64,000 bases of DNA from Streptacidiphilus sp. P02-A3a (GTDB taxonomy: Bacteria; Actinomycetota; Actinomycetes; Streptomycetales; Streptomycetaceae), in assembly GCF_014084105.1 (NCBI RefSeq), contig NZ_CP048289.1:7883922-7947921 (forward strand), given 5' to 3'. The translations under genes and the position numbers were made by a program. Positions within the stretch are counted from its first letter, which is position 1. Every line of letters begins with the position of its first letter. Below, one piece after another: positions 1 to 64,000 of the stretch. The notes under the pieces were generated by a model. It made no database searches. It was not told where the DNA came from and saw only the letters and a list, made by a program, of their open reading frames with translations.

Positions 1-1320
1 CCGCTTACGCTTCCTGTCCTGGCTGCTGAGGCCGCCCGGGAACCCGCCCATCCCCATCGCCTCCTCGGCAGCAGTTGTGGCTTCAGCCCCAGGTTGGTCC
101 GCCTCCTCATTGCCGACCAGACCGCCGCCGGTCCTGCTGCTCGCCGAACTCGCACCGAGGTGTTCTGCTGCTCCGTCAAAGCCCCCAGCGAACGAGGAGG
201 TACCTCCAGTCGCACCCTGGGTACCGCTGAACCCGACCGCCGCACCGCCAAGGCTCAGACCCGAAGCGAAATGACCATGGCCGGTAGCACCACCGATACC
301 AGCGACCAGTGGGAGCGGGATACTCATCCTCTCGCCCGTGCTGTCTGCTCTGCCACCAGAGCCAAGGCCTCCGGAGATCCCAGTGATGGTGGTGCTCGGC
401 CCCGGAGTGGTCGGTAGCCGCTCCCCGCCGGTGATCCCCTCGCCCGGGGTAGCACCACCGACAGCCACCCCCGGGCCTTGCCCGGGGGTGATCCCGTAAG
501 CCACGCTGCCCTTGCCCGGCGCACCGACCTGAGTCAGGTGCACCGCACCCGCCATGCCAGGGCTAGTGACCGGCTCGCTGTCGGGCGTTCCGACGGGGTC
601 ATGGGTGATCGTCGCGGATGGAGGCGGCCAGACCGAGAAGGCCTCTACCGGGTCGCGTGGTGCCTTCCCGATGGTCGTCCCCGCCCTGTTGTACTCGCCC
701 TCCAGGGTCTGCATCACCACGATCGCCTGCTGGTGGCGCTCCTCCGTCGCGGAGAGTTGGCCGCCGTCGAGGTCCAGGGCTACCTGGCGGCTGATGCCTG
801 ACCGGAGGTCGGCGTTGAACTGCTGGTCGCCGGTCTCGCTGGTGGCCTTGCGGGTGATCTTCTGCCACTCGCTCGGTGCCTTCGGCATGTTCAGCTTCGC
901 GGCCGTCAGGGCCGTCGCCGCCGCCGAGACTCCGCTGCCGGCGTGTGCCGCGTACTGCGCGCCGTTGCCCAGGGCCTCGTGTAACTGCTGGGCGCGGGCG
1001 GCGAAGCCGTCCGCCGCTGCGCCGGTCCAGTGCTCCAGCGCGGCCGAGGTGTGGGTGCGGAAGTCGGCCTGGGCCGCCAGCAGGGCCTCGTTGACGGCGG
1101 TCCAGTGGTCGGCGACGGCGGTGAGCGCGGACGGGTCGGCGTGCTCGATCATCGCCCGCAGGCCGTCCAGTCCGCCCACGTCGGCGGCGGTGAAGTCGGT
1201 GGTGTAGCCGGTCGGTCCCGCGTGCCCGCCGCGGGTCTTCGCCAGGATGTCCGCCCGGGTCTGCTGTACCCGCTGTTCCCGAGCCTGCTGAAGCTGCCGG
1301 GAATCGTCGATCGCTCCCAT
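1..1320 (-). CDS. WXG-type (ESX/PPE-like) protein with Gly/Ser/Thr-rich tail, 3' end off the window
   Basis: An open frame of 440 codons starts at ATG 1320 and runs off the left edge without a stop. The first ~130 residues look helical and carry an HWTG motif (near residue 90), as in WXG100/PPE-like substrates of type VII secretion. The rest is a low-complexity Gly-, Ser-, Thr- and Pro-rich tail ending in a basic DRKRKR stretch at the edge. A GGGGGCGGTG segment lies just before the ATG, and the preceding gene ends 13 bases upstream, so the two are probably co-transcribed. The family assignment rests on helix pattern and WxG motif only. Substrate, export and partner are not shown by the sequence. 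Confidence 0.7.
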   Translation of the reverse strand, partial: MGAIDDSRQLQQAREQRVQQTRADILAKTRGGHAGPTGYTTDFTAADVGGLDGLRAMIEHADPSALTAVADHWTAVNEALLAAQADFRTHTSAALEHWTGAAADGFAARAQQLHEALGNGAQYAAHAGSGVSAAATALTAAKLNMPKAPSEWQKITRKATSETGDQQFNADLRSGISRQVALDLDGGQLSATEERHQQAIVVMQTLEGEYNRAGTTIGKAPRDPVEAFSVWPPPSATITHDPVGTPDSEPVTSPGMAGAVHLTQVGAPGKGSVAYGITPGQGPGVAVGGATPGEGITGGERLPTTPGPSTTITGISGGLGSGGRADSTGERMSIPLPLVAGIGGATGHGHFASGLSLGGAAVGFSGTQGATGGTSSFAGGFDGAAEHLGASSASSRTGGGLVGNEEADQPGAEATTAAEEAMGMGGFPGGLSSQDRKRKR

Positions 1321-1333
1321 CACCGCCCCCGTT

Positions 1334-1669
1334 TCATCCGAACATGTTCTGCGCGGTCTGGTCCTCAAGGTCGGTGTAGTTGGCCGCGACCTGCTTCGCC
1401 TGACCGCCGTACTCCTCGATCAGGCTCTTCAACTGGCTGATCATCTCCGCGATCCAGGACTGCATCGCGTCGTGCGTGCCCAACAGGCCGGTCGCGCCCG
1501 CGAAGCCGGTGCCGAGGGTTCCCCCGCCGATGGTGGTCCGGTAGGCCGCGCGGTCGGCGGTCGGGCCGAGCTCGGCGGCGACCGCGTTGAGCTTCGCCAC
1601 GGTCTGTTCCAGAGCGCTCACGTCGACCTGGTAGCCGCCGCCCTGCTGCGGCGCCGCGTGCCTGCTCAT
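1334..1669 (-). CDS. small WXG100-like protein (111 aa)
   Basis: Encodes a 111-residue helical protein of the size expected for ESX/WXG100 proteins. The start at ATG 1669 is chosen because GGGGGAGCGGAC lies immediately upstream; the frame is open a further 54 codons but that leader is basic and looks non-coding. A canonical WxG is not present; the turn region reads MQSWIAEM, so membership is by size, composition and pairing with the next gene, which does have WTG. Such pairs usually form helical heterodimers exported by an EccC-type machine. No secretion ATPase is in the window. Confidence 0.65.
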   Translation of the reverse strand: MSRHAAPQQGGGYQVDVSALEQTVAKLNAVAAELGPTADRAAYRTTIGGGTLGTGFAGATGLLGTHDAMQSWIAEMISQLKSLIEEYGGQAKQVAANYTDLEDQTAQNMFG

Positions 1670-1901
1670 GTCCGCTCCCCCTCCCCGTGCTGCCCCCGCG
1701 GCCGGAAAAGCGCGCCCGTGGGGGCTCTCCCGGACATCATAGGGACGGGGTACGACAGCCGGGCCCCGGTTTGGCGTGCGCAGGGCAAAGTCACACCTTC
1801 GGGCGTGCCCGGCACCGCAGTTGACCGGCACAACGCAGCGCGGCGCGCCACCGACTGGTTCGGTGGCGCGCCGCGGCCGCGGAGCGGACGAGCGGGTGCG
1901 G

Positions 1902-3509
1902 TCAGGCGGTCAGGTTCACCGAGCGGGCGAACTTCGCGCCGATCTCGGCGGAGATCTCGCCCAGCAGCGGCTGCGGGATCTCGCTGTCGACGGTGAGCGA
2001 GACCAGGGCGTCCCCGGCCTCGTCGTCGCGGGAGACCTGCATTCCGGCGATGTTGATCCCGGCCTCGCCCAGCAGTCGGCCGAGGGTGCCGACCACGCCG
2101 GGGCGGTCGTCGTAGCGGAAGAACGCCATGTGGTCGGTGAGCGCCAGGTCCACGTCGAAGGTGTCCACGCCGACGATCTTCTGGATCCGCTTGGGGCCGG
2201 TCAGCGTGCCGGAGACGGAGACCTCGCGGCCGTCGTTCAGGGTGCCGCGGACCACGATGACGTTGCGGTACTCCGGGCTCTCGCTGGTCGTCGTGAGCCG
2301 CACCTCCAGGCCGCGCTCCTGCGCGAACAGCGGGGCGTTGACGTAGGACACGGTCTCGGCGACGACGTCCTCGAAGACGCCCTTGAGCGCGGACAGCTCC
2401 AGCACCTTGACGTCGTGCTGGGTGATCTCGCCGCGGACCTCGACGTCGAGCCGCACCGCGACCTCGCCCGCCAGCGCGGTGAAGATCCGGCCGAGCTTCT
2501 CCGCCAGCGGCAGGCCGGGACGGACGTCCTCGGCGATGACGCCGCCCTGGACGTTCACCGCGTCCGGTACCAGCTCGCCCGCGAGCGCGAGCCGGACGGA
2601 CTTGGCGACCGAGATGCCCGCCTTCTCCTGCGCCTCGTCGGTGGAGGCGCCCAGGTGCGGCGTGCACACCACGTTGTCGAAGGCGAACAGCGGGGAGTCG
2701 GTGCAGGGCTCCTTGACGTAGACGTCCAGGCCCGCGCCGGCGACCCGGCCCTCCTTGAGCGCGGCGGCCAGGGCCTCCTCGTCGACGATCCCGCCACGGG
2801 CGGCGTTGACGATCCGGACCGTCGGCTTGACCTTGTGCAGCGCCTCGTCGCCGATCAGGCCGATGGTCTCCGGGGTCTTCGGCAGGTGCACCGTGATGAA
2901 GTCCGAGACCTGCAGCAGCTCGTCCAGCGGCAGCAGCCTGACGCCCATCTGGGCGGCGCGGGCGGCCTGGATGTAGGGGTCGTAGGCGACGATCTTCATG
3001 CCGAAGGCGGACATGCGCTGCGCCACCAGCACGCCGATCCGGCCGAGGCCGACCACGCCGAGGGTCTTCTCGGCGAGCTCCACGCCGGTGTACTTGCTGC
3101 GCTTCCACTCGCCGTTCTTGAGCGCGAGGTTGGCCGCCGGGATGTGCCGGGCGGTGGAGATGAGCAGGCCGCAGGCAAGCTCGGCGGCGGTGACGATGTT
3201 GGAGGTCGGCGCGTTGACGACCATCACACCGGCCTTGGTGGCGGCGGGCACGTCGACGTTGTCGAGGCCGACGCCGGCTCGGGCGACGACCTTCAGTCGG
3301 CGGGCCGCCGCGATGGCCTCGGCGTCCACCTTGGTGGCGGAGCGGATGAGGATCGCGTCGACGTCGGCGATGGCGGGAAGCAGCTCGGCGCGGTTGGCGC
3401 CGTCGCAGTGGCGGATCTCGAAGTCGGGGCCCAGAGCGTCAACGGTCGCAGGCGACAGCTCTTCCGCGATGAGAACGACAGGCTTCTTCTGAGGGGTAGC
3501 AGCGCTCAC
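1902..3509 (-). CDS. serA: D-3-phosphoglycerate dehydrogenase
   Basis: Catalyses the first step of serine synthesis, oxidising 3-phosphoglycerate with NAD in the cytoplasm. The 535-residue length fits the long (type 1) form: substrate and nucleotide-binding domains, an intervening domain and a C-terminal ACT domain. Visible landmarks are the nucleotide-binding VGLGRIG, the catalytic Arg in NAARGGIVDE, the Glu in DVYVKEP and the His in TPHLGAST. The ACT domain carries PGVVGTLGRLLGEAGIN and probably senses serine. Start GTG 3509 is preferred over upstream in-frame codons because AAGGAC sits eight bases before it and VSAATPQKKP is a normal N terminus. It lies behind ilvC but is separated by a strong hairpin. 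Confidence 0.97.
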   Translation of the reverse strand: MSAATPQKKPVVLIAEELSPATVDALGPDFEIRHCDGANRAELLPAIADVDAILIRSATKVDAEAIAAARRLKVVARAGVGLDNVDVPAATKAGVMVVNAPTSNIVTAAELACGLLISTARHIPAANLALKNGEWKRSKYTGVELAEKTLGVVGLGRIGVLVAQRMSAFGMKIVAYDPYIQAARAAQMGVRLLPLDELLQVSDFITVHLPKTPETIGLIGDEALHKVKPTVRIVNAARGGIVDEEALAAALKEGRVAGAGLDVYVKEPCTDSPLFAFDNVVCTPHLGASTDEAQEKAGISVAKSVRLALAGELVPDAVNVQGGVIAEDVRPGLPLAEKLGRIFTALAGEVAVRLDVEVRGEITQHDVKVLELSALKGVFEDVVAETVSYVNAPLFAQERGLEVRLTTTSESPEYRNVIVVRGTLNDGREVSVSGTLTGPKRIQKIVGVDTFDVDLALTDHMAFFRYDDRPGVVGTLGRLLGEAGINIAGMQVSRDDEAGDALVSLTVDSEIPQPLLGEISAEIGAKFARSVNLTA

Positions 3510-3768
3510 GACAGTTGTCCTTACTGTCCGGGTCTCCCCGGCCGCTCGGGGTGCGGGTGGGCACCCTCGTGTGTCCACGGCGGGGCCGTGGGCACAAACG
3601 GCATGGTGGGGACGGTGGCATGCCGCGTTGGAGACGCACGACGCTGTGAGCCTGACGCGCAATCGGAGTCTAGCGAGGGTTGGCGGCCGGGCCCCTGCCC
3701 ATGCGGAGGAATCACCCGCACGGGATCCTCCAAAGCGTACAAAGCAGCGACCAACGGGGTGTGAAGAA
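3510..3768 (-). other. intergenic region upstream of serA
   Basis: About 260 bases between the ilvC terminator and the serA start. It presumably contains the serA promoter, since the hairpin at 3769-3798 should end most ilv transcripts. Several short frames are open on both strands here but they have no ribosome site and no recognisable product. I see no convincing -10/-35 pair or repeat. Confidence 0.4.
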
Positions 3769-3798
3769 GCGGGGGCGTCCGCTTCCGGACGCCCCCGC
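3769..3798 (-). terminator. ilvC terminator hairpin
   Basis: A perfect 13-base-pair stem (3769-3781 with 3786-3798) and a 4-base loop, 18 bases beyond the ilvC stop. It is very GC-rich and has no clean T tract, which is common for Streptomyces terminators. It separates ilvBNC from serA. Confidence 0.75.
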
Positions 3799-3816
3799 CG
3801 TCGACCGATCCGGGGC

Positions 3817-4839
<1,023 letters not shown>

Positions 4840-4941
4840 CTAGCGGTTTAAGGACACCGTACGCCGGTGTTGGCGACACGGGTTTTGTTCTCGGATGCTG
4901 AGACAGCAGTCTCAGCGTCAACAATCCTCAGGCACTCGCCC

Positions 4942-5466
4942 TCAGGCGCTGCGGTCGAGCGCCCGCAACGAGCGGTCGGTGATCGAGCGGGCGCCCCGGC
5001 CCACCGCCACCATGCCCGACTGCACCAGTTCCTTGATGCCGTACGGTTCCAGCATCTTCAGCATGGCTTCGAGCTTGTCGGAGCCACCGGTCGCCTCGAT
5101 GGTCACCGCGTCCGGGGACACGTCCACGGTCTTGGCGCGGAACAGCTGGACGATCTCGGTGATCTGGGAGCGGGTCTCGCTGTCCGCGCGCACCTTGACC
5201 AGGACCAGCTCGCGGCGCACCGCCGCCACCGGGTCCAGCTCGACGATCTTTATGACGTTCACCAGCTTGTTGAGCTGCTTGGTGACCTGCTCCAGCGGCA
5301 GGTCCTCCACGTTGACGACGATGGTCATCCGGGAGATGTCGGGGTGCTCGGTCGGGCCGACGGCGAGCGAGTCGATGTTGAATCCCCGGCGGGAGAACAG
5401 CGCGGCGATGCGGGCGAGCACGCCGGGCTTGTTCTCGACCAGGACCGAGAGGGTGTGCTTGGACAT
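4942..5466 (-). CDS. ilvN: acetolactate synthase regulatory (small) subunit
   Basis: Regulatory subunit that binds the catalytic IlvB and confers valine feedback inhibition. The 174 residues contain an N-terminal ACT domain (VENKPGVLARIAALFSRRGF) followed by the IlvH/IlvN C-terminal domain. It lies between ilvB (54 bases upstream) and ilvC in the standard actinobacterial ilvBNC order and should share their attenuator. The symbol ilvH is used for the same protein in some genomes. Confidence 0.97.
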   Translation of the reverse strand: MSKHTLSVLVENKPGVLARIAALFSRRGFNIDSLAVGPTEHPDISRMTIVVNVEDLPLEQVTKQLNKLVNVIKIVELDPVAAVRRELVLVKVRADSETRSQITEIVQLFRAKTVDVSPDAVTIEATGGSDKLEAMLKMLEPYGIKELVQSGMVAVGRGARSITDRSLRALDRSA

Positions 5467-5520
5467 GGTTCCTAACCCTTGTTTCCCTTGAAGTCGGAAC
5501 TGGACGGCCTGGACCCGGCC

Positions 5521-7347
5521 TCAGTCATTCTCGTCGCCGAAGTCCGGGCGCAGGTCGCGCGCCGCGAGGATTTCGTCGTTGCTGGTGCCGGCGGCGACCA
5601 TCGGCCAGACCATGGCGTCCTGGTGCACGATGAAGTCGACCACGACCGGGCCGTCCTTGATCGCCATCGCCTGCTGGATCACCGTGTCCAGGTCCTCCGG
5701 GCGCTCGCAGCGCAGCCCGTAGCAGCCCATGGCCTCGGCCAGCTTCACGAAGTCCGGGATCCGGGTGCCCGCCGCCGGGCCCCGCCCGTCGTTCGCCGGG
5801 CCGTCGTGCAGCACGGTGTTGGAGTAGCGCTCGCCGTAGAACAGCGTCTGCCACTGGCGGACCATGCCCAGCGAGCCGTTGTTGATGATCGCGACCTTGA
5901 TCGGGATGTTGTTCAGCGCGCAGGTGACCAGCTCCTGGTTGGTCATCTGGAAGCAGCCGTCGCCGTCGATCGCCCACACCTCGGTGCCGGGCATACCCGC
6001 CTTGGCGCCCATCGCCGCCGGGACCGCGTAGCCCATCGTCCCCGCGCCACCGGAGTTCAGCCAGGTCGCGGGCTTGTCGAAGGTGAGGAACTGGGAGGCC
6101 CACATCTGGTGCTGGCCGACCCCGGCGACGTAGATCGCGTCCGTGCCGACCAGCTGCCCGATCCGCTCGATCACCTGCTGCGGGCTGAGCATGCCGTCCG
6201 GCGCCGTGTCGTAGCCCAGCGGGTAGGTCTTGCGCCAGCCGTTCAGCTGCTCCCACCACTCGGTGTACTCCGGCGCGGTACCGGCCGCGATCTCCGCCTG
6301 CACGGCCTGGATCAGGTCGGCCAGGATCTCCCGGGCGTCGCCGACGATCGGCACGTCGGCGGTGCGGTTCTTGCCGATCTCGGCCGGGTCGATGTCCGCG
6401 TGCACGATCTTGGCGCCGGGCGCGAAGGTGTCCAGCCGACCGGTGACCCGGTCGTCGAAGCGGGTGCCGACGGCGAACAGCAGGTCCGCCTTCTGCAGCG
6501 CGGTGACCGCGGCGACCGAGCCGTGCATCCCGGGCATGCCCAGGTGCTGGTCGTGGGTGTCCGGGAAGGCGCCCAGCGCCATCAGCGTGGTGACCACCGG
6601 GGCGCCGGTCAGCTCGGCCAGGATCCGCAGCTCGGCGGTCGCGCCCGCCTTGATCACACCGCCGCCGATGTAGAGCACCGGGCGCTTGGCCGAGGTCAGC
6701 AGCCGGGCGGCCTCGCGGATCTGCTTGGCGTGCGGCTTGGTGACCGGCCGGTAGCCGGGCAGCTGCATCTCCACCGGCCAGCGGAACACGGTCTGGCCCT
6801 GCAGCGCGTCCTTGGCGATGTCGATCAGGACCGGGCCGGGCCGCCCGGTGGCGGCGATGTGGAACGCCTCGGCGACCACCCGGGGGATCTCGGCCGGGTC
6901 GGTGACCAGGTAGTTGTGCTTGATGATCGGCATCGTGATGCCGCAGATGTCCGCCTCCTGGAAGGCGTCCGTGCCGATCACCGCGCTGGCGACCTGGCCG
7001 GTGATGGCGACGATCGGCACCGAGTCCATGTAGGCGTCGGCGATCGGGGTGACCAGGTTGGTGGCGCCCGGTCCTGAGGTGGCCATGCAGACCCCGACCT
7101 TGCCGGTGGCCTGCGCGTAGCCGGTGGCGGCGTGACCCGCGCCCTGCTCGTGCCGGACCAGGACGTGGCGGACCTTGGTGGAGTCCATCAGCGGGTCGTA
7201 CGCCGGGAGGATGGCACCGCCCGGAATCCCGAAGACCGTCTCGGCGCCGACCGCTTCGAGCGAGCGGATGAGCGACTGGGCCCCGGTCATGGGCTCGGAG
7301 ACGGGGGTCTCGCCGCGCTGCGGGGCGGCGGCTGAGTGCTCAGTCAT
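5521..7347 (-). CDS. ilvB: acetolactate synthase catalytic (large) subunit
   Basis: Thiamine-diphosphate enzyme condensing two pyruvates, or pyruvate with 2-oxobutyrate, at the entry to branched-chain amino acid synthesis. The 608 residues show the three-domain layout: the PYR domain with the catalytic Glu region ([13 protein letters not shown]), a central FAD-binding domain, and the PP domain with the ThDP/Mg motif running from [12 protein letters not shown] to AIINN. First structural gene of ilvBNC. It lies 86 bases downstream of an attenuator terminator and is preceded by a translated leader peptide, so expression should rise when Ile, Leu or Val tRNAs are uncharged. Confidence 0.98.
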
Positions 7348-7433
7348 CTGCTGGTTCCTTCTCGGGTTACGTCACGGCGTTGTGCAGGCGGTTTGTGCCC
7401 GGTGGTTCGGGGGCGACCCCGAAAGCAGGCAGT

Positions 7434-7467
7434 AAAAAACCCCTCGTGCCCGGGGGCATGCGAGGGG
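7434..7467 (-). terminator. ilv attenuator terminator
   Basis: On the minus strand, CCCCTCG pairs with CGAGGGG and an inner TGCCC pairs with GGGCA, with a two-base bulge, directly followed by six T residues (7439-7434). This is a rho-independent terminator placed between the leader peptide and ilvB, not at the end of a gene. The segment at 7469-7479 just upstream is complementary over 11 bases (one G-U) to the last codons of the leader peptide (7512-7522), so leader translation can alter folding. Confidence 0.88.
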
Positions 7468-7508
7468 TGGCGCGTCAGCTTCCATGATTCCGGGACAGTG
7501 TCTCCGGA

Positions 7509-7550
7509 TCAGCCGACGCGCCCGCCAAGTACGAGAATTCGGGTGCTCAT
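7509..7550 (-). CDS. ilv operon leader peptide (13 aa)
   Basis: The peptide is MSTRILVLGGRVG, then TGA. It places Ile, Leu, Val, Leu consecutively, the regulatory amino acids of the pathway, ahead of a terminator. GGAGGAAGG lies eight bases upstream of the ATG. Similar ILVL-bearing leaders precede ilvB in other Streptomyces. Ribosome stalling at these codons should prevent formation of the terminator at 7434-7467. The leader starts only 33 bases after the diguanylate cyclase stop codon, so the promoter must lie within or at the very end of that gene. Confidence 0.9.
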   Translation of the reverse strand: MSTRILVLGGRVG

Positions 7551-7583
7551 GGGCTCGACCTTCCTCCCGCACCCTGGGGAGTG

Positions 7584-10500
7584 TCAAGCCGACGGGATCG
7601 CTGTCTCATCATTCGGACCCAGCCCGAGACGTCCGCCGCGGACCCCCTGGAACGGGCGGATCCGCTGGTCAGCGGCCTGGTGCGGATGATCCGCCGACGC
7701 GTCGGCGGACGGCTCGCGGGTGTCACCCGTTGGGGCGTGGAACAGCTCCGGTTCCACCCCGGGCGGGTGCGCCGGGCCGAAGCCGGGGCCGCGCAGCAGC
7801 TCGTCCAGCGGCTGCTGCTCCAGCGGTCCGCTGTAGAGCTGCCCCTGGCCGAGGCGGCAGCCGAGTTCGCGCAGCAGCACCGCTTGCTCCGGCCGGTCCA
7901 CGCCCTCGGCGACGGTGGTCAGCCCCAGGTCGCGGCCGAGCCGCAGCACGGAGCCCGCGAGCGTCCGCAGGAAGACGGACTCGGTCATGCCGGCGACCAC
8001 CCCCGGCTCCAGCTTGATCGCGTCCACCGGCAGTCGGCGCAGCCCGCTGAGCGGGGCGGAGACGCCGCCGAGGCCGTCCAGGGTCACGCCCACGCTGAGC
8101 CGCCGCAGCGCGGTCAAGCGCCGGACCAGCTCCTCGAACTGCTGCGACTCGAACGGCCGGGCCTGGCTCTCGCTGGCCTCCGTCCCGGCGATCTCCAGCA
8201 GCAGCGCGGATCCCGGCAGACCGGTGCGGCGCAGCAGGGCCTCCACGGTCTCCTGCAGGCCGGGTGCGGCGAACCGGCGCGCGGAGAGCCGGACCGCGAC
8301 CGGGAGCTGGGCGGTGGCGGGCAGCCGGTCGCGCCGGTCGGCCGCCTGGAGCAGCGCCTGTTCGACCATCCAGCGGGCGAAGCGGGACGCCCGCTCCCCG
8401 CCCTCGGCGGCGTGCAGCGTCTCGGCGGGTGTCAGCAGCGCGCCCTGCGCGGCCCGCCAGCGGGCCTGGGCGGCGAGCCCGGCCACGGCGCCGGTGACCA
8501 GGTCCACCACCGGTTGGTGCACCAGCGCGAACTGGCCCTCGCGGACGGCGATCCGCAGCCGCTGGTCCAGCTCGGTCCGGCGGTGCAGCGCGGTGCGCAG
8601 TTCGGGGGTGTAGACCGAGACCCGGTCCTTGCCGTGCTTCTTGGCCTGGTACATCGCCAGGTCGGCGTTGCGCAGCAGCTTGGCCGGGGTGACCCCGGGC
8701 TCGGCGAAGGCGATGCCGATGCTGGCGGCGACGGTGAGCTCCTCGCCGCCGATCCAGTACGGCGCGGAGAGCGCGCGCCGCAACCGCTCGGCGACCTCCC
8801 CGGCGCGGGTCTGGTCGAGGTCGCCGACCAGCAGCACCGCGAACTCGTCGCCGCCGAGGCGGGCCACGGTGTCCACCGCGCGTACCGACTCCTGGAGCCT
8901 GCGGGCGGCCTGGACCAGGAGTTCGTCACCGGCCTGGTGTCCGGCGTTGTCGTTGACGGCCTTGAAGCCGTCCAGGTCGAGGAAGAGCACCGCGACCGGC
9001 CCGGCGGCCGGTTCGGGGCCGTCGGCCCGGGCCTGCGGCTGCGCCTGGGCCTGCGGCTGGGTCTGCGGCTGCGGCTGCGCCGGTGGTCGGCCGGACGAGC
9101 GGCGGTCGGCCGGGTCGGGGCCGCTCAGCGCCTGTCGGCCGCGTTCCAGGAACAGCGCCCGGTTGGGCAGGTCGGTGAGTGTGTCGTGGAACGCGTTGTG
9201 TTCCAACTGGGCCTGTAGCCGCACCCGTTCGGAGACGTCGCGGCAGTTGAAGATCAGCCCGTCGCGGTACCGGTTGACGGTGGACTCGACGTCCAGCCAG
9301 GCGCCCGCGCCGGAGCGGACCCGGCACTCGATCCGGGCGGTGCGTTCGGCGTCCGGGCTCTGCGCGAGGTAGCGCTGGACCTCCCAGAGCACGTGGCCGA
9401 GGTCGTCCGGGTGGACCATCTCCGGCAGCCGGGTGCCGACGATCTCCTCGGCGGGACGGCCGTAGACCCCGGCGGCGGCCGGGCTGACGTAGCGCAGCAC
9501 GCCGCCGGGGTCGGCGATCATGATGACGTCGCTGGAGCCCTGGACCAGGGAGCGGAAGTGCTGCTCCTGCCGGGCCAGCCGCTGGGCCAGGGCCAGGTTG
9601 TCCAGCAGCATGATGCCCTGGCGCAGGATCAGCGCGAAGACCACGGTGCAGCCGACGATCAGTACGAAGCGGTCGAGGTCGTGCTGGGTCAGCGCGTTGT
9701 AGAGCAGGCCGGCGGTACAGACCGCGGCGGCGACGTAGGGGGTGAGCGCGCTGAAGGTGGAGGCGACCGGGGGCCGGGAGCGGGGGGTGACCGGGTGGCC
9801 GGTGCCGCCCGCCCAGGGTGCCCAGGCCAGCAGCATGCTCCCGGTGAACCAGCCGGCATCCAGCAGTTCGCCGGAGTGGTAGGAGTCCTTGAAGGCCGCG
9901 CTGGTGAACAGCGCGTCGCAGAGCACGGTCAGCGCGAGGGCGACTATGGCGGTGTGCACGGCGGCGCGGTTGCCCTCGCGGCTGCGGAAGCGCAGCCCGA
10001 GGACCATGCTGATCAGCAGGATGTCCAGCAGCGGGTAGGCCAGGGCCATGGAGAGCCGCAGCGGGCTGCCCGCGGCGCCGTGCGCGGTGCGGGCCAGCGC
10101 CAGGCTCCAGCTGAGGGTCAGCAGCGAACCCGCGATCAGCCAGCCGTCCAGCGCCAGGCAGATCCATCCGGCCAGGTTCCGGGGGCGGTTGGCGAGCAGC
10201 AGCAGGCCGAGGATCGCGGGCGGGGCGAACATCAGGAAGGCGTAGTCGGCGATCGAGGGGACCGGGACCGGGATCCGCAGCACCACCTCGTACCAGCCCC
10301 AGGCGCCGTTACCGAAGGCGACCATCAGTGAGGAGACGCCGAAGCAGAGCCAGGCGGAGCGGTTCCGGCCCTGGCCGGAGGCGCAGGCGTAGGCCAGGCA
10401 GGAGAACGCGGAGGTGAGTGCGGCGGCGGCGAGCCCGAAGTCGCCCATGAAGTCGGCGAGGGTCTGCGACCCCCAGCCGACCGAGGCGCCGGAGAGGTAT

Positions 10501-10778
10501 CCCAGGCAGACCAGCAGGATCAGCAGCCTGGGCAGCCGCGCGGGTGGGCGCGGGGGCGGTCCTGCCTGCTCCGGGACTCCCCCGGCGGACCCGCGGCGGC
10601 CTTCGGAGAGGCCCGCCGTGAGGTCCGCGTGGACGTCCTCGAAGGTCGAACCGGGGCCCGGGCCGCTGCGGCCCGCCCCGGCCAGGGACGGCTCCTCGGC
10701 CCAGGGCGGGCCGGACAAGACGGTCTCGGAACTCAACACCGGCAACTCCCCCTCCGGCCCCGGGTGCGGTCGGAGCAT
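7584..10778 (-). CDS. membrane PAS-GGDEF protein with degenerate EAL domain (CdgC-like diguanylate cyclase)
   Basis: A 1064-residue protein. After a Pro/Gly-rich cytoplasmic N terminus come about eight to ten membrane helices (85-390), a PAS domain (405-520), GGDEF (525-715) and an EAL-like domain (735-995). The cyclase site LGGDEF (642-646) is intact and an inhibitory I-site RAVD lies five residues before it. In the EAL part the signature Glu is lost (GLAAQARW instead of EAL.RW) and the metal loop reads DGLGG instead of DDFGTG, so it is probably not a phosphodiesterase. A 40-residue Gln/Pro/Ala insert (about 553-594) splits the GGDEF fold. Position next to ilvB matches CdgC of Streptomyces by recollection. 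Confidence 0.9.
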   Translation of the reverse strand: MLRPHPGPEGELPVLSSETVLSGPPWAEEPSLAGAGRSGPGPGSTFEDVHADLTAGLSEGRRGSAGGVPEQAGPPPRPPARLPRLLILLVCLGYLSGASVGWGSQTLADFMGDFGLAAAALTSAFSCLAYACASGQGRNRSAWLCFGVSSLMVAFGNGAWGWYEVVLRIPVPVPSIADYAFLMFAPPAILGLLLLANRPRNLAGWICLALDGWLIAGSLLTLSWSLALARTAHGAAGSPLRLSMALAYPLLDILLISMVLGLRFRSREGNRAAVHTAIVALALTVLCDALFTSAAFKDSYHSGELLDAGWFTGSMLLAWAPWAGGTGHPVTPRSRPPVASTFSALTPYVAAAVCTAGLLYNALTQHDLDRFVLIVGCTVVFALILRQGIMLLDNLALAQRLARQEQHFRSLVQGSSDVIMIADPGGVLRYVSPAAAGVYGRPAEEIVGTRLPEMVHPDDLGHVLWEVQRYLAQSPDAERTARIECRVRSGAGAWLDVESTVNRYRDGLIFNCRDVSERVRLQAQLEHNAFHDTLTDLPNRALFLERGRQALSGPDPADRRSSGRPPAQPQPQTQPQAQAQPQARADGPEPAAGPVAVLFLDLDGFKAVNDNAGHQAGDELLVQAARRLQESVRAVDTVARLGGDEFAVLLVGDLDQTRAGEVAERLRRALSAPYWIGGEELTVAASIGIAFAEPGVTPAKLLRNADLAMYQAKKHGKDRVSVYTPELRTALHRRTELDQRLRIAVREGQFALVHQPVVDLVTGAVAGLAAQARWRAAQGALLTPAETLHAAEGGERASRFARWMVEQALLQAADRRDRLPATAQLPVAVRLSARRFAAPGLQETVEALLRRTGLPGSALLLEIAGTEASESQARPFESQQFEELVRRLTALRRLSVGVTLDGLGGVSAPLSGLRRLPVDAIKLEPGVVAGMTESVFLRTLAGSVLRLGRDLGLTTVAEGVDRPEQAVLLRELGCRLGQGQLYSGPLEQQPLDELLRGPGFGPAHPPGVEPELFHAPTGDTREPSADASADHPHQAADQRIRPFQGVRGGRLGLGPNDETAIPSA

Positions 10779-10965
10779 CGGGGCGGAAAACTCCGTACCG
10801 GTTCTCCCGGTCTGGACCTTACACCACTCTCGTCACTCTGCGGCATGCACACTCAACTCAGAGTAATGGAGCGGAGTACGGCCCCAGCAGGGGATTCGCT
10901 CCGCCGGGTGAAGGTGCCTCGAAACGGTGGCGCGGCAGGGTGGTTGGTGCGGGTGCGGTCCCGGT

Positions 10966-11889
10966 TCAGCCGCTCACCACCACGTTCGCGAGCGGTTCAC
11001 CCGCCAGGTCCAGCAGCAGTTGAGAGCGCAGCAGTCGCAGCGCGCGCGGCAGGAACGCCGAACTGGGGCCGCCGACATGAGGGGTGATCAGGACATTCGG
11101 CGCGTGCCAGAGCGGGTGCCCGGTCGGCAGCGGCTCCGGGTCGGTGACGTCCAGGGCCGCGCGCAGCCGTCCCGACTCCAGTTCGGCCAGCAGCGCCCCG
11201 GTGTCCACCACCGCCCCCCGGGCGACGTTGACCAGCAGCGCGCCGTCCTTCATCCGGCCCAGGAACTCCTTGCCCGCCAGTCCCCGGCTCTGTTCGGAGA
11301 GCGGGACCAGCAGCACCACCACGTCGGCGGCGGGAAGGAGCACCGGAAGCTCGTCGAGGGCGTGCACCTGGCCGAGGGGCGCGTTCCGGGCGCTGCGCGC
11401 CACCCGGACCACCCCGCACTCGAAGGGCAGCAGTCGGGCCTCCAGCGCCGCCCCGATCGAGCCGTAGCCGACGATCAGCACCGTGCGGTCGGCCAGCGAG
11501 GGGTGGAACTTCTGCTGCCACTGCCCGGCGTCCTGGCGGCGCACCGACTGCGGGATGCCCCGCAGCGAGGCCAGGATCAGGGTGGCGGCCAGTTCGGCGG
11601 TGCTGGCGTCGTGCAGTCCCCGGGCGTTGCAGCAGGACACCCCCGCCGGGAGGTGCGGCAGCACGTCGTCCACCCCGGCGGTGAGCGTCTGCACCACCCG
11701 CAGCGAGGGCAGCCTCGGCAGCAGCGACAGCCCGGCGCCGCCGGTCAGGTAGGGCAGGCAGAAGAACTCGACGCCGTCGAGCACGTCCTGCGGGGGCGGG
11801 GGCGTGACGCCGTCCCACAGGACGGCGGCGAACGCCTCGGGCAGTCCGCCGATCTGGTCGGTCGGGTAGGGCAGCAGGTAGCGGGTCAT
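10966..11889 (-). CDS. D-isomer 2-hydroxyacid dehydrogenase family protein
   Basis: A 307-residue NAD(P)-dependent dehydrogenase. The Rossmann motif is VGYGSIG (about residue 140); the catalytic Arg is in NVARGAVVD, the acidic residue lies in DVTDPEPLP, and the His in ITPHVGG. The set is that of the GRHPR/SerA-like family, which reduces 2-keto acids; the substrate cannot be told from sequence. It is shorter than serA and has no ACT domain. It lies 64 bases downstream of the LuxR-type regulator gene on the same strand. Confidence 0.88.
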   Translation of the reverse strand: MTRYLLPYPTDQIGGLPEAFAAVLWDGVTPPPPQDVLDGVEFFCLPYLTGGAGLSLLPRLPSLRVVQTLTAGVDDVLPHLPAGVSCCNARGLHDASTAELAATLILASLRGIPQSVRRQDAGQWQQKFHPSLADRTVLIVGYGSIGAALEARLLPFECGVVRVARSARNAPLGQVHALDELPVLLPAADVVVLLVPLSEQSRGLAGKEFLGRMKDGALLVNVARGAVVDTGALLAELESGRLRAALDVTDPEPLPTGHPLWHAPNVLITPHVGGPSSAFLPRALRLLRSQLLLDLAGEPLANVVVSG

Positions 11890-11953
11890 ACCCGCGAGGC
11901 TACGTCGACCCGCCGCCGCCCGGCCCGCGGACCCCTGCCGCGCCCGATCGCCC

Positions 11954-14900
11954 CTAGGCCGGGACCAGGTGCAACCGGTGGGCCATGGCGGCGGCCTCGC
12001 CGCGGCCGGCGACCTCCAGCTTGGCCAGGATGTTGGAGACGTGCACGCTCGCGGTCTTCGGCGAGATGTACAGCTCGGTGGCGATCTGCCGGTTGGTCCA
12101 CCCCAGCGCCACCAGCCGCAGCACGTCCTGCTCGCGCCGGGTCAGCCCGAAGGCCGGGGCCGGCTCCTCCGCCGCCGGACCGGCCGAGGCCGCCCCGGTC
12201 ACCGCCGGAGCCCCGGCGGGCTCCGCCACCTCCGCCGGGCGCAGCCGCGCCCGTTCGATCAACTGCCTTACCAGATGTGCGAGTTGCACGTCCCCCTGGT
12301 GCTCGGCCAGCTCCGCCGCCGCGGCCGCGGCCGCCGAGGCCTGCTCCCGTTCGCCCGCGACCGCCAGCGCCTCGGCCGCCCGCAGCAGCGCCAGCGCGCG
12401 CGGGTAGGGCTGCTCGCTGACCCGCAGCGCCTCGGCCGCCGCCAGCCAGTCGGCCGGGGTGTCCCGGCGTTCGGCCCGTGCCAGTTCGGCCTCCAGCAGC
12501 CGCGCCCAGGCCGCGAACAGCGGCAGCCCCCGGGTCAACCCGGCGGCGGCCCGCCGGATCCGCTCCAGCGTCCGCGCCCGGTCCGGCTCCATCGCGGGCA
12601 GTCCGTAGGCGTCGGCCTCGGCCGCCGCCGCGTGCGTCAGCAGCTCCCACACCTCGCGCTCGTGCCCGGGGGCGAGGCCATGGTCCAGGACGGCCAGCAG
12701 CGCCGCCCTGGCCTCGGCGAAGCGGCCGGTCCGGCCGGCGACCCGGACGGCCAACGAGGAGGTCGGCAGGAACTTCTGCGGCTGCCAGGCGGTCCGCGAG
12801 CCGCTGGCGGCGGCCAGGTACTCGGCCGCCTTGGCGGTGTCGCCGCGCAGCAGGGCCAGGTCACCGCGGAGCCGCTTCAGGAAGTCCAGGTGCGCGTCCT
12901 GCCCCGCGCCGAACAGCTCCTCCTCCAACAGCCGCCCCGCCTCGTCGAGTTCGCCGAGGTACATCAGCGACTCGGCCAGGTTGCCGAGCATGATCGTGCC
13001 GTTGTACGCGGTCATGCCGTTCCGGCGGACCAGGGCCAGGCCCTTCCGGCCGGCGGCCACCGCCGTCCGGCCGCGGCCCAGTTGCAGGTGGTAGCTGGAC
13101 AGGTTGATGTGGATCCGGCAGAGCAGGTCGATGTCGTCGGTCTCGCCGGCCTGCTGGCTGACCTCGTCCAGGACCCGGGCGCCCTCCTCGTACTCACCGA
13201 AGGCGGCGTGCAGCATGCCCAGGGTGAGCTGGGCGTGCACCTCGGTGGAGCGGGCGCCGACCTCGCGGGCGATGGCGGCCGCGCGGGCGGCGGTCTCCAG
13301 GTGGTCGCGGGTGGCCTCGCCCAGCATGCCGTCGCAGGCCCAGCGGTTGAGCGTGTCCGCGAGCACCGCCGACGGGCCGCGGCCCTCCAGCAGCCGCAGC
13401 GCGTGCCTGACGTCCTCGGTCATCGGCGCGCCGTTGTTGTAGCGGGTGGCCCGGCCGCGCTGCATCAGGAACCAGGCGGCCCGGTCCGGGTCCTGCTCCT
13501 CGTCGACGATCCGCAGCGCGCGCTTGACGAAGCGCAGCCCGCGATCGTGCTCGCCGCTGAGCCGGGCGGCGACGGTCGCCTCGGCCAGGACGTCGATCAG
13601 CCGCAGCCGGTCGCACTCCTCGCTGCGGAGGCCGGGGTCGCAGGCGCCCGGCGGATAGGTCTCCTCGGCCCAGTCGTAGGCCCGGACCGACCGCAGCACC
13701 TCCTCCGGGACGTCGTCCCAGAGCTCGATGGCGCGCTCCAGCATCCCGAGCTGCTCGGCGAAGGCGTTGCGGCGGCGGGCCTCGCGACCGGCGTCCAGCG
13801 CGGCGGGCAGCGCCCGGGCCGCGTCGTGGGCGTGGTACCAGTAGTCGGCCAGCCGCGCGGTGGCCTGGTCGCGGCAGACCAGGGCGGGATCGGCGGCCAG
13901 CGCGGTGGCGTAGCGGCGGTTGATCCGGCTGCGCTCGCCGGGCATCAGGTCGTCCGAGACCGCCTCGCGGACCAGGGCGTGCCGGAACCGGTAGCCGTCG
14001 CAGTCGGCGCTCGGCTGGATGATGTTGGCGCCCACGGCGGTGCGCAGGTTGTCGGCCAGCTCGTCCTCGGGCAGCCCGGTGACGGCGGCCAGCAGCCCGT
14101 GCTCGACGGCGGAGCCGCCGACCGCGAGCACCCGCAGGATGCCCTGGGTGTCCTCCGGCAGCGCCTCGACCCGGACCAGCAGCAGGTCGCGCAGCGAGTC
14201 GGTGAGGCCGCGCGGGCACTGCTGGTAGGAGACGGCGAGTTCCTCGACGAAGAACGGGTTGCCCTCGGAGCGGGCGTAGATCCGGTTGACCAGGTCCCGG
14301 TCGGGGACGCTGGGCCGCATGATCCCGACGAGCTGCCGGGCCACCTCGCGCTGGGCCAGTCGCGGCAGCTCCAGCCGCTGCACGGTGCGCAGCCGCTCCA
14401 GTTCGGCGAGGTAGGGCCGGACCGGGTGGCGGCGGTGCAGGTCGTCGCTGCGGTAGGTGCCGAGGATGACCACCCGGGCCTGTTGCAGGGTGCGGATCAG
14501 GTAGGCGAGCAGTTCCCGGGTGGAGCGGTCGGACCAGTGCAGGTCCTCGACCGCGAGCACCAGGGTCCGCTCCGCCGCCAGCCGCTCGAACAGCAGCGCC
14601 GTGTGCTCGAACAGCCGGGCGCGGGCGAACTCGTCGTGGGACTCGGGCGCGGCCTCGCCGAAGTCCGGCAGCAGCCGGGCGAGGCTGCTCTCATGGCCCT
14701 CGGCGGCGGCCTCCAGCTCGCTGCCGAGCTCGTGGTGCAGCCGCCGCAGGAGGGTGGCGAACGGCGCGTAGGGCAGACCCTCGGCACCGACCTCCAGACA
14801 GCCGCCGACGGCGACGGTGGCGGCGGCGCCCGCCGAGCACTGGAACTCCTCCAGCAGCCGGGTCTTGCCGACCCCCGCCTCACCACCGACGAGCAGGGCC

Positions 14901-15010
14901 TGCGGCAGTCCCTCCCCCGCCCGCTTCAGCGCCTTGGTGAGTGTGGCCAGTTCGGCACCACGGCCGACGAACAGAGGACTTACCGATATCCGCTCCACGA
15001 AGCCGAGCAT
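11954..15010 (-). CDS. large ATPase LuxR-family transcriptional regulator (LAL-like)
   Basis: A 1018-residue regulator of the LAL/MalT type. Near the N terminus is a P-loop GGEAGVGKT (about residue 45) and a Walker B segment LVLAVEDLHWSD; the long middle is helical and tetratricopeptide-like; the last 65 residues form a LuxR helix-turn-helix (LTRREQDVLRLVALG, then TNRQIATELYISPKT). Such proteins usually act as ATP-dependent activators of secondary metabolism or sugar genes. Start ATG 15010 is chosen because GGAGGG is seven bases upstream; the 21 in-frame codons before it lack a ribosome site. Target and ligand are unknown. Confidence 0.9.
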   Translation of the reverse strand: MLGFVERISVSPLFVGRGAELATLTKALKRAGEGLPQALLVGGEAGVGKTRLLEEFQCSAGAAATVAVGGCLEVGAEGLPYAPFATLLRRLHHELGSELEAAAEGHESSLARLLPDFGEAAPESHDEFARARLFEHTALLFERLAAERTLVLAVEDLHWSDRSTRELLAYLIRTLQQARVVILGTYRSDDLHRRHPVRPYLAELERLRTVQRLELPRLAQREVARQLVGIMRPSVPDRDLVNRIYARSEGNPFFVEELAVSYQQCPRGLTDSLRDLLLVRVEALPEDTQGILRVLAVGGSAVEHGLLAAVTGLPEDELADNLRTAVGANIIQPSADCDGYRFRHALVREAVSDDLMPGERSRINRRYATALAADPALVCRDQATARLADYWYHAHDAARALPAALDAGREARRRNAFAEQLGMLERAIELWDDVPEEVLRSVRAYDWAEETYPPGACDPGLRSEECDRLRLIDVLAEATVAARLSGEHDRGLRFVKRALRIVDEEQDPDRAAWFLMQRGRATRYNNGAPMTEDVRHALRLLEGRGPSAVLADTLNRWACDGMLGEATRDHLETAARAAAIAREVGARSTEVHAQLTLGMLHAAFGEYEEGARVLDEVSQQAGETDDIDLLCRIHINLSSYHLQLGRGRTAVAAGRKGLALVRRNGMTAYNGTIMLGNLAESLMYLGELDEAGRLLEEELFGAGQDAHLDFLKRLRGDLALLRGDTAKAAEYLAAASGSRTAWQPQKFLPTSSLAVRVAGRTGRFAEARAALLAVLDHGLAPGHEREVWELLTHAAAAEADAYGLPAMEPDRARTLERIRRAAAGLTRGLPLFAAWARLLEAELARAERRDTPADWLAAAEALRVSEQPYPRALALLRAAEALAVAGEREQASAAAAAAAELAEHQGDVQLAHLVRQLIERARLRPAEVAEPAGAPAVTGAASAGPAAEEPAPAFGLTRREQDVLRLVALGWTNRQIATELYISPKTASVHVSNILAKLEVAGRGEAAAMAHRLHLVPA

Positions 15011-15154
15011 GTCACAGCCCTCCGACAGTACGGCCGATATTTTCCCCGGAGCAGAACCAGGCAGGCGGGACAATGGCCAGGTCAGCGGGCAAGTCGGACG
15101 AGTCGGGCAGGACGGGGGCGGGCGACGAACCCCCCGATTCGCCGCCCTCGGTGA

Positions 15155-15367
15155 TCAGCACCGCCCCGCTGCGGTCTCCCGCGGCCGGCGGCGTATCCCC
15201 CAGCGGCGGGGCGCTACCGGATCACCGTCCCCCCGTCCTTCGTTCCGGCGTGCCTTCGCGGCGCGGGCGGCCTGCACCGCGATGCGGATCTGCCCCTGCC
15301 GGGCGGCGGCGCGGTACAGCTCGGCGTCGCGGTCCTTGAGCGTCAGCTGGTTGATCTCGGCGAACAT
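15155..15367 (-). CDS. small basic protein of unknown function (70 aa)
   Basis: I do not recognise this gene. The start is well supported by AGGAG six bases before ATG 15367. The first 42 residues (beginning MFAEINQLTLKD) look like an amphipathic helix rich in Ala, Arg and Gln; the last 25 are Arg-rich and probably disordered. It lies divergent to nothing nearby and is followed on the same strand by the LuxR regulator 144 bases away. Its leader carries a strong hairpin (15392-15414). Confidence 0.6.
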   Translation of the reverse strand: MFAEINQLTLKDRDAELYRAAARQGQIRIAVQAARAAKARRNEGRGDGDPVAPRRWGIRRRPRETAAGRC

Positions 15368-15391
15368 CTGGATCTCCTGGGGTCCGGATCC

Positions 15392-15414
15392 GGTCCCCGC
15401 CCGGTGCGGGGACC
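15392..15414 (-). promoter_or_regulatory. hairpin in the 5' leader of the 70-aa gene
   Basis: A 9-base-pair perfect GC stem (15392-15400 with 15406-15414) with a 5-base loop, 25 bases upstream of the small gene's start. On the plus strand it is followed by CTTTCT. It could be a leader structure or a terminator read in either direction. Confidence 0.45.
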
Positions 15415-15509
15415 CTTTCTGCTGAGATCAAGACTCCTCGCCAAGGGGGGTCCCGGGCATCGGGAGCCTGCCTGATCCTGGGCGGTTGCGTGGCCTTAGA
15501 AACGACTGC

Positions 15510-15540
15510 GGCCGTCCTACCGGGCAGCGGTAGGACGGCC
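15510..15540 (-). terminator. terminator after the lipoprotein gene
   Basis: A perfect 13-base-pair stem (15510-15522 with 15528-15540) and 5-base loop, 22 bases past the stop of the lipoprotein gene. No long T tract, as is usual here. Confidence 0.75.
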
Positions 15541-15562
15541 GTGGGGCCTTAGGGCGGTCAGC

Positions 15563-16390
15563 TCAGCCGTTGCCGGGGTTCGCGGAGCCGGCGGCGGCCG
15601 AGACGCTGCTCTCGTAGAGGCCCAGGAACGGCGCGGCGACGTAGGGGTTGCCGGTGCCGCCGCCCTCCTCGACGATCCGGGACTCGACGCTGTCGGCGTC
15701 CGGCAGGCTGTCGGTGGGGATCACGGACAGCTCGTCGTAGGCGCGGCCGGCCCCGGCGGTGCTGTGGCTCGGGTCGAGGTCGACCACGGCGTAGGCGGTC
15801 TGCCCGGCGTAGAGCGCGTAGTACGGGGCGCCGCCGAGGCCGCTGGGCACCTTCGGCTGCACGGTCTGCACGGTGCCCTGGGGGTTGTTGACGCTGGAGC
15901 TGTTGTCGATCGCGACGACCGGGTAGTAGCTCAGGCCGCAGGCGGCGCTGCCGGTGTCGGTGACCGCGATCAGCCGCTTGGTCACGCCCAGCTGCGCGTC
16001 GTAGGAGACCTTGGTGCTGAGCTGGTCGGCGGTGCAGGGGTGCCGGTAGGCGTAGGAGTCGCTGCTGCCGTTGCCGCCACCGCTGCTGATCGGGTTGCCC
16101 GTGGTCCCGCTGCCGCCGGAGGACGAGCCCTGGCTGCCGGAGCCGCCGCCGCTGCCGCCGCCGGTCGCACCGGAGGAGTGCGGCGCGGCCGAGGTGGAGC
16201 CCCCGGTGGTCCCGGCGGACACGCCCCCGGACGGCGCCGCGGACGCCGGGGCCGAAGCCGACGCGCCGCTCCCGGCCGCGTTCGCACCGCTGCCGGAGGC
16301 CCCGCCGCAGGCGGTCAGCGCCAGCGTGGTGGCGGCGGCGAGCAGCGCCAGCGGAAGGATGCGGCGGCGGGTGTTCCTGGGCGTGGTCAT
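15563..16390 (-). CDS. secreted lipoprotein, DUF4232-like
   Basis: A 275-residue precursor: basic N terminus, hydrophobic core and lipobox LTACGG put the acylated Cys near residue 28, so it is anchored outside the membrane. Residues 30-110 are a Ser/Gly/Ala-rich linker. The folded part from about 115 begins with HPCTADQL and holds two Cys that could form a disulfide, then an Ig-like beta-rich pattern as in DUF4232 proteins, common and poorly characterised in Streptomyces. It is flanked by terminators and reads as a single-gene unit. Confidence 0.8.
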   Translation of the reverse strand: MTTPRNTRRRILPLALLAAATTLALTACGGASGSGANAAGSGASASAPASAAPSGGVSAGTTGGSTSAAPHSSGATGGGSGGGSGSQGSSSGGSGTTGNPISSGGGNGSSDSYAYRHPCTADQLSTKVSYDAQLGVTKRLIAVTDTGSAACGLSYYPVVAIDNSSSVNNPQGTVQTVQPKVPSGLGGAPYYALYAGQTAYAVVDLDPSHSTAGAGRAYDELSVIPTDSLPDADSVESRIVEEGGGTGNPYVAAPFLGLYESSVSAAAGSANPGNG

Positions 16391-16505
16391 GCTGTCCCCC
16401 GGGGGTGTGTGAGCAGGTGTTGTATCCCTCTACACAGCCGGGGCCGCATGTCCGGTTTCCTATGACTCGTAACAACTGCTGTTACAGAAACCGCAGCTGA
16501 CAGCA

Positions 16506-16541
16506 CCGCACCCCGCCCGCGGGAACGCGGACGGGGTGCGG
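16506..16541 (-). terminator. gatB downstream terminator hairpin
   Basis: A 10-base-pair outer stem (16506-16515 with 16532-16541) and 4-base-pair inner stem (16517-16520 with 16527-16530) about 95 bases after the gatB stop. It should end the gat operon transcript. Confidence 0.65.
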
Positions 16542-16562
16542 CGGCAGACGCCTGCGCCGAGC

Positions 16563-16652
16563 TCAGGCAAGCCGTTCGAGACTGCGCCCATGATCCTCTC
16601 AGGCAAGCCGCTCCAGACTGCGCCCATGATCCTCTCAGGCAAGCCGTTCGAG
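16563..16652 (-). repeat. 36-bp tandem duplication of the gatB 3' end
   Basis: The last codons of gatB with its stop (16635-16652) are followed downstream by two more copies of the same segment at a period of exactly 36 bases (16599 and 16563), each joined by the same 18-base spacer. The middle copy differs at two bases (CTCCAG for TTCGAG). The duplication falls after the stop, so GatB is unchanged. Confidence 0.92.
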
Positions 16653-18137
16653 GATGAGCTCCTTCACCCGGGCCGCGTCGGCCTGGCCGCGGGTGGCCTT
16701 CATGACCGCGCCGACCAGCGCGCCCGCCGCCGCGACCTTGCCGTCGCGGATCTTGGCGGCGACGTCCGGGTTGGCCTCGATGGCCGCGTCGACCGCCGCG
16801 CCCAGCGCCGAGTCGTCGCTGACGACCGCGAGTCCGCGCTTGGCGACGACCTCGTCCGGCTCGCCCTCGCCGTCCAGGACGCCCTCGATGACCTGGCGGG
16901 CCAGCTTGTCGTTCAGCGATCCGTCGGCGACCAGCGCGCAGACCCGGGCGACCTGCGCCGGGGTGATCGGCTGGGTGCTGAGGTCGGTGCCGGACTCGTT
17001 GGCGCGGCGCGCCAGCTCGCCCATCCACCACTTGCGGGCCTGGTCGGCCGGGGCACCGGCGGCGACGGTCTCCAGGATCGGCTCGATCGCGCCCGCGTTC
17101 AGCACCGACTGCATCTCCAGGTCGGAGATCCCCCACTCGGTCTGCAGCCGCTCCCGGCGCACCCGGGGCATCTCCGGCAGCGCGGCCCGCAGCTGCTCCA
17201 CCCACTCGCGGGACGGGGCGACCGGCACCAGGTCCGGCTCCGGGAAGTAGCGGTAGTCCTCGGCGTTGTCCTTGATCCGCCCGGCGCTGGTGCTGCCGTC
17301 GTCCTCGTGGAAGTGCCGGGTCTCCTGCAGGATCGTGCCGCCGTCGTTGAGCACCGCCGCGTGCCGCTGGATCTCGAACCGGGCCGCGCGCTCGACCGAG
17401 CGCAGCGAGTTGACGTTCTTGGTCTCCGAACGGGTGCCGAACTGCTCGCGGCCGTGCGGGCGCAGCGACAGGTTGACGTCGCAGCGCATCTGGCCCTTGT
17501 CCATCCGCGCCTCGGACACGCCGAGCGCCCGGATCACCTCGCGCAGCTCGGCGACGTACGCCTTGGCGACCTCGGGGGCGCGGGCACCGGCGCCCTCGAT
17601 CGGCTTGGTGACGATCTCGATCAGCGGGATCCCGGCGCGGTTGTAGTCGAGCAGCGAGTGCGAGGCTCCCTGGATCCGACCGGTGGAGCCGCCGATGTGC
17701 GAGGACTTGCCGGTGTCCTCCTCCATGTGGGCACGCTCGATCTGCACCCGGAAGACCTCCCCGTCCTCCAGCGTGACGTCCAGGTAGCCGTTGAAGGCGA
17801 TCGGCTCGTCGTACTGCGAGGTCTGGAAGTTCTTCGGCATGTCCGGGTAGAAGTAGTTCTTCCGGGCGAAGCGGCACCACTCGGCGATCTCGCAGTTCAG
17901 CGCGAGCCCGATCTTGATGGCGGACTCCACGCCGACCGCGTTCACCACCGGCAGCGACCCGGGCAGCCCCAGGCAGACCGGGCAGACCTGCGAGTTGGGC
18001 TCCTCGCCCAGCTCGGTGGAGCACCCGCAGAACATCTTCGTGGCGGTCCCGAGCTCGACGTGGACCTCCAGGCCCATCACCGGGTCGTAGGCGGCAAGGG
18101 CCTCGTCATAAGGCACCAGGTCAACGGTGACGGTCAT
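16635..18137 (-). CDS. gatB: Asp-tRNA(Asn)/Glu-tRNA(Gln) amidotransferase subunit B
   Basis: The kinase/tRNA-binding subunit of the GatCAB complex, which phosphorylates and transamidates mischarged Glu-tRNA(Gln) or Asp-tRNA(Asn). The 500 residues show the GatB signature at the N terminus ([11 protein letters not shown]), zinc-type Cys residues ([15 protein letters not shown]), and the YQ-type C-terminal helical tail domain. Its ATG overlaps the stop of the TOPRIM-like gene by four bases, and its own AAGGAG lies inside that gene, so translation of the two is coupled. gatB is normally next to gatA; here two extra genes stand between. Confidence 0.97.
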
Positions 18138-18721
18138 AGGAAGTGCAACTCCTTCAGTACTTTGGTCAGCCCATCAAGCCAGGACTGATAGGCAGGGATC
18201 AAGGCAAGCCGTTCCAAGCGGATGTCACGGCCGAGTTGGTCCAGGACTTTGGTGGCGCTGCGCGAGCGAAGTACAGCTCGCAACGCGGCCTTGGGGTCCG
18301 CGATCGCCTCGGTCTCGTGCGGCTTCCTCGGAAGCCGTGAGAGATCGCACGCCGGGATGCGCTGGAAAGCCTGAGGATCACACAGTGCCCATGCCTCGGT
18401 CTCCCAACGCGGGACGATACCGACCAGCCGACGCCGGTCAGCGCCCAGACGGGCAGCGAGCGACTCGACCTTCCCGGACTCCCGGTGATCCTGGTGCGCG
18501 ATGACCACATCACAGCAGCCGAGCAGCATCCGCACCTCGTCCTCGACCCGATCGCCGGGATGCACGGTGCGGACCGGGGAGAGCACGATCTCCCCGACGT
18601 CGAACGCCTCGGGGCCTCGCAGGGACAGCTGCCGGAGCTGGCGCAGGATCACCGGGGCGAGCAGCAGTTCGTCGCTCTCGCCTTCGGTCACCAGGCCCGC
18701 CATCAGGTAGCGACCGCTCAC
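18134..18721 (-). CDS. DUF4276-like (TOPRIM-type) protein, partner of the adjacent ATPase
   Basis: A 195-residue protein whose conserved points fit a DUF4276/TOPRIM-like fold: VTEGESDE at residues 10-17, a central acidic strand end ([13 protein letters not shown], about 73-85), and [13 protein letters not shown] (about 104-116). In TOPRIM nucleases such Glu and Asp residues hold metal. It begins with GTGA, overlapping the ATPase stop by four bases, and ends with ATGA overlapping the gatB start by four bases. The arrangement resembles ATPase/TOPRIM defence pairs such as PARIS or OLD-type systems, but the exact family and any nuclease activity are inference. See the second copy at 51716-52330. 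Confidence 0.75.
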
Positions 18722-19797
18722 CAGGTGTCCCGCCGAACGGTCTCCAGATAGTTGCGGACCTCGATCGGAGTGACATAAGTGCCCCGCACACCGGTCTCCC
18801 CCACCCCCCGCGCGCGAGTGATCATGGAGCCGACACGGACACCGTCGACCTCCTCCGGGTGGAACACCGAGTCGAAGAACACGACCGCGTCCCGACCCTC
18901 GGCGAGCATGTGGGAGACCACCACCGGGGAGTGAGTGGTGACGATCACTTGCCGGCCCGGCCGCCCCTGGTCGGGACGGGTGCGATCGGCGATCCGGCTG
19001 AGCAGCGTCGCAAGCCGGGAGGGGTGCAGGCCGCTCTCGATCTCGTCGACGATCACCGTCCCCGGGTTCTCCGGATCATGGACGGCGGCGAGCAGGGCCA
19101 GCACCCTGAGGGTGCCGTCCGAGGCCACGCTGGGGGACATGGCACCCTGCTCCCGGTAGCGCAGGTCGTAGTCCCAGTCGCCACGGTGGTCGCGAACCGG
19201 AACCACGTCGTCCAGAGCCGGGATCACCGCGCACGCGTCCAACATCAGTTCAGCGAGCGTGTCGCTCTCGCTGAACCGGCCGAGTACCGCCGCGAGATTG
19301 GACGCGTCCGGGGCCAGTCGGCCCCGGTCCGTGCCGTCGGCCCGCATCCTGGCCAGCCCGCACACCGGGTCGAGGAACAGCCAGCTCCCGAGCTCCTGGT
19401 CCACCAGGTCGTAGTCCGCTCCTGATTCCCCCGTCCTCGGCCCGAAGGTCACGCGCAGCGTGGCGTCGCGGGGATGGGGGTGCAGCACCTCGCAGTACAG
19501 GCTCGGCTCGAAGGTACGGACCGTACCGGAGGTGCCGGGCAGGCTGATGGAGACGTTGATACGCAGCTCCCGGCAACGGCTGCCGTCGCCGCTCTGCCGC
19601 AGGAGTTGCATGCCGGTTCCGCGGTTGAACCGATGAAACGCGACGGGGTCACGCACCGTCTCCGCCAGCAGCCGGAGCGCGTCCAGCGCGTTCGACTTCC
19701 CGCTCGCGTTGGCACCGGCGACGACCAGGAGCGGTGGAACGTCCAGTGTGAAGTCCTTGAAGGACTTGAACCCGTCGATCTCGATCCGCTCGATCAT
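18718..19797 (-). CDS. SMC/ABC-like AAA ATPase (AAA_21/OLD-type)
   Basis: A 359-residue soluble ATPase. Walker A is GANASGKSN (about residue 29), an ABC-type signature region reads SPSVASDGTLRVLALL, Walker B is TVIVDEIESGLHP, and the switch His is in VTTHSP. This is the layout of the overlapping-lysogenization-defect and RecF-like ATPases that act with a TOPRIM or nuclease domain; here that domain is on the following gene. It lies 53 bases after the small membrane-protein gene, within the gat operon. The insertion is not part of the usual gat gene set, so it is probably acquired. Defence is the likeliest role, not shown. Confidence 0.85.
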   Translation of the reverse strand: MIERIEIDGFKSFKDFTLDVPPLLVVAGANASGKSNALDALRLLAETVRDPVAFHRFNRGTGMQLLRQSGDGSRCRELRINVSISLPGTSGTVRTFEPSLYCEVLHPHPRDATLRVTFGPRTGESGADYDLVDQELGSWLFLDPVCGLARMRADGTDRGRLAPDASNLAAVLGRFSESDTLAELMLDACAVIPALDDVVPVRDHRGDWDYDLRYREQGAMSPSVASDGTLRVLALLAAVHDPENPGTVIVDEIESGLHPSRLATLLSRIADRTRPDQGRPGRQVIVTTHSPVVVSHMLAEGRDAVVFFDSVFHPEEVDGVRVGSMITRARGVGETGVRGTYVTPIEVRNYLETVRRDTW

Positions 19798-19850
19798 TCC
19801 ACCGCTCCTTTCGTTGGTTCGCTTTCCGACAGGTCGCCCTCGGGCCCCGG

Positions 19851-20147
19851 TCAGTCCGCCAGGACGTCGTCGGTGCCGAGTCGGCGGAGCTCGCGGACCA
19901 GCAGGGCGGTGCTGGTCAGCAGAGCGAGGGCGGCGACGGTGGCGTTGATCAGCTTGAGGGCGTCACCCTCGGAGCGGGACTTGCGGATGTCCTTGACCAC
20001 ACCGACGGCGCCGAAGGCGCTGGTGCCGATGCTGAACAGCAGGCCGGGCTTGCTGTGCTTGAAGCCCTTGAGCTGCTTGGCCCGGCTGGCCCTGGTCTCG
20101 GTTCCGTTCGCCTCGACCAGTCCGGCCTTCTCGATGGATTTGCTCAC
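19851..20147 (-). CDS. small conserved membrane-associated protein of the gat operon (98 aa)
   Basis: A 98-residue protein read from GTG 20147, which overlaps the gatA stop as GTGA. Residues 1-35 are charged ([19 protein letters not shown]); two hydrophobic stretches follow at about 36-52 and 67-84, and the tail is acidic. Small proteins of this kind lie between gatA and gatB in Streptomyces genomes by recollection (SCO5500 position). Function is not known; the overlap implies co-translation with gatA. Confidence 0.75.
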
Positions 20148-21655
20148 AGCGCGGGTGCCTCCTCCAGCAGGGGGTGTCCCCACTTGTCGTTGAGTGCCGC
20201 CTCGACCGTTCCACCGACCCGGTAGAGCCGGTCGTCGGCCAGGGCGGGGGCGATGATCTGCAGGCCGACCGGGAGATTGTCCTCCGGCGCGAGACCGCAG
20301 GGCACCGACATGGCCGAGTTGCCCGCCAGGTTCGACGGAATGGTGCACAGGTCGGCCAGGTACATCGCCATCGGGTCGTCGGCGCGCTCGCCGATCGGGA
20401 AGGCGGTGGTCGGGGTGGTCGGCGAGACCAGCACGTCGACGTCCGCGAAGGCGCGGGCGAAGTCCTGGGTGATCAGCGTGCGGACCTTCTGCGCCGAGCC
20501 GTAGTAGGCGTCGTAGTAGCCGGACGACAGGGCGTAGGTGCCGAGGATGATCCGGCGCTTCACCTCGGCCCCGAAACCCGCCTCGCGGGTCAGCGCGGTG
20601 ACGTCCTCCGCCGAGCGGGTGCCGTCGTCGCCGACCCGCAGCCCGTACCGCATGGCGTCGAAGCGGGCCAGGTTGGAGCTGGCCTCCGAGGGCGCGATCA
20701 GGTAGTACGCCGGGAGCGCGTAGGTGAACGCCGGGCAGGACACCTCGACCACCTCGGCGCCCAGCTCGCGCAGCAGCTCCACCGACTCGTGGAACCGCTG
20801 CATCACGCCGGGCTGGTAGCCCTCGCCGCCGAACTCCTTGACGACGCCGATCCGCATGCCGGTGACGTCCTTGCGGCGGGCGGCGGCGACCAGCGGCAGC
20901 ACCGGGGTGTCGATGGAGGTCGAGTCCATCGGGTCGTGTCCGGCGATCGCCTCGTGCAGGAGCGCCGCGTCGAGGACGGTACGGGCGCAGGGGCCGCCCT
21001 GGTCCAGCGAGGAGGAGAAGGCGATCAGGCCGTAGCGGGAGACCGTGCCGTAGGTCGGCTTGACGCCGACGGTGCCGGTGACCGCGCCGGGCTGGCGGAT
21101 CGAGCCGCCGGTGTCGGTGCCGATGGCCAGCGGGGCCTCGAAGGCCGCGAGGGCGGCGGCGGACCCGCCGCCGGAGCCGCCGGGGATCCGGGAGAGGTCC
21201 CAGGGGTTGCCGGTCGCGCCGTAGGCGCTGTTCTCGGTGGAGGACCCCATGGCGAACTCGTCCATGTTGGTCTTGCCGAGGATCACCACGCCCGCCTCCT
21301 TGAGGCGGCTGGTCAGGGTGGCGTCGTAGGGCGGCACCCATCCTTCGAGGATCTTCGATCCGGCGGTGGTGGGCACGCCCTTGGTGGTGAAGACGTCCTT
21401 GAGCGCGAGCGGGACGCCCGCGAGCGGGCCGAGTTCCTCGCCGCGCGCCCGGCGCTGGTCGACGGCGCGGGCCGCGCCGAGCGCGCCCTCGGTGTCGACG
21501 TGCAGGAAGGCGTGGACCTTGCCGTCGACGGCGTCGATCCGGTCCAGGTGCGCCTGGGCGACCTCGACGGCGGAGACGTCACCGGCCGCGATGGCGGCGG
21601 CGGTGTCGGCGGCGGTGGCGCGGGTCAGGTCGAATGCGCTGTTCAGGTCGGTCAT
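20144..21655 (-). CDS. gatA: Asp-tRNA(Asn)/Glu-tRNA(Gln) amidotransferase subunit A
   Basis: Glutaminase subunit of GatCAB, releasing ammonia from glutamine for the tRNA-bound transamidation. The 503 residues contain the amidase-signature catalytic triad: Lys in LALKDVF (about 81), the cis-Ser in [12 protein letters not shown] (about 155) and the nucleophilic Ser in [11 protein letters not shown] (about 180). gatC ends six bases upstream, and the next gene overlaps the stop, so the whole block is one operon. Confidence 0.98.
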
Positions 21656-21661
21656 GGGTGG

Positions 21662-21958
21662 TCAGTCCTCCCCAAGGATCTGCGGCACGCGGAAGCGCTG
21701 CTCCTCCACGGCCGGGGCGCCCGCGAGGGCCTCGGCGGGGGTGAGCGACGGGCGGACCACGTCCGCGCGCATGACGTTGGTCAGCGGCAGCGGGTGCGAG
21801 GTCGGCGGTACGTCATCGGCGGCGATCTCGCTGACGCGGGCGACCGCGTCCACGATCGCGGTGAGCTGCTCGGCGAAGTGGTCCAGCTCTTCGGCCTTCA
21901 GCTCCAGCCGCGACAGCCGGGCGAGGTGGGCCACCTCCTCGCGCGTAATGCTCGGCAT
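21662..21958 (-). CDS. gatC: Asp-tRNA(Asn)/Glu-tRNA(Gln) amidotransferase subunit C
   Basis: A 98-residue subunit that wraps around GatA and stabilises the complex. The N terminus ([20 protein letters not shown]) and the C-terminal FRVPQILGE match the family. It is the first gene of the gat operon; the 77 bases upstream up to the end of the GGDEF-EAL gene should hold its promoter unless it is read through. Confidence 0.96.
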
Positions 21959-22035
21959 GCAGCGATCCCATCGGGGTGAGTTCTCAAGTGTCGAAAGTGT
22001 CGACGCCAGTGTATTGACAGCGGCGCGACCCCATC

Positions 22036-23703
22036 CTACGGAGGCGGGGCGGGGGCCTGCACAGGCGTTTCGTCCGCGCCGGTGAGCGGGGCGGCGAGCG
22101 GGGCGGCGAGCTGGGCGGTGAGCGGCGTGGTGATCGGGGCAGCGAGCTGGGTGGTGATCGGGGTGGCGCGCGGGGCCGTGCGCGGGGCCGGGTCCAGCGC
22201 GGGCCGGGCGGCGTTGCGGATCCGCAGCCAGGCGGTGGCCTGGTCGGCGGGCAGGGCGGCGGAGACCAGCCAGCCCTGGACCGCGTCGCAGCCCATGTCG
22301 TGCAGCCGCTCCCAGGTCTCGTCGTCCTCGACGCCCTCGGCGACCACGGTGAGCCCCAGCGAGTGCGCCAGCTGGACCGAGCACAGGACGACGGCGGCGT
22401 CGTGGTCGTCGGCGACCATCCGGCTGACGAAGGAGCGGTCGATCTTCAGCTCGCCGACCGGCAGCCGCCGCAGCCGGACCAGCGAGGAGTAGCCGGTGCC
22501 GAAGTCGTCCAGGGACATCCCGACGCCGTGGCGGCGCAGCTCCTCCAGGGTGGCGGCGGCCAGCTGGCCGTCCTCCAGCAGCAGCCGCTCGGTGATCTCC
22601 AGCTGGAGCGCGGCGGCCGGGACGCCGTACCGGGCCAGGCGTTCGGCGACGGAGGCGGCGAAGCCCTGCCGGAGCACGTCGCGCGGCGACACGTTGACCG
22701 CGACCTGCACGGTCATCCCCTCGGCCCGCCAGCCGGCGAGCTGGGCCACGGCGGAGTCCAGCACGTAGTCGGTGAGCTGCGGCATCAGGCCGGTGGACTC
22801 GGCCAGGCCGACGAACTCCTCCGGGCTGACCGGTCCGCGCCCGGCCCGCTCCCAGCGGACCAGCGCCTCCAGGCCGACCACATGGCCGTCGAAGGCGACC
22901 TTGGGCTGGTAGTGGATCTTCACGTCGCCGTTGTCCAGGGCCCGGCGCAGGTCGCCGAGCAGGCCCAGCCGCTCCGGGGTGTCGGCGTCCTGCTCCGGCC
23001 GGTACATCTCGATGCCGCTGCGGCTGCGCTGGGCGTGGGCCATCGCGACGTCGGCGCGGCGCAGCAGGGTATCGGCGTCGTCGGCGTGGTCGGGCGAGAC
23101 GGCCAGCCCGGCGCTGGACTCCAGCACCAGCTGGATGCCGTCCAGGAAGACCGGTGCGGCGAGTTCGGCGGCCAGCGCGCGGGCGGTGGCGAGCAGTTCC
23201 TCGTCGCCGCCGACGGCGGGCAGCAGTACCGCGAACTCGTCGCCGCTGATCCTGGCCACCACCGCGCCGGGGGTGTGCACCGCCCGGCGCAGCCGGATGC
23301 CGACCTGGACCAGCAGCCGGTCCCCGGCGGCGTGGCCGAGGGTGTCGTTGAGCGAGCGGAAGCGGTCGAGGTCGAACAGCACCAGCGCCACCCGGTGCGG
23401 TCCGGCGGCGATGGCCTCGCGGGCGGCCAGCAGCAGCGCGCCGCGGTTGGCCAGCCCGGTGAGCGAGTCCGTCTCCTGGTCGCGGACCCGCTCCCGGGCG
23501 ATCCGCCAGGCGGCGTACAGCACCGCCAGCGGGACCGCGAACAGCGGCAGCAGCTGCGGCGCGTGCCGGATCGTGAGCAGGGCCAGGGGCAGCAGTGGCG
23601 CCGCCCCTGCCACCAGCACGCCGACGAACACCGCCACCCTGATCGTCTGCCCGGTCGGGCCGGACTGGCCGGCGGCACGGCCGAGCCTCGACGTGCGCTC
23701 CAT
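22036..23703 (-). CDS. membrane GGDEF-EAL protein, probable c-di-GMP phosphodiesterase (RmdB-like)
   Basis: A 555-residue protein with two N-terminal membrane helices (about 20-68), a GGDEF domain (75-235) and an EAL domain (250-495). The EAL site looks complete: GLEALVRW (277-284), LEITERL (368-374), DDFGTGYSS (399-407), KIDRSFV and VAEGVE. In the GGDEF domain the signature is SGDEF (153-157) and no RxxD inhibitory site is seen at the usual place. The likely net activity is c-di-GMP breakdown. Next to ligA, where RmdB is found in Streptomyces by recollection. Start ATG 23703 is chosen for its AGAGGA site. The last 55 residues are a Pro/Ala/Thr repeat tail. Confidence 0.9.
22081..22191 (-). 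repeat. imperfect tandem repeat encoding the Ala/Pro/Leu/Thr tail
   Basis: Units of about 12-15 bases built on GCGAGCGGGGCG and GTGGTGATCGGG recur through this stretch. They encode alternating LAAP, ITTP and LTAQ-like units at the C terminus of the GGDEF-EAL protein. Length is likely to vary between strains. Confidence 0.75.
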
Positions 23704-23818
23704 GAAGTGGTCCTCTTGCTTCCCCGCGTACCCGCTGCGGACGGGCTGCTTCAAGCGTAAATGCGCACCTGTGCAAGGGACATGGAATTGGACGGTACGT
23801 AACCCAGCGGTGTCCTTG

Positions 23819-23851
23819 ACGGCGGCGGACCACCACCATATCCGCCGCCGT
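23819..23851 (-). terminator. hairpin downstream of ligA
   Basis: An 11-base-pair stem (23819-23829 with 23841-23851) with an 11-base loop, 43 bases beyond the ligA stop. It is the best candidate for ending the ligA transcript before the RmdB-like gene. On the plus strand it is followed by GGGCGTTTTG. Confidence 0.55.
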
Positions 23852-23893
23852 GGGCGTTTTGCCTTTGCGTTAAGTCACTTGACGAGCAATCAG

Positions 23894-26176
<2,283 letters not shown>

Positions 26177-27187
26177 CTACTCCGGGTTGTCCGCCAGGCT
26201 GCGCGCGGCGATGACGCTGTGTGACAGCGCCGTCCGGGCGTACGCCGGGGAGGCCCCGGCCAGACCGCAGCTGGGGGTCACCACGACGTGTCGCGACAGC
26301 AGTGCCGGGTCGAGCCCCAGCCTGCGCCACAACCTCCTGACACCGCTGACACTACCGGCCGGGTCCGACAACCCGGGTTCCAGCGGCGGGACGACACCGG
26401 CGAGCAGTACCAGGCCGTCCTCCACCCCCTCACCGATCACCTCGTCGTCACGCTCCGTCAGCAGGGACAGGTCCAGCGACACCGCCGCCGCCCCGGCCCG
26501 GCGCAGCAGCGCCAGCGGCGGGTTCGGCGCGCAGCAGTGGACCACCACCGGCACGCCCAGGCCGTCGACCACGGCCCGCAGCCGCTCCTCGGCGAGCTGC
26601 CGGTCGATCGCGCGCAGCCGCTGCCAGCCGCTGGCGGTGGGCACCTGCCCGGCCAGCACGGCCGGCAGCGAGGGCTCGTCCAGTTGCAGCAGCGGCTGCG
26701 CCCCGGGCACCCGGCGGTGCAGCTCGTCCAGGTGCCCGCGCAGGCCCTCGATCAGCGAGCCGGTGATGTCGCGGACCGCGCCGGGGTCGGCCAGGGCCTT
26801 CTCCCCGCGCTGTAGTTCGACCCCGGCGGCCAGCGTCCACGGGCCGACCGCCTGGACCTTCAGCGGGCCGGTCCAGCCCTGGGTGAACTCCTCCAGGGCG
26901 TCCAGGTCCTCGCCGAGCCAGGACCTGGCCCGCCGGGTGTCGCGCCCCGGGTGGTCGCCGAAGCGCCAGCCGGAGGGTTCGACCCGGGCGAACAGCTCGA
27001 CCAGGAGGCCGAGGCTACGGCCGATCATGTCGGCGCCGGGGCCGCGCGCGGGCAGCTCGGCGAGGTGCGGCAGCACCTCCAGCGAGCCGGTCACGGTCTT
27101 CGCGGCCTCCCGCGCGTCGGTCCCTGGCATCGACCCGACGCCGGTCGCACCGACGCCGTCCAACTGCGGAAACGTGCTCTTCGACAT
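26177..27187 (-). CDS. MetE C-terminal-like (cobalamin-independent methionine synthase family) protein
   Basis: A 336-residue single-domain barrel protein related to the catalytic half of MetE. Possible zinc ligands are in VVHCCAPNPP (about 215) and TPSCGLAGA (about 310); the N terminus holds the homocysteine-binding pattern GSMPGTD. It is less than half the length of MetE and lacks the folate-binding first half, so it probably uses another methyl donor or protein partner. GTG 27190 is an alternative start. The position beside ligA is conserved in Streptomyces by recollection. Substrate is not established. Confidence 0.8.
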   Translation of the reverse strand: MSKSTFPQLDGVGATGVGSMPGTDAREAAKTVTGSLEVLPHLAELPARGPGADMIGRSLGLLVELFARVEPSGWRFGDHPGRDTRRARSWLGEDLDALEEFTQGWTGPLKVQAVGPWTLAAGVELQRGEKALADPGAVRDITGSLIEGLRGHLDELHRRVPGAQPLLQLDEPSLPAVLAGQVPTASGWQRLRAIDRQLAEERLRAVVDGLGVPVVVHCCAPNPPLALLRRAGAAAVSLDLSLLTERDDEVIGEGVEDGLVLLAGVVPPLEPGLSDPAGSVSGVRRLWRRLGLDPALLSRHVVVTPSCGLAGASPAYARTALSHSVIAARSLADNPE

Positions 27188-27247
27188 CACGCCCGCAGCG
27201 TACGGGACCGGGCCGCCCCGGCGCGGGTCAGCGGCGGTCGGCGCCGA

Positions 27248-27937
27248 TCAGCGTCCCGGGCGGACGGTGAGGTCGGTGATCTCGGCGTCGCGCGGCAGGT
27301 CCAGCGCGCTGAGGACGGTGGCGGCCACCGACTCCGGGTCGATGTAGGCGTCGGCGTCGTAGGGCAGCCCCTCCTGGGCGCGCACCTTCTGCTGCATGGC
27401 GGTCGCGGTGCGGCCCGGGTAGACGCTGGTCACCCGGATCCCGTTGGCGCGCTCCTCGGCGCGCAGCGAGTCGGCCAGCGCCCGCAGCCCGTGCTTGGAC
27501 GCCGCGTAGGTGCCCCACTCGGCGTGCGCGTACAGCCCGGCACCGGAGTTGACGAAGACCACCTGGCCGCGGCCGACCCGCAGCGTCGGCAGGAACAGCC
27601 GGGTGAGCTCGGCCGGGGCGATCAGGTTCACCGCCAGCGTCTCGTTCCAGACCTTGGTGGTGAGGTCGCCGACGGTGCCGAGCTGGACCACGCCCGCGAT
27701 GTGCAGCAGCGAGTGCAGTTCCACCGGCTGGGGCTGCTGGCCCAGCGCCCAGGAGAGGCGGTCCGGCGCGGACAGGTCGCCGATCAGGGTGTGGCTGCCG
27801 GGGAAGCGCGCCCGCAGCCGCGCCGCCCGACCGGCGTCCCTGGCCAGCAGCCACAGCTCCTCGCCGCGTTCCGCCAGCCGCGTGGCGACCGCCGCGCCGA
27901 TGCCCGAGCCCGCTCCGGTGATCAGATGTGTTCCCAT
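27248..27937 (-). CDS. short-chain dehydrogenase/reductase
   Basis: A 229-residue classical SDR. The dinucleotide motif is TGAGSGIG (residues 7-14), the N-A-G type motif is altered to HIAGV (about 80), catalytic Ser is in FVNSGAG (about 130), and Tyr/Lys are in YAASKHG (about 144-150). YPGRTAT follows, as usual. The substrate cannot be read from sequence. It is divergent to the TrkA-like gene, with 86 bases between the two starts for both promoters. Confidence 0.88.
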   Translation of the reverse strand: MGTHLITGAGSGIGAAVATRLAERGEELWLLARDAGRAARLRARFPGSHTLIGDLSAPDRLSWALGQQPQPVELHSLLHIAGVVQLGTVGDLTTKVWNETLAVNLIAPAELTRLFLPTLRVGRGQVVFVNSGAGLYAHAEWGTYAASKHGLRALADSLRAEERANGIRVTSVYPGRTATAMQQKVRAQEGLPYDADAYIDPESVAATVLSALDLPRDAEITDLTVRPGR

Positions 27938-28023
27938 GCGTTCAGCAGTATCACGTTCGCGACCGGGGATGTTCGGCCACCATGGGGCCTCTGGAAGCAG
28001 CGCGATGGCCCAGGGGGACGAAC

Positions 28024-30105
28024 GTGAGTGACGCAGCGGACGCCGGACACATGATCGTGTGCGGCGGTGACTCCCTGACCCACCGTCTGGCGCTCGACCT
28101 GATCCACCTCTACCGCGAGCGGGTGACCCTGATCATCCCCAGCCTGACCGAGGGGCACGGGCCGCAACTGGCGGCGCTGGCCACCGAGGACGGCTCGGTG
28201 GCGGTGATCGCCGGGCGCGGTCCGGACGAGACCACGCTGATCGCCGCCGGGGTGCAGCAGGCCACCGCGCTCGCGCTGACCATGGACGACGACTCGGTGG
28301 TCACCCAGGCCGCGCTGCTCGCCCAGGGCCTCAACCCGCGGCTGCGGCTGGTGCTGCGGATCTTCAACATCACCCTCGGGCAGCGGCTGGAGAACCTGCT
28401 GAACCGCACGCCCGGACCGGCGGGCGGCTCGGCCGCGGTGCTGTCGGCCTCGGACACCGCCGCCCCGGCGCTGGTCTCCTCCGCGGTGCCCGGCCGGAAC
28501 CAGGTGATCCCGATCAACGGCGGGACCTTCTCGGTGGTGGAGGCGCCGGTCGGCGCCCCGCCCGGCGCGGACGTCCCGCTGGCCCTGCTCGGACCGCGGA
28601 CCGACCACGCGGTGGGGACCGGTGACACCCCGCTGCACGCGCTGCTGCCCTCGGCCGGGCAGGTCTCCGGCACCGACGCCGCGCGTACCCGGGCGGTGCT
28701 GCGGCTGCGGCACGACCCGGACGAGCCCGCGCCACCGGCCCCCCGCTTCCGCCGGATCCCGTTCGGCGCGCTGTTCTCGCGGCGGCTGCGGCTGGCCGGG
28801 CTGGGGCTCGCGGTGCTGATCGCGACGCTCAGCGTGGCCACCAGTCTGGCCACCGGCGACGCGCTGCCGCTGTCGCTGTACCTGGTGCTGATGGACGTCT
28901 TCGGGCTGGGCAACCCGGCGCTCGGGGCCTCGCTGGCGCGGAAGGTGCTGCAACTGGCGGCGGCCTTCACCGGAATGATGATCATGCCGCTGGTGCTGGC
29001 CCTGGTGCTGGAGAACCTGGGCGCGCTGCGCGGCGTCAGCACGCTGAACCGCCCGCTGCGGACCACCACCGACCACATCGTGGTGGTCGGCCTCGGCAAG
29101 GTGGGCACCCGGGTCATGGAGCGGCTGTCGGACCTGCGGGTCCCGGTGGTCGCGGTGGAGCGCGATCCGGACGCGCCGGGGCTGGCCCGGGCCCGCGCCC
29201 GGCGGGTACCGGTGGTGATCGGGGAGATCTCCCAGCCCGCCGTCTACCGCTCCGCCCGGATCGCCCGCTGCCAGACGCTGATGGCGCTGACCAGCAACGA
29301 CAGCGTGAACCTGGAGGCGGTGCTGTACGCCAGGGAGCGCCGCCCGGACCTGCGGGTGGTGCTCCGGCTGTTCGACGACGCCTTCTCCGGCACGGTCTAC
29401 CGGGCGCTGCGGGCCTCCTATCCGCAGGCGCCGACCCGCAGCCGCAGCGTGTCCTACCTGGCCGCGCCCGCGTTCGCGGCGGCGATGATGGGACGCCAGG
29501 TACTGGCCGCGATCCCGGTGGAGCGGCAGATGCTGCTGGTCGCGGCGGTGAGCCTGCGCGACCGGGCGGCCTCGGGCGCGGTGACCGTGGGCGAGGCGTT
29601 CCGTCCCGGCGGCTGGCGGGTGGTCGCGGTGCTGGCGGCCGACGACCACCTGATCTGGAACCCGGACCCCGACCGGCCGTTGGCCGCCAACGAGCAGGTG
29701 ATCGTGGTCGCCACCCGCGAGGGCCTGGGCCTGCTGCTTCAGCGCGGCCTGGACGTCCCGGCACCCGTTCCGGCCGTGGGCGAGCCGCCGGTGGTGCCGC
29801 CGCAGCCGGGCGGGTACGGCGCCCCGGGCGGGCTGCCCGGCGCGGTGCCGGGCGGGGTGCCGGTCGGGGCCGCGCACGGGGTCCGCTTCCGGCGCGGCGC
29901 CTCGGCCGTGCCGCCGCTGCCGCGGCTGCCCCGGGCGCAGCCCGCCGCGCCCTACCCGCCGATCAACGAGGAGGAGCTGCACGCCGATTCGCGCCGGGTG
30001 GTGGCCAGGAACCAGCAGCTCCGCGAGCAGGAGCGGCGGCAGCCCGGGGAGCGGGCCGCCGGGGAGCAGCCGCCGGACGATCAGTCGGCCGGGCCCTCCA
30101 GGTAG
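28024..30105 (+). CDS. RCK/TrkA-N double-domain membrane protein without an obvious K+ filter
   Basis: A 693-residue protein: RCK_N-like Rossmann domain at 9-130, a linker, two or three membrane helices (255-332), a second RCK_N domain (GLGKVGTRVM at 356-365) and a C-terminal RCK_C-like part up to about 590. The last 100 residues are Pro/Gly-rich. Between the helices (275-305) there is no TVGYGD selectivity filter; the segment reads VFGLGNPALG. It may be a regulatory membrane protein or a CASTOR-like channel, not a plain K+ channel. Start GTG 28024 follows AGGGGGACGAAC. The 3' end overlaps the convergent LOG-like gene by 25 bases. Confidence 0.75.
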   Translation: MSDAADAGHMIVCGGDSLTHRLALDLIHLYRERVTLIIPSLTEGHGPQLAALATEDGSVAVIAGRGPDETTLIAAGVQQATALALTMDDDSVVTQAALLAQGLNPRLRLVLRIFNITLGQRLENLLNRTPGPAGGSAAVLSASDTAAPALVSSAVPGRNQVIPINGGTFSVVEAPVGAPPGADVPLALLGPRTDHAVGTGDTPLHALLPSAGQVSGTDAARTRAVLRLRHDPDEPAPPAPRFRRIPFGALFSRRLRLAGLGLAVLIATLSVATSLATGDALPLSLYLVLMDVFGLGNPALGASLARKVLQLAAAFTGMMIMPLVLALVLENLGALRGVSTLNRPLRTTTDHIVVVGLGKVGTRVMERLSDLRVPVVAVERDPDAPGLARARARRVPVVIGEISQPAVYRSARIARCQTLMALTSNDSVNLEAVLYARERRPDLRVVLRLFDDAFSGTVYRALRASYPQAPTRSRSVSYLAAPAFAAAMMGRQVLAAIPVERQMLLVAAVSLRDRAASGAVTVGEAFRPGGWRVVAVLAADDHLIWNPDPDRPLAANEQVIVVATREGLGLLLQRGLDVPAPVPAVGEPPVVPPQPGGYGAPGGLPGAVPGGVPVGAAHGVRFRRGASAVPPLPRLPRAQPAAPYPPINEEELHADSRRVVARNQQLREQERRQPGERAAGEQPPDDQSAGPSR

Positions 30106-30614
30106 GCCAGCACCTCGGCGCCGTCGGCCGCGAAGCGGACCAGCGAGTCCAGCGCGGCCGGCAGGAAGCCTTCCCGCTCCATCCGCCGCAGCTGGGTCCG
30201 CAGCCCGTCGTAGAAGCCGTCGGTGTCCAGGAAGACCACCGGCTTGCGGTGCTGCTTGTGCTTCTTCAGCTCGACCGCCTCGGTGACCTCGTCCAGCGTG
30301 CCGAGGCCGCCGACCAGGACCACCACCGCGTCGGCGCGGGCCAGCAGTTCGGCCTTGCGGGCGGCCAGGTCGACGGCGGTCACCAGCTCGTCCGCGCCCT
30401 GGTACGCCTTGTGCGCCAGCAGTTCCACGCTGACGCCGACCAGCCGCGCCCCGGCGGCCCTGGCCTCGTCGGCTATCTGGCCCATCAGCCCGGCGTGCGA
30501 GCCGCCCCAGACCAGGGTGTGGCCGTGCTCGCCGAGCAGCTTGGCGAACTCCCGGGCCGGGGCGGTGTAGCGCTCGTCCAGGTCGTTGGCGGAACAGAAG
30601 ACGGTGATGTTCAC
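30081..30614 (-). CDS. LOG-family (TIGR00730) Rossmann-fold protein
   Basis: A 177-residue protein of the 'lysine decarboxylase-like' LOG family, most members of which hydrolyse nucleoside 5'-monophosphates to base and ribose phosphate (cytokinin activation in plants and some actinobacteria). Landmarks are VFCSAND at the N terminus, WGGSHAGLMG, the Arg-Lys pair in DLAARKAEL and the phosphate-binding VGGLGTLDEVTE. GTG 30614 follows a GGGGGAACCCT segment. It lies 35 bases downstream of mnmA and overlaps tail to tail with the TrkA-like gene. Confidence 0.85.
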   Translation of the reverse strand: MNITVFCSANDLDERYTAPAREFAKLLGEHGHTLVWGGSHAGLMGQIADEARAAGARLVGVSVELLAHKAYQGADELVTAVDLAARKAELLARADAVVVLVGGLGTLDEVTEAVELKKHKQHRKPVVFLDTDGFYDGLRTQLRRMEREGFLPAALDSLVRFAADGAEVLAYLEGPAD

Positions 30615-30649
30615 AGGGTTCCCCCGGGGAAGGTGCGGCGACGAAGAGG

Positions 30650-31798
30650 TCAGCTGGACAGCGCGGTGCGGGCGGTGGTGGCGATGGTCGCGGAGCCGAC
30701 CACCCGGGTGCCGTCGTAGAGCACCACGGCCTGCCCGGGCGCGATGCCGCGCGCCGGTTCGGCCAGCTCGACCCGCAGTTCGCCGCCGACCAGCTCGGCG
30801 GTGACCGGTACCGGCTCGCCGTGGGCCCGCAGCTGCGCGGAGTAGCTGCCCGGGCCGACCGGCGCCGGGCCGCACCAGCGCGGCCGGACGGCGCTGAGCG
30901 CGGCCACGTCCAGCGCCTCGACCGGGCCGACGGTGACCCGGTTGTCGACCGGGGAGATGTCCAGCACGTAGCGCGGCTTGCCGTCGGCGGCCGGGTGGCC
31001 GATCCGCAGGCCCTTGCGCTGGCCGATGGTGAAGCCGTACGCGCCGTTGTGCTCGCCGAGGCGGGTGCCGTCGACGTCGACGATCTCACCGGTCCTGGCG
31101 CCGAGCCGGCGCTCCAGGAAGCCCTGGGTGTCGCCGTCGGCGATGAAGCAGATGTCGTGGCTGTCGGGCTTCTGGGCGACCGCGAGGCCGCGCCGGTCGG
31201 CCTCCGCCCGGACCAGGTCCTTGGGGGTGTCGCCGAGCGGGAAGACGGCATGGGCCAGCTGCCCGGCGTCGAGCACCCCGAGCACGTAGGACTGGTCCTT
31301 GGCCGGGTCGACCGCGCGGTGCAGCTCGCGGGCGCCGTCGGGGGCGGTGACGATCTGCGCGTAGTGGCCGGTGCACACCGCGTCGAAGCCCAGGGCGACC
31401 GCCTTGTCCAGCAGCGCCGAGAACTTGATCTTCTCGTTGCAGCGCAGGCAGGGGTTGGGGGTGCGTCCGGCGGCGTACTCGGCGACGAAGTCGTCGATGA
31501 CGTCCTCGCGGAAGCGTTCGGCGAGGTCCCACACGTAGAACGGGATGCCGATGACGTCGGCGGCGCGGCGGGCGTCGCGGGCGTCCTCCAGCGTGCAGCA
31601 GCCGCGCGCGCCGGTACGGAAGGACTGCGGGTTGCCGGACAGCGCCAGGTGCACGCCGGTCACCTCGTGTCCGGCCTCGGCCACCCGCGCGGCGGCCACG
31701 GCCGAGTCCACCCCGCCCGACATCGCGGCGAGCACGCGCAGCCGCCCCCCGCCGAGGGAGGTGGAGGTTTCGTCAGGAGCCCCAGGGAAGTCATTCAT
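30650..31798 (-). CDS. mnmA: tRNA-specific 2-thiouridylase
   Basis: Transfers sulfur to U34 of tRNAs for Lys, Glu and Gln using ATP. The 382 residues show the PP-loop SGGVDSAV (about 28-35), the first catalytic Cys in TPNPCLRCN (about 115) and the persulfide-forming Cys in [11 protein letters not shown] (about 215), with a C-terminal beta domain. It sits 65 bases downstream of a cysteine desulfurase gene, the usual sulfur donor, forming a functional pair. The symbol trmU is a synonym. The ribosome site before ATG 31798 is weak. Confidence 0.96.
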
Positions 31799-31863
31799 GA
31801 TGCGTCCAGGGTACGTGCCCCACGGAAGCGCCTTTTCCCGGCGGTCACCGGAGCCACGGCGGG

Positions 31864-33051
31864 TCAGCGGCGGACGTTGGCCGCGCTCGCCATCCGGGCC
31901 CGCTCGATCACCGGTCCGATCGCCGCGAGCAGCGCCGCGACGTCCGCCTCGGTGGAGGTGTGGCCGAGCGAGAACCGCAGCGAGGCCCGGGCCAGTGCCG
32001 GTTCCACGCCCATCGCCAGCAGCACGTGGCTGGGTTGCGGCACCCCGGCCGAGCAGGCGGAGCCGGTGGAGCACTCGATGCCGCGCGCGTCGAGCAGCAT
32101 CAGCAGCGCGTCGCCCTCGCAGCCGGGGAAGGAGAAGTGCGCCCCGGCCGGCAGCCGTCCGCCGGGCCGCAGCCCCGGGTCGCCGTTGAAGACCGCGTCC
32201 GGGACGGCCGCGAGCACCCCGGCGACCAGCGAGTCGCGCAGCGCGGCGACCGCCGGGGCGTACTCCGGCCGGCGGCACACGGCGATCTCGGCGGCGGCGG
32301 CGAACCCGGCCGCCGCCGGCACGTCCAGGGTGCCGGAGCGGACGTCCCGCTCCTGGCCGCCGCCGTGCAGCAGCGGCACCGGACCGGCCGCGCGGGAGAG
32401 CACCAGCGCGCCGATGCCGTAGGGGCCGCCGATCTTGTGGCCGGTGACGGTGAGCGCGTCCAGCCCGGAGTCGGCGAAGGAGAGCGGCAGCTGGCCGAAG
32501 GCCTGCACCGCGTCGGCATGCATCGGGATGCCGAACTCCCTTGCGACAGACGCGAGTTCGACGATCGGCTGGATCGTGCCGACCTCGTTGTTGGCCCACA
32601 TCACGGTGATCAGGGCGATGTCGGACGGGTCGGCGGCGATGGCGGCGCGCAGCGCCTCCGGGTGGACCCGGCCGTAGCCGTCCACCGGCAGCCAGTCGAT
32701 CCGGGCGCCCTCGTGCTGCTCCAGCCACTCGACGGCGTCGAGCACGGCGTGGTGCTCGACCGGGCTGCACAGGATCCGCACCCGGGCCGGGTCGGCGTCC
32801 CGGCGGGCCCAGTAGAGGCCCTTGACCGCCAGGTTGTCGGACTCGGTGCCACCGCCGGTGAACACCACCTCGCTGGGCCGGGCGCCGAGCGCCTGGGCCA
32901 GGGTTTCCCGGGACTCCTCGATGACGCGGCGGGCGCGGCGGCCGGCGGCGTGCAGGGAGGAGGCGTTGCCGGTGCTGCCGAGGTGTGCGGTCATCGCAAG
33001 CACCGCTTCGGGCAGCATCGGTGTGGTCGCCGCGTGGTCGAGATAGGGCAT
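31864..33051 (-). CDS. cysteine desulfurase (IscS/NifS-like)
   Basis: PLP enzyme releasing sulfur from cysteine as a protein persulfide. The 395 residues start [11 protein letters not shown]; the PLP Lys is in [10 protein letters not shown] (about 203) and the catalytic Cys loop is STGSACSAG (about 331), short and of the group I (IscS-like) kind. It precedes mnmA on the same strand and probably supplies it with sulfur for tRNA thiolation. It is not accompanied by iscU or iscA here, which supports a tRNA role rather than general Fe-S assembly. Confidence 0.95.
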
Positions 33052-33244
33052 GGCGGGTCAAGTGTAGAGGGGATCCGACACCGCTCGTGGACACCGGTCC
33101 CGAGTGCGCCCCCGGCGGCGGCCCGGACCGGCGGGCACGCTCGCGTTGCAACCCGCGCAACGGCTGCCTAAGCTCCGTCCACACCCGCTCGACGGGATCG
33201 CGAGACGACCAGCGGTCGGACCACGCCGCAGGGGGCAGCAGCAG

Positions 33245-33994
33245 ATGGCGCAGACAGTGGACAGGGCCCTGGTGATCCTGGCCTCCCTGGCCGAGGGACC
33301 GGCCTCGCTGGAGCAGGCGGCGAACCGGATCGGCGTCCACAAGTCGACCGCGCTGCGACTGCTGCGCACGCTGGAGGAGCACGGCTTCGTGCACCGCCAG
33401 TCGGACTACCGCTACCGCCTCGGCGGCAAGCTGTTCTCGCTGGCCCAGCTGGCGCTGGAGAGCATCGACGTCCGGGTAGTCGCCGCACCGCACCTGGCCG
33501 ACCTGAACGAGCGCTGCGGCCACACCGTGCACCTGGCCGTGTACGAGGACGGCGAGGTCACCTACGTGGACAAGCTGGAGAGCCGCTACCCGGTCCGGAT
33601 GTACTCGCGGATCGGCAAGCGCGCCCCGCTGACCGCCTCCGCCGTCGGCAAGGTGCTGCTGGCGGACCTGCCGGAGGCGCGGCGGCGGGAGGTGGTGGAG
33701 GCGCTGGAGTTCCCCGCGTACACCGCGCGCTCGCTGCGGCTCCCGACCGAGCTGCTGGCGGAGCTGGAGGTGGTCCGCAAGCAGGGCTGGGCGGTCGACC
33801 GGGGCGAGTACGAGGAGACGGTCAACTGCGTGGCGGTGCCGATCCGGGGGGTGGACGGGCGGGTGATCGCGGCCTGCTCGATCTCCACCCCGACCGTGGT
33901 CGCCCCGCTGGCGGCGCTGCGGCGGCTGGTCCCCGACCTGCTGCGGACCGCCGAGGCGGTCTCCCAGGAGTACGGCGGCCGGGCCGACCAGTAG
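33245..33994 (+). CDS. IclR-family transcriptional regulator
   Basis: A 249-residue repressor-type protein: N-terminal winged helix-turn-helix ([17 protein letters not shown], then [13 protein letters not shown]) and C-terminal GAF-like effector domain ([33 protein letters not shown]). ATG 33245 is chosen because AGGGGGCAGC lies just upstream and the helix-turn-helix begins there. It is divergent to the cysteine desulfurase gene with about 190 bases between. Target genes are unknown. Confidence 0.9.
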
Positions 33995-34030
33995 CGCCCG
34001 CCCCCGCCCCGGAGGGACTCCGACGGGACG

Positions 34031-34765
34031 TCACCCCTCCTCGCCGAGGCTGCTGGCGCTGCCCCGGTGCCAGGCCCTGGGGGCCCGCCACTCGTACCGC
34101 AGCGCCAGCATCCGCACCGTGAAGGCCACCAGCGCCGCGCTCGCGCCGGTGACCGCGCCGAGGTGGTGCACGGCGATCAGCCCGGCCGTGATCGCGCCGC
34201 CGACCAGCGCGGGCACCGCGTACAGCGAGCGGTCCCAGCGCAGCAGCGAGGGGACCTCACTGACCAGCAGGTCCCGGGCGACCCCGCCGCCCGCCGCGGT
34301 GAGCACCCCGAGCGCGACCGAGGCGACCGCGCCCAGGCCGTAGTCGTGGGCCTTGGCGGTGCCGGTGACGCAGAACAGGCCGAGGCCGAGCGCGTCCAGG
34401 GTCTGCACCGCGTTGTTGATCCGCGCCACCTCCGGATGCAGGAAGAACACGACCAGCGCGGCGACCAGCGGGGTGAGGAAGTAGCCGCGGTTCTCGAACG
34501 CGGCCGGCGGCACCGCGCCGATGATCACATCCCGGATCAGTCCGCCACCCAGCGCCGTCGCCTCGGCCAGCACCGCGATGCCGAAGATGTCGAGGTTCTT
34601 GCGCACGGCGAGCAGTCCGCCGGAAAGCGCGAAGACGAAGATCCCGATCAGGTCCAGCGTCTGCTGTACGTCGGGCGAGAACAGTCGCGAGGTGGTCACA
34701 GCCACTGTTCTATCTGCTTCCGGGGCAACCGGAAGGCTGGCGCCCCGCTTTTTGAATGCGGCCAT
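34031..34765 (-). CDS. TRIC-family (UPF0126) membrane protein
   Basis: A 244-residue membrane protein with about seven helices made of two repeated halves, each with a Gly-rich motif followed by Arg-Asp: ALGGGLIRDVI (about 72-82) and AAGGGVARDLL (about 158-168). Bacterial members form homotrimeric cation channels (TRIC) or transport small metabolites; direction and ion are not given by sequence. GGAG sits eight bases before ATG 34765. It converges on the IclR gene with 36 bases between. Confidence 0.85.
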   Translation of the reverse strand: MAAFKKRGASLPVAPEADRTVAVTTSRLFSPDVQQTLDLIGIFVFALSGGLLAVRKNLDIFGIAVLAEATALGGGLIRDVIIGAVPPAAFENRGYFLTPLVAALVVFFLHPEVARINNAVQTLDALGLGLFCVTGTAKAHDYGLGAVASVALGVLTAAGGGVARDLLVSEVPSLLRWDRSLYAVPALVGGAITAGLIAVHHLGAVTGASAALVAFTVRMLALRYEWRAPRAWHRGSASSLGEEG

Positions 34766-35109
34766 TCAATGCACTCCAGGTGCCCCGATTCACACATCGG
34801 AAACACTGGGCGTCCCACCCCTCAGACCGAAGTGTAAAGATCAAGCAAAATGCACCACTCCGAGGGGTGGTCGGGCATAAAGCTATAAAACGGACATAAA
34901 AGTCGCAGGTCGTGTCAGTGGGTGATCATCGAGCGTCCCATATAGCCGTATATAACGGACATTCGATCGTCGTGTCATGATCCCGCATGATCTCATTCTG
35001 GTCTCAGCCGGGTTCGTGCTCTTGAGTAGCGAAAATCGGCATGCGTAGAGTCCCCTAACACCGCGCCGCGATACGAACTTCTGAACTGAGATCCGGGGAT
35101 GTCTGCACG
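34766..35109. promoter_or_regulatory. AT-rich divergent promoter region with a direct repeat
   Basis: A 344-base gap between the TRIC-family gene and the ABC transporter operon, clearly lower in GC than its neighbours. Two copies of TATAWAACGGACAT lie at 34884-34897 and 34949-34962 (one mismatch), each followed by TCGTGTCA 8-13 bases later. The 65-base spacing (about six helical turns) and location before the transporter suggest operator sites. No open frame here has a ribosome site. Confidence 0.55.
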
Positions 35110-36150
35110 ATGACCACACAGCCCCAGCCCACCGGCTCCCACACCGATGCCACGACATTGGTGTCCGACACGGCTGACTCATCGCAGGGCCCCGAGCCCG
35201 CGGCCGCCGCGATCGCCGGCCGCTCGCCGGCCCAGATGGCCTGGGCCCGGCTGCGCCGCGACCGTGCCTCACTGGCCGCACTGATCGTGACGGTCATCTT
35301 CCTGCTGGCCGCCGCGTTCTCGCCGCTGCTGTCCAGCCTGGAGGGCTGGGGACCGGTGTCGGCCGACCTCAAGGCGATCGACCCGAACACCGGCAACTTC
35401 CCGATCGGTTCGCTCGGCGGCATCAGCGGCCACCACTGGCTCGGCGTCGAGCCGGGCACCGGGTACGACGTCTTCTCCCGGCTGATCTACGGCCTGCGCA
35501 CGTCGCTGCTGGTCTCGCTGTCCGCCGCGATCATCTCCACGGTGCTGGGCGTGGTCGTCGGACTGGCCGCCGGGTACTTCGGCGGCAAGATCGACAGCTT
35601 CCTGAACTGGGTCATGAACATCATGCTGGCGTTCCCGCAGCTGCTGTTCATCATCGCGCTCACCCCGGTCATCACCAACGCCGTCTCCACCAACAGCCAC
35701 GGCGGCACCAGTGAGACCCTCCAGCTCGGCACGATCGTCGTGATCATCTCCGCCTTCGCCTGGGCCTACACCGCCCGGCTGGTCCGCGGGCAGGTGCTCT
35801 CGCTGCGCGAGCGCGAGTTCGTCGACGCGGCCCGGATCATGGGCGCCGGCTGGGGGCACATCCTGTTCAAGCAGCTGCTGCCGAACCTCTGGGCGCCGAT
35901 CCTGATCTCCTTCGCGCTGGCGATCCCCACCAACATCGCCACCGAGGCCGCGCTGTCCTACCTGGGCGTGGGCGTCGTCACGCCCAACCCGGACCTGGGC
36001 GCCATGCTCAACGCGGCCACCCAGTACTACCTCTACGACCCCACGTACATGCTCGTCCCCGGTATCGCGCTGCTGCTCGTCGTGCTGGCGCTGAACCTGC
36101 TGGGCGACGGTGTGCGTGACGCCCTCGACCCCCGCGCGAACCGGGCCTGA
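35110..36150 (+). CDS. peptide-type ABC transporter permease (DppC/OppC-like)
   Basis: A 346-residue inner-membrane permease with a 60-residue cytoplasmic N terminus, an N-terminal helix (about 55-78), an extracytoplasmic loop, and five C-terminal helices. The EAA-type coupling loop is at EFVDAARIMGAGWGHILFKQ. First gene of a five-gene peptide/nickel-type importer: permease C, binding protein, permease B, ATPases D and F. The order is unusual because the C permease and binding protein precede the B permease. Confidence 0.93.
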   Translation: MTTQPQPTGSHTDATTLVSDTADSSQGPEPAAAAIAGRSPAQMAWARLRRDRASLAALIVTVIFLLAAAFSPLLSSLEGWGPVSADLKAIDPNTGNFPIGSLGGISGHHWLGVEPGTGYDVFSRLIYGLRTSLLVSLSAAIISTVLGVVVGLAAGYFGGKIDSFLNWVMNIMLAFPQLLFIIALTPVITNAVSTNSHGGTSETLQLGTIVVIISAFAWAYTARLVRGQVLSLREREFVDAARIMGAGWGHILFKQLLPNLWAPILISFALAIPTNIATEAALSYLGVGVVTPNPDLGAMLNAATQYYLYDPTYMLVPGIALLLVVLALNLLGDGVRDALDPRANRA

Positions 36151-36241
36151 CCCCGTCGCACCGAAGCATCCCGCGCCGCTTGCCCCGAACCGGGCGGCCA
36201 CCAGGGCGGGTAACCGAGAAATCACCAAGGGAGACCCTCAC

Positions 36242-37918
36242 ATGATGCGCAACAAGCGCACGGTCGCCATGACCGCTATCGCGATATCTGTCGCCCTGGG
36301 AGCCACCGCCTGCGGCGGAAGCAAGTCCACCGGCGGCAGCGGCACCACCGGATCAAAGATCTCGGGTGGCACCCTGGTCTACTACGCCGAGGACGACTTC
36401 AACCACATCGACCCGCAGCGTACGTACACCACGCAGGGCATGAACATCGACCAGCTGCTGGTGCGCACCCTGACCGGGTGGAGCCAGTCCCCCGGCAGCG
36501 GCGCCCCGAAGCTGGTCGGCGACCTGGCGACCAACACCGGTGTCCCCAGCAACGGCGACAAGACCTGGACCTTCACCCTGCGTCCCGGCGTCAAGTGGCA
36601 GGACGGCACCCCGGTCACCTCCTACGACGTCAAGTACGGCGTCGAGCGCGCGGCCTCGCCCGACATCAGCAGCGGCACCACCTACTGGACCTGGCTGGTC
36701 GGCTCGGCCAACTACAAGGGCCCGTACTCGGGCGCCGAGCTGCCGTCGATCCAGACCCCGAACGCCAGCACCATCGTCTTCAACCTGAGCTCCGCCCAGC
36801 CCGAGTTCCCGCAGGCCGCCGCGATGGACACCTTCGCCGCCGTGCCGAAGGCCAAGGACACCGGCTCCGCGTACGACACCAGCGTGTTCTCCGACGCCTC
36901 GTACGAGATCAAGTCCTACGTGCACAACAAGGAAATGGTTCTGGTCAAGAACCCGAACTGGTCCGCCGGCAACGACCCGATGCGCGAGCAGAACGTCAAC
37001 GAGATCGACATCAAGTTCGGTCAGGACCAGGCGTCCATCGACCAGCTGATGAAGGCCGACCAGGGCGACGCCCAGAACGCGGTCATCGAGGACCCGATCG
37101 CGGGCACCGACCTCACCCCGTTCACCATGGACCCGGCCCTGAAGTCGCGGATGCACAACATCGCGACCCCCGGTGTCGACTACATCGCGATGAACACCAC
37201 GACCATCACCAACGTGAAGGTCCGTGAGGCGATCGGCGACGCGATCAACAAGGAGACCTACCGCGGCGCCATGGGCGGCTCGGCGTACGGCGACATCGCC
37301 ACCAGCTTCCTGCCCACCGGCACCCCGGGCCGGATCGCGTACAACCCGTACAACAACACCGGCACCGGCAACATCCCGGCCGCCAAGGCGCTGCTCCAGC
37401 AGGCCGGCGTGTCCCACCTGACCCTCTCGCTGGCGGTCGAGAACGACCCGACGCACGAGAAGGCGGCCGACACGATCGTCAACTCGCTGGCCCAGATCGG
37501 CATCACGGTCAACGTCAAGCCGGTCGACCGCGCCACCTACTTCAACAACATCGGCACCCCGGCGAACAAGTACGACCTGATCTGGGCCGACTGGTTCGCC
37601 GACTGGCCGAGCGCCGCCACCATCGACCCGGTGCTGCTCGACGGCCGCCTGATCCAGGCCCAGGGCAACAACGACTACTCGATGCTGAACGACAAGGTCG
37701 CCGAGCAGAAGCTGGACGCGGCCGGGGCCAAGACCGACCCGACCGCCGAGGCGGCCGCGTACGGCCTGGCTGACCAGTACATCTTCCAGACCGACTTCCC
37801 GCTGGTGCCGCTCACGTACCGCAACCAGACCGAGATGTCCGGCGACCACGTCGGCGGCCTCACCGAGGACACCATCATCGGCGAGCTCGACCTGACCCAC
37901 GTGTACCTCACCAACTAG
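36242..37918 (+). CDS. substrate-binding lipoprotein, family 5 (peptide/oligopeptide type)
   Basis: A 558-residue extracytoplasmic binding protein of the SBP_bac_5 family. The signal peptide ends at a lipobox-like GATACGG, so the mature protein is tethered at Cys about 24. Typical motifs are KTWTFTLRPGVKWQDGTPV (near residue 105) and the C-terminal PLTYRNQTEM. Codon 1 is ATG 36242 or the adjacent 36245; AAGGGAG lies eight bases before. Family members carry peptides, nickel or sugars; the ligand here is not known. A very stable hairpin follows the gene. Confidence 0.94.
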   Translation: MMRNKRTVAMTAIAISVALGATACGGSKSTGGSGTTGSKISGGTLVYYAEDDFNHIDPQRTYTTQGMNIDQLLVRTLTGWSQSPGSGAPKLVGDLATNTGVPSNGDKTWTFTLRPGVKWQDGTPVTSYDVKYGVERAASPDISSGTTYWTWLVGSANYKGPYSGAELPSIQTPNASTIVFNLSSAQPEFPQAAAMDTFAAVPKAKDTGSAYDTSVFSDASYEIKSYVHNKEMVLVKNPNWSAGNDPMREQNVNEIDIKFGQDQASIDQLMKADQGDAQNAVIEDPIAGTDLTPFTMDPALKSRMHNIATPGVDYIAMNTTTITNVKVREAIGDAINKETYRGAMGGSAYGDIATSFLPTGTPGRIAYNPYNNTGTGNIPAAKALLQQAGVSHLTLSLAVENDPTHEKAADTIVNSLAQIGITVNVKPVDRATYFNNIGTPANKYDLIWADWFADWPSAATIDPVLLDGRLIQAQGNNDYSMLNDKVAEQKLDAAGAKTDPTAEAAAYGLADQYIFQTDFPLVPLTYRNQTEMSGDHVGGLTEDTIIGELDLTHVYLTN

Positions 37919-37969
37919 CAGTCCCCCGAGGTGAGCTGACGCTCACTTCGACCCGGGTGCGGCGCGCAT

Positions 37970-38011
37970 CCGGTCCGGTCGGCGACGGAGACCCGTCGCC
38001 GACCGGACCGG
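37970..38011 (+). terminator. 19-bp perfect hairpin between binding-protein and permease genes
   Basis: A perfect 19-base-pair stem (37970-37988 with 37993-38011) with a 4-base loop, 51 bases after the binding-protein stop and about 110 before the next start. There is no T tract. Such hairpins after the binding-protein gene usually act as partial terminators or RNA stabilisers that raise binding protein over permease. Confidence 0.8.
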
Positions 38012-38118
38012 CGCCGCCCCCCAACCCATCAGCACCGTCATCCCGCGCAGGTCAGATCCCCGCCGGCCGACAACGAGAGGGAGGCGGGCCAGGCCTCACC
38101 GCCCGGTCCGAGCACCAC

Positions 38119-39111
38119 ATGACTCGTTACCTCATTCGTCGCCTCCTGAGTGCTGTCGCCATCATCGTGGTGATCAGCTTCATCACCTTCCTCATCTTCT
38201 TCGCCGTCCCGTCGAGCCCGGCGGTGCTCGCCTGCGGCAAGACCTGCACCCCGGAACGCATCGCCCAGATCAACCAGGCGCTCGGGCTGAGCAAGCCGAT
38301 CCTGGTGCAGTACTGGGACTTCGCCTACGGCTTCTTCAACGGACGCACCTTCGGCGGCAGTTCGGTGCCGATCCAGTGCAACTTCCCTTGCCTGGGCATC
38401 TCGTTCCACGACAACTCCAACGTCTGGGACACCCTGATGGGCCGCGCGCCCGCCGACATCTCGCTGGCGATCGGCTCAGCCGTGGTCTTCCTGATCACCG
38501 GCCTGGGCCTGGGCATCGTGTCGGCGATCCGCAAGGGCAAGGCGATCGACAAGTTCGCGGTCGGCTTCGCGCTGTTCGGGATCTCACTGCCGATCTACTT
38601 CACCGCGCTGATCCTGCAGTACTTCTTCGTGGACAAGTGGGCGCTGCTCCCCTCGCCCAACTACACCCCGATCACCCAGGACCCGAGCCAGTGGTTCCAG
38701 GGCCTGATCCTGCCCTGGGCGTCGCTGGCGATCGGCTTCCTCGCCTTCTACACCCGGCTGACCCGCTCGACCATGCTGGAGACCATGGGTGAGGACTACG
38801 TCCGCACCGCCCGCGCCAAGGGCCTGTCCCGGCGCAGCGTGATCTTCAAGCACACCCTGCGGGCCGCGATCACCCCGATCGTCACCATCTTCGGCATGGA
38901 CTTCGGCTACCTGATCGGCGGCGCCGCGGTCATCACCGAGTCCGCGTTCGGCATCCCCGGCATCGGCTCCCTCGCCGTACAGTCGGTGGAGAACTCCGAC
39001 CTTCCCGTCATCATGGCCACCACGCTGTTCGCCGCCGTGGCCGTGGTGCTCGCCAACGTCGTCGTCGACGTCGTCTACGGCATCATCGACCCCCGCGTCC
39101 GCCTCGCCTGA
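38119..39111 (+). CDS. peptide-type ABC transporter permease (DppB/OppB-like)
   Basis: A 330-residue permease with six membrane helices. The N terminus [20 protein letters not shown] and the coupling loop [20 protein letters not shown] identify the B-type subunit. An extended loop with four Cys ([10 protein letters not shown] and [10 protein letters not shown]) between helices 1 and 2 is notable and could be disulfide-bonded outside the cell. The in-frame leader upstream of ATG 38119 is Pro-rich and not membrane-like, so this start is preferred. Confidence 0.93.
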
Positions 39112-39215
39112 CCCCGGCGAAGCCGGCAAGCAGCACAGCCAAGCCAGAACAGCCGAGCCTGAACCATCCGGCGCGGGTCGGCGACCCCGACCCCCCGTCG
39201 ACTTAGGAAGTACCA

Positions 39216-40286
39216 GTGGCCCTCGAACTCTCGACGCAGAATCTGCCGGTCGACCCGCCGTCCACGTTCCTCGACGTCCGGGACCTGCGCGTGCACTTCC
39301 CCACCGAGGACGGCCTCGTCAAGTCGGTGGACGGGGTGTCCTTCACACTGGAGAAGGGCCGGACGCTCGGCATCGTCGGCGAGTCCGGCTCCGGCAAGTC
39401 CGTCACCAGCCTGGCCCTGCTCGGCCTGCACAAGGGCACCCGGGCCCAGGTCTCCGGCGAGATCTGGGTGGACGGCGAGGAACTCGTCGCCATGCCGGAG
39501 AGCGACATGCGCACCCGGCGCGGCAACAAGGTCTCGATGATCTTCCAGGACCCGCTGTCGGCGCTGCACCCCTTCTTCACCGTGGGCGCGCAGATCGCCG
39601 AGGCCTACCGGGTGCACCACAAGGTCTCCAAGAAGGAGGCCCACACCCGGGCGGTGGACATGCTCAAGCGGGTGGGCATCCCGCAGCCGGACAAGCGGGC
39701 CAAGAGCTACCCGCACGAGTTCTCCGGCGGTATGCGCCAGCGCGCCATGATCGCCATGTCGCTGGTCTGCGACCCGGAGCTGCTGATCGCGGACGAGCCC
39801 ACCACCGCCCTGGACGTCACCGTCCAGGCGCAGATCCTGGACCTGATCCGGGACCTCCAGCAGGAGTTCGGCTCGGCCGTCATCATCATCACCCACGACC
39901 TGGGCGTGGTCGCCGAGATCGCCGACGACATCCTGGTCATGTACGGCGGCCGGCGCATCGAGTACGGCAGCGTCCGGGACGTCCTCAAGGCGCCGGAGCA
40001 CCCCTACGCCTGGGGTCTGCTCCAGTCCATGCCGCACCTCGGCGGCGACGTCGGCACCCGGCTGAACCCGATCCCCGGCTCCCCGCCGAGCCTGATCAAC
40101 CTGCCGACCGGCTGCGCCTTCCACCCGCGCTGCGAGCACAGCGACCTGGTCCCCGGGAACCGCTGCGTCACCGAGCGGCCGGAGCTGCGGCCGGTGCCCG
40201 GCACCGACAAGCACATCGCGGCCTGCCACCTCGACAGCGGCAGCAAGACCAAGATCCGCAGCGCGACCGACCGGCTCGCGAAATGA
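39216..40286 (+). CDS. peptide-type ABC transporter ATPase (DppD/OppD-like)
   Basis: A 356-residue nucleotide-binding subunit. Walker [10 protein letters not shown] (about 65), Q-loop region [10 protein letters not shown], signature FSGGMRQR (about 167), Walker [13 protein letters not shown] and the switch His in ITHDLGVV are all present. The C-terminal oligopeptide-type extension has the Cys cluster ([10 protein letters not shown], later CVTE and CHLD) that holds an Fe-S cluster in some relatives. GTG 39216 follows AGGAAG. Its stop overlaps the region where the next gene begins. Confidence 0.95.
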
Positions 40287-40312
40287 CCGCGGCGGACGAA
40301 CAGGAGCATGGC

Positions 40313-41377
<1,065 letters not shown>

Positions 41378-41392
41378 TCCGGCCGACCGGTC

Positions 41393-41423
41393 GAGGGGGC
41401 GCGCCGCCACGGCGCGCCCCCTC
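41393..41423 (+). terminator. terminator of the ABC transporter operon
   Basis: A perfect 14-base-pair stem (41393-41406 with 41410-41423) and a 3-base loop, 16 bases past the last ATPase stop. It also faces the convergent SseB-like gene and can serve both. Confidence 0.85.
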
Positions 41424-41457
41424 ACTGCTGCCCTGCCCCGGCTGTCTGCCGTGCCCC

Positions 41458-41497
41458 GGCTGGTGCGGCGCGTCTCCGGCTGGTGCGGCGCGTCTCC
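41458..41497. repeat. two exact 20-bp tandem copies
   Basis: GGCTGGTGCGGCGCGTCTCC occurs twice in a row (41458-41477 and 41478-41497), just beyond the stop of the SseB-like gene at 41508. Related GGCT units flank it. Like the gatB duplication it is post-coding and probably a replication-slippage product. Confidence 0.85.
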
Positions 41498-41507
41498 GGC
41501 TCTCCGG

Positions 41508-42266
41508 CTAGTGCAGCGGCTGCGGGTAGCCGTAGGCCGGGTGGACCGCCGACTCGCGGTCGTAGAACGGCACCACCCGGACCCGCAGCCACAGCGCCAC
41601 CGGGTCGTACGGGTCGGACATCGCCACCGTGGAGACGTCCACTCCGGTCGGCGCGGCGGGCAGCGCCTGCTCCATCATCAGCCGCACCGACTCCACCGCC
41701 GCCGGACCGGCCTCGTACAGGTCGAGCCCGATCGCCAGGTAGGGCTCGCCCCAGGCCGGGCGGACCCAGCCCCGGCGCAGCGAGCGCACCGCCGGCGTGT
41801 TCCGCGCCGCCTGCCGCAGCGCGGTGTAGAAGTCCTCGGCGGGCACCGTCGCCGCCTCGATCCGCAGCGGCCCCGCGGGCAGCCGGTCCAGGCCGCCCGC
41901 GATCCGGCGCAGGTCGGTCCAGGGCACGCCGACGCCGCCCCCGGGCTGGTGCGGGTTCAGCCACAGCCCCCAGCGCTCCCGGTACAGCGAGGCGGCGATC
42001 TCCCGGCCGGGGCTGACCTGGTGCGCCCGGGGCCAGCCGCTGGCCGCCAGCTGCTCGGCGGAGGTCACGCACGGCGCGTAGCCGAACCGGCCGACCTCCA
42101 GGTTCCCGTACTGGGCGTCGGGCTGTCCGGACTCGCCGTGCCAGAGCAGCATCCACACCTGCCCCTCGCCGAGGGCGCGCAGCAGTTCCTCGTACGCCTC
42201 GTAGCGCCCGGGGGCCACGCCCCGCAGGGCCCGCTCGATGGCGTCACCGTCACCTGTCCGGACCAC
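41508..42266 (-). CDS. SseB-like protein (enhanced serine sensitivity family)
   Basis: A 252-residue cytoplasmic protein resembling SseB, named for serine sensitivity when overexpressed in E. coli; molecular role unknown. The N-terminal half (LLRALGEGQVWMLLWHG to GLWLNPHQPGGG) is the SseB domain and the C-terminal half a second alpha/beta domain (PAWGEPYLAIGLDLYEAG, VALWLRVRVVPFYDRE). A second SseB-like gene lies upstream, and serine/glycine genes follow on the other strand, so a link to serine handling is plausible. Start is GTG 42266. Confidence 0.72.
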   Translation of the reverse strand: MVRTGDGDAIERALRGVAPGRYEAYEELLRALGEGQVWMLLWHGESGQPDAQYGNLEVGRFGYAPCVTSAEQLAASGWPRAHQVSPGREIAASLYRERWGLWLNPHQPGGGVGVPWTDLRRIAGGLDRLPAGPLRIEAATVPAEDFYTALRQAARNTPAVRSLRRGWVRPAWGEPYLAIGLDLYEAGPAAVESVRLMMEQALPAAPTGVDVSTVAMSDPYDPVALWLRVRVVPFYDRESAVHPAYGYPQPLH

Positions 42267-42405
42267 TGTGCCGCCGCCCTCTCCCCCGAGTCCCGATGCC
42301 CGTGCTGTGCGCTGTCCCTCGCCTGGCCGGTGATCCGCCGCTGTGTCCGAGCCGCTGCTGCCCCGCCGCCGGTGCGCCGGCCGCAGAGCGTCTCAGCCTA
42401 TCCCG

Positions 42406-43170
42406 CTAGCCCCGGGCGAAGAACGGCTGCACGCAGGTCCGCATCCAGTCGACCAGCGGGTCGTCGGCCAGGTCCAGCAGCACGATGCCGACCTCCCAGG
42501 GCAGCGGCACGGCGCCCAGGGCGCGGCCCAGGGCCAGCGTGGCCGCCTGCTGGTCCTCCGGTTCGGCCCGGGCCAGCTCGACCCCGACGAACAGCTTCTC
42601 CTGGTCGGACTCGACCTGGACCAGGGCCCGACGGGCCGTCAGTACCACCGGTGTGACCGCGAGTTCGCCGATCGCGGCGACCAGGAACTCGACCGGGTCC
42701 TCGTGCGCCCCGGGTACCCGCAGGCCCAGCCGACTGCCCCCCGGCGCCCGGTTCCCGCCGCCGCTCGGATCGGTCCCGCGCAGCTCCGGCACGCCCGCGG
42801 CCGGGATCGGGATGCCGACCGCGCCCTCCGGGTTGATCACGATGCCGACGCCCAGCGGCATGCCCTCGGCCAGCTCGTGCACCGGCGCGACCGCGAACGG
42901 CAGGTTCCCGGCGATCAGCCGGAACTGCTCCTCGGAGCTGAACACCGGCACGAAGGGCTGCCCGGCGAGCTCGGTGGTCGGCAGGTCCAGGGTCGCCCCG
43001 TCCCGGGTCGGGCCGCCCGGCAGCGGCAGCCAGACGTGGCTGCGGCGCAGCACCTCGACCACCCGCGGCGTCGCGCCCGGATCGCCCAGCGCCGCCGTCA
43101 GCACCTGCTCCAGCTCGTTTGCGGGCCATCCGCCCGTGGCGTTCTGCGCCGGAATCCCGGGGTGCTGCAT
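42406..43170 (-). CDS. SseB-like protein, second copy
   Basis: A 254-residue protein with the same two-part layout as its neighbour. The N-terminal domain includes WLPLPGG, FVPVFSSEEQF and GIVINPEG; the C-terminal part ends VDWMRTCVQPFF. ATG 43170 follows TAGGGACG and is preferred to upstream codons, whose leader is low in coding character. It is divergent to the glycine riboswitch and gcvT. The pairing of two SseB-like genes next to glycine/serine genes is also known from Streptomyces by recollection. Confidence 0.72.
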   Translation of the reverse strand: MQHPGIPAQNATGGWPANELEQVLTAALGDPGATPRVVEVLRRSHVWLPLPGGPTRDGATLDLPTTELAGQPFVPVFSSEEQFRLIAGNLPFAVAPVHELAEGMPLGVGIVINPEGAVGIPIPAAGVPELRGTDPSGGGNRAPGGSRLGLRVPGAHEDPVEFLVAAIGELAVTPVVLTARRALVQVESDQEKLFVGVELARAEPEDQQAATLALGRALGAVPLPWEVGIVLLDLADDPLVDWMRTCVQPFFARG

Positions 43171-43324
43171 CGTCCCTACCACCGTTCTGCGACTTCGGTA
43201 CCCGCAGGGAGCATAACCAGCGGCGCTGTCGACGATGCCGCGACCGGCGGGCGACAGCTGCGCCGTGTCGGTGCTCCGTGCCATGATGAGCCCGACGAAC
43301 AACTTCACACCGGCCGTTCGAACC

Positions 43325-43575
43325 CACACGGGAGAGCCGGGCCGACCCACCGCCCCCCGGGGCCGGGGGTGTCGCAGCCGGCGCCGAAGGAGCAAGCCTT
43401 CCCCGGAATCTCTCAGGCACAGCTACCGTGCGGGCGAGGCACATCTGGAAAGTGGCAGACCCGGCATCCGGTGTCGGCCCACCAACGGTGCAAGCCACAG
43501 ACGTCCGCTCCGGCGGGCTGTCCGCTCCGGCGGGTGTGTGGTGAAGCTCTCAGGTTGCAGCGACAGAGGGGGAGC
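43325..43575 (+). ncRNA. tandem glycine riboswitch upstream of gcvT
   Basis: The first aptamer is clear: GGGAGAG at 43330, GCGCCGAAGGAGCAA at about 43381, AATCTCTCAGGCAC, then ACCGTGCGGGCGAGGCA and CTGGAAAG. A second aptamer follows with GTGAAGCTCTCAGGTT and ACAGAGGGGGAG ending about 43573. These are the conserved elements of the glycine-binding riboswitch. It lies 53 bases before gcvT and should turn on glycine cleavage when glycine is high, as known for Streptomyces. The remaining 43171-43324 holds the divergent promoters and no gene. Confidence 0.9.
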
Positions 43576-43627
43576 CCTGCCGCAGCATGCCCTGCATGTG
43601 CCCTGACCGAGCACCAAGGAGTTCCCC

Positions 43628-44785
<1,158 letters not shown>

Positions 44786-44906
44786 GCCCGTCCCCCCTCC
44801 TGCCCTCTTCGTCGCCCCCGCCGCCTCGCCGCGCCGGGGACCCCGCCGCCTGCCGTCCGGGCGGCCCGTTTCGCCCGCCCCCGCCTCATCCTGGAGAATC
44901 ACTCTC

Positions 44907-45284
44907 ATGAGCAACCCCCAGCACCTCACCTACAGCAAGGAACACGAGTGGCTGACCGCCGTCGAGGACGGCGTGGCCACCGTGGGGATCACCGAGTTCG
45001 CCGCCACCGCCCTCGGTGACGTGGTCTACGTCCAGCTCCCCGAGGTCGGCACGACGGTGTCGGCCGGCGAGACCTGTGGCGAGCTGGAGTCGACCAAGTC
45101 GGTCAGCGACCTCTACTCCCCCGCCACCGGCGAGGTCGTCGAGGCCAACCAGGCCGTCGTGGACGACCCCTCGCTGGTGAACTCGGCTCCCTTCGCCGAG
45201 GGCTGGCTGTTCAAGATCCGCATCGACGGCACCCCCGAGGGTCTGCTGTCGGCCGACGAGTACTCCGCCTTCACCGGCGCCTGA
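44907..45284 (+). CDS. gcvH: glycine cleavage system H protein
   Basis: Lipoyl carrier of the glycine cleavage complex. The 125 residues have the lipoyl-attachment Lys in [12 protein letters not shown] (about 64) and the family N terminus [14 protein letters not shown] lies ten bases upstream of the ATG. It is 121 bases after gcvT and 19 before glyA. Confidence 0.97.
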
Positions 45285-45303
45285 CCTCTCCGAGGAAGAA
45301 TCC

Positions 45304-46572
45304 ATGACGGTCCTGAACCAGTCCCTGCACGCGCTCGACCCCGAGGTCGCCGCGGCCGTGGACGCCGAGCTGCACCGCCAGCAGTCAACCCTGGAGATGA
45401 TCGCCTCCGAGAACTTCGCCCCGGTGGCGGTGCTGGAGGCCCAGGGCTCGGTCCTCACCAACAAGTACGCCGAGGGCTACCCCGGTCGCCGCTACTACGG
45501 CGGCTGCGAGCACGTCGACGTGGTCGAGCAGCTCGCGATCGACCGGATCAAGGCGCTGTTCGGCGCCGAGCACGCCAACGTCCAGCCGCACTCGGGGGCG
45601 TCCGCCAACGCCGCCGCGATGTTCGCGCTGATCAAGCCGGGCGACACGATCCTGGGCCTGGACCTGGCCCACGGCGGGCACCTCACCCACGGCATGAAGA
45701 TCAACTTCTCGGGCAAGCTCTACAACGTGGCCGCGTACCACGTGGACCCCGAGACCAGCCTGGTCGACATGGAGGAGGTCGAGCGGCTCGCCAAGGAGCA
45801 CCAGCCGCAGCTGATCATCGCGGGCTGGTCCGCCTACCCGCGCCAGCTCGACTTCGCCGCCTTCCGCCGGATCGCCGACTCGGTCGGCGCGCTGCTGATG
45901 GTGGACATGGCGCACTTCGCCGGTCTGGTCGCGGCGGGGCTGCACCCCTCCCCCGTGCCCTACGCCGACGTGGTCACCACCACCACCCACAAGACCCTCG
46001 GCGGCCCGCGCGGCGGCGTGATCCTGTCCAAGGCCGAGTACGCCAAGAAGATCAACTCCGCGGTCTTCCCCGGCCAGCAGGGCGGCCCGCTGGAGCACGT
46101 GATCGCGGCCAAGGCCGTGGCCTTCAAGGTCGCCGCCTCGGACGAGTTCAAGGACCGCCAGCAGCGCACCCTCGCCGGCGCCAAGATCCTCGCCGAGCGG
46201 CTGACCCGCGCGGACGCGACCGAGGCCGGGGTGTCCGTGCTCTCCGGCGGCACCGACGTCCACCTGGTCCTGGTGGACCTGCGCAAGTCCGAGCTCGACG
46301 GCCAGCAGGCCGAGGACCGGCTGCACGCGGTGGGCATCACCGTCAACCGCAACGCGGTCCCGTTCGACCCGCGTCCGCCGATGGTCACCTCCGGGCTGCG
46401 GATCGGCACCCCGGCGCTGGCCACCCGAGGCTTCGACGCCGAGGACTTCACCGAGGTCGCCGACATCATCGCGGAGGCCCTCAAGCCCTCGTTCGACGAC
46501 GCCACCCGCGCCGCACTGGCCGCCCGGGTCACCGCCCTGGCCGCCAAGCACCCGCTCTACCCGGACCTGTAA
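45304..46572 (+). CDS. glyA: serine hydroxymethyltransferase
   Basis: PLP enzyme interconverting serine and glycine with tetrahydrofolate, linking serA output to one-carbon units. The 422 residues show the PLP Lys in [14 protein letters not shown] (about 229), the active-site [15 protein letters not shown] (about 54) and [18 protein letters not shown] precedes the ATG closely. Located with gcvT and gcvH, it would recapture the methylene-THF made by glycine cleavage. A hairpin terminator follows. Confidence 0.97.
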
Positions 46573-46651
46573 GCCGGATCCGCAGTCCCTGTCTGTCGCC
46601 CGTCCAGGACCCGTGTAACTGGAAGCACAGTCCGGGACGCCCCAGATCGGC

Positions 46652-46690
46652 CGGGGCACCGCGCACACTGGAAGGTGTGCCGGTGCCCCG
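46652..46690 (+). terminator. terminator after glyA
   Basis: A 10-base-pair outer stem (46652-46661 with 46681-46690) plus a 6-base-pair inner stem (4663-type pairing of 46663-46668 with 46675-46680), one bulged base and a 6-base loop. It lies 80 bases after glyA and separates sdaA. Confidence 0.75.
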
Positions 46691-46761
46691 TTCCATGCGC
46701 CCGCAGCTCACCGCACTCCCCGCCAGCAGACCCACACCACCAGCAGACAAGGGCGTCTCCC

Positions 46762-48150
46762 GTGGCCATCAGCGTCTTCGATCTCTTCTCCGTCGGCATC
46801 GGGCCCTCCAGCTCGCACACCGTCGGCCCGATGCGCGCGGCGCGGATGTTCGCCCGCCGCCTGAAGTCCGAGGGCGTACTGGCCCAGACCGCCTCGCTGC
46901 GCGCCGAGCTCTTCGGCTCCCTCGGCGCGACCGGCCACGGCCACGGCACCCCCAAGGCCGTCCTGCTCGGCCTCGAAGGCAACTCGCCGCGGACCGTGGA
47001 CATCGTCCAGGCCGACCTCGACGTCGAGCGGATCCGCGGCAGCAAGCGGCTGCGGCTGCTGGCCGCCGACCTCGGCGACATCTGCGACCACGAGATCGAC
47101 TTCGATCCCGACACCCAGCTGGTCCTGCACCGCCGCCGGTCGCTGCCGTACCACGCCAACGGGATGACCCTCTGCGCCTACGACGGCGCCGGCGCTCCGC
47201 TGCTGGAGAAGACCTACTACTCGGTCGGCGGCGGCTTCGTGGTCGACGAGGACGCCATCGGCGCGGACCGGGTCAAGCCGGACGACACCGTGCTCCGCTA
47301 CCCCTTCCGCACCGGCGCCGACCTGCTGCGCTGGACCACCGAGACCGGCCTGTCGGTCTCCTCGCTGATGCTGGAGAACGAGAAGGCCTGGCGCTCGGAG
47401 GCGGAGATCCGCTCCGGCCTGCTGGACATCTGGCACGTCATGCAGGAGTGCGTCCGCAACGGCATGAACCACGAGGGCATCCTGCCCGGCGGCCTGAAGG
47501 TCCGCCGCCGCGCCGCCACCGCCGCCCGCGCCCTGCGCACCGAGGGCATCGGCCCGGCGAACGCCATGGAGTGGGTGACCCTCTACGCGATGGCGGTCAA
47601 CGAGGAGAACGCGGCCGGCGGCCGCGTGGTCACCGCCCCCACCAACGGCGCGGCCGGGATCATCCCGGCGGTCCTGCACTACTACCTGAACTTCATCCCG
47701 GGCGCGGGCGAGGACGGCATCGTCCGCTTCATGCTGACCGCCGGCGCCATCGGCATGCTCTTCAAGGAGAACGCCTCGATCTCCGGCGCCGAGGTCGGCT
47801 GCCAGGGCGAGGTCGGCTCCGCCTGCTCCATGGCCGCCGGCGGCCTCGCCGAGGTCCTCGGCGGCACCCCGGAACAGGTCGAGAACGCCGCCGAGATCGG
47901 CATCGAGCACAACCTCGGCCTCACCTGCGACCCGGTCGGCGGCCTGGTCCAGATCCCCTGCATCGAACGCAACGGCATGGCCTCCGTCAAAGCCGTCACC
48001 GCCGCCCGCATGGCCCTCCGCGGCGACGGCCGCCACCACGTCTCCCTCGACAAGGCCATCAAAACCATGAAGGAGACCGGCGCCGACATGAAGGTCAAGT
48101 ACAAGGAGACCTCCCGTGGCGGCCTCGCGGTCAACGTCATCGAGTGCTAG
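46762..48150 (+). CDS. sdaA: L-serine ammonia-lyase (iron-sulfur, single chain)
   Basis: Deaminates serine to pyruvate. The 462-residue single chain joins the beta ([15 protein letters not shown]: [14 protein letters not shown]) and alpha domains. The 4Fe-4S ligands are in the Cys motifs [13 protein letters not shown] (about 350) and [14 protein letters not shown] (about 390-403). Start GTG 46762 places the conserved SSSHT region at the N terminus; the in-frame leader is not coding-like. Its last 64 bases are the left attachment site of an integrated island, which keeps the protein end NVIEC intact and only changes the stop codon to TAG. Confidence 0.96.
48085..48148 (+). repeat. attL-type repeat (sdaA tail)
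   Basis: Matches 52655-52718 at 63 of 64 positions at an offset of exactly 4570 bases; the one difference is T48117 for C. It encodes the last codons of sdaA up to the stop. Confidence 0.93.
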
Positions 48151-48156
48151 ACAGAT

Positions 48157-48201
48157 AGGCCCTGACCAGCGCCTCCATCCCTTTCAGCGCGGTCAGGGCC
48201 T
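48157..48201 (+). terminator. sdaA terminator supplied by the island
   Basis: An 11-base-pair stem (48157-48167 with 48191-48201) extended by four inner pairs (GCGC with GCGC) after a bulged A, followed by TTTCCTGTTT. It begins seven bases after the sdaA stop, within the inserted DNA. Confidence 0.75.
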
Positions 48202-48221
48202 TTCCTGTTTGCACGGTGGAA

Positions 48222-48271
48222 AGTCCCCAGACAGTCCCCAGGACGAAGCAGAAAGTCCCCGAAAAGTCCCC
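48222..48271. repeat. four AGTCCCC repeats near attL (candidate recombinase arm sites)
   Basis: AGTCCCC occurs at 48222, 48233, 48254 and 48265 in the same orientation: two pairs, each spaced by 11 bases (one helical turn), 32 bases apart. Matching copies stand near attR. The arrangement fits arm-type binding sites of a tyrosine recombinase. Confidence 0.6.
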
Positions 48272-48321
48272 AGCCCCACGGGCAGAAATGGCCCGCTGAC
48301 CAGGGCCATCCAGAGGCTCTG

Positions 48322-49173
48322 TCAACGCCTGCCGTACCGGCTTCGGCCGCTTCTCGGCCGGTACGCGTCCTTGACGATCTGCTCCAGGTCCTCTTCGCTG
48401 AACCTCCGATGACTGCCGATCAGTCGATGCGGGACCCTTCCGACTGCGGACTCGGTACGCAATTACGACGCGGTGACTCCAAGGCGTTTGGCCGCTTCAG
48501 CGATGGAGTAGAGCAACGGTCCCTTCTTGGTCGGCGGCCCGTCGACAGCCTTGCCGCGAGGCCCCGTGGACGGCAGACCCAGCGCAGCGGCGTCCACCGC
48601 AGCCAGGAGGAGGCCGAGCCCTCGAAGCCGGGCCGCATCCCCCACGCCGTCATTGGGGCCCGGAAGGCCGAATGCTCGACGCCCCTGAGTCGCGGGATCA
48701 GGCGAAGGCAGCAGTGCTACGAGTCGGTAGTCCTCTTCTGTGAGCGGGGCTCCGGCTTCGAGTTCGCGGGACAGGCGGAGTCGCTCGCTCTGCAGAGCCA
48801 GCTTGTCCAACTTCCAGATCCGTTCGCGCAACTGCTCCCAGCTCGCATGCCCCTGCACTGCGGCAAGCGCGTACGTCGCGATGTCCTGGCCCGGGTCCGC
48901 CTTGACCCGGCGCTGCTGGTAGCAGATCTCCATACCCTTCTCCACCGGCACCTTGCAGGGGAAGCCATAGAAGGACGTGACCGGCTCAGGGCAACGCGGC
49001 CGGTCACAGGCGAGCGCCCGGTCGGTCCCGGCCCGGATCTGTCGGATCTGCTCAGCGGCGTTGGTCAGCCCCTCCTTCGGTACGCCCCAAGCTTTCGCCG
49101 CCTCCCTGGGGCTGAGGTGGTCCAGCGCCCTCATCCGCTCAATCGGTGTACCCGAACCATCCTGCCCCTCCAT
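48322..49173 (-). pseudogene. excisionase/MerR-type DNA-binding protein broken by an in-frame TAA
   Basis: From ATG 49173 (AAGGGAG six bases upstream) the frame runs 236 codons to TAA 48463, ending in SIAEAAKRLGVTAS. The same frame then continues for 46 codons as LRTESAVGRVPHRL, IGSHRRFSEEDLEQIV and a basic tail to TGA 48322. Joined, the two halves make one winged helix-turn-helix of excisionase (BldC/Xis) type: helix, wing and recognition parts in correct order, so a sense codon (probably TAC) became TAA. The N-terminal 190 residues have a paired-Cys segment (CDRPRCPEP, PCKVP, ICYQQ) and are not recognised. The truncated form lacks the wing and should not bind DNA normally. Confidence 0.75.
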
Positions 49174-49329
49174 CTGCTGCTCCCTTCTCGCTCTCTCCAT
49201 ACATGCTGAACGCGGACAAGGACGAAGCGGACGGCTTGACGGGCCTCCACCGACAAGCATCCAAATTCGATCGCACGGGATCATCAGCCGATCGCGAGCC
49301 GAACAAATCTGGCGCGATCCAGGAGCTCA

Positions 49330-49346
49330 GTAGCACGGCGTGCTAC
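49330..49346 (+). promoter_or_regulatory. palindromic operator of vapBC
   Basis: GTAGCAC, GGC, GTGCTAC: a perfect 7-base inverted repeat with a 3-base spacer, 20 bases before the antitoxin ATG, with an additional GCTAC half site at 49352. Type II antitoxins with toxin bind such sites to repress their own promoter. Confidence 0.7.
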
Positions 49347-49366
49347 TCATTGCTACCGTGACAGCC

Positions 49367-49636
49367 ATGACAGCCCAGCCGGAGATCACGCAGCGCGATT
49401 TGCGCAACAAATCGCGAGAGATCATGGATGCCGTCGAGGCTGGCCAGTCGTTCACCGTCACCCGGGACGGGCACCGGATCGGAGAGCTGATCCCATTGAG
49501 ATGCCGCAGGCGCTTCGTTCCGCGAGCGGAGTTCGCGGCGATGTCGCGGAGCGCACCCCACATCTCCCTGGATGCCTTCCGAGCGGACCAGGATGCCGCT
49601 ACTGCACCGGAGATGGACGAACCCTATGCCCGTTGA
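49367..49636 (+). CDS. vapB: Phd/YefM-type antitoxin (VapB)
   Basis: An 89-residue antitoxin of the prevent-host-death type: EITQRDLRNKSREIMDAVEAGQ is split by TxxD-like contacts and followed by FTVTRDGHRIGELIP, giving the N-terminal DNA-binding/dimer domain, and an acidic flexible C terminus that should mask the toxin. It overlaps the toxin start by 11 bases. ATG 49367 lacks a strong ribosome site, so short-leader translation is possible. The palindrome just upstream supports autoregulation. Confidence 0.88.
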   Translation: MTAQPEITQRDLRNKSREIMDAVEAGQSFTVTRDGHRIGELIPLRCRRRFVPRAEFAAMSRSAPHISLDAFRADQDAATAPEMDEPYAR

Positions 49637-50159
49637 ACACCAGCGGGGTCTGCTCGACACCAACATCATGATCCTCCGCCGCTGGATCGACCTAGCCGAA
49701 CTTCCGTCCGAGATGGCCATCAGCGCAATCACTTTGGCGGAGCTGTCCGCCGGTCCCCATGAGGTCAGACGAAACGACGAGCAGGCAGACTACGGCGAGC
49801 ATGCGGAGCGGGGCCGCCGACTCCACGTCCTCCAGTGCGCCGAAAACGAGTTCGACCCCATCCCCTTCGACGCCGAGGCGGCCCGAATCTACGGCCGCAT
49901 CAGCGCTGCCGCGGTCGGCGTTGGGCGAAAGCCGAGCAGACGCGTGGCCGACCTGATGATCGCCGCCATCGCCATCGCCGAAGAGCTGCCGCTCTTCACC
50001 ACCAACCCCGATGACTTCAAGGGTCTTGAGGACCTGCTGACCGTAGTACCGGTCACTCGGCCTGCATCGCCACACGACAGCCGATCAGAGGCCGGCAAGG
50101 AAATCCCTAGCACAGCCCCGAAGCCACGAGAGTGGCAAGGTACCCGGTCAGATCCATGA
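49626..50159 (+). CDS. vapC: PIN-domain toxin (VapC)
   Basis: A 177-residue PIN-domain ribonuclease toxin. The metal-binding acidic residues are visible in LLDTNIMI (Asp about 11), ITLAELS (Glu about 41), VADLMIAAIA (Asp about 110) and TTNPDDFKGL (Asp about 132). Most VapC proteins are 125-145 residues; this one has an extra 35-residue Ser/Pro/Lys-rich tail. ATG 49626 sits inside the antitoxin's last codons. VapC toxins cut tRNA or rRNA; the target is not deducible here. Carried on the island as a stabiliser. Confidence 0.9.
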   Translation: MPVEHQRGLLDTNIMILRRWIDLAELPSEMAISAITLAELSAGPHEVRRNDEQADYGEHAERGRRLHVLQCAENEFDPIPFDAEAARIYGRISAAAVGVGRKPSRRVADLMIAAIAIAEELPLFTTNPDDFKGLEDLLTVVPVTRPASPHDSRSEAGKEIPSTAPKPREWQGTRSDP

Positions 50160-50346
50160 GGACGCGCGTTCAACGTCATCGACGTGCTGAGCAAACAGCA
50201 TCAAGCAGGTGGACGTACGCCGCCTTCACGTGCCTTGGATCCCGGCGGCAGAGCAACGCCGCTACGGTGAGACGGACCAGAAGAGGGTGCTCCTGCACGC
50301 ATGAGGTCGGCTGCCCATGCAGGATCAATCGCCGAAGGGGAACGAG

Positions 50347-50481
50347 TTGAACACCAGCGAGCACACGGAGCCGGCGAGCCACGCCTGGTCCGTCGCCGAC
50401 TTCCTAGGCGGCGACTACAAGCAGTCGGGCTACGGCAAGGGCGTCTTCACCACCTCTGGACGAGGAGTTGACGAGCCATGA
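50347..50481 (+). pseudogene. N-terminal stump of a type I restriction methyltransferase (hsdM)
   Basis: A 44-codon frame from TTG 50347 (AAGGGG six bases upstream; ATG 50317 is in frame too) reads ...HAWSVADFLGGDYKQSGYGKGV and stops at 50481. HsdM proteins begin with a very similar block ([23 protein letters not shown] in typical members, in outline), then ~480 more residues that are absent here. The stop overlaps the ATPase start as ATGA. The rest of hsdM and hsdS/hsdR are missing, so this looks like the promoter and first exon-like stretch of a lost R-M operon now driving the ATPase pair. Confidence 0.65.
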
Positions 50482-51719
50482 CCACTGCCTTCACGCCGCC
50501 CGTCGAGGGGGGCGCACTGTTCGTCACCAGCGTTCGGCTCACCAACTACAAATCCATCGCTCGCTGCGACATCCCCCTCGGCCCGTTCACCGTCCTCTTG
50601 GGTCTGAACGCAGCCGGTAAGTCGAACTTCCTCGACGCCCTACGCTTCGTCCGTGACGCCGTGACCCGTGGACCGGCCGAGGCTATCGGTTCCCGCGGTG
50701 GGCTCGAGAACGTCCTCTGCCGCATTCCTACGTTGGCGCACTCCTGCACGATCACCCTGGAATTCCGGCTACCTCCGTCCGTCGGCCAGGACACCACCTG
50801 GCACGGCCGGTACGGCTTCACCCTCGCCCGCGGTTCCGGCCCCCATGCTCCACAGGGGTGGGAGGTCCGACACGAGATCTGCGAACTGGGTGCCCTGGGT
50901 AGCGGCCGTCCGCCGTTCCGTTTCGAGGTCGAGCGTGGCGCAGTCGACGATCCCGCCTCCGAGCGTGAGTCGACTCTCCGGCCTGGCAGCCTCTACCTGC
51001 CACTGCTGGCCGGCACGGGCCCCTACGCCCTGCTTTACGCCGCGCTCGCCGACATGTTCTTCTACGATCCGGATCTCGCTGCGCTCCGTGATGCCCGACC
51101 AGCTACCGGCTCCGACAGCCTGGACGAGGACGGTGGCCATCTCGGTGCAGTCCTCGGCCGACTCGACCCTTGGGCAGCTGAGCGCGTCCCCGCCTACGCC
51201 GCCGCTATCGTGCCAAATCTGACCGAGGTTGGGCCATCAGCTTCGGCGGCGGCCAGCGACTATGTCGCTGCGCGCATGACTCTGACCGCTGGCGAAGAGG
51301 CGGAGCCGAAGCAGTTCCGCGCCGAGTCCATGTCCGAGGGGACCATTAGGGCGATCGGCCTGCTCGCCGTGCTCTTCCAGCCGCGCGCACGGGACGGCCG
51401 CATTCCGCTCGTCGCCATCGAGGAGCCCGAATTGGCCCTGCACCCCTTGGCTGCCGGTGTCCTGTTCGACGCGCTCACAGAAGCGAGTACATCCGTGCAG
51501 GTGCTGGCGACCAGCCAGAGCGCCGAGCTGTTCGACCGTAAGGAGGCCGACCTCTCCGCCATCCGTGTGGTGACCGCACGCGACGGAGTGACCGTCATCG
51601 GGCTGGTCGACGAAGTGAGTCGGTCGATCGTGGCGGACGGCTTGGCCACCGTCGGTGAACTGCTGCGCTCGAACCAGCTCGAGCCCCAAACACCGCATCC
51701 TACGGAGGCCGCCGAGTGA
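50478..51719 (+). CDS. SMC/ABC-like AAA ATPase (AAA_21/OLD-type), second copy
   Basis: A 413-residue ATPase of the same kind as the one at 18718-19797. Walker A is GLNAAGKSN (about 45), signature ESMSEGTIRAIGLL (about 297), Walker B PLVAIEEPELALHP (about 325). The usual switch His is absent: the segment reads LATSQSAELF where the first copy has VTTHSP, so hydrolysis may be altered. The two proteins share layout but little sequence by eye, so they are related systems rather than a recent duplication. Its last codon overlaps the partner gene start. Confidence 0.85.
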   Translation: MTTAFTPPVEGGALFVTSVRLTNYKSIARCDIPLGPFTVLLGLNAAGKSNFLDALRFVRDAVTRGPAEAIGSRGGLENVLCRIPTLAHSCTITLEFRLPPSVGQDTTWHGRYGFTLARGSGPHAPQGWEVRHEICELGALGSGRPPFRFEVERGAVDDPASERESTLRPGSLYLPLLAGTGPYALLYAALADMFFYDPDLAALRDARPATGSDSLDEDGGHLGAVLGRLDPWAAERVPAYAAAIVPNLTEVGPSASAAASDYVAARMTLTAGEEAEPKQFRAESMSEGTIRAIGLLAVLFQPRARDGRIPLVAIEEPELALHPLAAGVLFDALTEASTSVQVLATSQSAELFDRKEADLSAIRVVTARDGVTVIGLVDEVSRSIVADGLATVGELLRSNQLEPQTPHPTEAAE

Positions 51720-52330
51720 GCACACAGCGTGTCACCATTGCCTCCGTAGTCGAGGGGGAAGGCGAGCTCTCGGCCCTGCCCGTCGTACTCCACCGACTCA
51801 TGTACGCGGAGGGAATCTGGGACGCCGACATCCGGCCCCCGCACCTCGTCGACCGAGGCCGATTGGTGAAGCAGGGCGGCTTGGAGGCCACCGTGGACGC
51901 TCTTGCCCGCCGGCTGCCGCCCGGTGCCCCCGGCGGCATCCTCGCACTCATCGACGCGGACGACGACTGTCCTGCCGATCTGGGGCCGTCCCTGCTCGAC
52001 CGCGCGACCGTCGTGCGGCCCGACCGTCGCATCTCCGTGGTGCTGGCGAACCGGGAGTTCGAGGCGTGGTTCCTCGCAGCCGCACCATCGCTCGGAGGCA
52101 GGGCAGGCATGCCGTACGACCTCGCGGTTCCCGGGAACCACGAGACCCTCCGCGACTGCAAGGGCTGGCTTACTCACCACCGCACCGACGGCGGACAGTA
52201 CAAGCCCCGGGTCGACCAGGCACCTCTTGCCGACCTCTTCGACCTTGACCTGGCTCGGGCTAATTCGGCCTCCTTCGACAAGTTCTGCCGTGACGTCAGC
52301 TATCTGATCGCTGGCAAGCGAAAGGTCTGA
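51716..52330 (+). CDS. DUF4276-like (TOPRIM-type) protein, second copy
   Basis: A 204-residue protein that starts with GTGA, overlapping the ATPase stop by four bases just as in the first pair. Conserved points align with the first copy: VVEGEGEL (about 11-18), the acidic strand end LALIDADDD (about 76-84) and ANREFEAWFLAA (about 111-122). These Glu and Asp positions fit a TOPRIM metal site. No nuclease activity is shown. A further short frame (52336) begins five bases after the stop and may once have belonged to the operon. Confidence 0.78.
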   Translation: MSTQRVTIASVVEGEGELSALPVVLHRLMYAEGIWDADIRPPHLVDRGRLVKQGGLEATVDALARRLPPGAPGGILALIDADDDCPADLGPSLLDRATVVRPDRRISVVLANREFEAWFLAAAPSLGGRAGMPYDLAVPGNHETLRDCKGWLTHHRTDGGQYKPRVDQAPLADLFDLDLARANSASFDKFCRDVSYLIAGKRKV

Positions 52331-52335
52331 TCACC

Positions 52336-52661
52336 ATGGCAGAGCACCATCAGTCCGCATTCGGCGATGCCACAGTCGCTGCCATGCTCGACCGCGGCCG
52401 GCGCGAGACCCGACCGCCGCTCAGGACGGCTTCGCCAAGCGGCTGGGCCGGGCCATCGCCGGTGATGGGCTGGCCGAGGTGCTCAGCAAGAACGTGAAGG
52501 ACCAGGGAACTCGTGGCCAACCCTCTGCCTCGCCCACGGCCGGACTGACGGGCCTAACGCAGACGAGAAAAAGTCCCCCACACAGTCCCCGGCGCCCCGT
52601 CCCCTGCCTGATATTCGTCAAAGATGCAGGTCACAGCCATGATCAATTGGCGCGGACATGA
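52336..52661 (+). pseudogene. short frameshifted gene after the ATPase/TOPRIM pair
   Basis: ATG 52336 opens a 53-codon frame (MAEHHQSAFGDATVAAMLDRGR...) that turns improbable after ~28 codons and stops at 52497. A neighbouring frame continues plausibly from about 52415 as QDGFAKRLGRAIAGDGLAEVLSKNVKDQG. One lost base near 52412 would join them. AAAGG lies ten bases before the ATG. I do not recognise the product. It could be a decayed third member of the operon. Confidence 0.35.
52573..52605. repeat. AGTCCCC repeats near attR
   Basis: AGTCCCC at 52573 and 52585 (12 bases apart) and GTCCCC at 52600, same orientation as the four copies near attL, about 50 bases from the right repeat. Confidence 0.5.
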
Positions 52662-52718
52662 AGGTCAAGTACAAGGAGACCTCCCGCGGCGGCCTCGCGG
52701 TCAACGTCATCGAGTGCT
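52655..52718 (+). repeat. attR-type repeat (copy of sdaA tail)
   Basis: Second copy of the sdaA 3' end, followed by TGA instead of TAG. It encodes no protein here, but bases 52707-52709 are the stop codon of the MFS gene on the other strand, which marks this as the original chromosomal side. Confidence 0.92.
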
Positions 52719-54146
52719 GACCGGGGCTGCCGCTGCGCGGCGTTGGGTGGTGGCCAGTAGCAGGGAGGCTGCGGCGGCCAGTAGTGCCGCCACGATCACC
52801 GCCGTCCAGCCGCGGCGGAAGGCGTCGAGGGCGGCCTGCGGTCCGTGCGGGGTGCCGATCAGGCTGACCGTGAGCGCGACGCCCACCACCGCGCCGATCT
52901 GCCGGGCCATCGTGGTGACCGCCGAGCCGGTGGCGAAGCGGGTGGGCGGCAGGGCCGCCGCGGCGGAGCCGATCAGGGTGGGCAGGGTCAGTCCCACGCC
53001 CAGGCCGGTGAGCAGCATCCCGGGCAGCAGTTCGGTGGCGTAGCCGGGCCGGATCTCGATGGTGGCCGCCCACCAGCCGATGCCCGCCGCGAACAGCAGG
53101 GTACCGAGCGCGGCCAGCCGCCCGGGGCCGAGCCTGCGCACCAGCGCGGCGCTGCCCAGCGCGACCGGCGGCACCAGCAGCGGGCCCGGGGCGATGGCCA
53201 GTCCGGTGCGCAGTGCCGAGTACCCCCAGACCTGCTGGCACCACAGGACCGAGGTCAGCAGCATCCCGGCGAAGGCGACGGTGAACAGCAGCGCGGCGGT
53301 GTTGGCCGCGGCGAAGCTGGGCACCCGCAGCAGCGGCAGTTCGACGATGGGGGCGGGGTGGCGTGCCGAGCGGAGCAGGAACCAGCCGGTCAGCAGGACG
53401 GCCGCGAGCAGGCCGCCGAGGACCCGGGCCGAGCCCCAGCCCCAGTCGTCGCCCTTGACCAGGGCCACGGCGAGAACGGCGATGGCCCCGGTCAGGAGTC
53501 CCGCGCCGAACAGGTCCGGCAGCGGTCCGTCCTCCTTGCCGCGCAGCCTGGGCAGCACCCGGGCGCCGACGGCGATGGCGGCCGCGCCGACCGGGACGTT
53601 GGCGATGAACACCCAGCGCCAGTCGGCCTCGACCAGCAGTCCGCCGAGGACCGGTCCGAGCCCGGCGGCGATTCCGCCGATCGAGGCCCAGGCCCGGATG
53701 GCGGCGGGGCGCTCGGTCGGGGGTGTGGCGTCCAGCAGCAGCGCGAGGGAGGTCGGCATCAGCGCGGCGGCGCCCGCCGCCTGGACCACCCGGGCGGCGT
53801 CGAGCCAGCCGACGGCCGGGGCGAGCGCGCAGAGTGCGGAGGCGACGGTGAAGACAGCCAGCCCGGCGAGGAACACCCGGCGGTGCCCGATCCGGTCCGC
53901 CAGCCGTCCGGCGGCGACCAGCAGGGCGGCGAAGACGATGGCGTAGCCGTTCAGCACCCAGGAGAGGGTGGCCAGGCTGCTGCCGTGGAAGTGCTGCTGC
54001 ATCGCCGGAAGGGCGACGTTGACGATGAACAGGTCGAGGTTCGAGACGAACACCGCGGCGGCCACGACCAGGAACGCGGCCCGACGGTGCGGTCGGTCCA
54101 CGTCGGCCGACACCGGCACCGGGTTTGATATTCCAACTATCTCCAT
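52707..54146 (-). CDS. MFS drug exporter (DHA2/EmrB-like)
   Basis: A 479-residue membrane protein with about 14 helices. Family motifs are NLDLFIVNVALP in helix 1, GRLADRIGHRRVF between helices 2 and 3, and the antiporter motif region AWASIGGIAAGLGPVLGG. Proteins of this type expel antiseptics and antibiotics using the proton gradient. ATG 54146 has no clear ribosome site; GTG codons 10-20 residues in are alternatives. Divergent to an HxlR regulator 60 bases away, which probably represses it. Its stop lies within the island's right repeat. Confidence 0.88.
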   Translation of the reverse strand: MEIVGISNPVPVSADVDRPHRRAAFLVVAAAVFVSNLDLFIVNVALPAMQQHFHGSSLATLSWVLNGYAIVFAALLVAAGRLADRIGHRRVFLAGLAVFTVASALCALAPAVGWLDAARVVQAAGAAALMPTSLALLLDATPPTERPAAIRAWASIGGIAAGLGPVLGGLLVEADWRWVFIANVPVGAAAIAVGARVLPRLRGKEDGPLPDLFGAGLLTGAIAVLAVALVKGDDWGWGSARVLGGLLAAVLLTGWFLLRSARHPAPIVELPLLRVPSFAAANTAALLFTVAFAGMLLTSVLWCQQVWGYSALRTGLAIAPGPLLVPPVALGSAALVRRLGPGRLAALGTLLFAAGIGWWAATIEIRPGYATELLPGMLLTGLGVGLTLPTLIGSAAAALPPTRFATGSAVTTMARQIGAVVGVALTVSLIGTPHGPQAALDAFRRGWTAVIVAALLAAAASLLLATTQRRAAAAPVSTR

Positions 54147-54206
54147 GGCAGGGAACGCTAGCGGGAGTGAGTTTGAAAGCACAACCCTCTATGGCAGGCT
54201 GGTGGA

Positions 54207-54773
54207 GTGACCCAGCCCACCGACGCCCAGCCCACCGATGCCCAGCCCACCGAAAGCCGGCCCGCCGCCGCGGCGCTGCCGGGCCGCCCCTGCTCCATCG
54301 CCGCCGCGCTGCAGATCCTCGGCGAGAAGTGGGCGCTGCTCGCCGTGCGCGAGATCTTCTACGGCAACCACCGCTTCGACCGGATCGTCCGCAACACCGG
54401 CGCCCCGCGCGACCGGCTCACTGCCCGGTTGCGCGCCCTGGAGGAGGCGGGGGTGGTCGAACGCCGCGCCTACAGCGAGCGCCCGCCGCGCTACGAGTAC
54501 CACCTCACCGAGGCCGGGCGGGACCTCGCGCCGCTGACCCAGGCGCTGCTCGCCTGGGGCGACCGCTGGGTGTCGTCCGAGCCGCCGGTGGTGCTGCGGC
54601 ACCACCCGACGGGCCACCCGGACCATCCCGACCACCCGCTGGACGCGGCCTGGACCTGCCGTACCTGCGGGGCGGAGGTGCACAGCCCGGACGTCAGCCT
54701 GGAGATCCTCTCCCCGGGCTGGGACCACCAGGGCCCGACCGCCTCGGGCCCCGAGCCCGCGCCCGACCGCTGA
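54207..54773 (+). CDS. HxlR-family transcriptional regulator
   Basis: A 188-residue winged helix-turn-helix regulator: CSIAAALQILGEKWALLAVREIF is split here as the start and end of the HxlR core, followed by FDRIVRNTGAPRDRLTARL and RYEYHLTEAGRDL. The Cys at the start of the core (about 30) can act as a redox or ligand sensor in relatives. The C terminus has an extra Cys pair (WTCRTCGAEV) that may bind metal. The N terminus is a TQPTDAQ repeat. Likely controls the divergent exporter. Confidence 0.88.
   Translation: MTQPTDAQPTDAQPTESRPAAAALPGRPCSIAAALQILGEKWALLAVREIFYGNHRFDRIVRNTGAPRDRLTARLRALEEAGVVERRAYSERPPRYEYHLTEAGRDLAPLTQALLAWGDRWVSSEPPVVLRHHPTGHPDHPDHPLDAAWTCRTCGAEVHSPDVSLEILSPGWDHQGPTASGPEPAPDR
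54213..54254 (+). repeat. 15-bp tandem repeat in the HxlR N terminus
   Basis: CAGCCCACCGACGCC is repeated at 54213, 54228 and (partly) 54243, coding QPTDA units. Copy number is likely to vary between strains without affecting the DNA-binding domain. Confidence 0.85.
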
Positions 54774-54823
54774 GCCCCGCTCCGACAGCGGCACGTCGGG
54801 GGTTCGGCTCGCCGGGACATGGC

Positions 54824-54872
54824 AGGGGGTGTCGCCGGTGGGCGGTGGTGCGGCCCGTTGGCGACACCCCCT
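54824..54872. terminator. bidirectional terminator between HxlR and the candidate immunity gene
   Basis: A perfect 13-base-pair stem (54824-54836 with 54860-54872) with a 23-base loop, between two convergent genes (stops at 54773 and 54888). Confidence 0.7.
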
Positions 54873-54887
54873 GGGGTGTGGACGTTG

Positions 54888-55319
54888 TCAGTCGATGCCG
54901 GTGACGCCGTGCGCCTGGATCAGCTTCGCCAGTTCCCTGCTGGTCTCCGGACCGGCGACCGGGCGGAAGTCCCGGATGAGTCGGACGTCCGCCAGCAGGG
55001 GTTCGAGGACGTCGAACCAGACGACGTCCCGGACCAGGTCGCTGCTGCTGGTCACCATCGCCTCCACCAGCGACGCGCACCGGTCGAGGAGTTCCGGGGC
55101 ACCGGGCGCCTGCCGCACTGCCGGAATGAACACCGGGTCAGTGAAGACCTCCATCACGAACTGGTAGGCGTCGAAGTCGACGTCGTCCCAGCCGAAGTCC
55201 CGGGGGACGCCCGGTTCGACGAAGGAGTCGAACCAGGCGCCCGTTTCGGGGATCCGGGTGAGCATGACCGTGGCCAGGTTGGCCAGGTCGACCGTCGGGG
55301 AATCGCCGGAGGCAGCCAC
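54888..55319 (-). CDS. acidic small protein, candidate immunity protein for the RHS toxin (143 aa)
   Basis: Not matched to a named family. A 143-residue cytoplasmic, acidic protein (for example DFGWDDVDFDAYQFV, VWFDVLEPLLADV) without signal peptide or membrane helix. It begins 33 bases after the end of the 2229-residue RHS gene on the same strand, where immunity genes for polymorphic toxins normally sit. Start is GTG 55319 with a weak ribosome site. A cognate immunity role is inferred from position, size and charge only. Confidence 0.6.
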   Translation of the reverse strand: MAASGDSPTVDLANLATVMLTRIPETGAWFDSFVEPGVPRDFGWDDVDFDAYQFVMEVFTDPVFIPAVRQAPGAPELLDRCASLVEAMVTSSSDLVRDVVWFDVLEPLLADVRLIRDFRPVAGPETSRELAKLIQAHGVTGID

Positions 55320-55352
55320 CCGTGTTCCGTTCTGTGTCGGTCGGTTCGTCTG

Positions 55353-58300
55353 TCAGGAGCAGTAGTTGTAGCCGGGGACGCAGTCGTCGGGCGAGTAGCC
55401 CGGGGGGTTGCTCGTCGGTTCACCGCCGGCCGGGGTGACGCCGAACGGGTCGACGACTGAGATCACCGTACTCTTCGTCCCCTGCCACCAGCCCTGCTGG
55501 TGCACGTTGATCCCCCACTGGGCGATGGCGAGGACGTCACCGGCCACACCGAACGCCCCGAGGAACCCGCGCATGTTCTCGGCCTCGCCGACGGCGACCG
55601 GCCTGGGTGCCCGGTCGCCCTGCATCTCGAACTTCTGTCCGGTGACCTCGCTCGCGGACGGGGCGGCCAGAACGACCGTGCGGGCCGCCCTGATCTGTTT
55701 GGCGATCTCCGGGTTGGCGTTCACCGCCTGAGTCGCGGCTCCGTTCTCGTCCACCGAGTTGAGCGCGCTCCAGAGCTCGGACAGCTCCTGTTGCGCGATG
55801 GACCGGTCGGACGGGCTGAGCAGGCCCTCCCCGGTCTTGGCCTCCTGCTTCCGGTCCTGTTCGAGGAGTGTGGCCAGCGCGTTCATCTGGGCGGCGGCCT
55901 TGCCGATGTGCCACTTGCCGCCCGTGGGCAGGCCGGTGTTGAACTCGTTGATGACCGCGGTCCCCAGCTTCCCGTCGCCGAGAAGGGATCCGTCAGCGGT
56001 GCCCGGGCGGGCGTAGATTCCGTCGAGGATCTTCCGCAGCTTGGTGTTGTGCACGGTGGGTGCGTAGGCCCTGGGCTCGCTCAGCCCCGGATTCGGGTTG
56101 GATCCACACGGGTTGACCAGCACATAGACGCACCCTCCCGAGCCGCCTCCACCCGAGCTACCCTCCAGGGCGGCCTCGCAGGCGTCGACCTCCGCCCCGG
56201 TGCCGTTGCATCCGCCGTCGCCCTCGACCCGGGTCCCGCTCGGGTCGCTGTAGGTCACGGGATTGCTGCCCGCGTAGCTGTAGCCGTTGAGCTCCTGGAG
56301 GCTGGTGGCCTCGAAGAGCGGGTCGAGGCTGATGAATCGGCCGGTGGTGGGGTCGTACTCACGGGCACCGATGAGGGTCAGGCCGGTGCTGGTGTCGTTG
56401 GGGTCGTTCAGGAAGCCGCGGTTGTCCAGCCAGGTCGTGGTGGTGCCGCGGGGTGCGCCGAAGGGGGTGAACTGGCGCCAGGTCGGGACCTGCGCGGTGG
56501 TGTCCAGCATCAGGTCGCTGGTGCCGTGCTGGTCGGTGATCTCGAAGGCGTTGCTGCTGCTGTTGGTGGCCGAGTAGCCGGTGCGCACCGCGGTGCCGCC
56601 GCCGGGCAGCGCGTAGTAGCGGGTACCGATGACCGTGCCCGCGCCGCTGCCGGTGCCGGTGTTCAGCGCGAGCTGCTCACCGGGCAGGTAGAGGGTGCTG
56701 GTGCCGGGGTCCTTCTCCAGCAGCACACTGCCGTCGGCGTTGTGGACGAAGTCGCTGTCACCGGCGGTGCCGCCGGTGATGCCGGTGAGTTGCCCGGCGT
56801 CGTTCCAGTTCAGGGTCTGGCTGCCGGTGCTGGGGGTGGTCCGGCTGGTCATGTTCCCGGCCGGGTCGTAGCCGTAGGCGGTGCTGCCGGTGCCGGCTCC
56901 GGTGGTGCTGGTGGAGGTCAGCGTGTGCGGCTGGTTGACGCTGCCCCCGGCGCCGTTGTAGCTGTCGTTCGTCGTGGTGGCGGTGCCGCCGGTGGTGGCG
57001 TAGTCGGTCTCGCTCTGGCGGTTGCCCAGTGCGTCGTAGGTCCAACTGGTCCAGTACGCGCCGCTGGCGATGCCGTCGCCGACGGTGGCGGAGTTGCCCG
57101 GGGTGGGCGTGGCCGCGCAGGAGTCGGTGGCGGTCCAGGCCTGGGTGAGGTGGTCCAGGCCGTCGTACTGGTAGCACTGGGTCTCGCTGCTGGCGCTGGA
57201 TCCGGCCCGGGTCTCGGTCTGGGCGGTGATGTTCCCGTCCAGGTCGTAGCTGTAGGCCTCGTTGTCGATGTCGGTCGGGGTCGCCGTCTCACCGGTGACC
57301 AACTGGTCGGTGAGCTTGCCGGTGTGCGGGTCGTAGGTGTCGGTGAGGTACGCCTCGCTGCCGATCGACCCGAGGGTCTCCTGGTTGACCCGCCCGTAGG
57401 CGTCGTAGGCGGTGGACTGCGCGTAGGGGCTGGTCCCGGCCATGCCGTTGGGCAGGTCCAGGGCCGTGGTGTAGGTGTCGGTCAGGGTCTCCAGCGGGAG
57501 GCCGCCCGCGGCCGGGAGCCGTTGGGCGTCGGGCAGGCCGGTGTTGGTGGTGTACGCGTCCTGGAAGGTGTACGACCCGGCCAGCGCCCCCTCGGTGGAG
57601 GGGATGGTGACCGTCTCGCCCTTGGACTCGCCGAACGTGTTGAAGCCCAGCGACTGGGTCACATAGGCCGCGCCGTCGCTGTACGCGGTGGTCGTGGTGG
57701 TCTGCCCGATCGGGTCGGTCATCCCGGTCACCGCGTTGTTGCTGTTGTCGTAGACCCAGGAGGCGATCTCGTTGGCGCTGGACTGGGCGGTGCTGGCGGC
57801 GTCGTACTCGGCGGTCTTCCGGCCGAGCGCGTCATAGGTGTAGCTGATCGTCCTGCCGCGCGAGTCGGTGGTCTGCACCAGGTTCCCCACGACGTCGTAC
57901 GCCAGTGTGGAGGCGCCCGCGTCCGGGTCCGACTTGGCGGTGGCCTGGCCCAGCAGGTTGTAGGTGGTGGTCCAGGTGCTGCCGTCGGTGCTTTCGCTGT
58001 TCTGGTTGCCACGGGTGTCGTACCCGTAGGTGGTGGGGACCGAGGTTCCGCCGGACACGGTCCAGATCCCGGTGAAGGTGTTGGCCGGGGTGTTCAGCGT
58101 CGGCGCGGTGCTGTAGTCGTCGAGTTCGCTGGTCCTGCCCATCGCATCGGTGAGGGTGGACGCCACGGTGCCGCCGCTGGGCGGGATGACGGTGGTGCGG
58201 TCACCGTTGTAGACGGTCGTGGTGGTGGAGACCACCACGTTGTCCTTCTCCGAGGAGTCGACCACCACCCGGCCCAGGCCGTCGTAGGTGTAGTAGTCCT

Positions 58301-61300
58301 GGTTCGGCACCTCGTCCTTGAGGTTCGCCGCCGACACCAGCGTGGTGTTCGGCCCGGTCGTCGAGTCCCACCAGCCGTTGTAGGTGGCGGACTTCCAGCC
58401 GCGGGTGTCGTAGAAGGTGTCGGTGACCAGCCGCCCGCCCTGCGGGGTGGAGGTCTGGGTCTGCCTCGGCCGCATCATCGCGTCGTAGATCACCGTCGAC
58501 ACCGTGTACCCGGCCTCGTCGTTCAGCGTCTGCGTCGTCGTCGCGGTCACCCCCGTGTCCGAGACCAGATACGTGTAGACCTCGTTCGCCGGGCTCGTGG
58601 TCGCCCGCGAGTCCTTCCAGAGCGAGGTGATCCGGCCCAGCGTGTCGTACTGCGAGGTGGTGACCACGCCGTTGGCGTCGGTGCTGGTCAGGGCGACGCC
58701 GCGGGCCGGGTCGAGGGTCTCGGAGGTCGCCTGCCCGAGCGCGTTGACCTGCGAACTCCCGGTCACCAGGCCGAGGCTGTTGGTGACGTAGCCGGACTTG
58801 GTGTCCGCGCCCGCGGAGTCGTAGGTGTCGGTCGCCCGCCCCTCGGCGTCGAAGAGCTGGGTCTTCGAGGTCTGCCAGGTGAACGTCCCGCCCGAATAGC
58901 CCGTCGCGGTCTGGGTGATCGAGGTCGCCCCGGTGCTGGGCGCGGTGGTCTGCGGGAAGGTCAGCGTCGGCTGCGGCCAGGTCTTGGCGTCGGTCGGGTC
59001 GTCGTACAGGACGCGCACGGCGGAGATGACCTGGTTCGGCCGGGACACCGTCGTGGGTGCGGTCAGGGTGTTCACACTGCCCGGGACGCTGGTGACCGCG
59101 CCCTCGGTGAAGCCACCACAGGCCACCGCGTCGATCTCGGTTCCGGACTGCAGACCGACCAGGTTCAGCGTGGTGTTGGGCAGCGCGTAGGTGCCGCTGG
59201 TGCACCGGTCGTCCGCGGCGATCACCGGGACGGTGTGGTCGTAGGCCTCCGTCGCCATGCCGAAGTCCGCGTCCGTCACGGTCGCGTCGTAGCTGGTGTC
59301 ACTCTCGTTGATCCGCCAGGTGGTTGAGCCGGTGTCGGTGATCGCCTGACGGCTCCAGGTCTCCACCGGTTCGACCAGGTTGGCGGTCAGGTCGGGAAGG
59401 CCGGTACGGGTACGGGTCGCGACGGCGGGTGAGACCCAGTACGAGGTGATGGTGGAGTGGTCCACCGGGCCGCCGGAGCCCAGGTAGCTGGTCGACTCCA
59501 GCTCGTTGCCCGCGAGTTCGTCGAGGTCCTGGTGGACACCGCCCTGGGAGTCGGTGACGTTGACGGTGGTGCTGTTGTTGTCGTCCGACATGCCCTGGTA
59601 GTAGTGCGCCTCGGACTCGGTCCGCGGGTCGTTGACCCCGTCGCCGGTGAACGTCTTGACGTCCCCGTAGCCGCGCCACTGGCCGTAGGTACGGTACTTG
59701 GCCTTCACCACCTCGTTGTCGTCGAAGTGCCAGGCGGGGTTCGCGTACTGGTACGAGGTGGCCATCACCGGCGCGCCGCCGGTCGGGTCGGTCTCGGTGA
59801 CCTCCTGCACCGCGTACTTGTTGAACCAGTCCAGGAACGGCGCGCTGTAGCCCTGCGGCGTCCAGTACACCGGGTAGCAGGAGGAGGTGTTCGCGGACGC
59901 GGTGAGAGTGACCGGACCGGTGCACGGACTGGTCAGCTCGTAGTCCACCCCGGTCACCGAACCGGACTCGTTGGTGATCGAGTTGATCCGGAACCGGTAC
60001 AGCGGCGGCAACCCGTCGGTCACCGTGTCCACCCGGTTCGGCAGGTCCACCGCACCGAAGGTCACCGAGGGCATCGCGATCGGTGTGCTGGATCCCCCAC
60101 CCTGGGCGTCGGAGCCGGTGTGGGTGATCGACTGGAGCCACAGGGTGGCGTTGCCGTCCCCGGTCACCGGCATCGTCTGGTCCAGCGCCCACGAGTCCAC
60201 CGGCAGGTACTTCGCCTGCGCCACCGAGTACTGCTCGGTCGCGATCGAGGTCAACCGCACCGTGGAGAAGTACGAGGGGGCGTGGTCGGGGCAGGTGGTG
60301 GTGGAGGAGCAGACCAGGTCGAACGGCACGTCCGGCCAGTTGGCCTTGGTGGTCGAGTTCAACGGGTCGCAACTGGAGGTGCCAAGCACGCAGCGGTCAC
60401 CGGTGGCGAAGGTGACCTTGTCCGGAACGGTGCCGTAGGCGTTGCCGTCGGCGAAGCCGTAGTCGACGTGGTCCAGGTACGAGTCCCGGATGTAGCTGAC
60501 CGGCGTGGTGGTGTTGTCCTTGCCGTACGAGTTCGTCGACTGGTCGTAGTAGTACGCCATCGCGTCCCCGTGCACGTCCTTGACGTAGTCCAGGTTCCAC
60601 CGGTACGCGGTCAGGCAGCCCGAGGCGGAGAAGCCGGAGCTGCTGTAGCAGGGGTCGCCCGAGTGCGCCGAGTACACCTGCGTGTAGTCCACCGAGTTCG
60701 TGGTCGCCTTGCCCGACGCCCACCCCGGCAGCTCGTTGCGGCCGAACTCGAACACCGAGCCGTCCCGCTCGGTCACCGTCCAGTAGTCGGTGTTGTGGGT
60801 CTTGGAGCCGTTGTTGGAGCCGGTGACGTGGGTGATCACGTCACCGCTGTCGTCGGCGGTGGTGAAGGTGCCCTTGGCGGAGTCGTAGACCAGCGAGGTC
60901 GTGGAGCCGCCCAACGACAGCGTGAGGATCTCGCCGTCCCAGCACTCGTCCTGGGTGGCGGACGGCGAGGCGGTGCCCTCCGGGCTGTCCGCGCAGGCCG
61001 CGAAGGTCTGCTCGATGTAGGACTGCGGTGACGACCAGCCGTCCCCCGCCCACGACGCCTGGGCCTGGGTCGCGGAGGTCTGCCCGTCCACCGACCCCGA
61101 GTCGTAGTCCAGGGAGAGCTGCGGCACCAGCGAGGAGGGGGCGGACGGCACGCTCATCGGGTAGCTGTAGCTGAAGGAGCCCGAGCTGCCTCCGGCGGAC
61201 CAGGAGCCCGAGGGCTTCAGCGTGGTCGCTCCGTAGCTGCCGGACGGCCCGCCGCCGTCACCGGCCGTGGTCCCGCTGACCGCCGCCAGCACCATCGGCT

Positions 61301-62042
61301 GCGCCATCGCGGCGCTCCGGACCGCCGCGCGGCTCGCACTGTTCGCAGTCGTACCGGCCGTGGCAGCGCCGACGACCGGGACCCGCGCGGTAAGGGTTTG
61401 GTGCGACGCGTCGTTCACCGATGCCAGCCGCTGCTCGGTCTGACACTGCGTCAATTGAGGATGGGTAAGAACACACGCGGGCAGCTCGACCAGGCTCAGT
61501 CGCGAGCCGAACCCGCCCCCGTACGCCTGCGCGAACGACCGGTAGTCGACGGTCACTTGGGCGCTGCCCCGGCCGGTTCCCCGCGGGGTGAGACTGAACA
61601 GCACGCCGTTCACCCCGGCCGCGGTGGCCGCCGCGTGACCGAGTACCGACACCTGCAACGACGTCGGCGCCGTGGAGCCACCGGCGGGCGCCACCGGCCT
61701 CACCGACACCGGGCCGACGCCCTTCGCGGACACCGCGGCGGCGGCCCTTCCCACTCCGGCCGAAAGACTCGCCTCGAAGGAGGAAGCCGCTGGCCACGAG
61801 GTGGCGGAAGGGCGGTACTCGGTGTCCGCCTGACTCTTCGTCGCGGCGAAATGCATAGCCGCGGGCTTCACGTTCCTCACTGTCGGCGTGGACGCCTTCG
61901 CCGGAGCCGCCGAGTGTGTCGGCGTCACGGCCCGCACCGCCGTGGCCGGTCCCAGTGACGCGATCAGGACGGCCGCGGTCAGGACCGCGACTCTCCCGGA
62001 ACGCACATGGAACCGAGCGCCCCTGTTCCCAGGTATGCGCAT
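55353..62042 (-). CDS. secreted RHS/YD-repeat polymorphic toxin-like protein
   Basis: A 2229-residue protein with a cleavable signal peptide (VAVLTAAVLIASLGPATAVRA is split by the basic end at residue ~17). Then a SpvB-like N-terminal region (about 260-330, with PQLSLDYDSGSVDG), a long FG-GAP/TcdB-like middle, some twenty YD repeats from about 1080 to 1900 (YDTLGRITSLW, YDVVGNLVQTTD, YDALGRKTAEYD), and the RHS core end (LIGAREYDPTTGRFISLDPL, NPVTYSDPSG). The last 293 residues, from 1937, are a variable tail with Cys-rich start and the sequence NTKLRKILDGIY, probably the toxin; no known catalytic motif is seen. GGGGGAG precedes ATG 62042. Confidence 0.88.
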   Translation of the reverse strand: MRIPGNRGARFHVRSGRVAVLTAAVLIASLGPATAVRAVTPTHSAAPAKASTPTVRNVKPAAMHFAATKSQADTEYRPSATSWPAASSFEASLSAGVGRAAAAVSAKGVGPVSVRPVAPAGGSTAPTSLQVSVLGHAAATAAGVNGVLFSLTPRGTGRGSAQVTVDYRSFAQAYGGGFGSRLSLVELPACVLTHPQLTQCQTEQRLASVNDASHQTLTARVPVVGAATAGTTANSASRAAVRSAAMAQPMVLAAVSGTTAGDGGGPSGSYGATTLKPSGSWSAGGSSGSFSYSYPMSVPSAPSSLVPQLSLDYDSGSVDGQTSATQAQASWAGDGWSSPQSYIEQTFAACADSPEGTASPSATQDECWDGEILTLSLGGSTTSLVYDSAKGTFTTADDSGDVITHVTGSNNGSKTHNTDYWTVTERDGSVFEFGRNELPGWASGKATTNSVDYTQVYSAHSGDPCYSSSGFSASGCLTAYRWNLDYVKDVHGDAMAYYYDQSTNSYGKDNTTTPVSYIRDSYLDHVDYGFADGNAYGTVPDKVTFATGDRCVLGTSSCDPLNSTTKANWPDVPFDLVCSSTTTCPDHAPSYFSTVRLTSIATEQYSVAQAKYLPVDSWALDQTMPVTGDGNATLWLQSITHTGSDAQGGGSSTPIAMPSVTFGAVDLPNRVDTVTDGLPPLYRFRINSITNESGSVTGVDYELTSPCTGPVTLTASANTSSCYPVYWTPQGYSAPFLDWFNKYAVQEVTETDPTGGAPVMATSYQYANPAWHFDDNEVVKAKYRTYGQWRGYGDVKTFTGDGVNDPRTESEAHYYQGMSDDNNSTTVNVTDSQGGVHQDLDELAGNELESTSYLGSGGPVDHSTITSYWVSPAVATRTRTGLPDLTANLVEPVETWSRQAITDTGSTTWRINESDTSYDATVTDADFGMATEAYDHTVPVIAADDRCTSGTYALPNTTLNLVGLQSGTEIDAVACGGFTEGAVTSVPGSVNTLTAPTTVSRPNQVISAVRVLYDDPTDAKTWPQPTLTFPQTTAPSTGATSITQTATGYSGGTFTWQTSKTQLFDAEGRATDTYDSAGADTKSGYVTNSLGLVTGSSQVNALGQATSETLDPARGVALTSTDANGVVTTSQYDTLGRITSLWKDSRATTSPANEVYTYLVSDTGVTATTTQTLNDEAGYTVSTVIYDAMMRPRQTQTSTPQGGRLVTDTFYDTRGWKSATYNGWWDSTTGPNTTLVSAANLKDEVPNQDYYTYDGLGRVVVDSSEKDNVVVSTTTTVYNGDRTTVIPPSGGTVASTLTDAMGRTSELDDYSTAPTLNTPANTFTGIWTVSGGTSVPTTYGYDTRGNQNSESTDGSTWTTTYNLLGQATAKSDPDAGASTLAYDVVGNLVQTTDSRGRTISYTYDALGRKTAEYDAASTAQSSANEIASWVYDNSNNAVTGMTDPIGQTTTTTAYSDGAAYVTQSLGFNTFGESKGETVTIPSTEGALAGSYTFQDAYTTNTGLPDAQRLPAAGGLPLETLTDTYTTALDLPNGMAGTSPYAQSTAYDAYGRVNQETLGSIGSEAYLTDTYDPHTGKLTDQLVTGETATPTDIDNEAYSYDLDGNITAQTETRAGSSASSETQCYQYDGLDHLTQAWTATDSCAATPTPGNSATVGDGIASGAYWTSWTYDALGNRQSETDYATTGGTATTTNDSYNGAGGSVNQPHTLTSTSTTGAGTGSTAYGYDPAGNMTSRTTPSTGSQTLNWNDAGQLTGITGGTAGDSDFVHNADGSVLLEKDPGTSTLYLPGEQLALNTGTGSGAGTVIGTRYYALPGGGTAVRTGYSATNSSSNAFEITDQHGTSDLMLDTTAQVPTWRQFTPFGAPRGTTTTWLDNRGFLNDPNDTSTGLTLIGAREYDPTTGRFISLDPLFEATSLQELNGYSYAGSNPVTYSDPSGTRVEGDGGCNGTGAEVDACEAALEGSSGGGGSGGCVYVLVNPCGSNPNPGLSEPRAYAPTVHNTKLRKILDGIYARPGTADGSLLGDGKLGTAVINEFNTGLPTGGKWHIGKAAAQMNALATLLEQDRKQEAKTGEGLLSPSDRSIAQQELSELWSALNSVDENGAATQAVNANPEIAKQIRAARTVVLAAPSASEVTGQKFEMQGDRAPRPVAVGEAENMRGFLGAFGVAGDVLAIAQWGINVHQQGWWQGTKSTVISVVDPFGVTPAGGEPTSNPPGYSPDDCVPGYNYCS

Positions 62043-62258
62043 CCCTTAGCTCCCCCTCATTGTTCGCCCGATGGCCGAACGTCGAATCCAAGAGCGGCTC
62101 CTGCCTGCTCATCACGCTGGACCATTTCATGATCCACAGTCATTTCGGTAAGAGCGGAGAAAGACTTACCTTCACCGCCTTGATAAAAGCGGCGCATCCG
62201 GATGAAAGGGGACTGTGATGGGAGCCACAGGTCCCGGGTGTACCGCGGCTGCCATTGG

Positions 62259-62458
62259 CTACCGACGAAGAATGCGCCGCGCCAACTCCGGGACCCACTG
62301 CACGTATTCGACCTCCGCGCCGCCCCGGTGGCGGGCGTACAGGAAGCGGCCGGTGGCCCGGCGATGACGAGGAAGTCACCGATCGCCGCGAGTTCGACGG
62401 AGTCGAAGCCGAAACGGAGTTCGGGTTCGACGCCGGTCAACTCGCTCAGCAGGGTTAC
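62259..62458 (-). pseudogene. VOC/glyoxalase-family remnant with an internal deletion
   Basis: One frame (62458 down to about 62345) reads VTLLSELTGVEPELRFGFDSVEL, split here as the first part, then AAIGDFLVIAG, the first repeat of a VOC-type protein. A different frame takes up at about 62340 as TGRFLYARHRGGAEVEYVQ then WVPELARRILRR and stop, the end of the same family. About 60 middle residues are missing and the join is out of frame at GGGCCACCGG. The true start is missing as well. The remainder of 62043-62663 has no supported gene; 62043-62258 should hold the RHS promoter. Confidence 0.6.
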
Positions 62459-62663
62459 TTGTGCATACCTGGGAACCGTAGGAGAGCGGCCGGCTCAGCC
62501 GGAAGAGAGCACCTTTCCGAAAGAGGGGCACCTGGTGGTAACCGAAGAGGTGCCCACCCGGACGCGGGCCAGTCCCGGGCCCTGAGCCCGGGCGCCCCCC
62601 GGGATGCGGGTCGGCGCCGGCTGCGGCAGGCTCGGAGGACGACGACGTCACGAGGAGGCTCCG

Positions 62664-62834
62664 GTGGTCTGGTTCCTGCTGCTCCTGCTGATCGCCGTCG
62701 TGTTCGGGTTCCTCGGGGCGATCATCAAGGGACTCCTGTGGCTCCTCGTGGTCGGGTGCGTGATCTTCGTCATCGCGCTGCTGTACGCCGGGTGGCGGCT
62801 GCGCAGCGGCTCCGGTACCCGCGCCAGACGGTAG
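62664..62834 (+). CDS. small hydrophobic membrane protein (56 aa)
   Basis: A 56-residue protein from GTG 62664, five bases after GAGGAGG. Almost the whole chain is two adjoining membrane helices (residues 3-20 and 23-43: WFLLLLLIAVVFG and LLWLLVVGCVIFVIALL) with an Arg-rich cytoplasmic tail. Such proteins are common in Streptomyces and have no known role. It stands alone between the VOC remnant and the NlpC/P60 gene. Confidence 0.7.
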   Translation: MVWFLLLLLIAVVFGFLGAIIKGLLWLLVVGCVIFVIALLYAGWRLRSGSGTRARR

Positions 62835-62965
62835 CCCCGCCGCTCGGCCCGCCGCTGCCCCGATCGGACGCCGTCGGCGCGCGGCGCGGCGGCCGGGCGG
62901 CGAGGATCGGGAACAGGCAGGGCGGTGCACGGACGCGCCCGGTGCGGTGACTGGAGGAGCAGCGG

Positions 62966-63760
62966 GTGACGACAGCCACCGGCGCGGTCCGGGCGGAGCG
63001 GCGAGCGCGGACGCGGAGCGGCCGGGCCCGGCTGGCGGCGGCCGGTGTGCTCACGTCGGCGCTGCTGGTCGCGCCGGTCCCGGCGGCGAGCGCCCAGCCC
63101 CGCGCCGTCTGCCCGGGGCTGCTCGCGGCCCGGGCGACGCCGGTACGGCCCGGGTTCCCGGCCGAGGGCGCCCGGTGCGGCGCCGACGCGCAGGCGCGGC
63201 TGCTCGGCCTGGCCGTGGTCGACGTGGCGCTCGGCGCGATCGGCACACCGTACGCCTGGGGCGGCGGCGGCGAGGAGGGGCCGACCCGGGGGTACTGCGA
63301 CCGGGTCAACGGCTATCTGGACGGGGTGTGCCAGGCCGATCACACGGTCGGTTTCGACTGCAGCGGTCTCGCTCTGTACTCCTGGTACCAGGCCAGCGAC
63401 GGCACGGTCACGCTGCCCCGGCACAGCTCATGGCAGTACGACCGCGACCGGCATCTCGGCCCGGACCAGCTGATCCCGGGCGACCTGCTGTTCTTCGCCG
63501 AGCCCGGCGGTCCGATCCACCATGTCGGCATCTACCTCGGCGGCGGCGCGATGGTCCACGCCGAGCGCACCGGCACCCTGGTCCGGATCCTCGGCGACGT
63601 CTTCCACGATCCCTACTGGGGGCCGCGCTACGTGGGCGCCGCCCGCCCGGCGCCGGACGCCGGTTCCCCGACCTCGCCCGGTCCGGCCGACCGGACCGCG
63701 GCGCCGCCGCCCGGGTGGCGCGGGGCGGTCAACCGGCCGGGTGCTCCAGGTAGGAGCTGA
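62966..63760 (+). CDS. secreted NlpC/P60 cell-wall hydrolase
   Basis: A 264-residue precursor with an Arg-rich N terminus and signal peptide (cleavage after PAASA, about residue 43). The NlpC/P60 domain holds the catalytic Cys in VGFDCSGLALYSW (about 132), the His in PIHHVGIYLGGG (about 185) and a polar third residue in MVHAERTG. It probably cleaves the peptide stems of peptidoglycan. GTG 62966 follows GGAGGAG. Its 3' end overlaps the convergent amidase gene by 32 bases. Confidence 0.9.
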   Translation: MTTATGAVRAERRARTRSGRARLAAAGVLTSALLVAPVPAASAQPRAVCPGLLAARATPVRPGFPAEGARCGADAQARLLGLAVVDVALGAIGTPYAWGGGGEEGPTRGYCDRVNGYLDGVCQADHTVGFDCSGLALYSWYQASDGTVTLPRHSSWQYDRDRHLGPDQLIPGDLLFFAEPGGPIHHVGIYLGGGAMVHAERTGTLVRILGDVFHDPYWGPRYVGAARPAPDAGSPTSPGPADRTAAPPPGWRGAVNRPGAPGRS

Positions 63761-64000
63761 TCCCCGCGGCGATCCCCCGGGCCGCCGACTCGCGCCAGGC
63801 CGGGGTGGTCATCCGCCCGGCGTCGGTCGGGTTGGCCATGTTGCCGCACTCGATGAAGACCGCGGGCACGGTGGACAGGTTGAGGCCGCCGAGGTCGCCG
63901 CGGACGGTCAGTGCGGTGCCGCGCCCGAGGTAGGTCGAGCGCGCCTCGCCGGTACTGGCGCCGAAGGCTGAGCGCAGCGCGAGGCCGAGCCGACGCGAGG
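63729..64000 (-). CDS. N-acetylmuramoyl-L-alanine amidase, C-terminal part (start off the window)
   Basis: An open frame of 90 codons ending at TGA 63729 and running off the right edge. It contains LTVRGDLGGLNLSTVPAVFIE followed by CGNMANPTDAGRM (split here), the C-terminal half of the Amidase_3 catalytic domain with the active-site Glu in FIECGN. Only the end is in the window, so signal peptide and total length are unknown. Together with the NlpC/P60 gene it forms a convergent pair of wall hydrolases. Confidence 0.85.
   Translation of the reverse strand, partial: SRRLGLALRSAFGASTGEARSTYLGRGTALTVRGDLGGLNLSTVPAVFIECGNMANPTDAGRMTTPAWRESAARGIAAGISSYLEHPAG

Follow-up and report, generated by a model that had tools for sequence, protein, structure and literature searches.

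The gatCAB operon of Streptacidiphilus sp. P02-A3a raises the question of what an ATPase gene and a putative nuclease gene do in the middle of an essential, conserved operon for tRNA amidation, defence genes being usually sought on mobile islands. The window analysed here is a stretch of 64,000 nucleotides, the gatA–gatB interval of which contains the SMC/Rad50/OLD-like ATPase gene hecA and the DUF4276-type gene hecB (Table 1). A preliminary description had placed an ATPase/DUF4276-like pair here, with GTGA and ATGA overlaps and the ribosome site of gatB inside hecB, and the coordinates agree. The small ORF upstream of the pair is a probable membrane protein, as judged by eye from its sequence. 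The GC3 of the pair is below that of the gat genes (hecA 0.875 and hecB 0.791 vs. gatA 0.964 and gatB 0.97). As the same site and the same type of overlap recur across many species (see below), the arrangement is not due to chance.

Table 1. Features of the gatCAB locus and of the second HEC-01 pair, in window positions
Feature	Position	Strand	Basis or remark
gatC	21662..21958	-	Reading frame; beside gatA in relatives (conserved)
gatA	20144..21655	-	Pfam Amidase, 1.5e-157
Small ORF 5' of hecA-hecB	19851..20147	-	Family-conserved; no Pfam match
hecA, SMC/Rad50/OLD-like ABC ATPase, HEC-01A, 359 aa	18718..19797	-	Pfam AAA_21, 4.1e-30
hecA P-loop GANASGKSN, residues 28-36	19690..19716	-	G28, N30 and G33-N36 invariant, 24-row A5
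hecA variable central region, ~residues 41-160, proposed sensor	19318..19677	-	Column identity
hecA Walker B region VIVDEIESGLHP, residues 248-259	19021..19056	-
GTGA overlap, hecA stop/hecB start	18718..18721	-
hecB, DUF4276-type, probable TOPRIM nuclease (predicted), HEC-01B, 195 aa	18134..18721	-
hecB EGESD, TOPRIM-like glutamate motif at residues 13-17	18671..18685	-	E13 and D17 invariant in both the 29-row and the 40-row alignment
hecB motif H76-x-D78	18488..18496	-	Site of DxD in TOPRIM proteins
AAGGAG, gatB Shine-Dalgarno in hecB tail	18149..18154	-	11 nt 5' of gatB ATG; duplex energy -9.3
ATGA overlap, hecB stop/gatB start	18134..18137	-
gatB	16635..18137	-	Pfam GatB_N, 2.5e-108
Second, ordinary HEC-01 pair	50478-52330

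Both proteins match models of HEC-01 (Hma-embedded candidate 01 of PADLOC-DB), a family whose name reportedly originates from a 2024 preprint by Payne et al. HecA matches HEC-01A (1.1e-62) and HecB matches HEC-01B (1.9e-32), in line with the earlier view that the pair is of a defence-module type. The same models match 24/24 members of the HecA alignment A5 and 40/40 members of the HecB alignment A4, although these matches are not independent, as both alignments were collected using the HEC-01 family itself. A literature search for a paper testing HEC-01 found none, and HEC-01 is a candidate family. The window's ordinary HEC-01 pair has the same gene order and overlap. The gat pair differs from it in lying inside gatCAB, in the recoding of its hecB tail into the gatB leader, and in a HecB that carries HxD in place of DADDD. 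Of the two profile matches anticipated for the pair, AAA_21 was found in HecA, while DUF4276 on the HecB of the window (0.0018) stays under Pfam's cut-off; DUF4276 is matched by 37/40 members of A4, at best with 4.8e-15.

HecA carries the P-loop, signature, Walker B region and fold of an SMC/Rad50/OLD-type ABC ATPase, and its model resembles SMC, Rad50 and PtuA heads, the PtuA heads being among the best fold matches. In the Walker B region, E252, E254, G256 and H258 are invariant in the 8-row alignment A1; in A5, E254 and G256 are invariant and E252 is conserved in more than 90%. HecB is probably a TOPRIM nuclease, as judged by its motifs together with profile scores that are weak and a fold match of middling quality. 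The conserved TOPRIM glutamate (the E of EGxSD) is present as the invariant E13, and hhalign weakly places EGESD on the VEGDSD of OLD-type proteins (E 0.0028, probability 11%). H76 is invariant in alignments A3 and A4, and D78 is invariant in A3 and present in more than 90% of A4. This HxD, which departs from the DxD of TOPRIM proteins and so counts against the assignment, aligns with IDADDD of the ordinary HEC-01B, both TOPRIM-like motifs of which are in register with OLD TOPRIM (hhalign probability ~10%). The OLD C-terminal domain is among the best rows for the HecB model, tied with Argonaute MID domains. Foldseek with this model returned nothing below 1e-3, a PDB sequence search by HecB profile nothing credible, and HNH families were absent from the Pfam and PADLOC matches of HecB.

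Compared with known systems, the pair is related in layout to OLD nucleases, Gabija GajA and the retron Eco8 effector, all of which join an ABC ATPase with TOPRIM. In these, both parts reside in one polypeptide, whereas HecA–HecB is encoded by two genes. Septu and retron PtuA–PtuB are similar in their ATPase heads, but PtuB is an HNH nuclease (PDB titles agree). PARIS (AriA–AriB) likewise pairs an ABC ATPase of OLD-like type with a TOPRIM nuclease, that of HecB being predicted; unlike PARIS, HecA–HecB is placed in the gat operon. The AriA model matches HecA with 4.8e-29, ranked under the HEC-01A and PDC-M07A models, and the listing for HecB at E <=0.1 gives 11 PADLOC families with no AriB model in it, the AriB models of the library being unchecked. 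We consider it slightly better than an even bet that HecA–HecB is a HEC-01 immune module with an action similar to PARIS or OLD-type ATPase/TOPRIM systems, living in an expression slot of gatCAB. HecA would hold or control HecB and recognise a phage trigger through its variable central region; an ATP-driven change would free or activate HecB, which as a metal-dependent TOPRIM-type nuclease would cut nucleic acid and stop the infection.

The hecB–gatB junction is where the pair meets the operon. By its sequence, the Shine-Dalgarno of gatB is a recoded hecB tail. The median anti-Shine-Dalgarno duplex energies of 37 gat-site hecB tails are -9.3, -10.55 and -10.5 (three groups), compared to -4.8 in 33 non-gat HEC-01 tails and -5.3 when 105 windows internal to hecB are scored. 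The contrast is not absolute, as gat-site tails reach -4.8 and non-gat tails -8.2; the tail of the second HEC-01 pair in the window has -7.6. The layout suggests that hecA and hecB are read together with gatA and gatB, and that ribosomes ending hecB may re-start on gatB.

The pair is not an oddity of one genome, a point missed by the preliminary description. The gatA–gatB interval is a recurrent and nearly exclusive address of one HEC-01 branch in two actinomycete families. Among 240 genomes of the GTDB family to which Nonomuraea and Actinomadura belong, a strong HecB match occurs in 66, and 66/66 of these matches lie between gatA and gatB. Compared across Streptomycetaceae, the interval holds the pair in 11 of 388 genomes, so that it is not near-universal, and 11/13 strong HecB matches are at the gat site. 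The earlier expectation that other Streptomyces have the small gene only is true for most: among 152 surveyed Streptomycetaceae gaps, a non-random set (the genus, the listed relatives from a ranking by similarity of gatB to that of the window, and also G194), 140 contain the small ORF only, with a gatA–gatB distance of 237-368 bp, nine the full pair, two its remains and one other sequence (~244 bp of non-HEC sequence, G095). With other sequence in 1/152 of these gaps, the slot as an insertion site for arbitrary cargo was rejected. It is not restricted to HEC-01 in the Nonomuraea/Actinomadura family, where G711 has an opposite-strand gene for a thioester-domain surface protein; in Allonocardiopsis, such a gene lies on the opposite strand behind a HEC-01 pair. 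Carriage by phages or plasmids was likewise rejected, as a search of HecA against phages gave three records, all below 60% identity, and a search of HecB against plasmids none.

This address could reflect mechanism. HecB might act on tRNA-Gln/Asn, the substrates of GatCAB, or HecA might guard GatCAB or charged tRNA; we regard such a functional tie as unlikely. The near-exclusive occurrence of the strong HecB branch at gat in two families would fit it, yet the pair is absent from most genomes of both. Moreover, in relatives from other phyla and in about a dozen named Streptomyces, the retrieved flanks of HEC-01 contain no gat gene. In the HecA tree, gat-site pairs fall into two deep lineages with typical overlaps of 4 nt and 8 nt, and Sphaerimonospora carries one pair of each in tandem. 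Both observations argue for a tie, but two colonisations are not firmly required by the trees (AU p: HecA 0.03, HecB 0.119; the groups were defined once the first tree was known), and two certain colonisations were rejected on this ground. A single ancient settling at gat followed by tandem divergence may have occurred. According to published work, the analogous TOPRIM effector AriB of PARIS uses the TOPRIM glutamate E26 and cuts tRNA-Lys and tRNA-Thr, and tRNA-Asn less (PMC12409363). In its fullest form, which we hold to be similarly doubtful, the slot would be a functional address at which HEC-01 settled perhaps twice because the tRNA-Gln/Asn pathway is the target of HecB or because HecA monitors GatCAB or tRNA amidation; immune module and essential tRNA enzyme would be one unit, with the gatB translation start captured by an immune gene. 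Clear homology of both proteins to a tRNA pathway, raised earlier as an argument against defence, did not turn up.

The copy of the window is nested in the HecB tree next to ten Streptomyces rows from non-gat sites, which shows that some pairs moved between sites. A recent cross-genus transfer with gat flanks is not supported for the alike pairs of G000 and G154, as gatA-tail and gatB identity is no higher near the junction. The HecA tree left out duplicates (L234, L242, L206, L213), broken or fragmentary rows (L045, L233, L274, L276) and rows <200 aa; the HecB tree additionally left out L035, L051, L236, L258, L259, L261, L262 and L266.

Selection and variability bear on whether the pair serves defence at all. 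The dN/dS of hecA is 0.16-0.38 (ten pairs) and that of hecB 0.08-0.24 (nine pairs; the 0.81 of L253/L266 was disregarded, as the hecB of L266 is frame-broken), indicating purifying selection on pairs that share species and are not independent. HecA column identity drops to 0.19-0.50 in the central region, compared to 0.85-0.92 at residues 1-40. The centre (residues 71-170, numbered on the first protein of each pair) is variable in 9/9 species pairs, again sharing species, and the variable region takes in residues 81-130, which are modelled with low confidence. As pS is also higher in the centre than at residues 171 to the end in 7/9 pairs, cassette exchange or relaxed constraint could explain the variability as well as diversifying selection. 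A variable HecA centre flanked by conserved ATPase parts, together with a conserved HecB, is proposed to be a sensor–effector pattern. Patchy presence, GC3, dN/dS and the variable centre count as an immune-like pattern at the level of sequence. Still, the Nonomuraea/Actinomadura family shows a 66/66 fixed site and inheritance along genera, which a defence system would not usually show and which count against defence. They would suit a housekeeping or regulatory module that adjusts GatB synthesis or acts in the quality control of mischarged tRNA, as would co-direction, the gatB overlap and purifying selection. Such a module is improbable in our view, given that the pair is patchy and recurrently deleted, diverges fast, varies in the HecA centre, belongs to a profile family drawn from defence contexts and has homologues elsewhere without gat.

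As judged from sequence, deletion or decay of the pair is recurrent, and the remnant is a hecB tail that would serve gatB. At decayed loci, hecB tails persist that still overlap gatB, and in some genomes these take the form of mini-ORFs; recurrent internal deletions leave such a mini-ORF, and an in-frame fusion in G001 lacks most of hecB. Among 26 loci picked by hand for a relic test, the hecB tail was absent from G682, G710, G690, G688, G737, G670, G740, G614, G752, G698, G683, G735, G681, G724 and G731; G739 and G759, which did not pass the in-frame test, were classed by eye from DNA. The top score among 6476 control tails (without L097, L173, L113 and L107) was 26; one stop was scored per control, each test kept the highest-scoring of several stops close to gatB, and a few tails in the comparison set come from frame-broken rows. 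G048 scored 27 and is unconvincing by eye. These losses run against the earlier suggestion that coupling makes the pair hard to lose, as the hecB tail is what stays, and the preliminary interpretation is partly supported overall. They also make it very improbable that a selfish, toxin–antitoxin-like pair prevents its own loss through gatB, for which two overlapping genes, the second nuclease-like, and an overlap with an essential gene could speak; the mini-ORFs and the G001 fusion count against it. The immune module favoured above would be readily lost but would scar the gatB leader; its loss would leave the tail or another arrangement instead, often direct gatA–gatB contact.

In summary, one candidate branch of HEC-01 occurs almost exclusively within an operon that is essential and conserved, placed to share its expression, and this candidate defence pair appears to have rewritten the site at which translation of gatB, the essential gene that follows, begins. 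The gatA–gatB site offers a rare history of how such a pair is gained, changes alleles and is lost at a single fixed place, the losses being marked by scars. Placement in an operon suggests why island-based surveys could miss such a pair. If the position also reflects mechanism, bacterial immunity would be linked to tRNA amidation.

On the minus strand of the window, the genes follow the order gatC, gatA, small ORF, hecA, hecB and gatB. The reading frames confirm the preliminary description, in which an ATPase and a DUF4276-like protein were placed between gatA and gatB: GTGA is common to the hecA end and the hecB start, and ATGA to the hecB end and the gatB start. Profile searches likewise support the proposed families. 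The hecA product (359 aa) is an AAA_21/SMC-like ATPase, and the 195-aa hecB product is a remote member of DUF4276, its match here falling under Pfam's cut-off (0.0018), yet 37 of 40 members of a HecB alignment match DUF4276. Both genes are recognised by the PADLOC models for the candidate defence family HEC-01 (hecA 1.1e-62, hecB 1.9e-32). GC3 is 0.875 in hecA and 0.791 in hecB, as compared to 0.964 in gatA and 0.97 in gatB; the source genome measures 9.33 Mb. By eye from translation, a likely GGDEF-EAL protein gene adjoins gatC. Elsewhere in the window lies a second HEC-01 pair, of the ordinary type, whose genes overlap by GTGA and in which the EG and DADDD motifs are clear.

Features in the window and in fetched loci (L numbers)
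Feature	Position	Strand	Evidence or remark
Likely gatB ribosome site, AAGGAG	18149-18154		within hecB
Likely GGDEF-EAL protein	22036-23754	-	translation, by eye
PIN-domain protein	49572-50159	+	Pfam PIN 2.9e-11; just upstream of second HEC-01 pair
Second HEC-01 pair	50478-52330	+	
ATPase of second pair	50478-51719	+	HEC-01A 3.7e-128
DUF4276 protein of second pair	51716-52330	+	HEC-01B 2.1e-71
Thioester-domain (TED) surface-protein genes	L221:6680-7909; L418:1299-2606	-	in gatA-gatB gap, opposite strand
Paracoccus sanguinis HEC-01 pair	L240:3417-3878 and 4667-6654		low GC3; two genes from a GatB/YqeY-like protein (by eye)

The gatA–gatB interval was compared across 152 Streptomycetaceae genomes, a sample made up of the 14 genomes of the genus, the rows listed in a gatB-similarity ranking, and G194, which was included because its pair was already known. 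Most lack the pair, in line with the earlier remark that only the small membrane gene lies here in other Streptomyces: nine gaps hold the full pair, two hold remains, one holds unrelated sequence and 140 the small ORF only. Within the genus, the full pair occurs in G000 and G013 (the latter assembly carries frameshifts in gatA, hecA and gatB alike), in G001 hecA runs in frame into the hecB tail and its Walker B stretch is altered, G012 retains the hecB tail alone, and the other ten are empty. A 4-nt hecB/gatB overlap fits all nine surveyed pairs, as ATGA in the window and GTGA in the other eight. Searching 388 Streptomycetaceae genomes with a HecB profile gave 23 matches at 1e-6. Thirteen were strong (6.3e-24 or better), 11 at the gat site and two elsewhere; for G062, gatB is visible behind the pair, but the fetched piece does not extend to gatA. 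The ten weaker matches showed no gat gene within their 3.3–3.6 kb loci.

Beyond this family, a HecB alignment scan of named genomes returned 77 loci: 31 between gatA and gatB, two just past gatB, and 44 without a gat gene in the fetched flanks. Nearly all gat-site loci (29/31) belong to Nonomuraea, Actinomadura, Microbispora, Herbidospora, Streptosporangium and their relatives. A HEC-01 pair lies directly behind gatB, not before it, in Streptomyces palmae and S. nymphaeiformis (L241, L257). Among 240 genomes of the Nonomuraea/Actinomadura GTDB family, 79 HecB matches were found at 1e-10. All 66 matches at 2.1e-39 or better are flanked by gatA and gatB, counting G709, whose gatA came from a separate look at the locus; these are HecB matches and do not imply intact pairs, as hecA is reduced to its start in G730 and a stop lies within hecB in G708. 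Of the 13 weaker matches, the eight whose sites were inspected comprise a broken copy at the gat site (G543), six without a gat gene and one at a contig end. Class-wide (296 genomes), nine of 17 matches lie at the gat site, all in these two families, and eight have no gat gene in view.

Pair-less genomes carry scars of loss. In G746, G723, G668 and G644, a 28–31 codon ORF behind gatA has a hecB-like end and overlaps gatB. The start of this ORF resembles hecA clearly in G668 and G644, and only loosely in G746 and G723. The tails of these mini-ORFs score 29–60, whereas clean controls reach at most 26 (n = 6476 tails). The hecB tail is kept in G694 (44), G700 (34) and G734 (26), while in G739 and G759 both ends of the pair persist by eye, with frames lost or shifted. 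G015, of another genus and one of the 140 empty gaps, ends in CTGAAGGAGTTGCACTTCCTGTGA, the exact tail of the window allele (score 34). As relic loci were partly picked by gap size, no rate of loss is claimed.

AAGGAG within hecB is likely the gatB ribosome site, and duplex energies were computed between the final 30 nt of hecB and the 16S 3′ end. Three groups of gat-site tails (37 in total, range −11.4 to −4.8) gave medians of −9.3, −10.55 and −10.5, as compared to −4.8 for 33 non-gat tails (−8.2 to −0.7) and −5.3 for 105 windows within gat-site hecB (Mann–Whitney 1.7e-11, relatedness ignored). The two pairs lying after gatB have a tail median of −4.9. The contrast, though strong, is thus not absolute: the second pair of the window reaches −7.6. 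The energies indicate that the LKELHFL, LKGLGYL and EGLGYQHG tails spell a ribosome site. Further upstream, a strong GC-rich hairpin was seen in the small ORF–hecA spacer of L046, L049, L052, L184, L045 and L035. Its z-scores against mononucleotide shuffles are −2.0 to −4.3 (−1.3 in G170), and the window, G083 and G139 lack it; it may act as an attenuator. Similar inverted repeats precede gatB in many empty genomes, by eye.

In the HecA tree (83 rows), one actinomycete branch, which tracks genera within the Nonomuraea/Actinomadura family, takes in most gat-site copies. The other half holds G062 and seven gat-site copies from this family, together with non-gat HEC-01 of other phyla. With lineages assigned by best-matching HecB and two genomes entering twice, a 4-nt hecB–gatB overlap is possible in 25 of 47 lineage I loci, and an 8-nt one in 19 of 22 lineage II loci. 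In Sphaerimonospora (L209), a pair from each lineage lies in tandem. With AU values of 0.03 (HecA) and 0.119 (HecB), two separate settlings at the gat site are possible but not firmly required. The HecB tree, but not the HecA tree, nests a non-gat Streptomyces HEC-01 branch (L200, L201, L202, L203, L205, L207, L208, L211) next to the window copy.

In close species pairs, dN/dS is 0.16–0.38 for hecA (ten pairs), 0.08–0.24 for hecB (nine, one broken frame excluded) and 0.02–0.21 for gatA and gatB. HecA residues 71–170 are only 30–83% identical, versus 81–93% from residue 171 to the end, and fall below both flanks in 9/9 pairs. Their pN/pS is 0.38–0.75 versus 0.15–0.37, although pS is likewise raised there in 7/9 pairs.

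Literature searches found no paper on PADLOC HEC-01 or on DUF4276, alone or with AAA, and nothing tying GatCAB or tRNA amidotransferase to anti-phage defence, phage or actinobacteria; as far as they reach, the gat placement is unreported. In the paper on Hma-embedded candidates, whose text does not name HEC-01, several candidates including HEC-06 had antiviral activity. Two further papers describe OLD-ABC with TOPRIM as a recurring conflict module (BREX paper, PMC12839542) and, in PARIS, AriA as sensor and AriB as cleaving tRNA-Lys, -Thr and, less, -Asn (PMC12409363).

In summary, hecA–hecB lies within the gat operon and is a candidate immune pair of a known kind, found in a setting that is new and remarkably constant. 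An immune role is likely. The pair may possibly also have a role in tRNA biology, which is open to direct testing.
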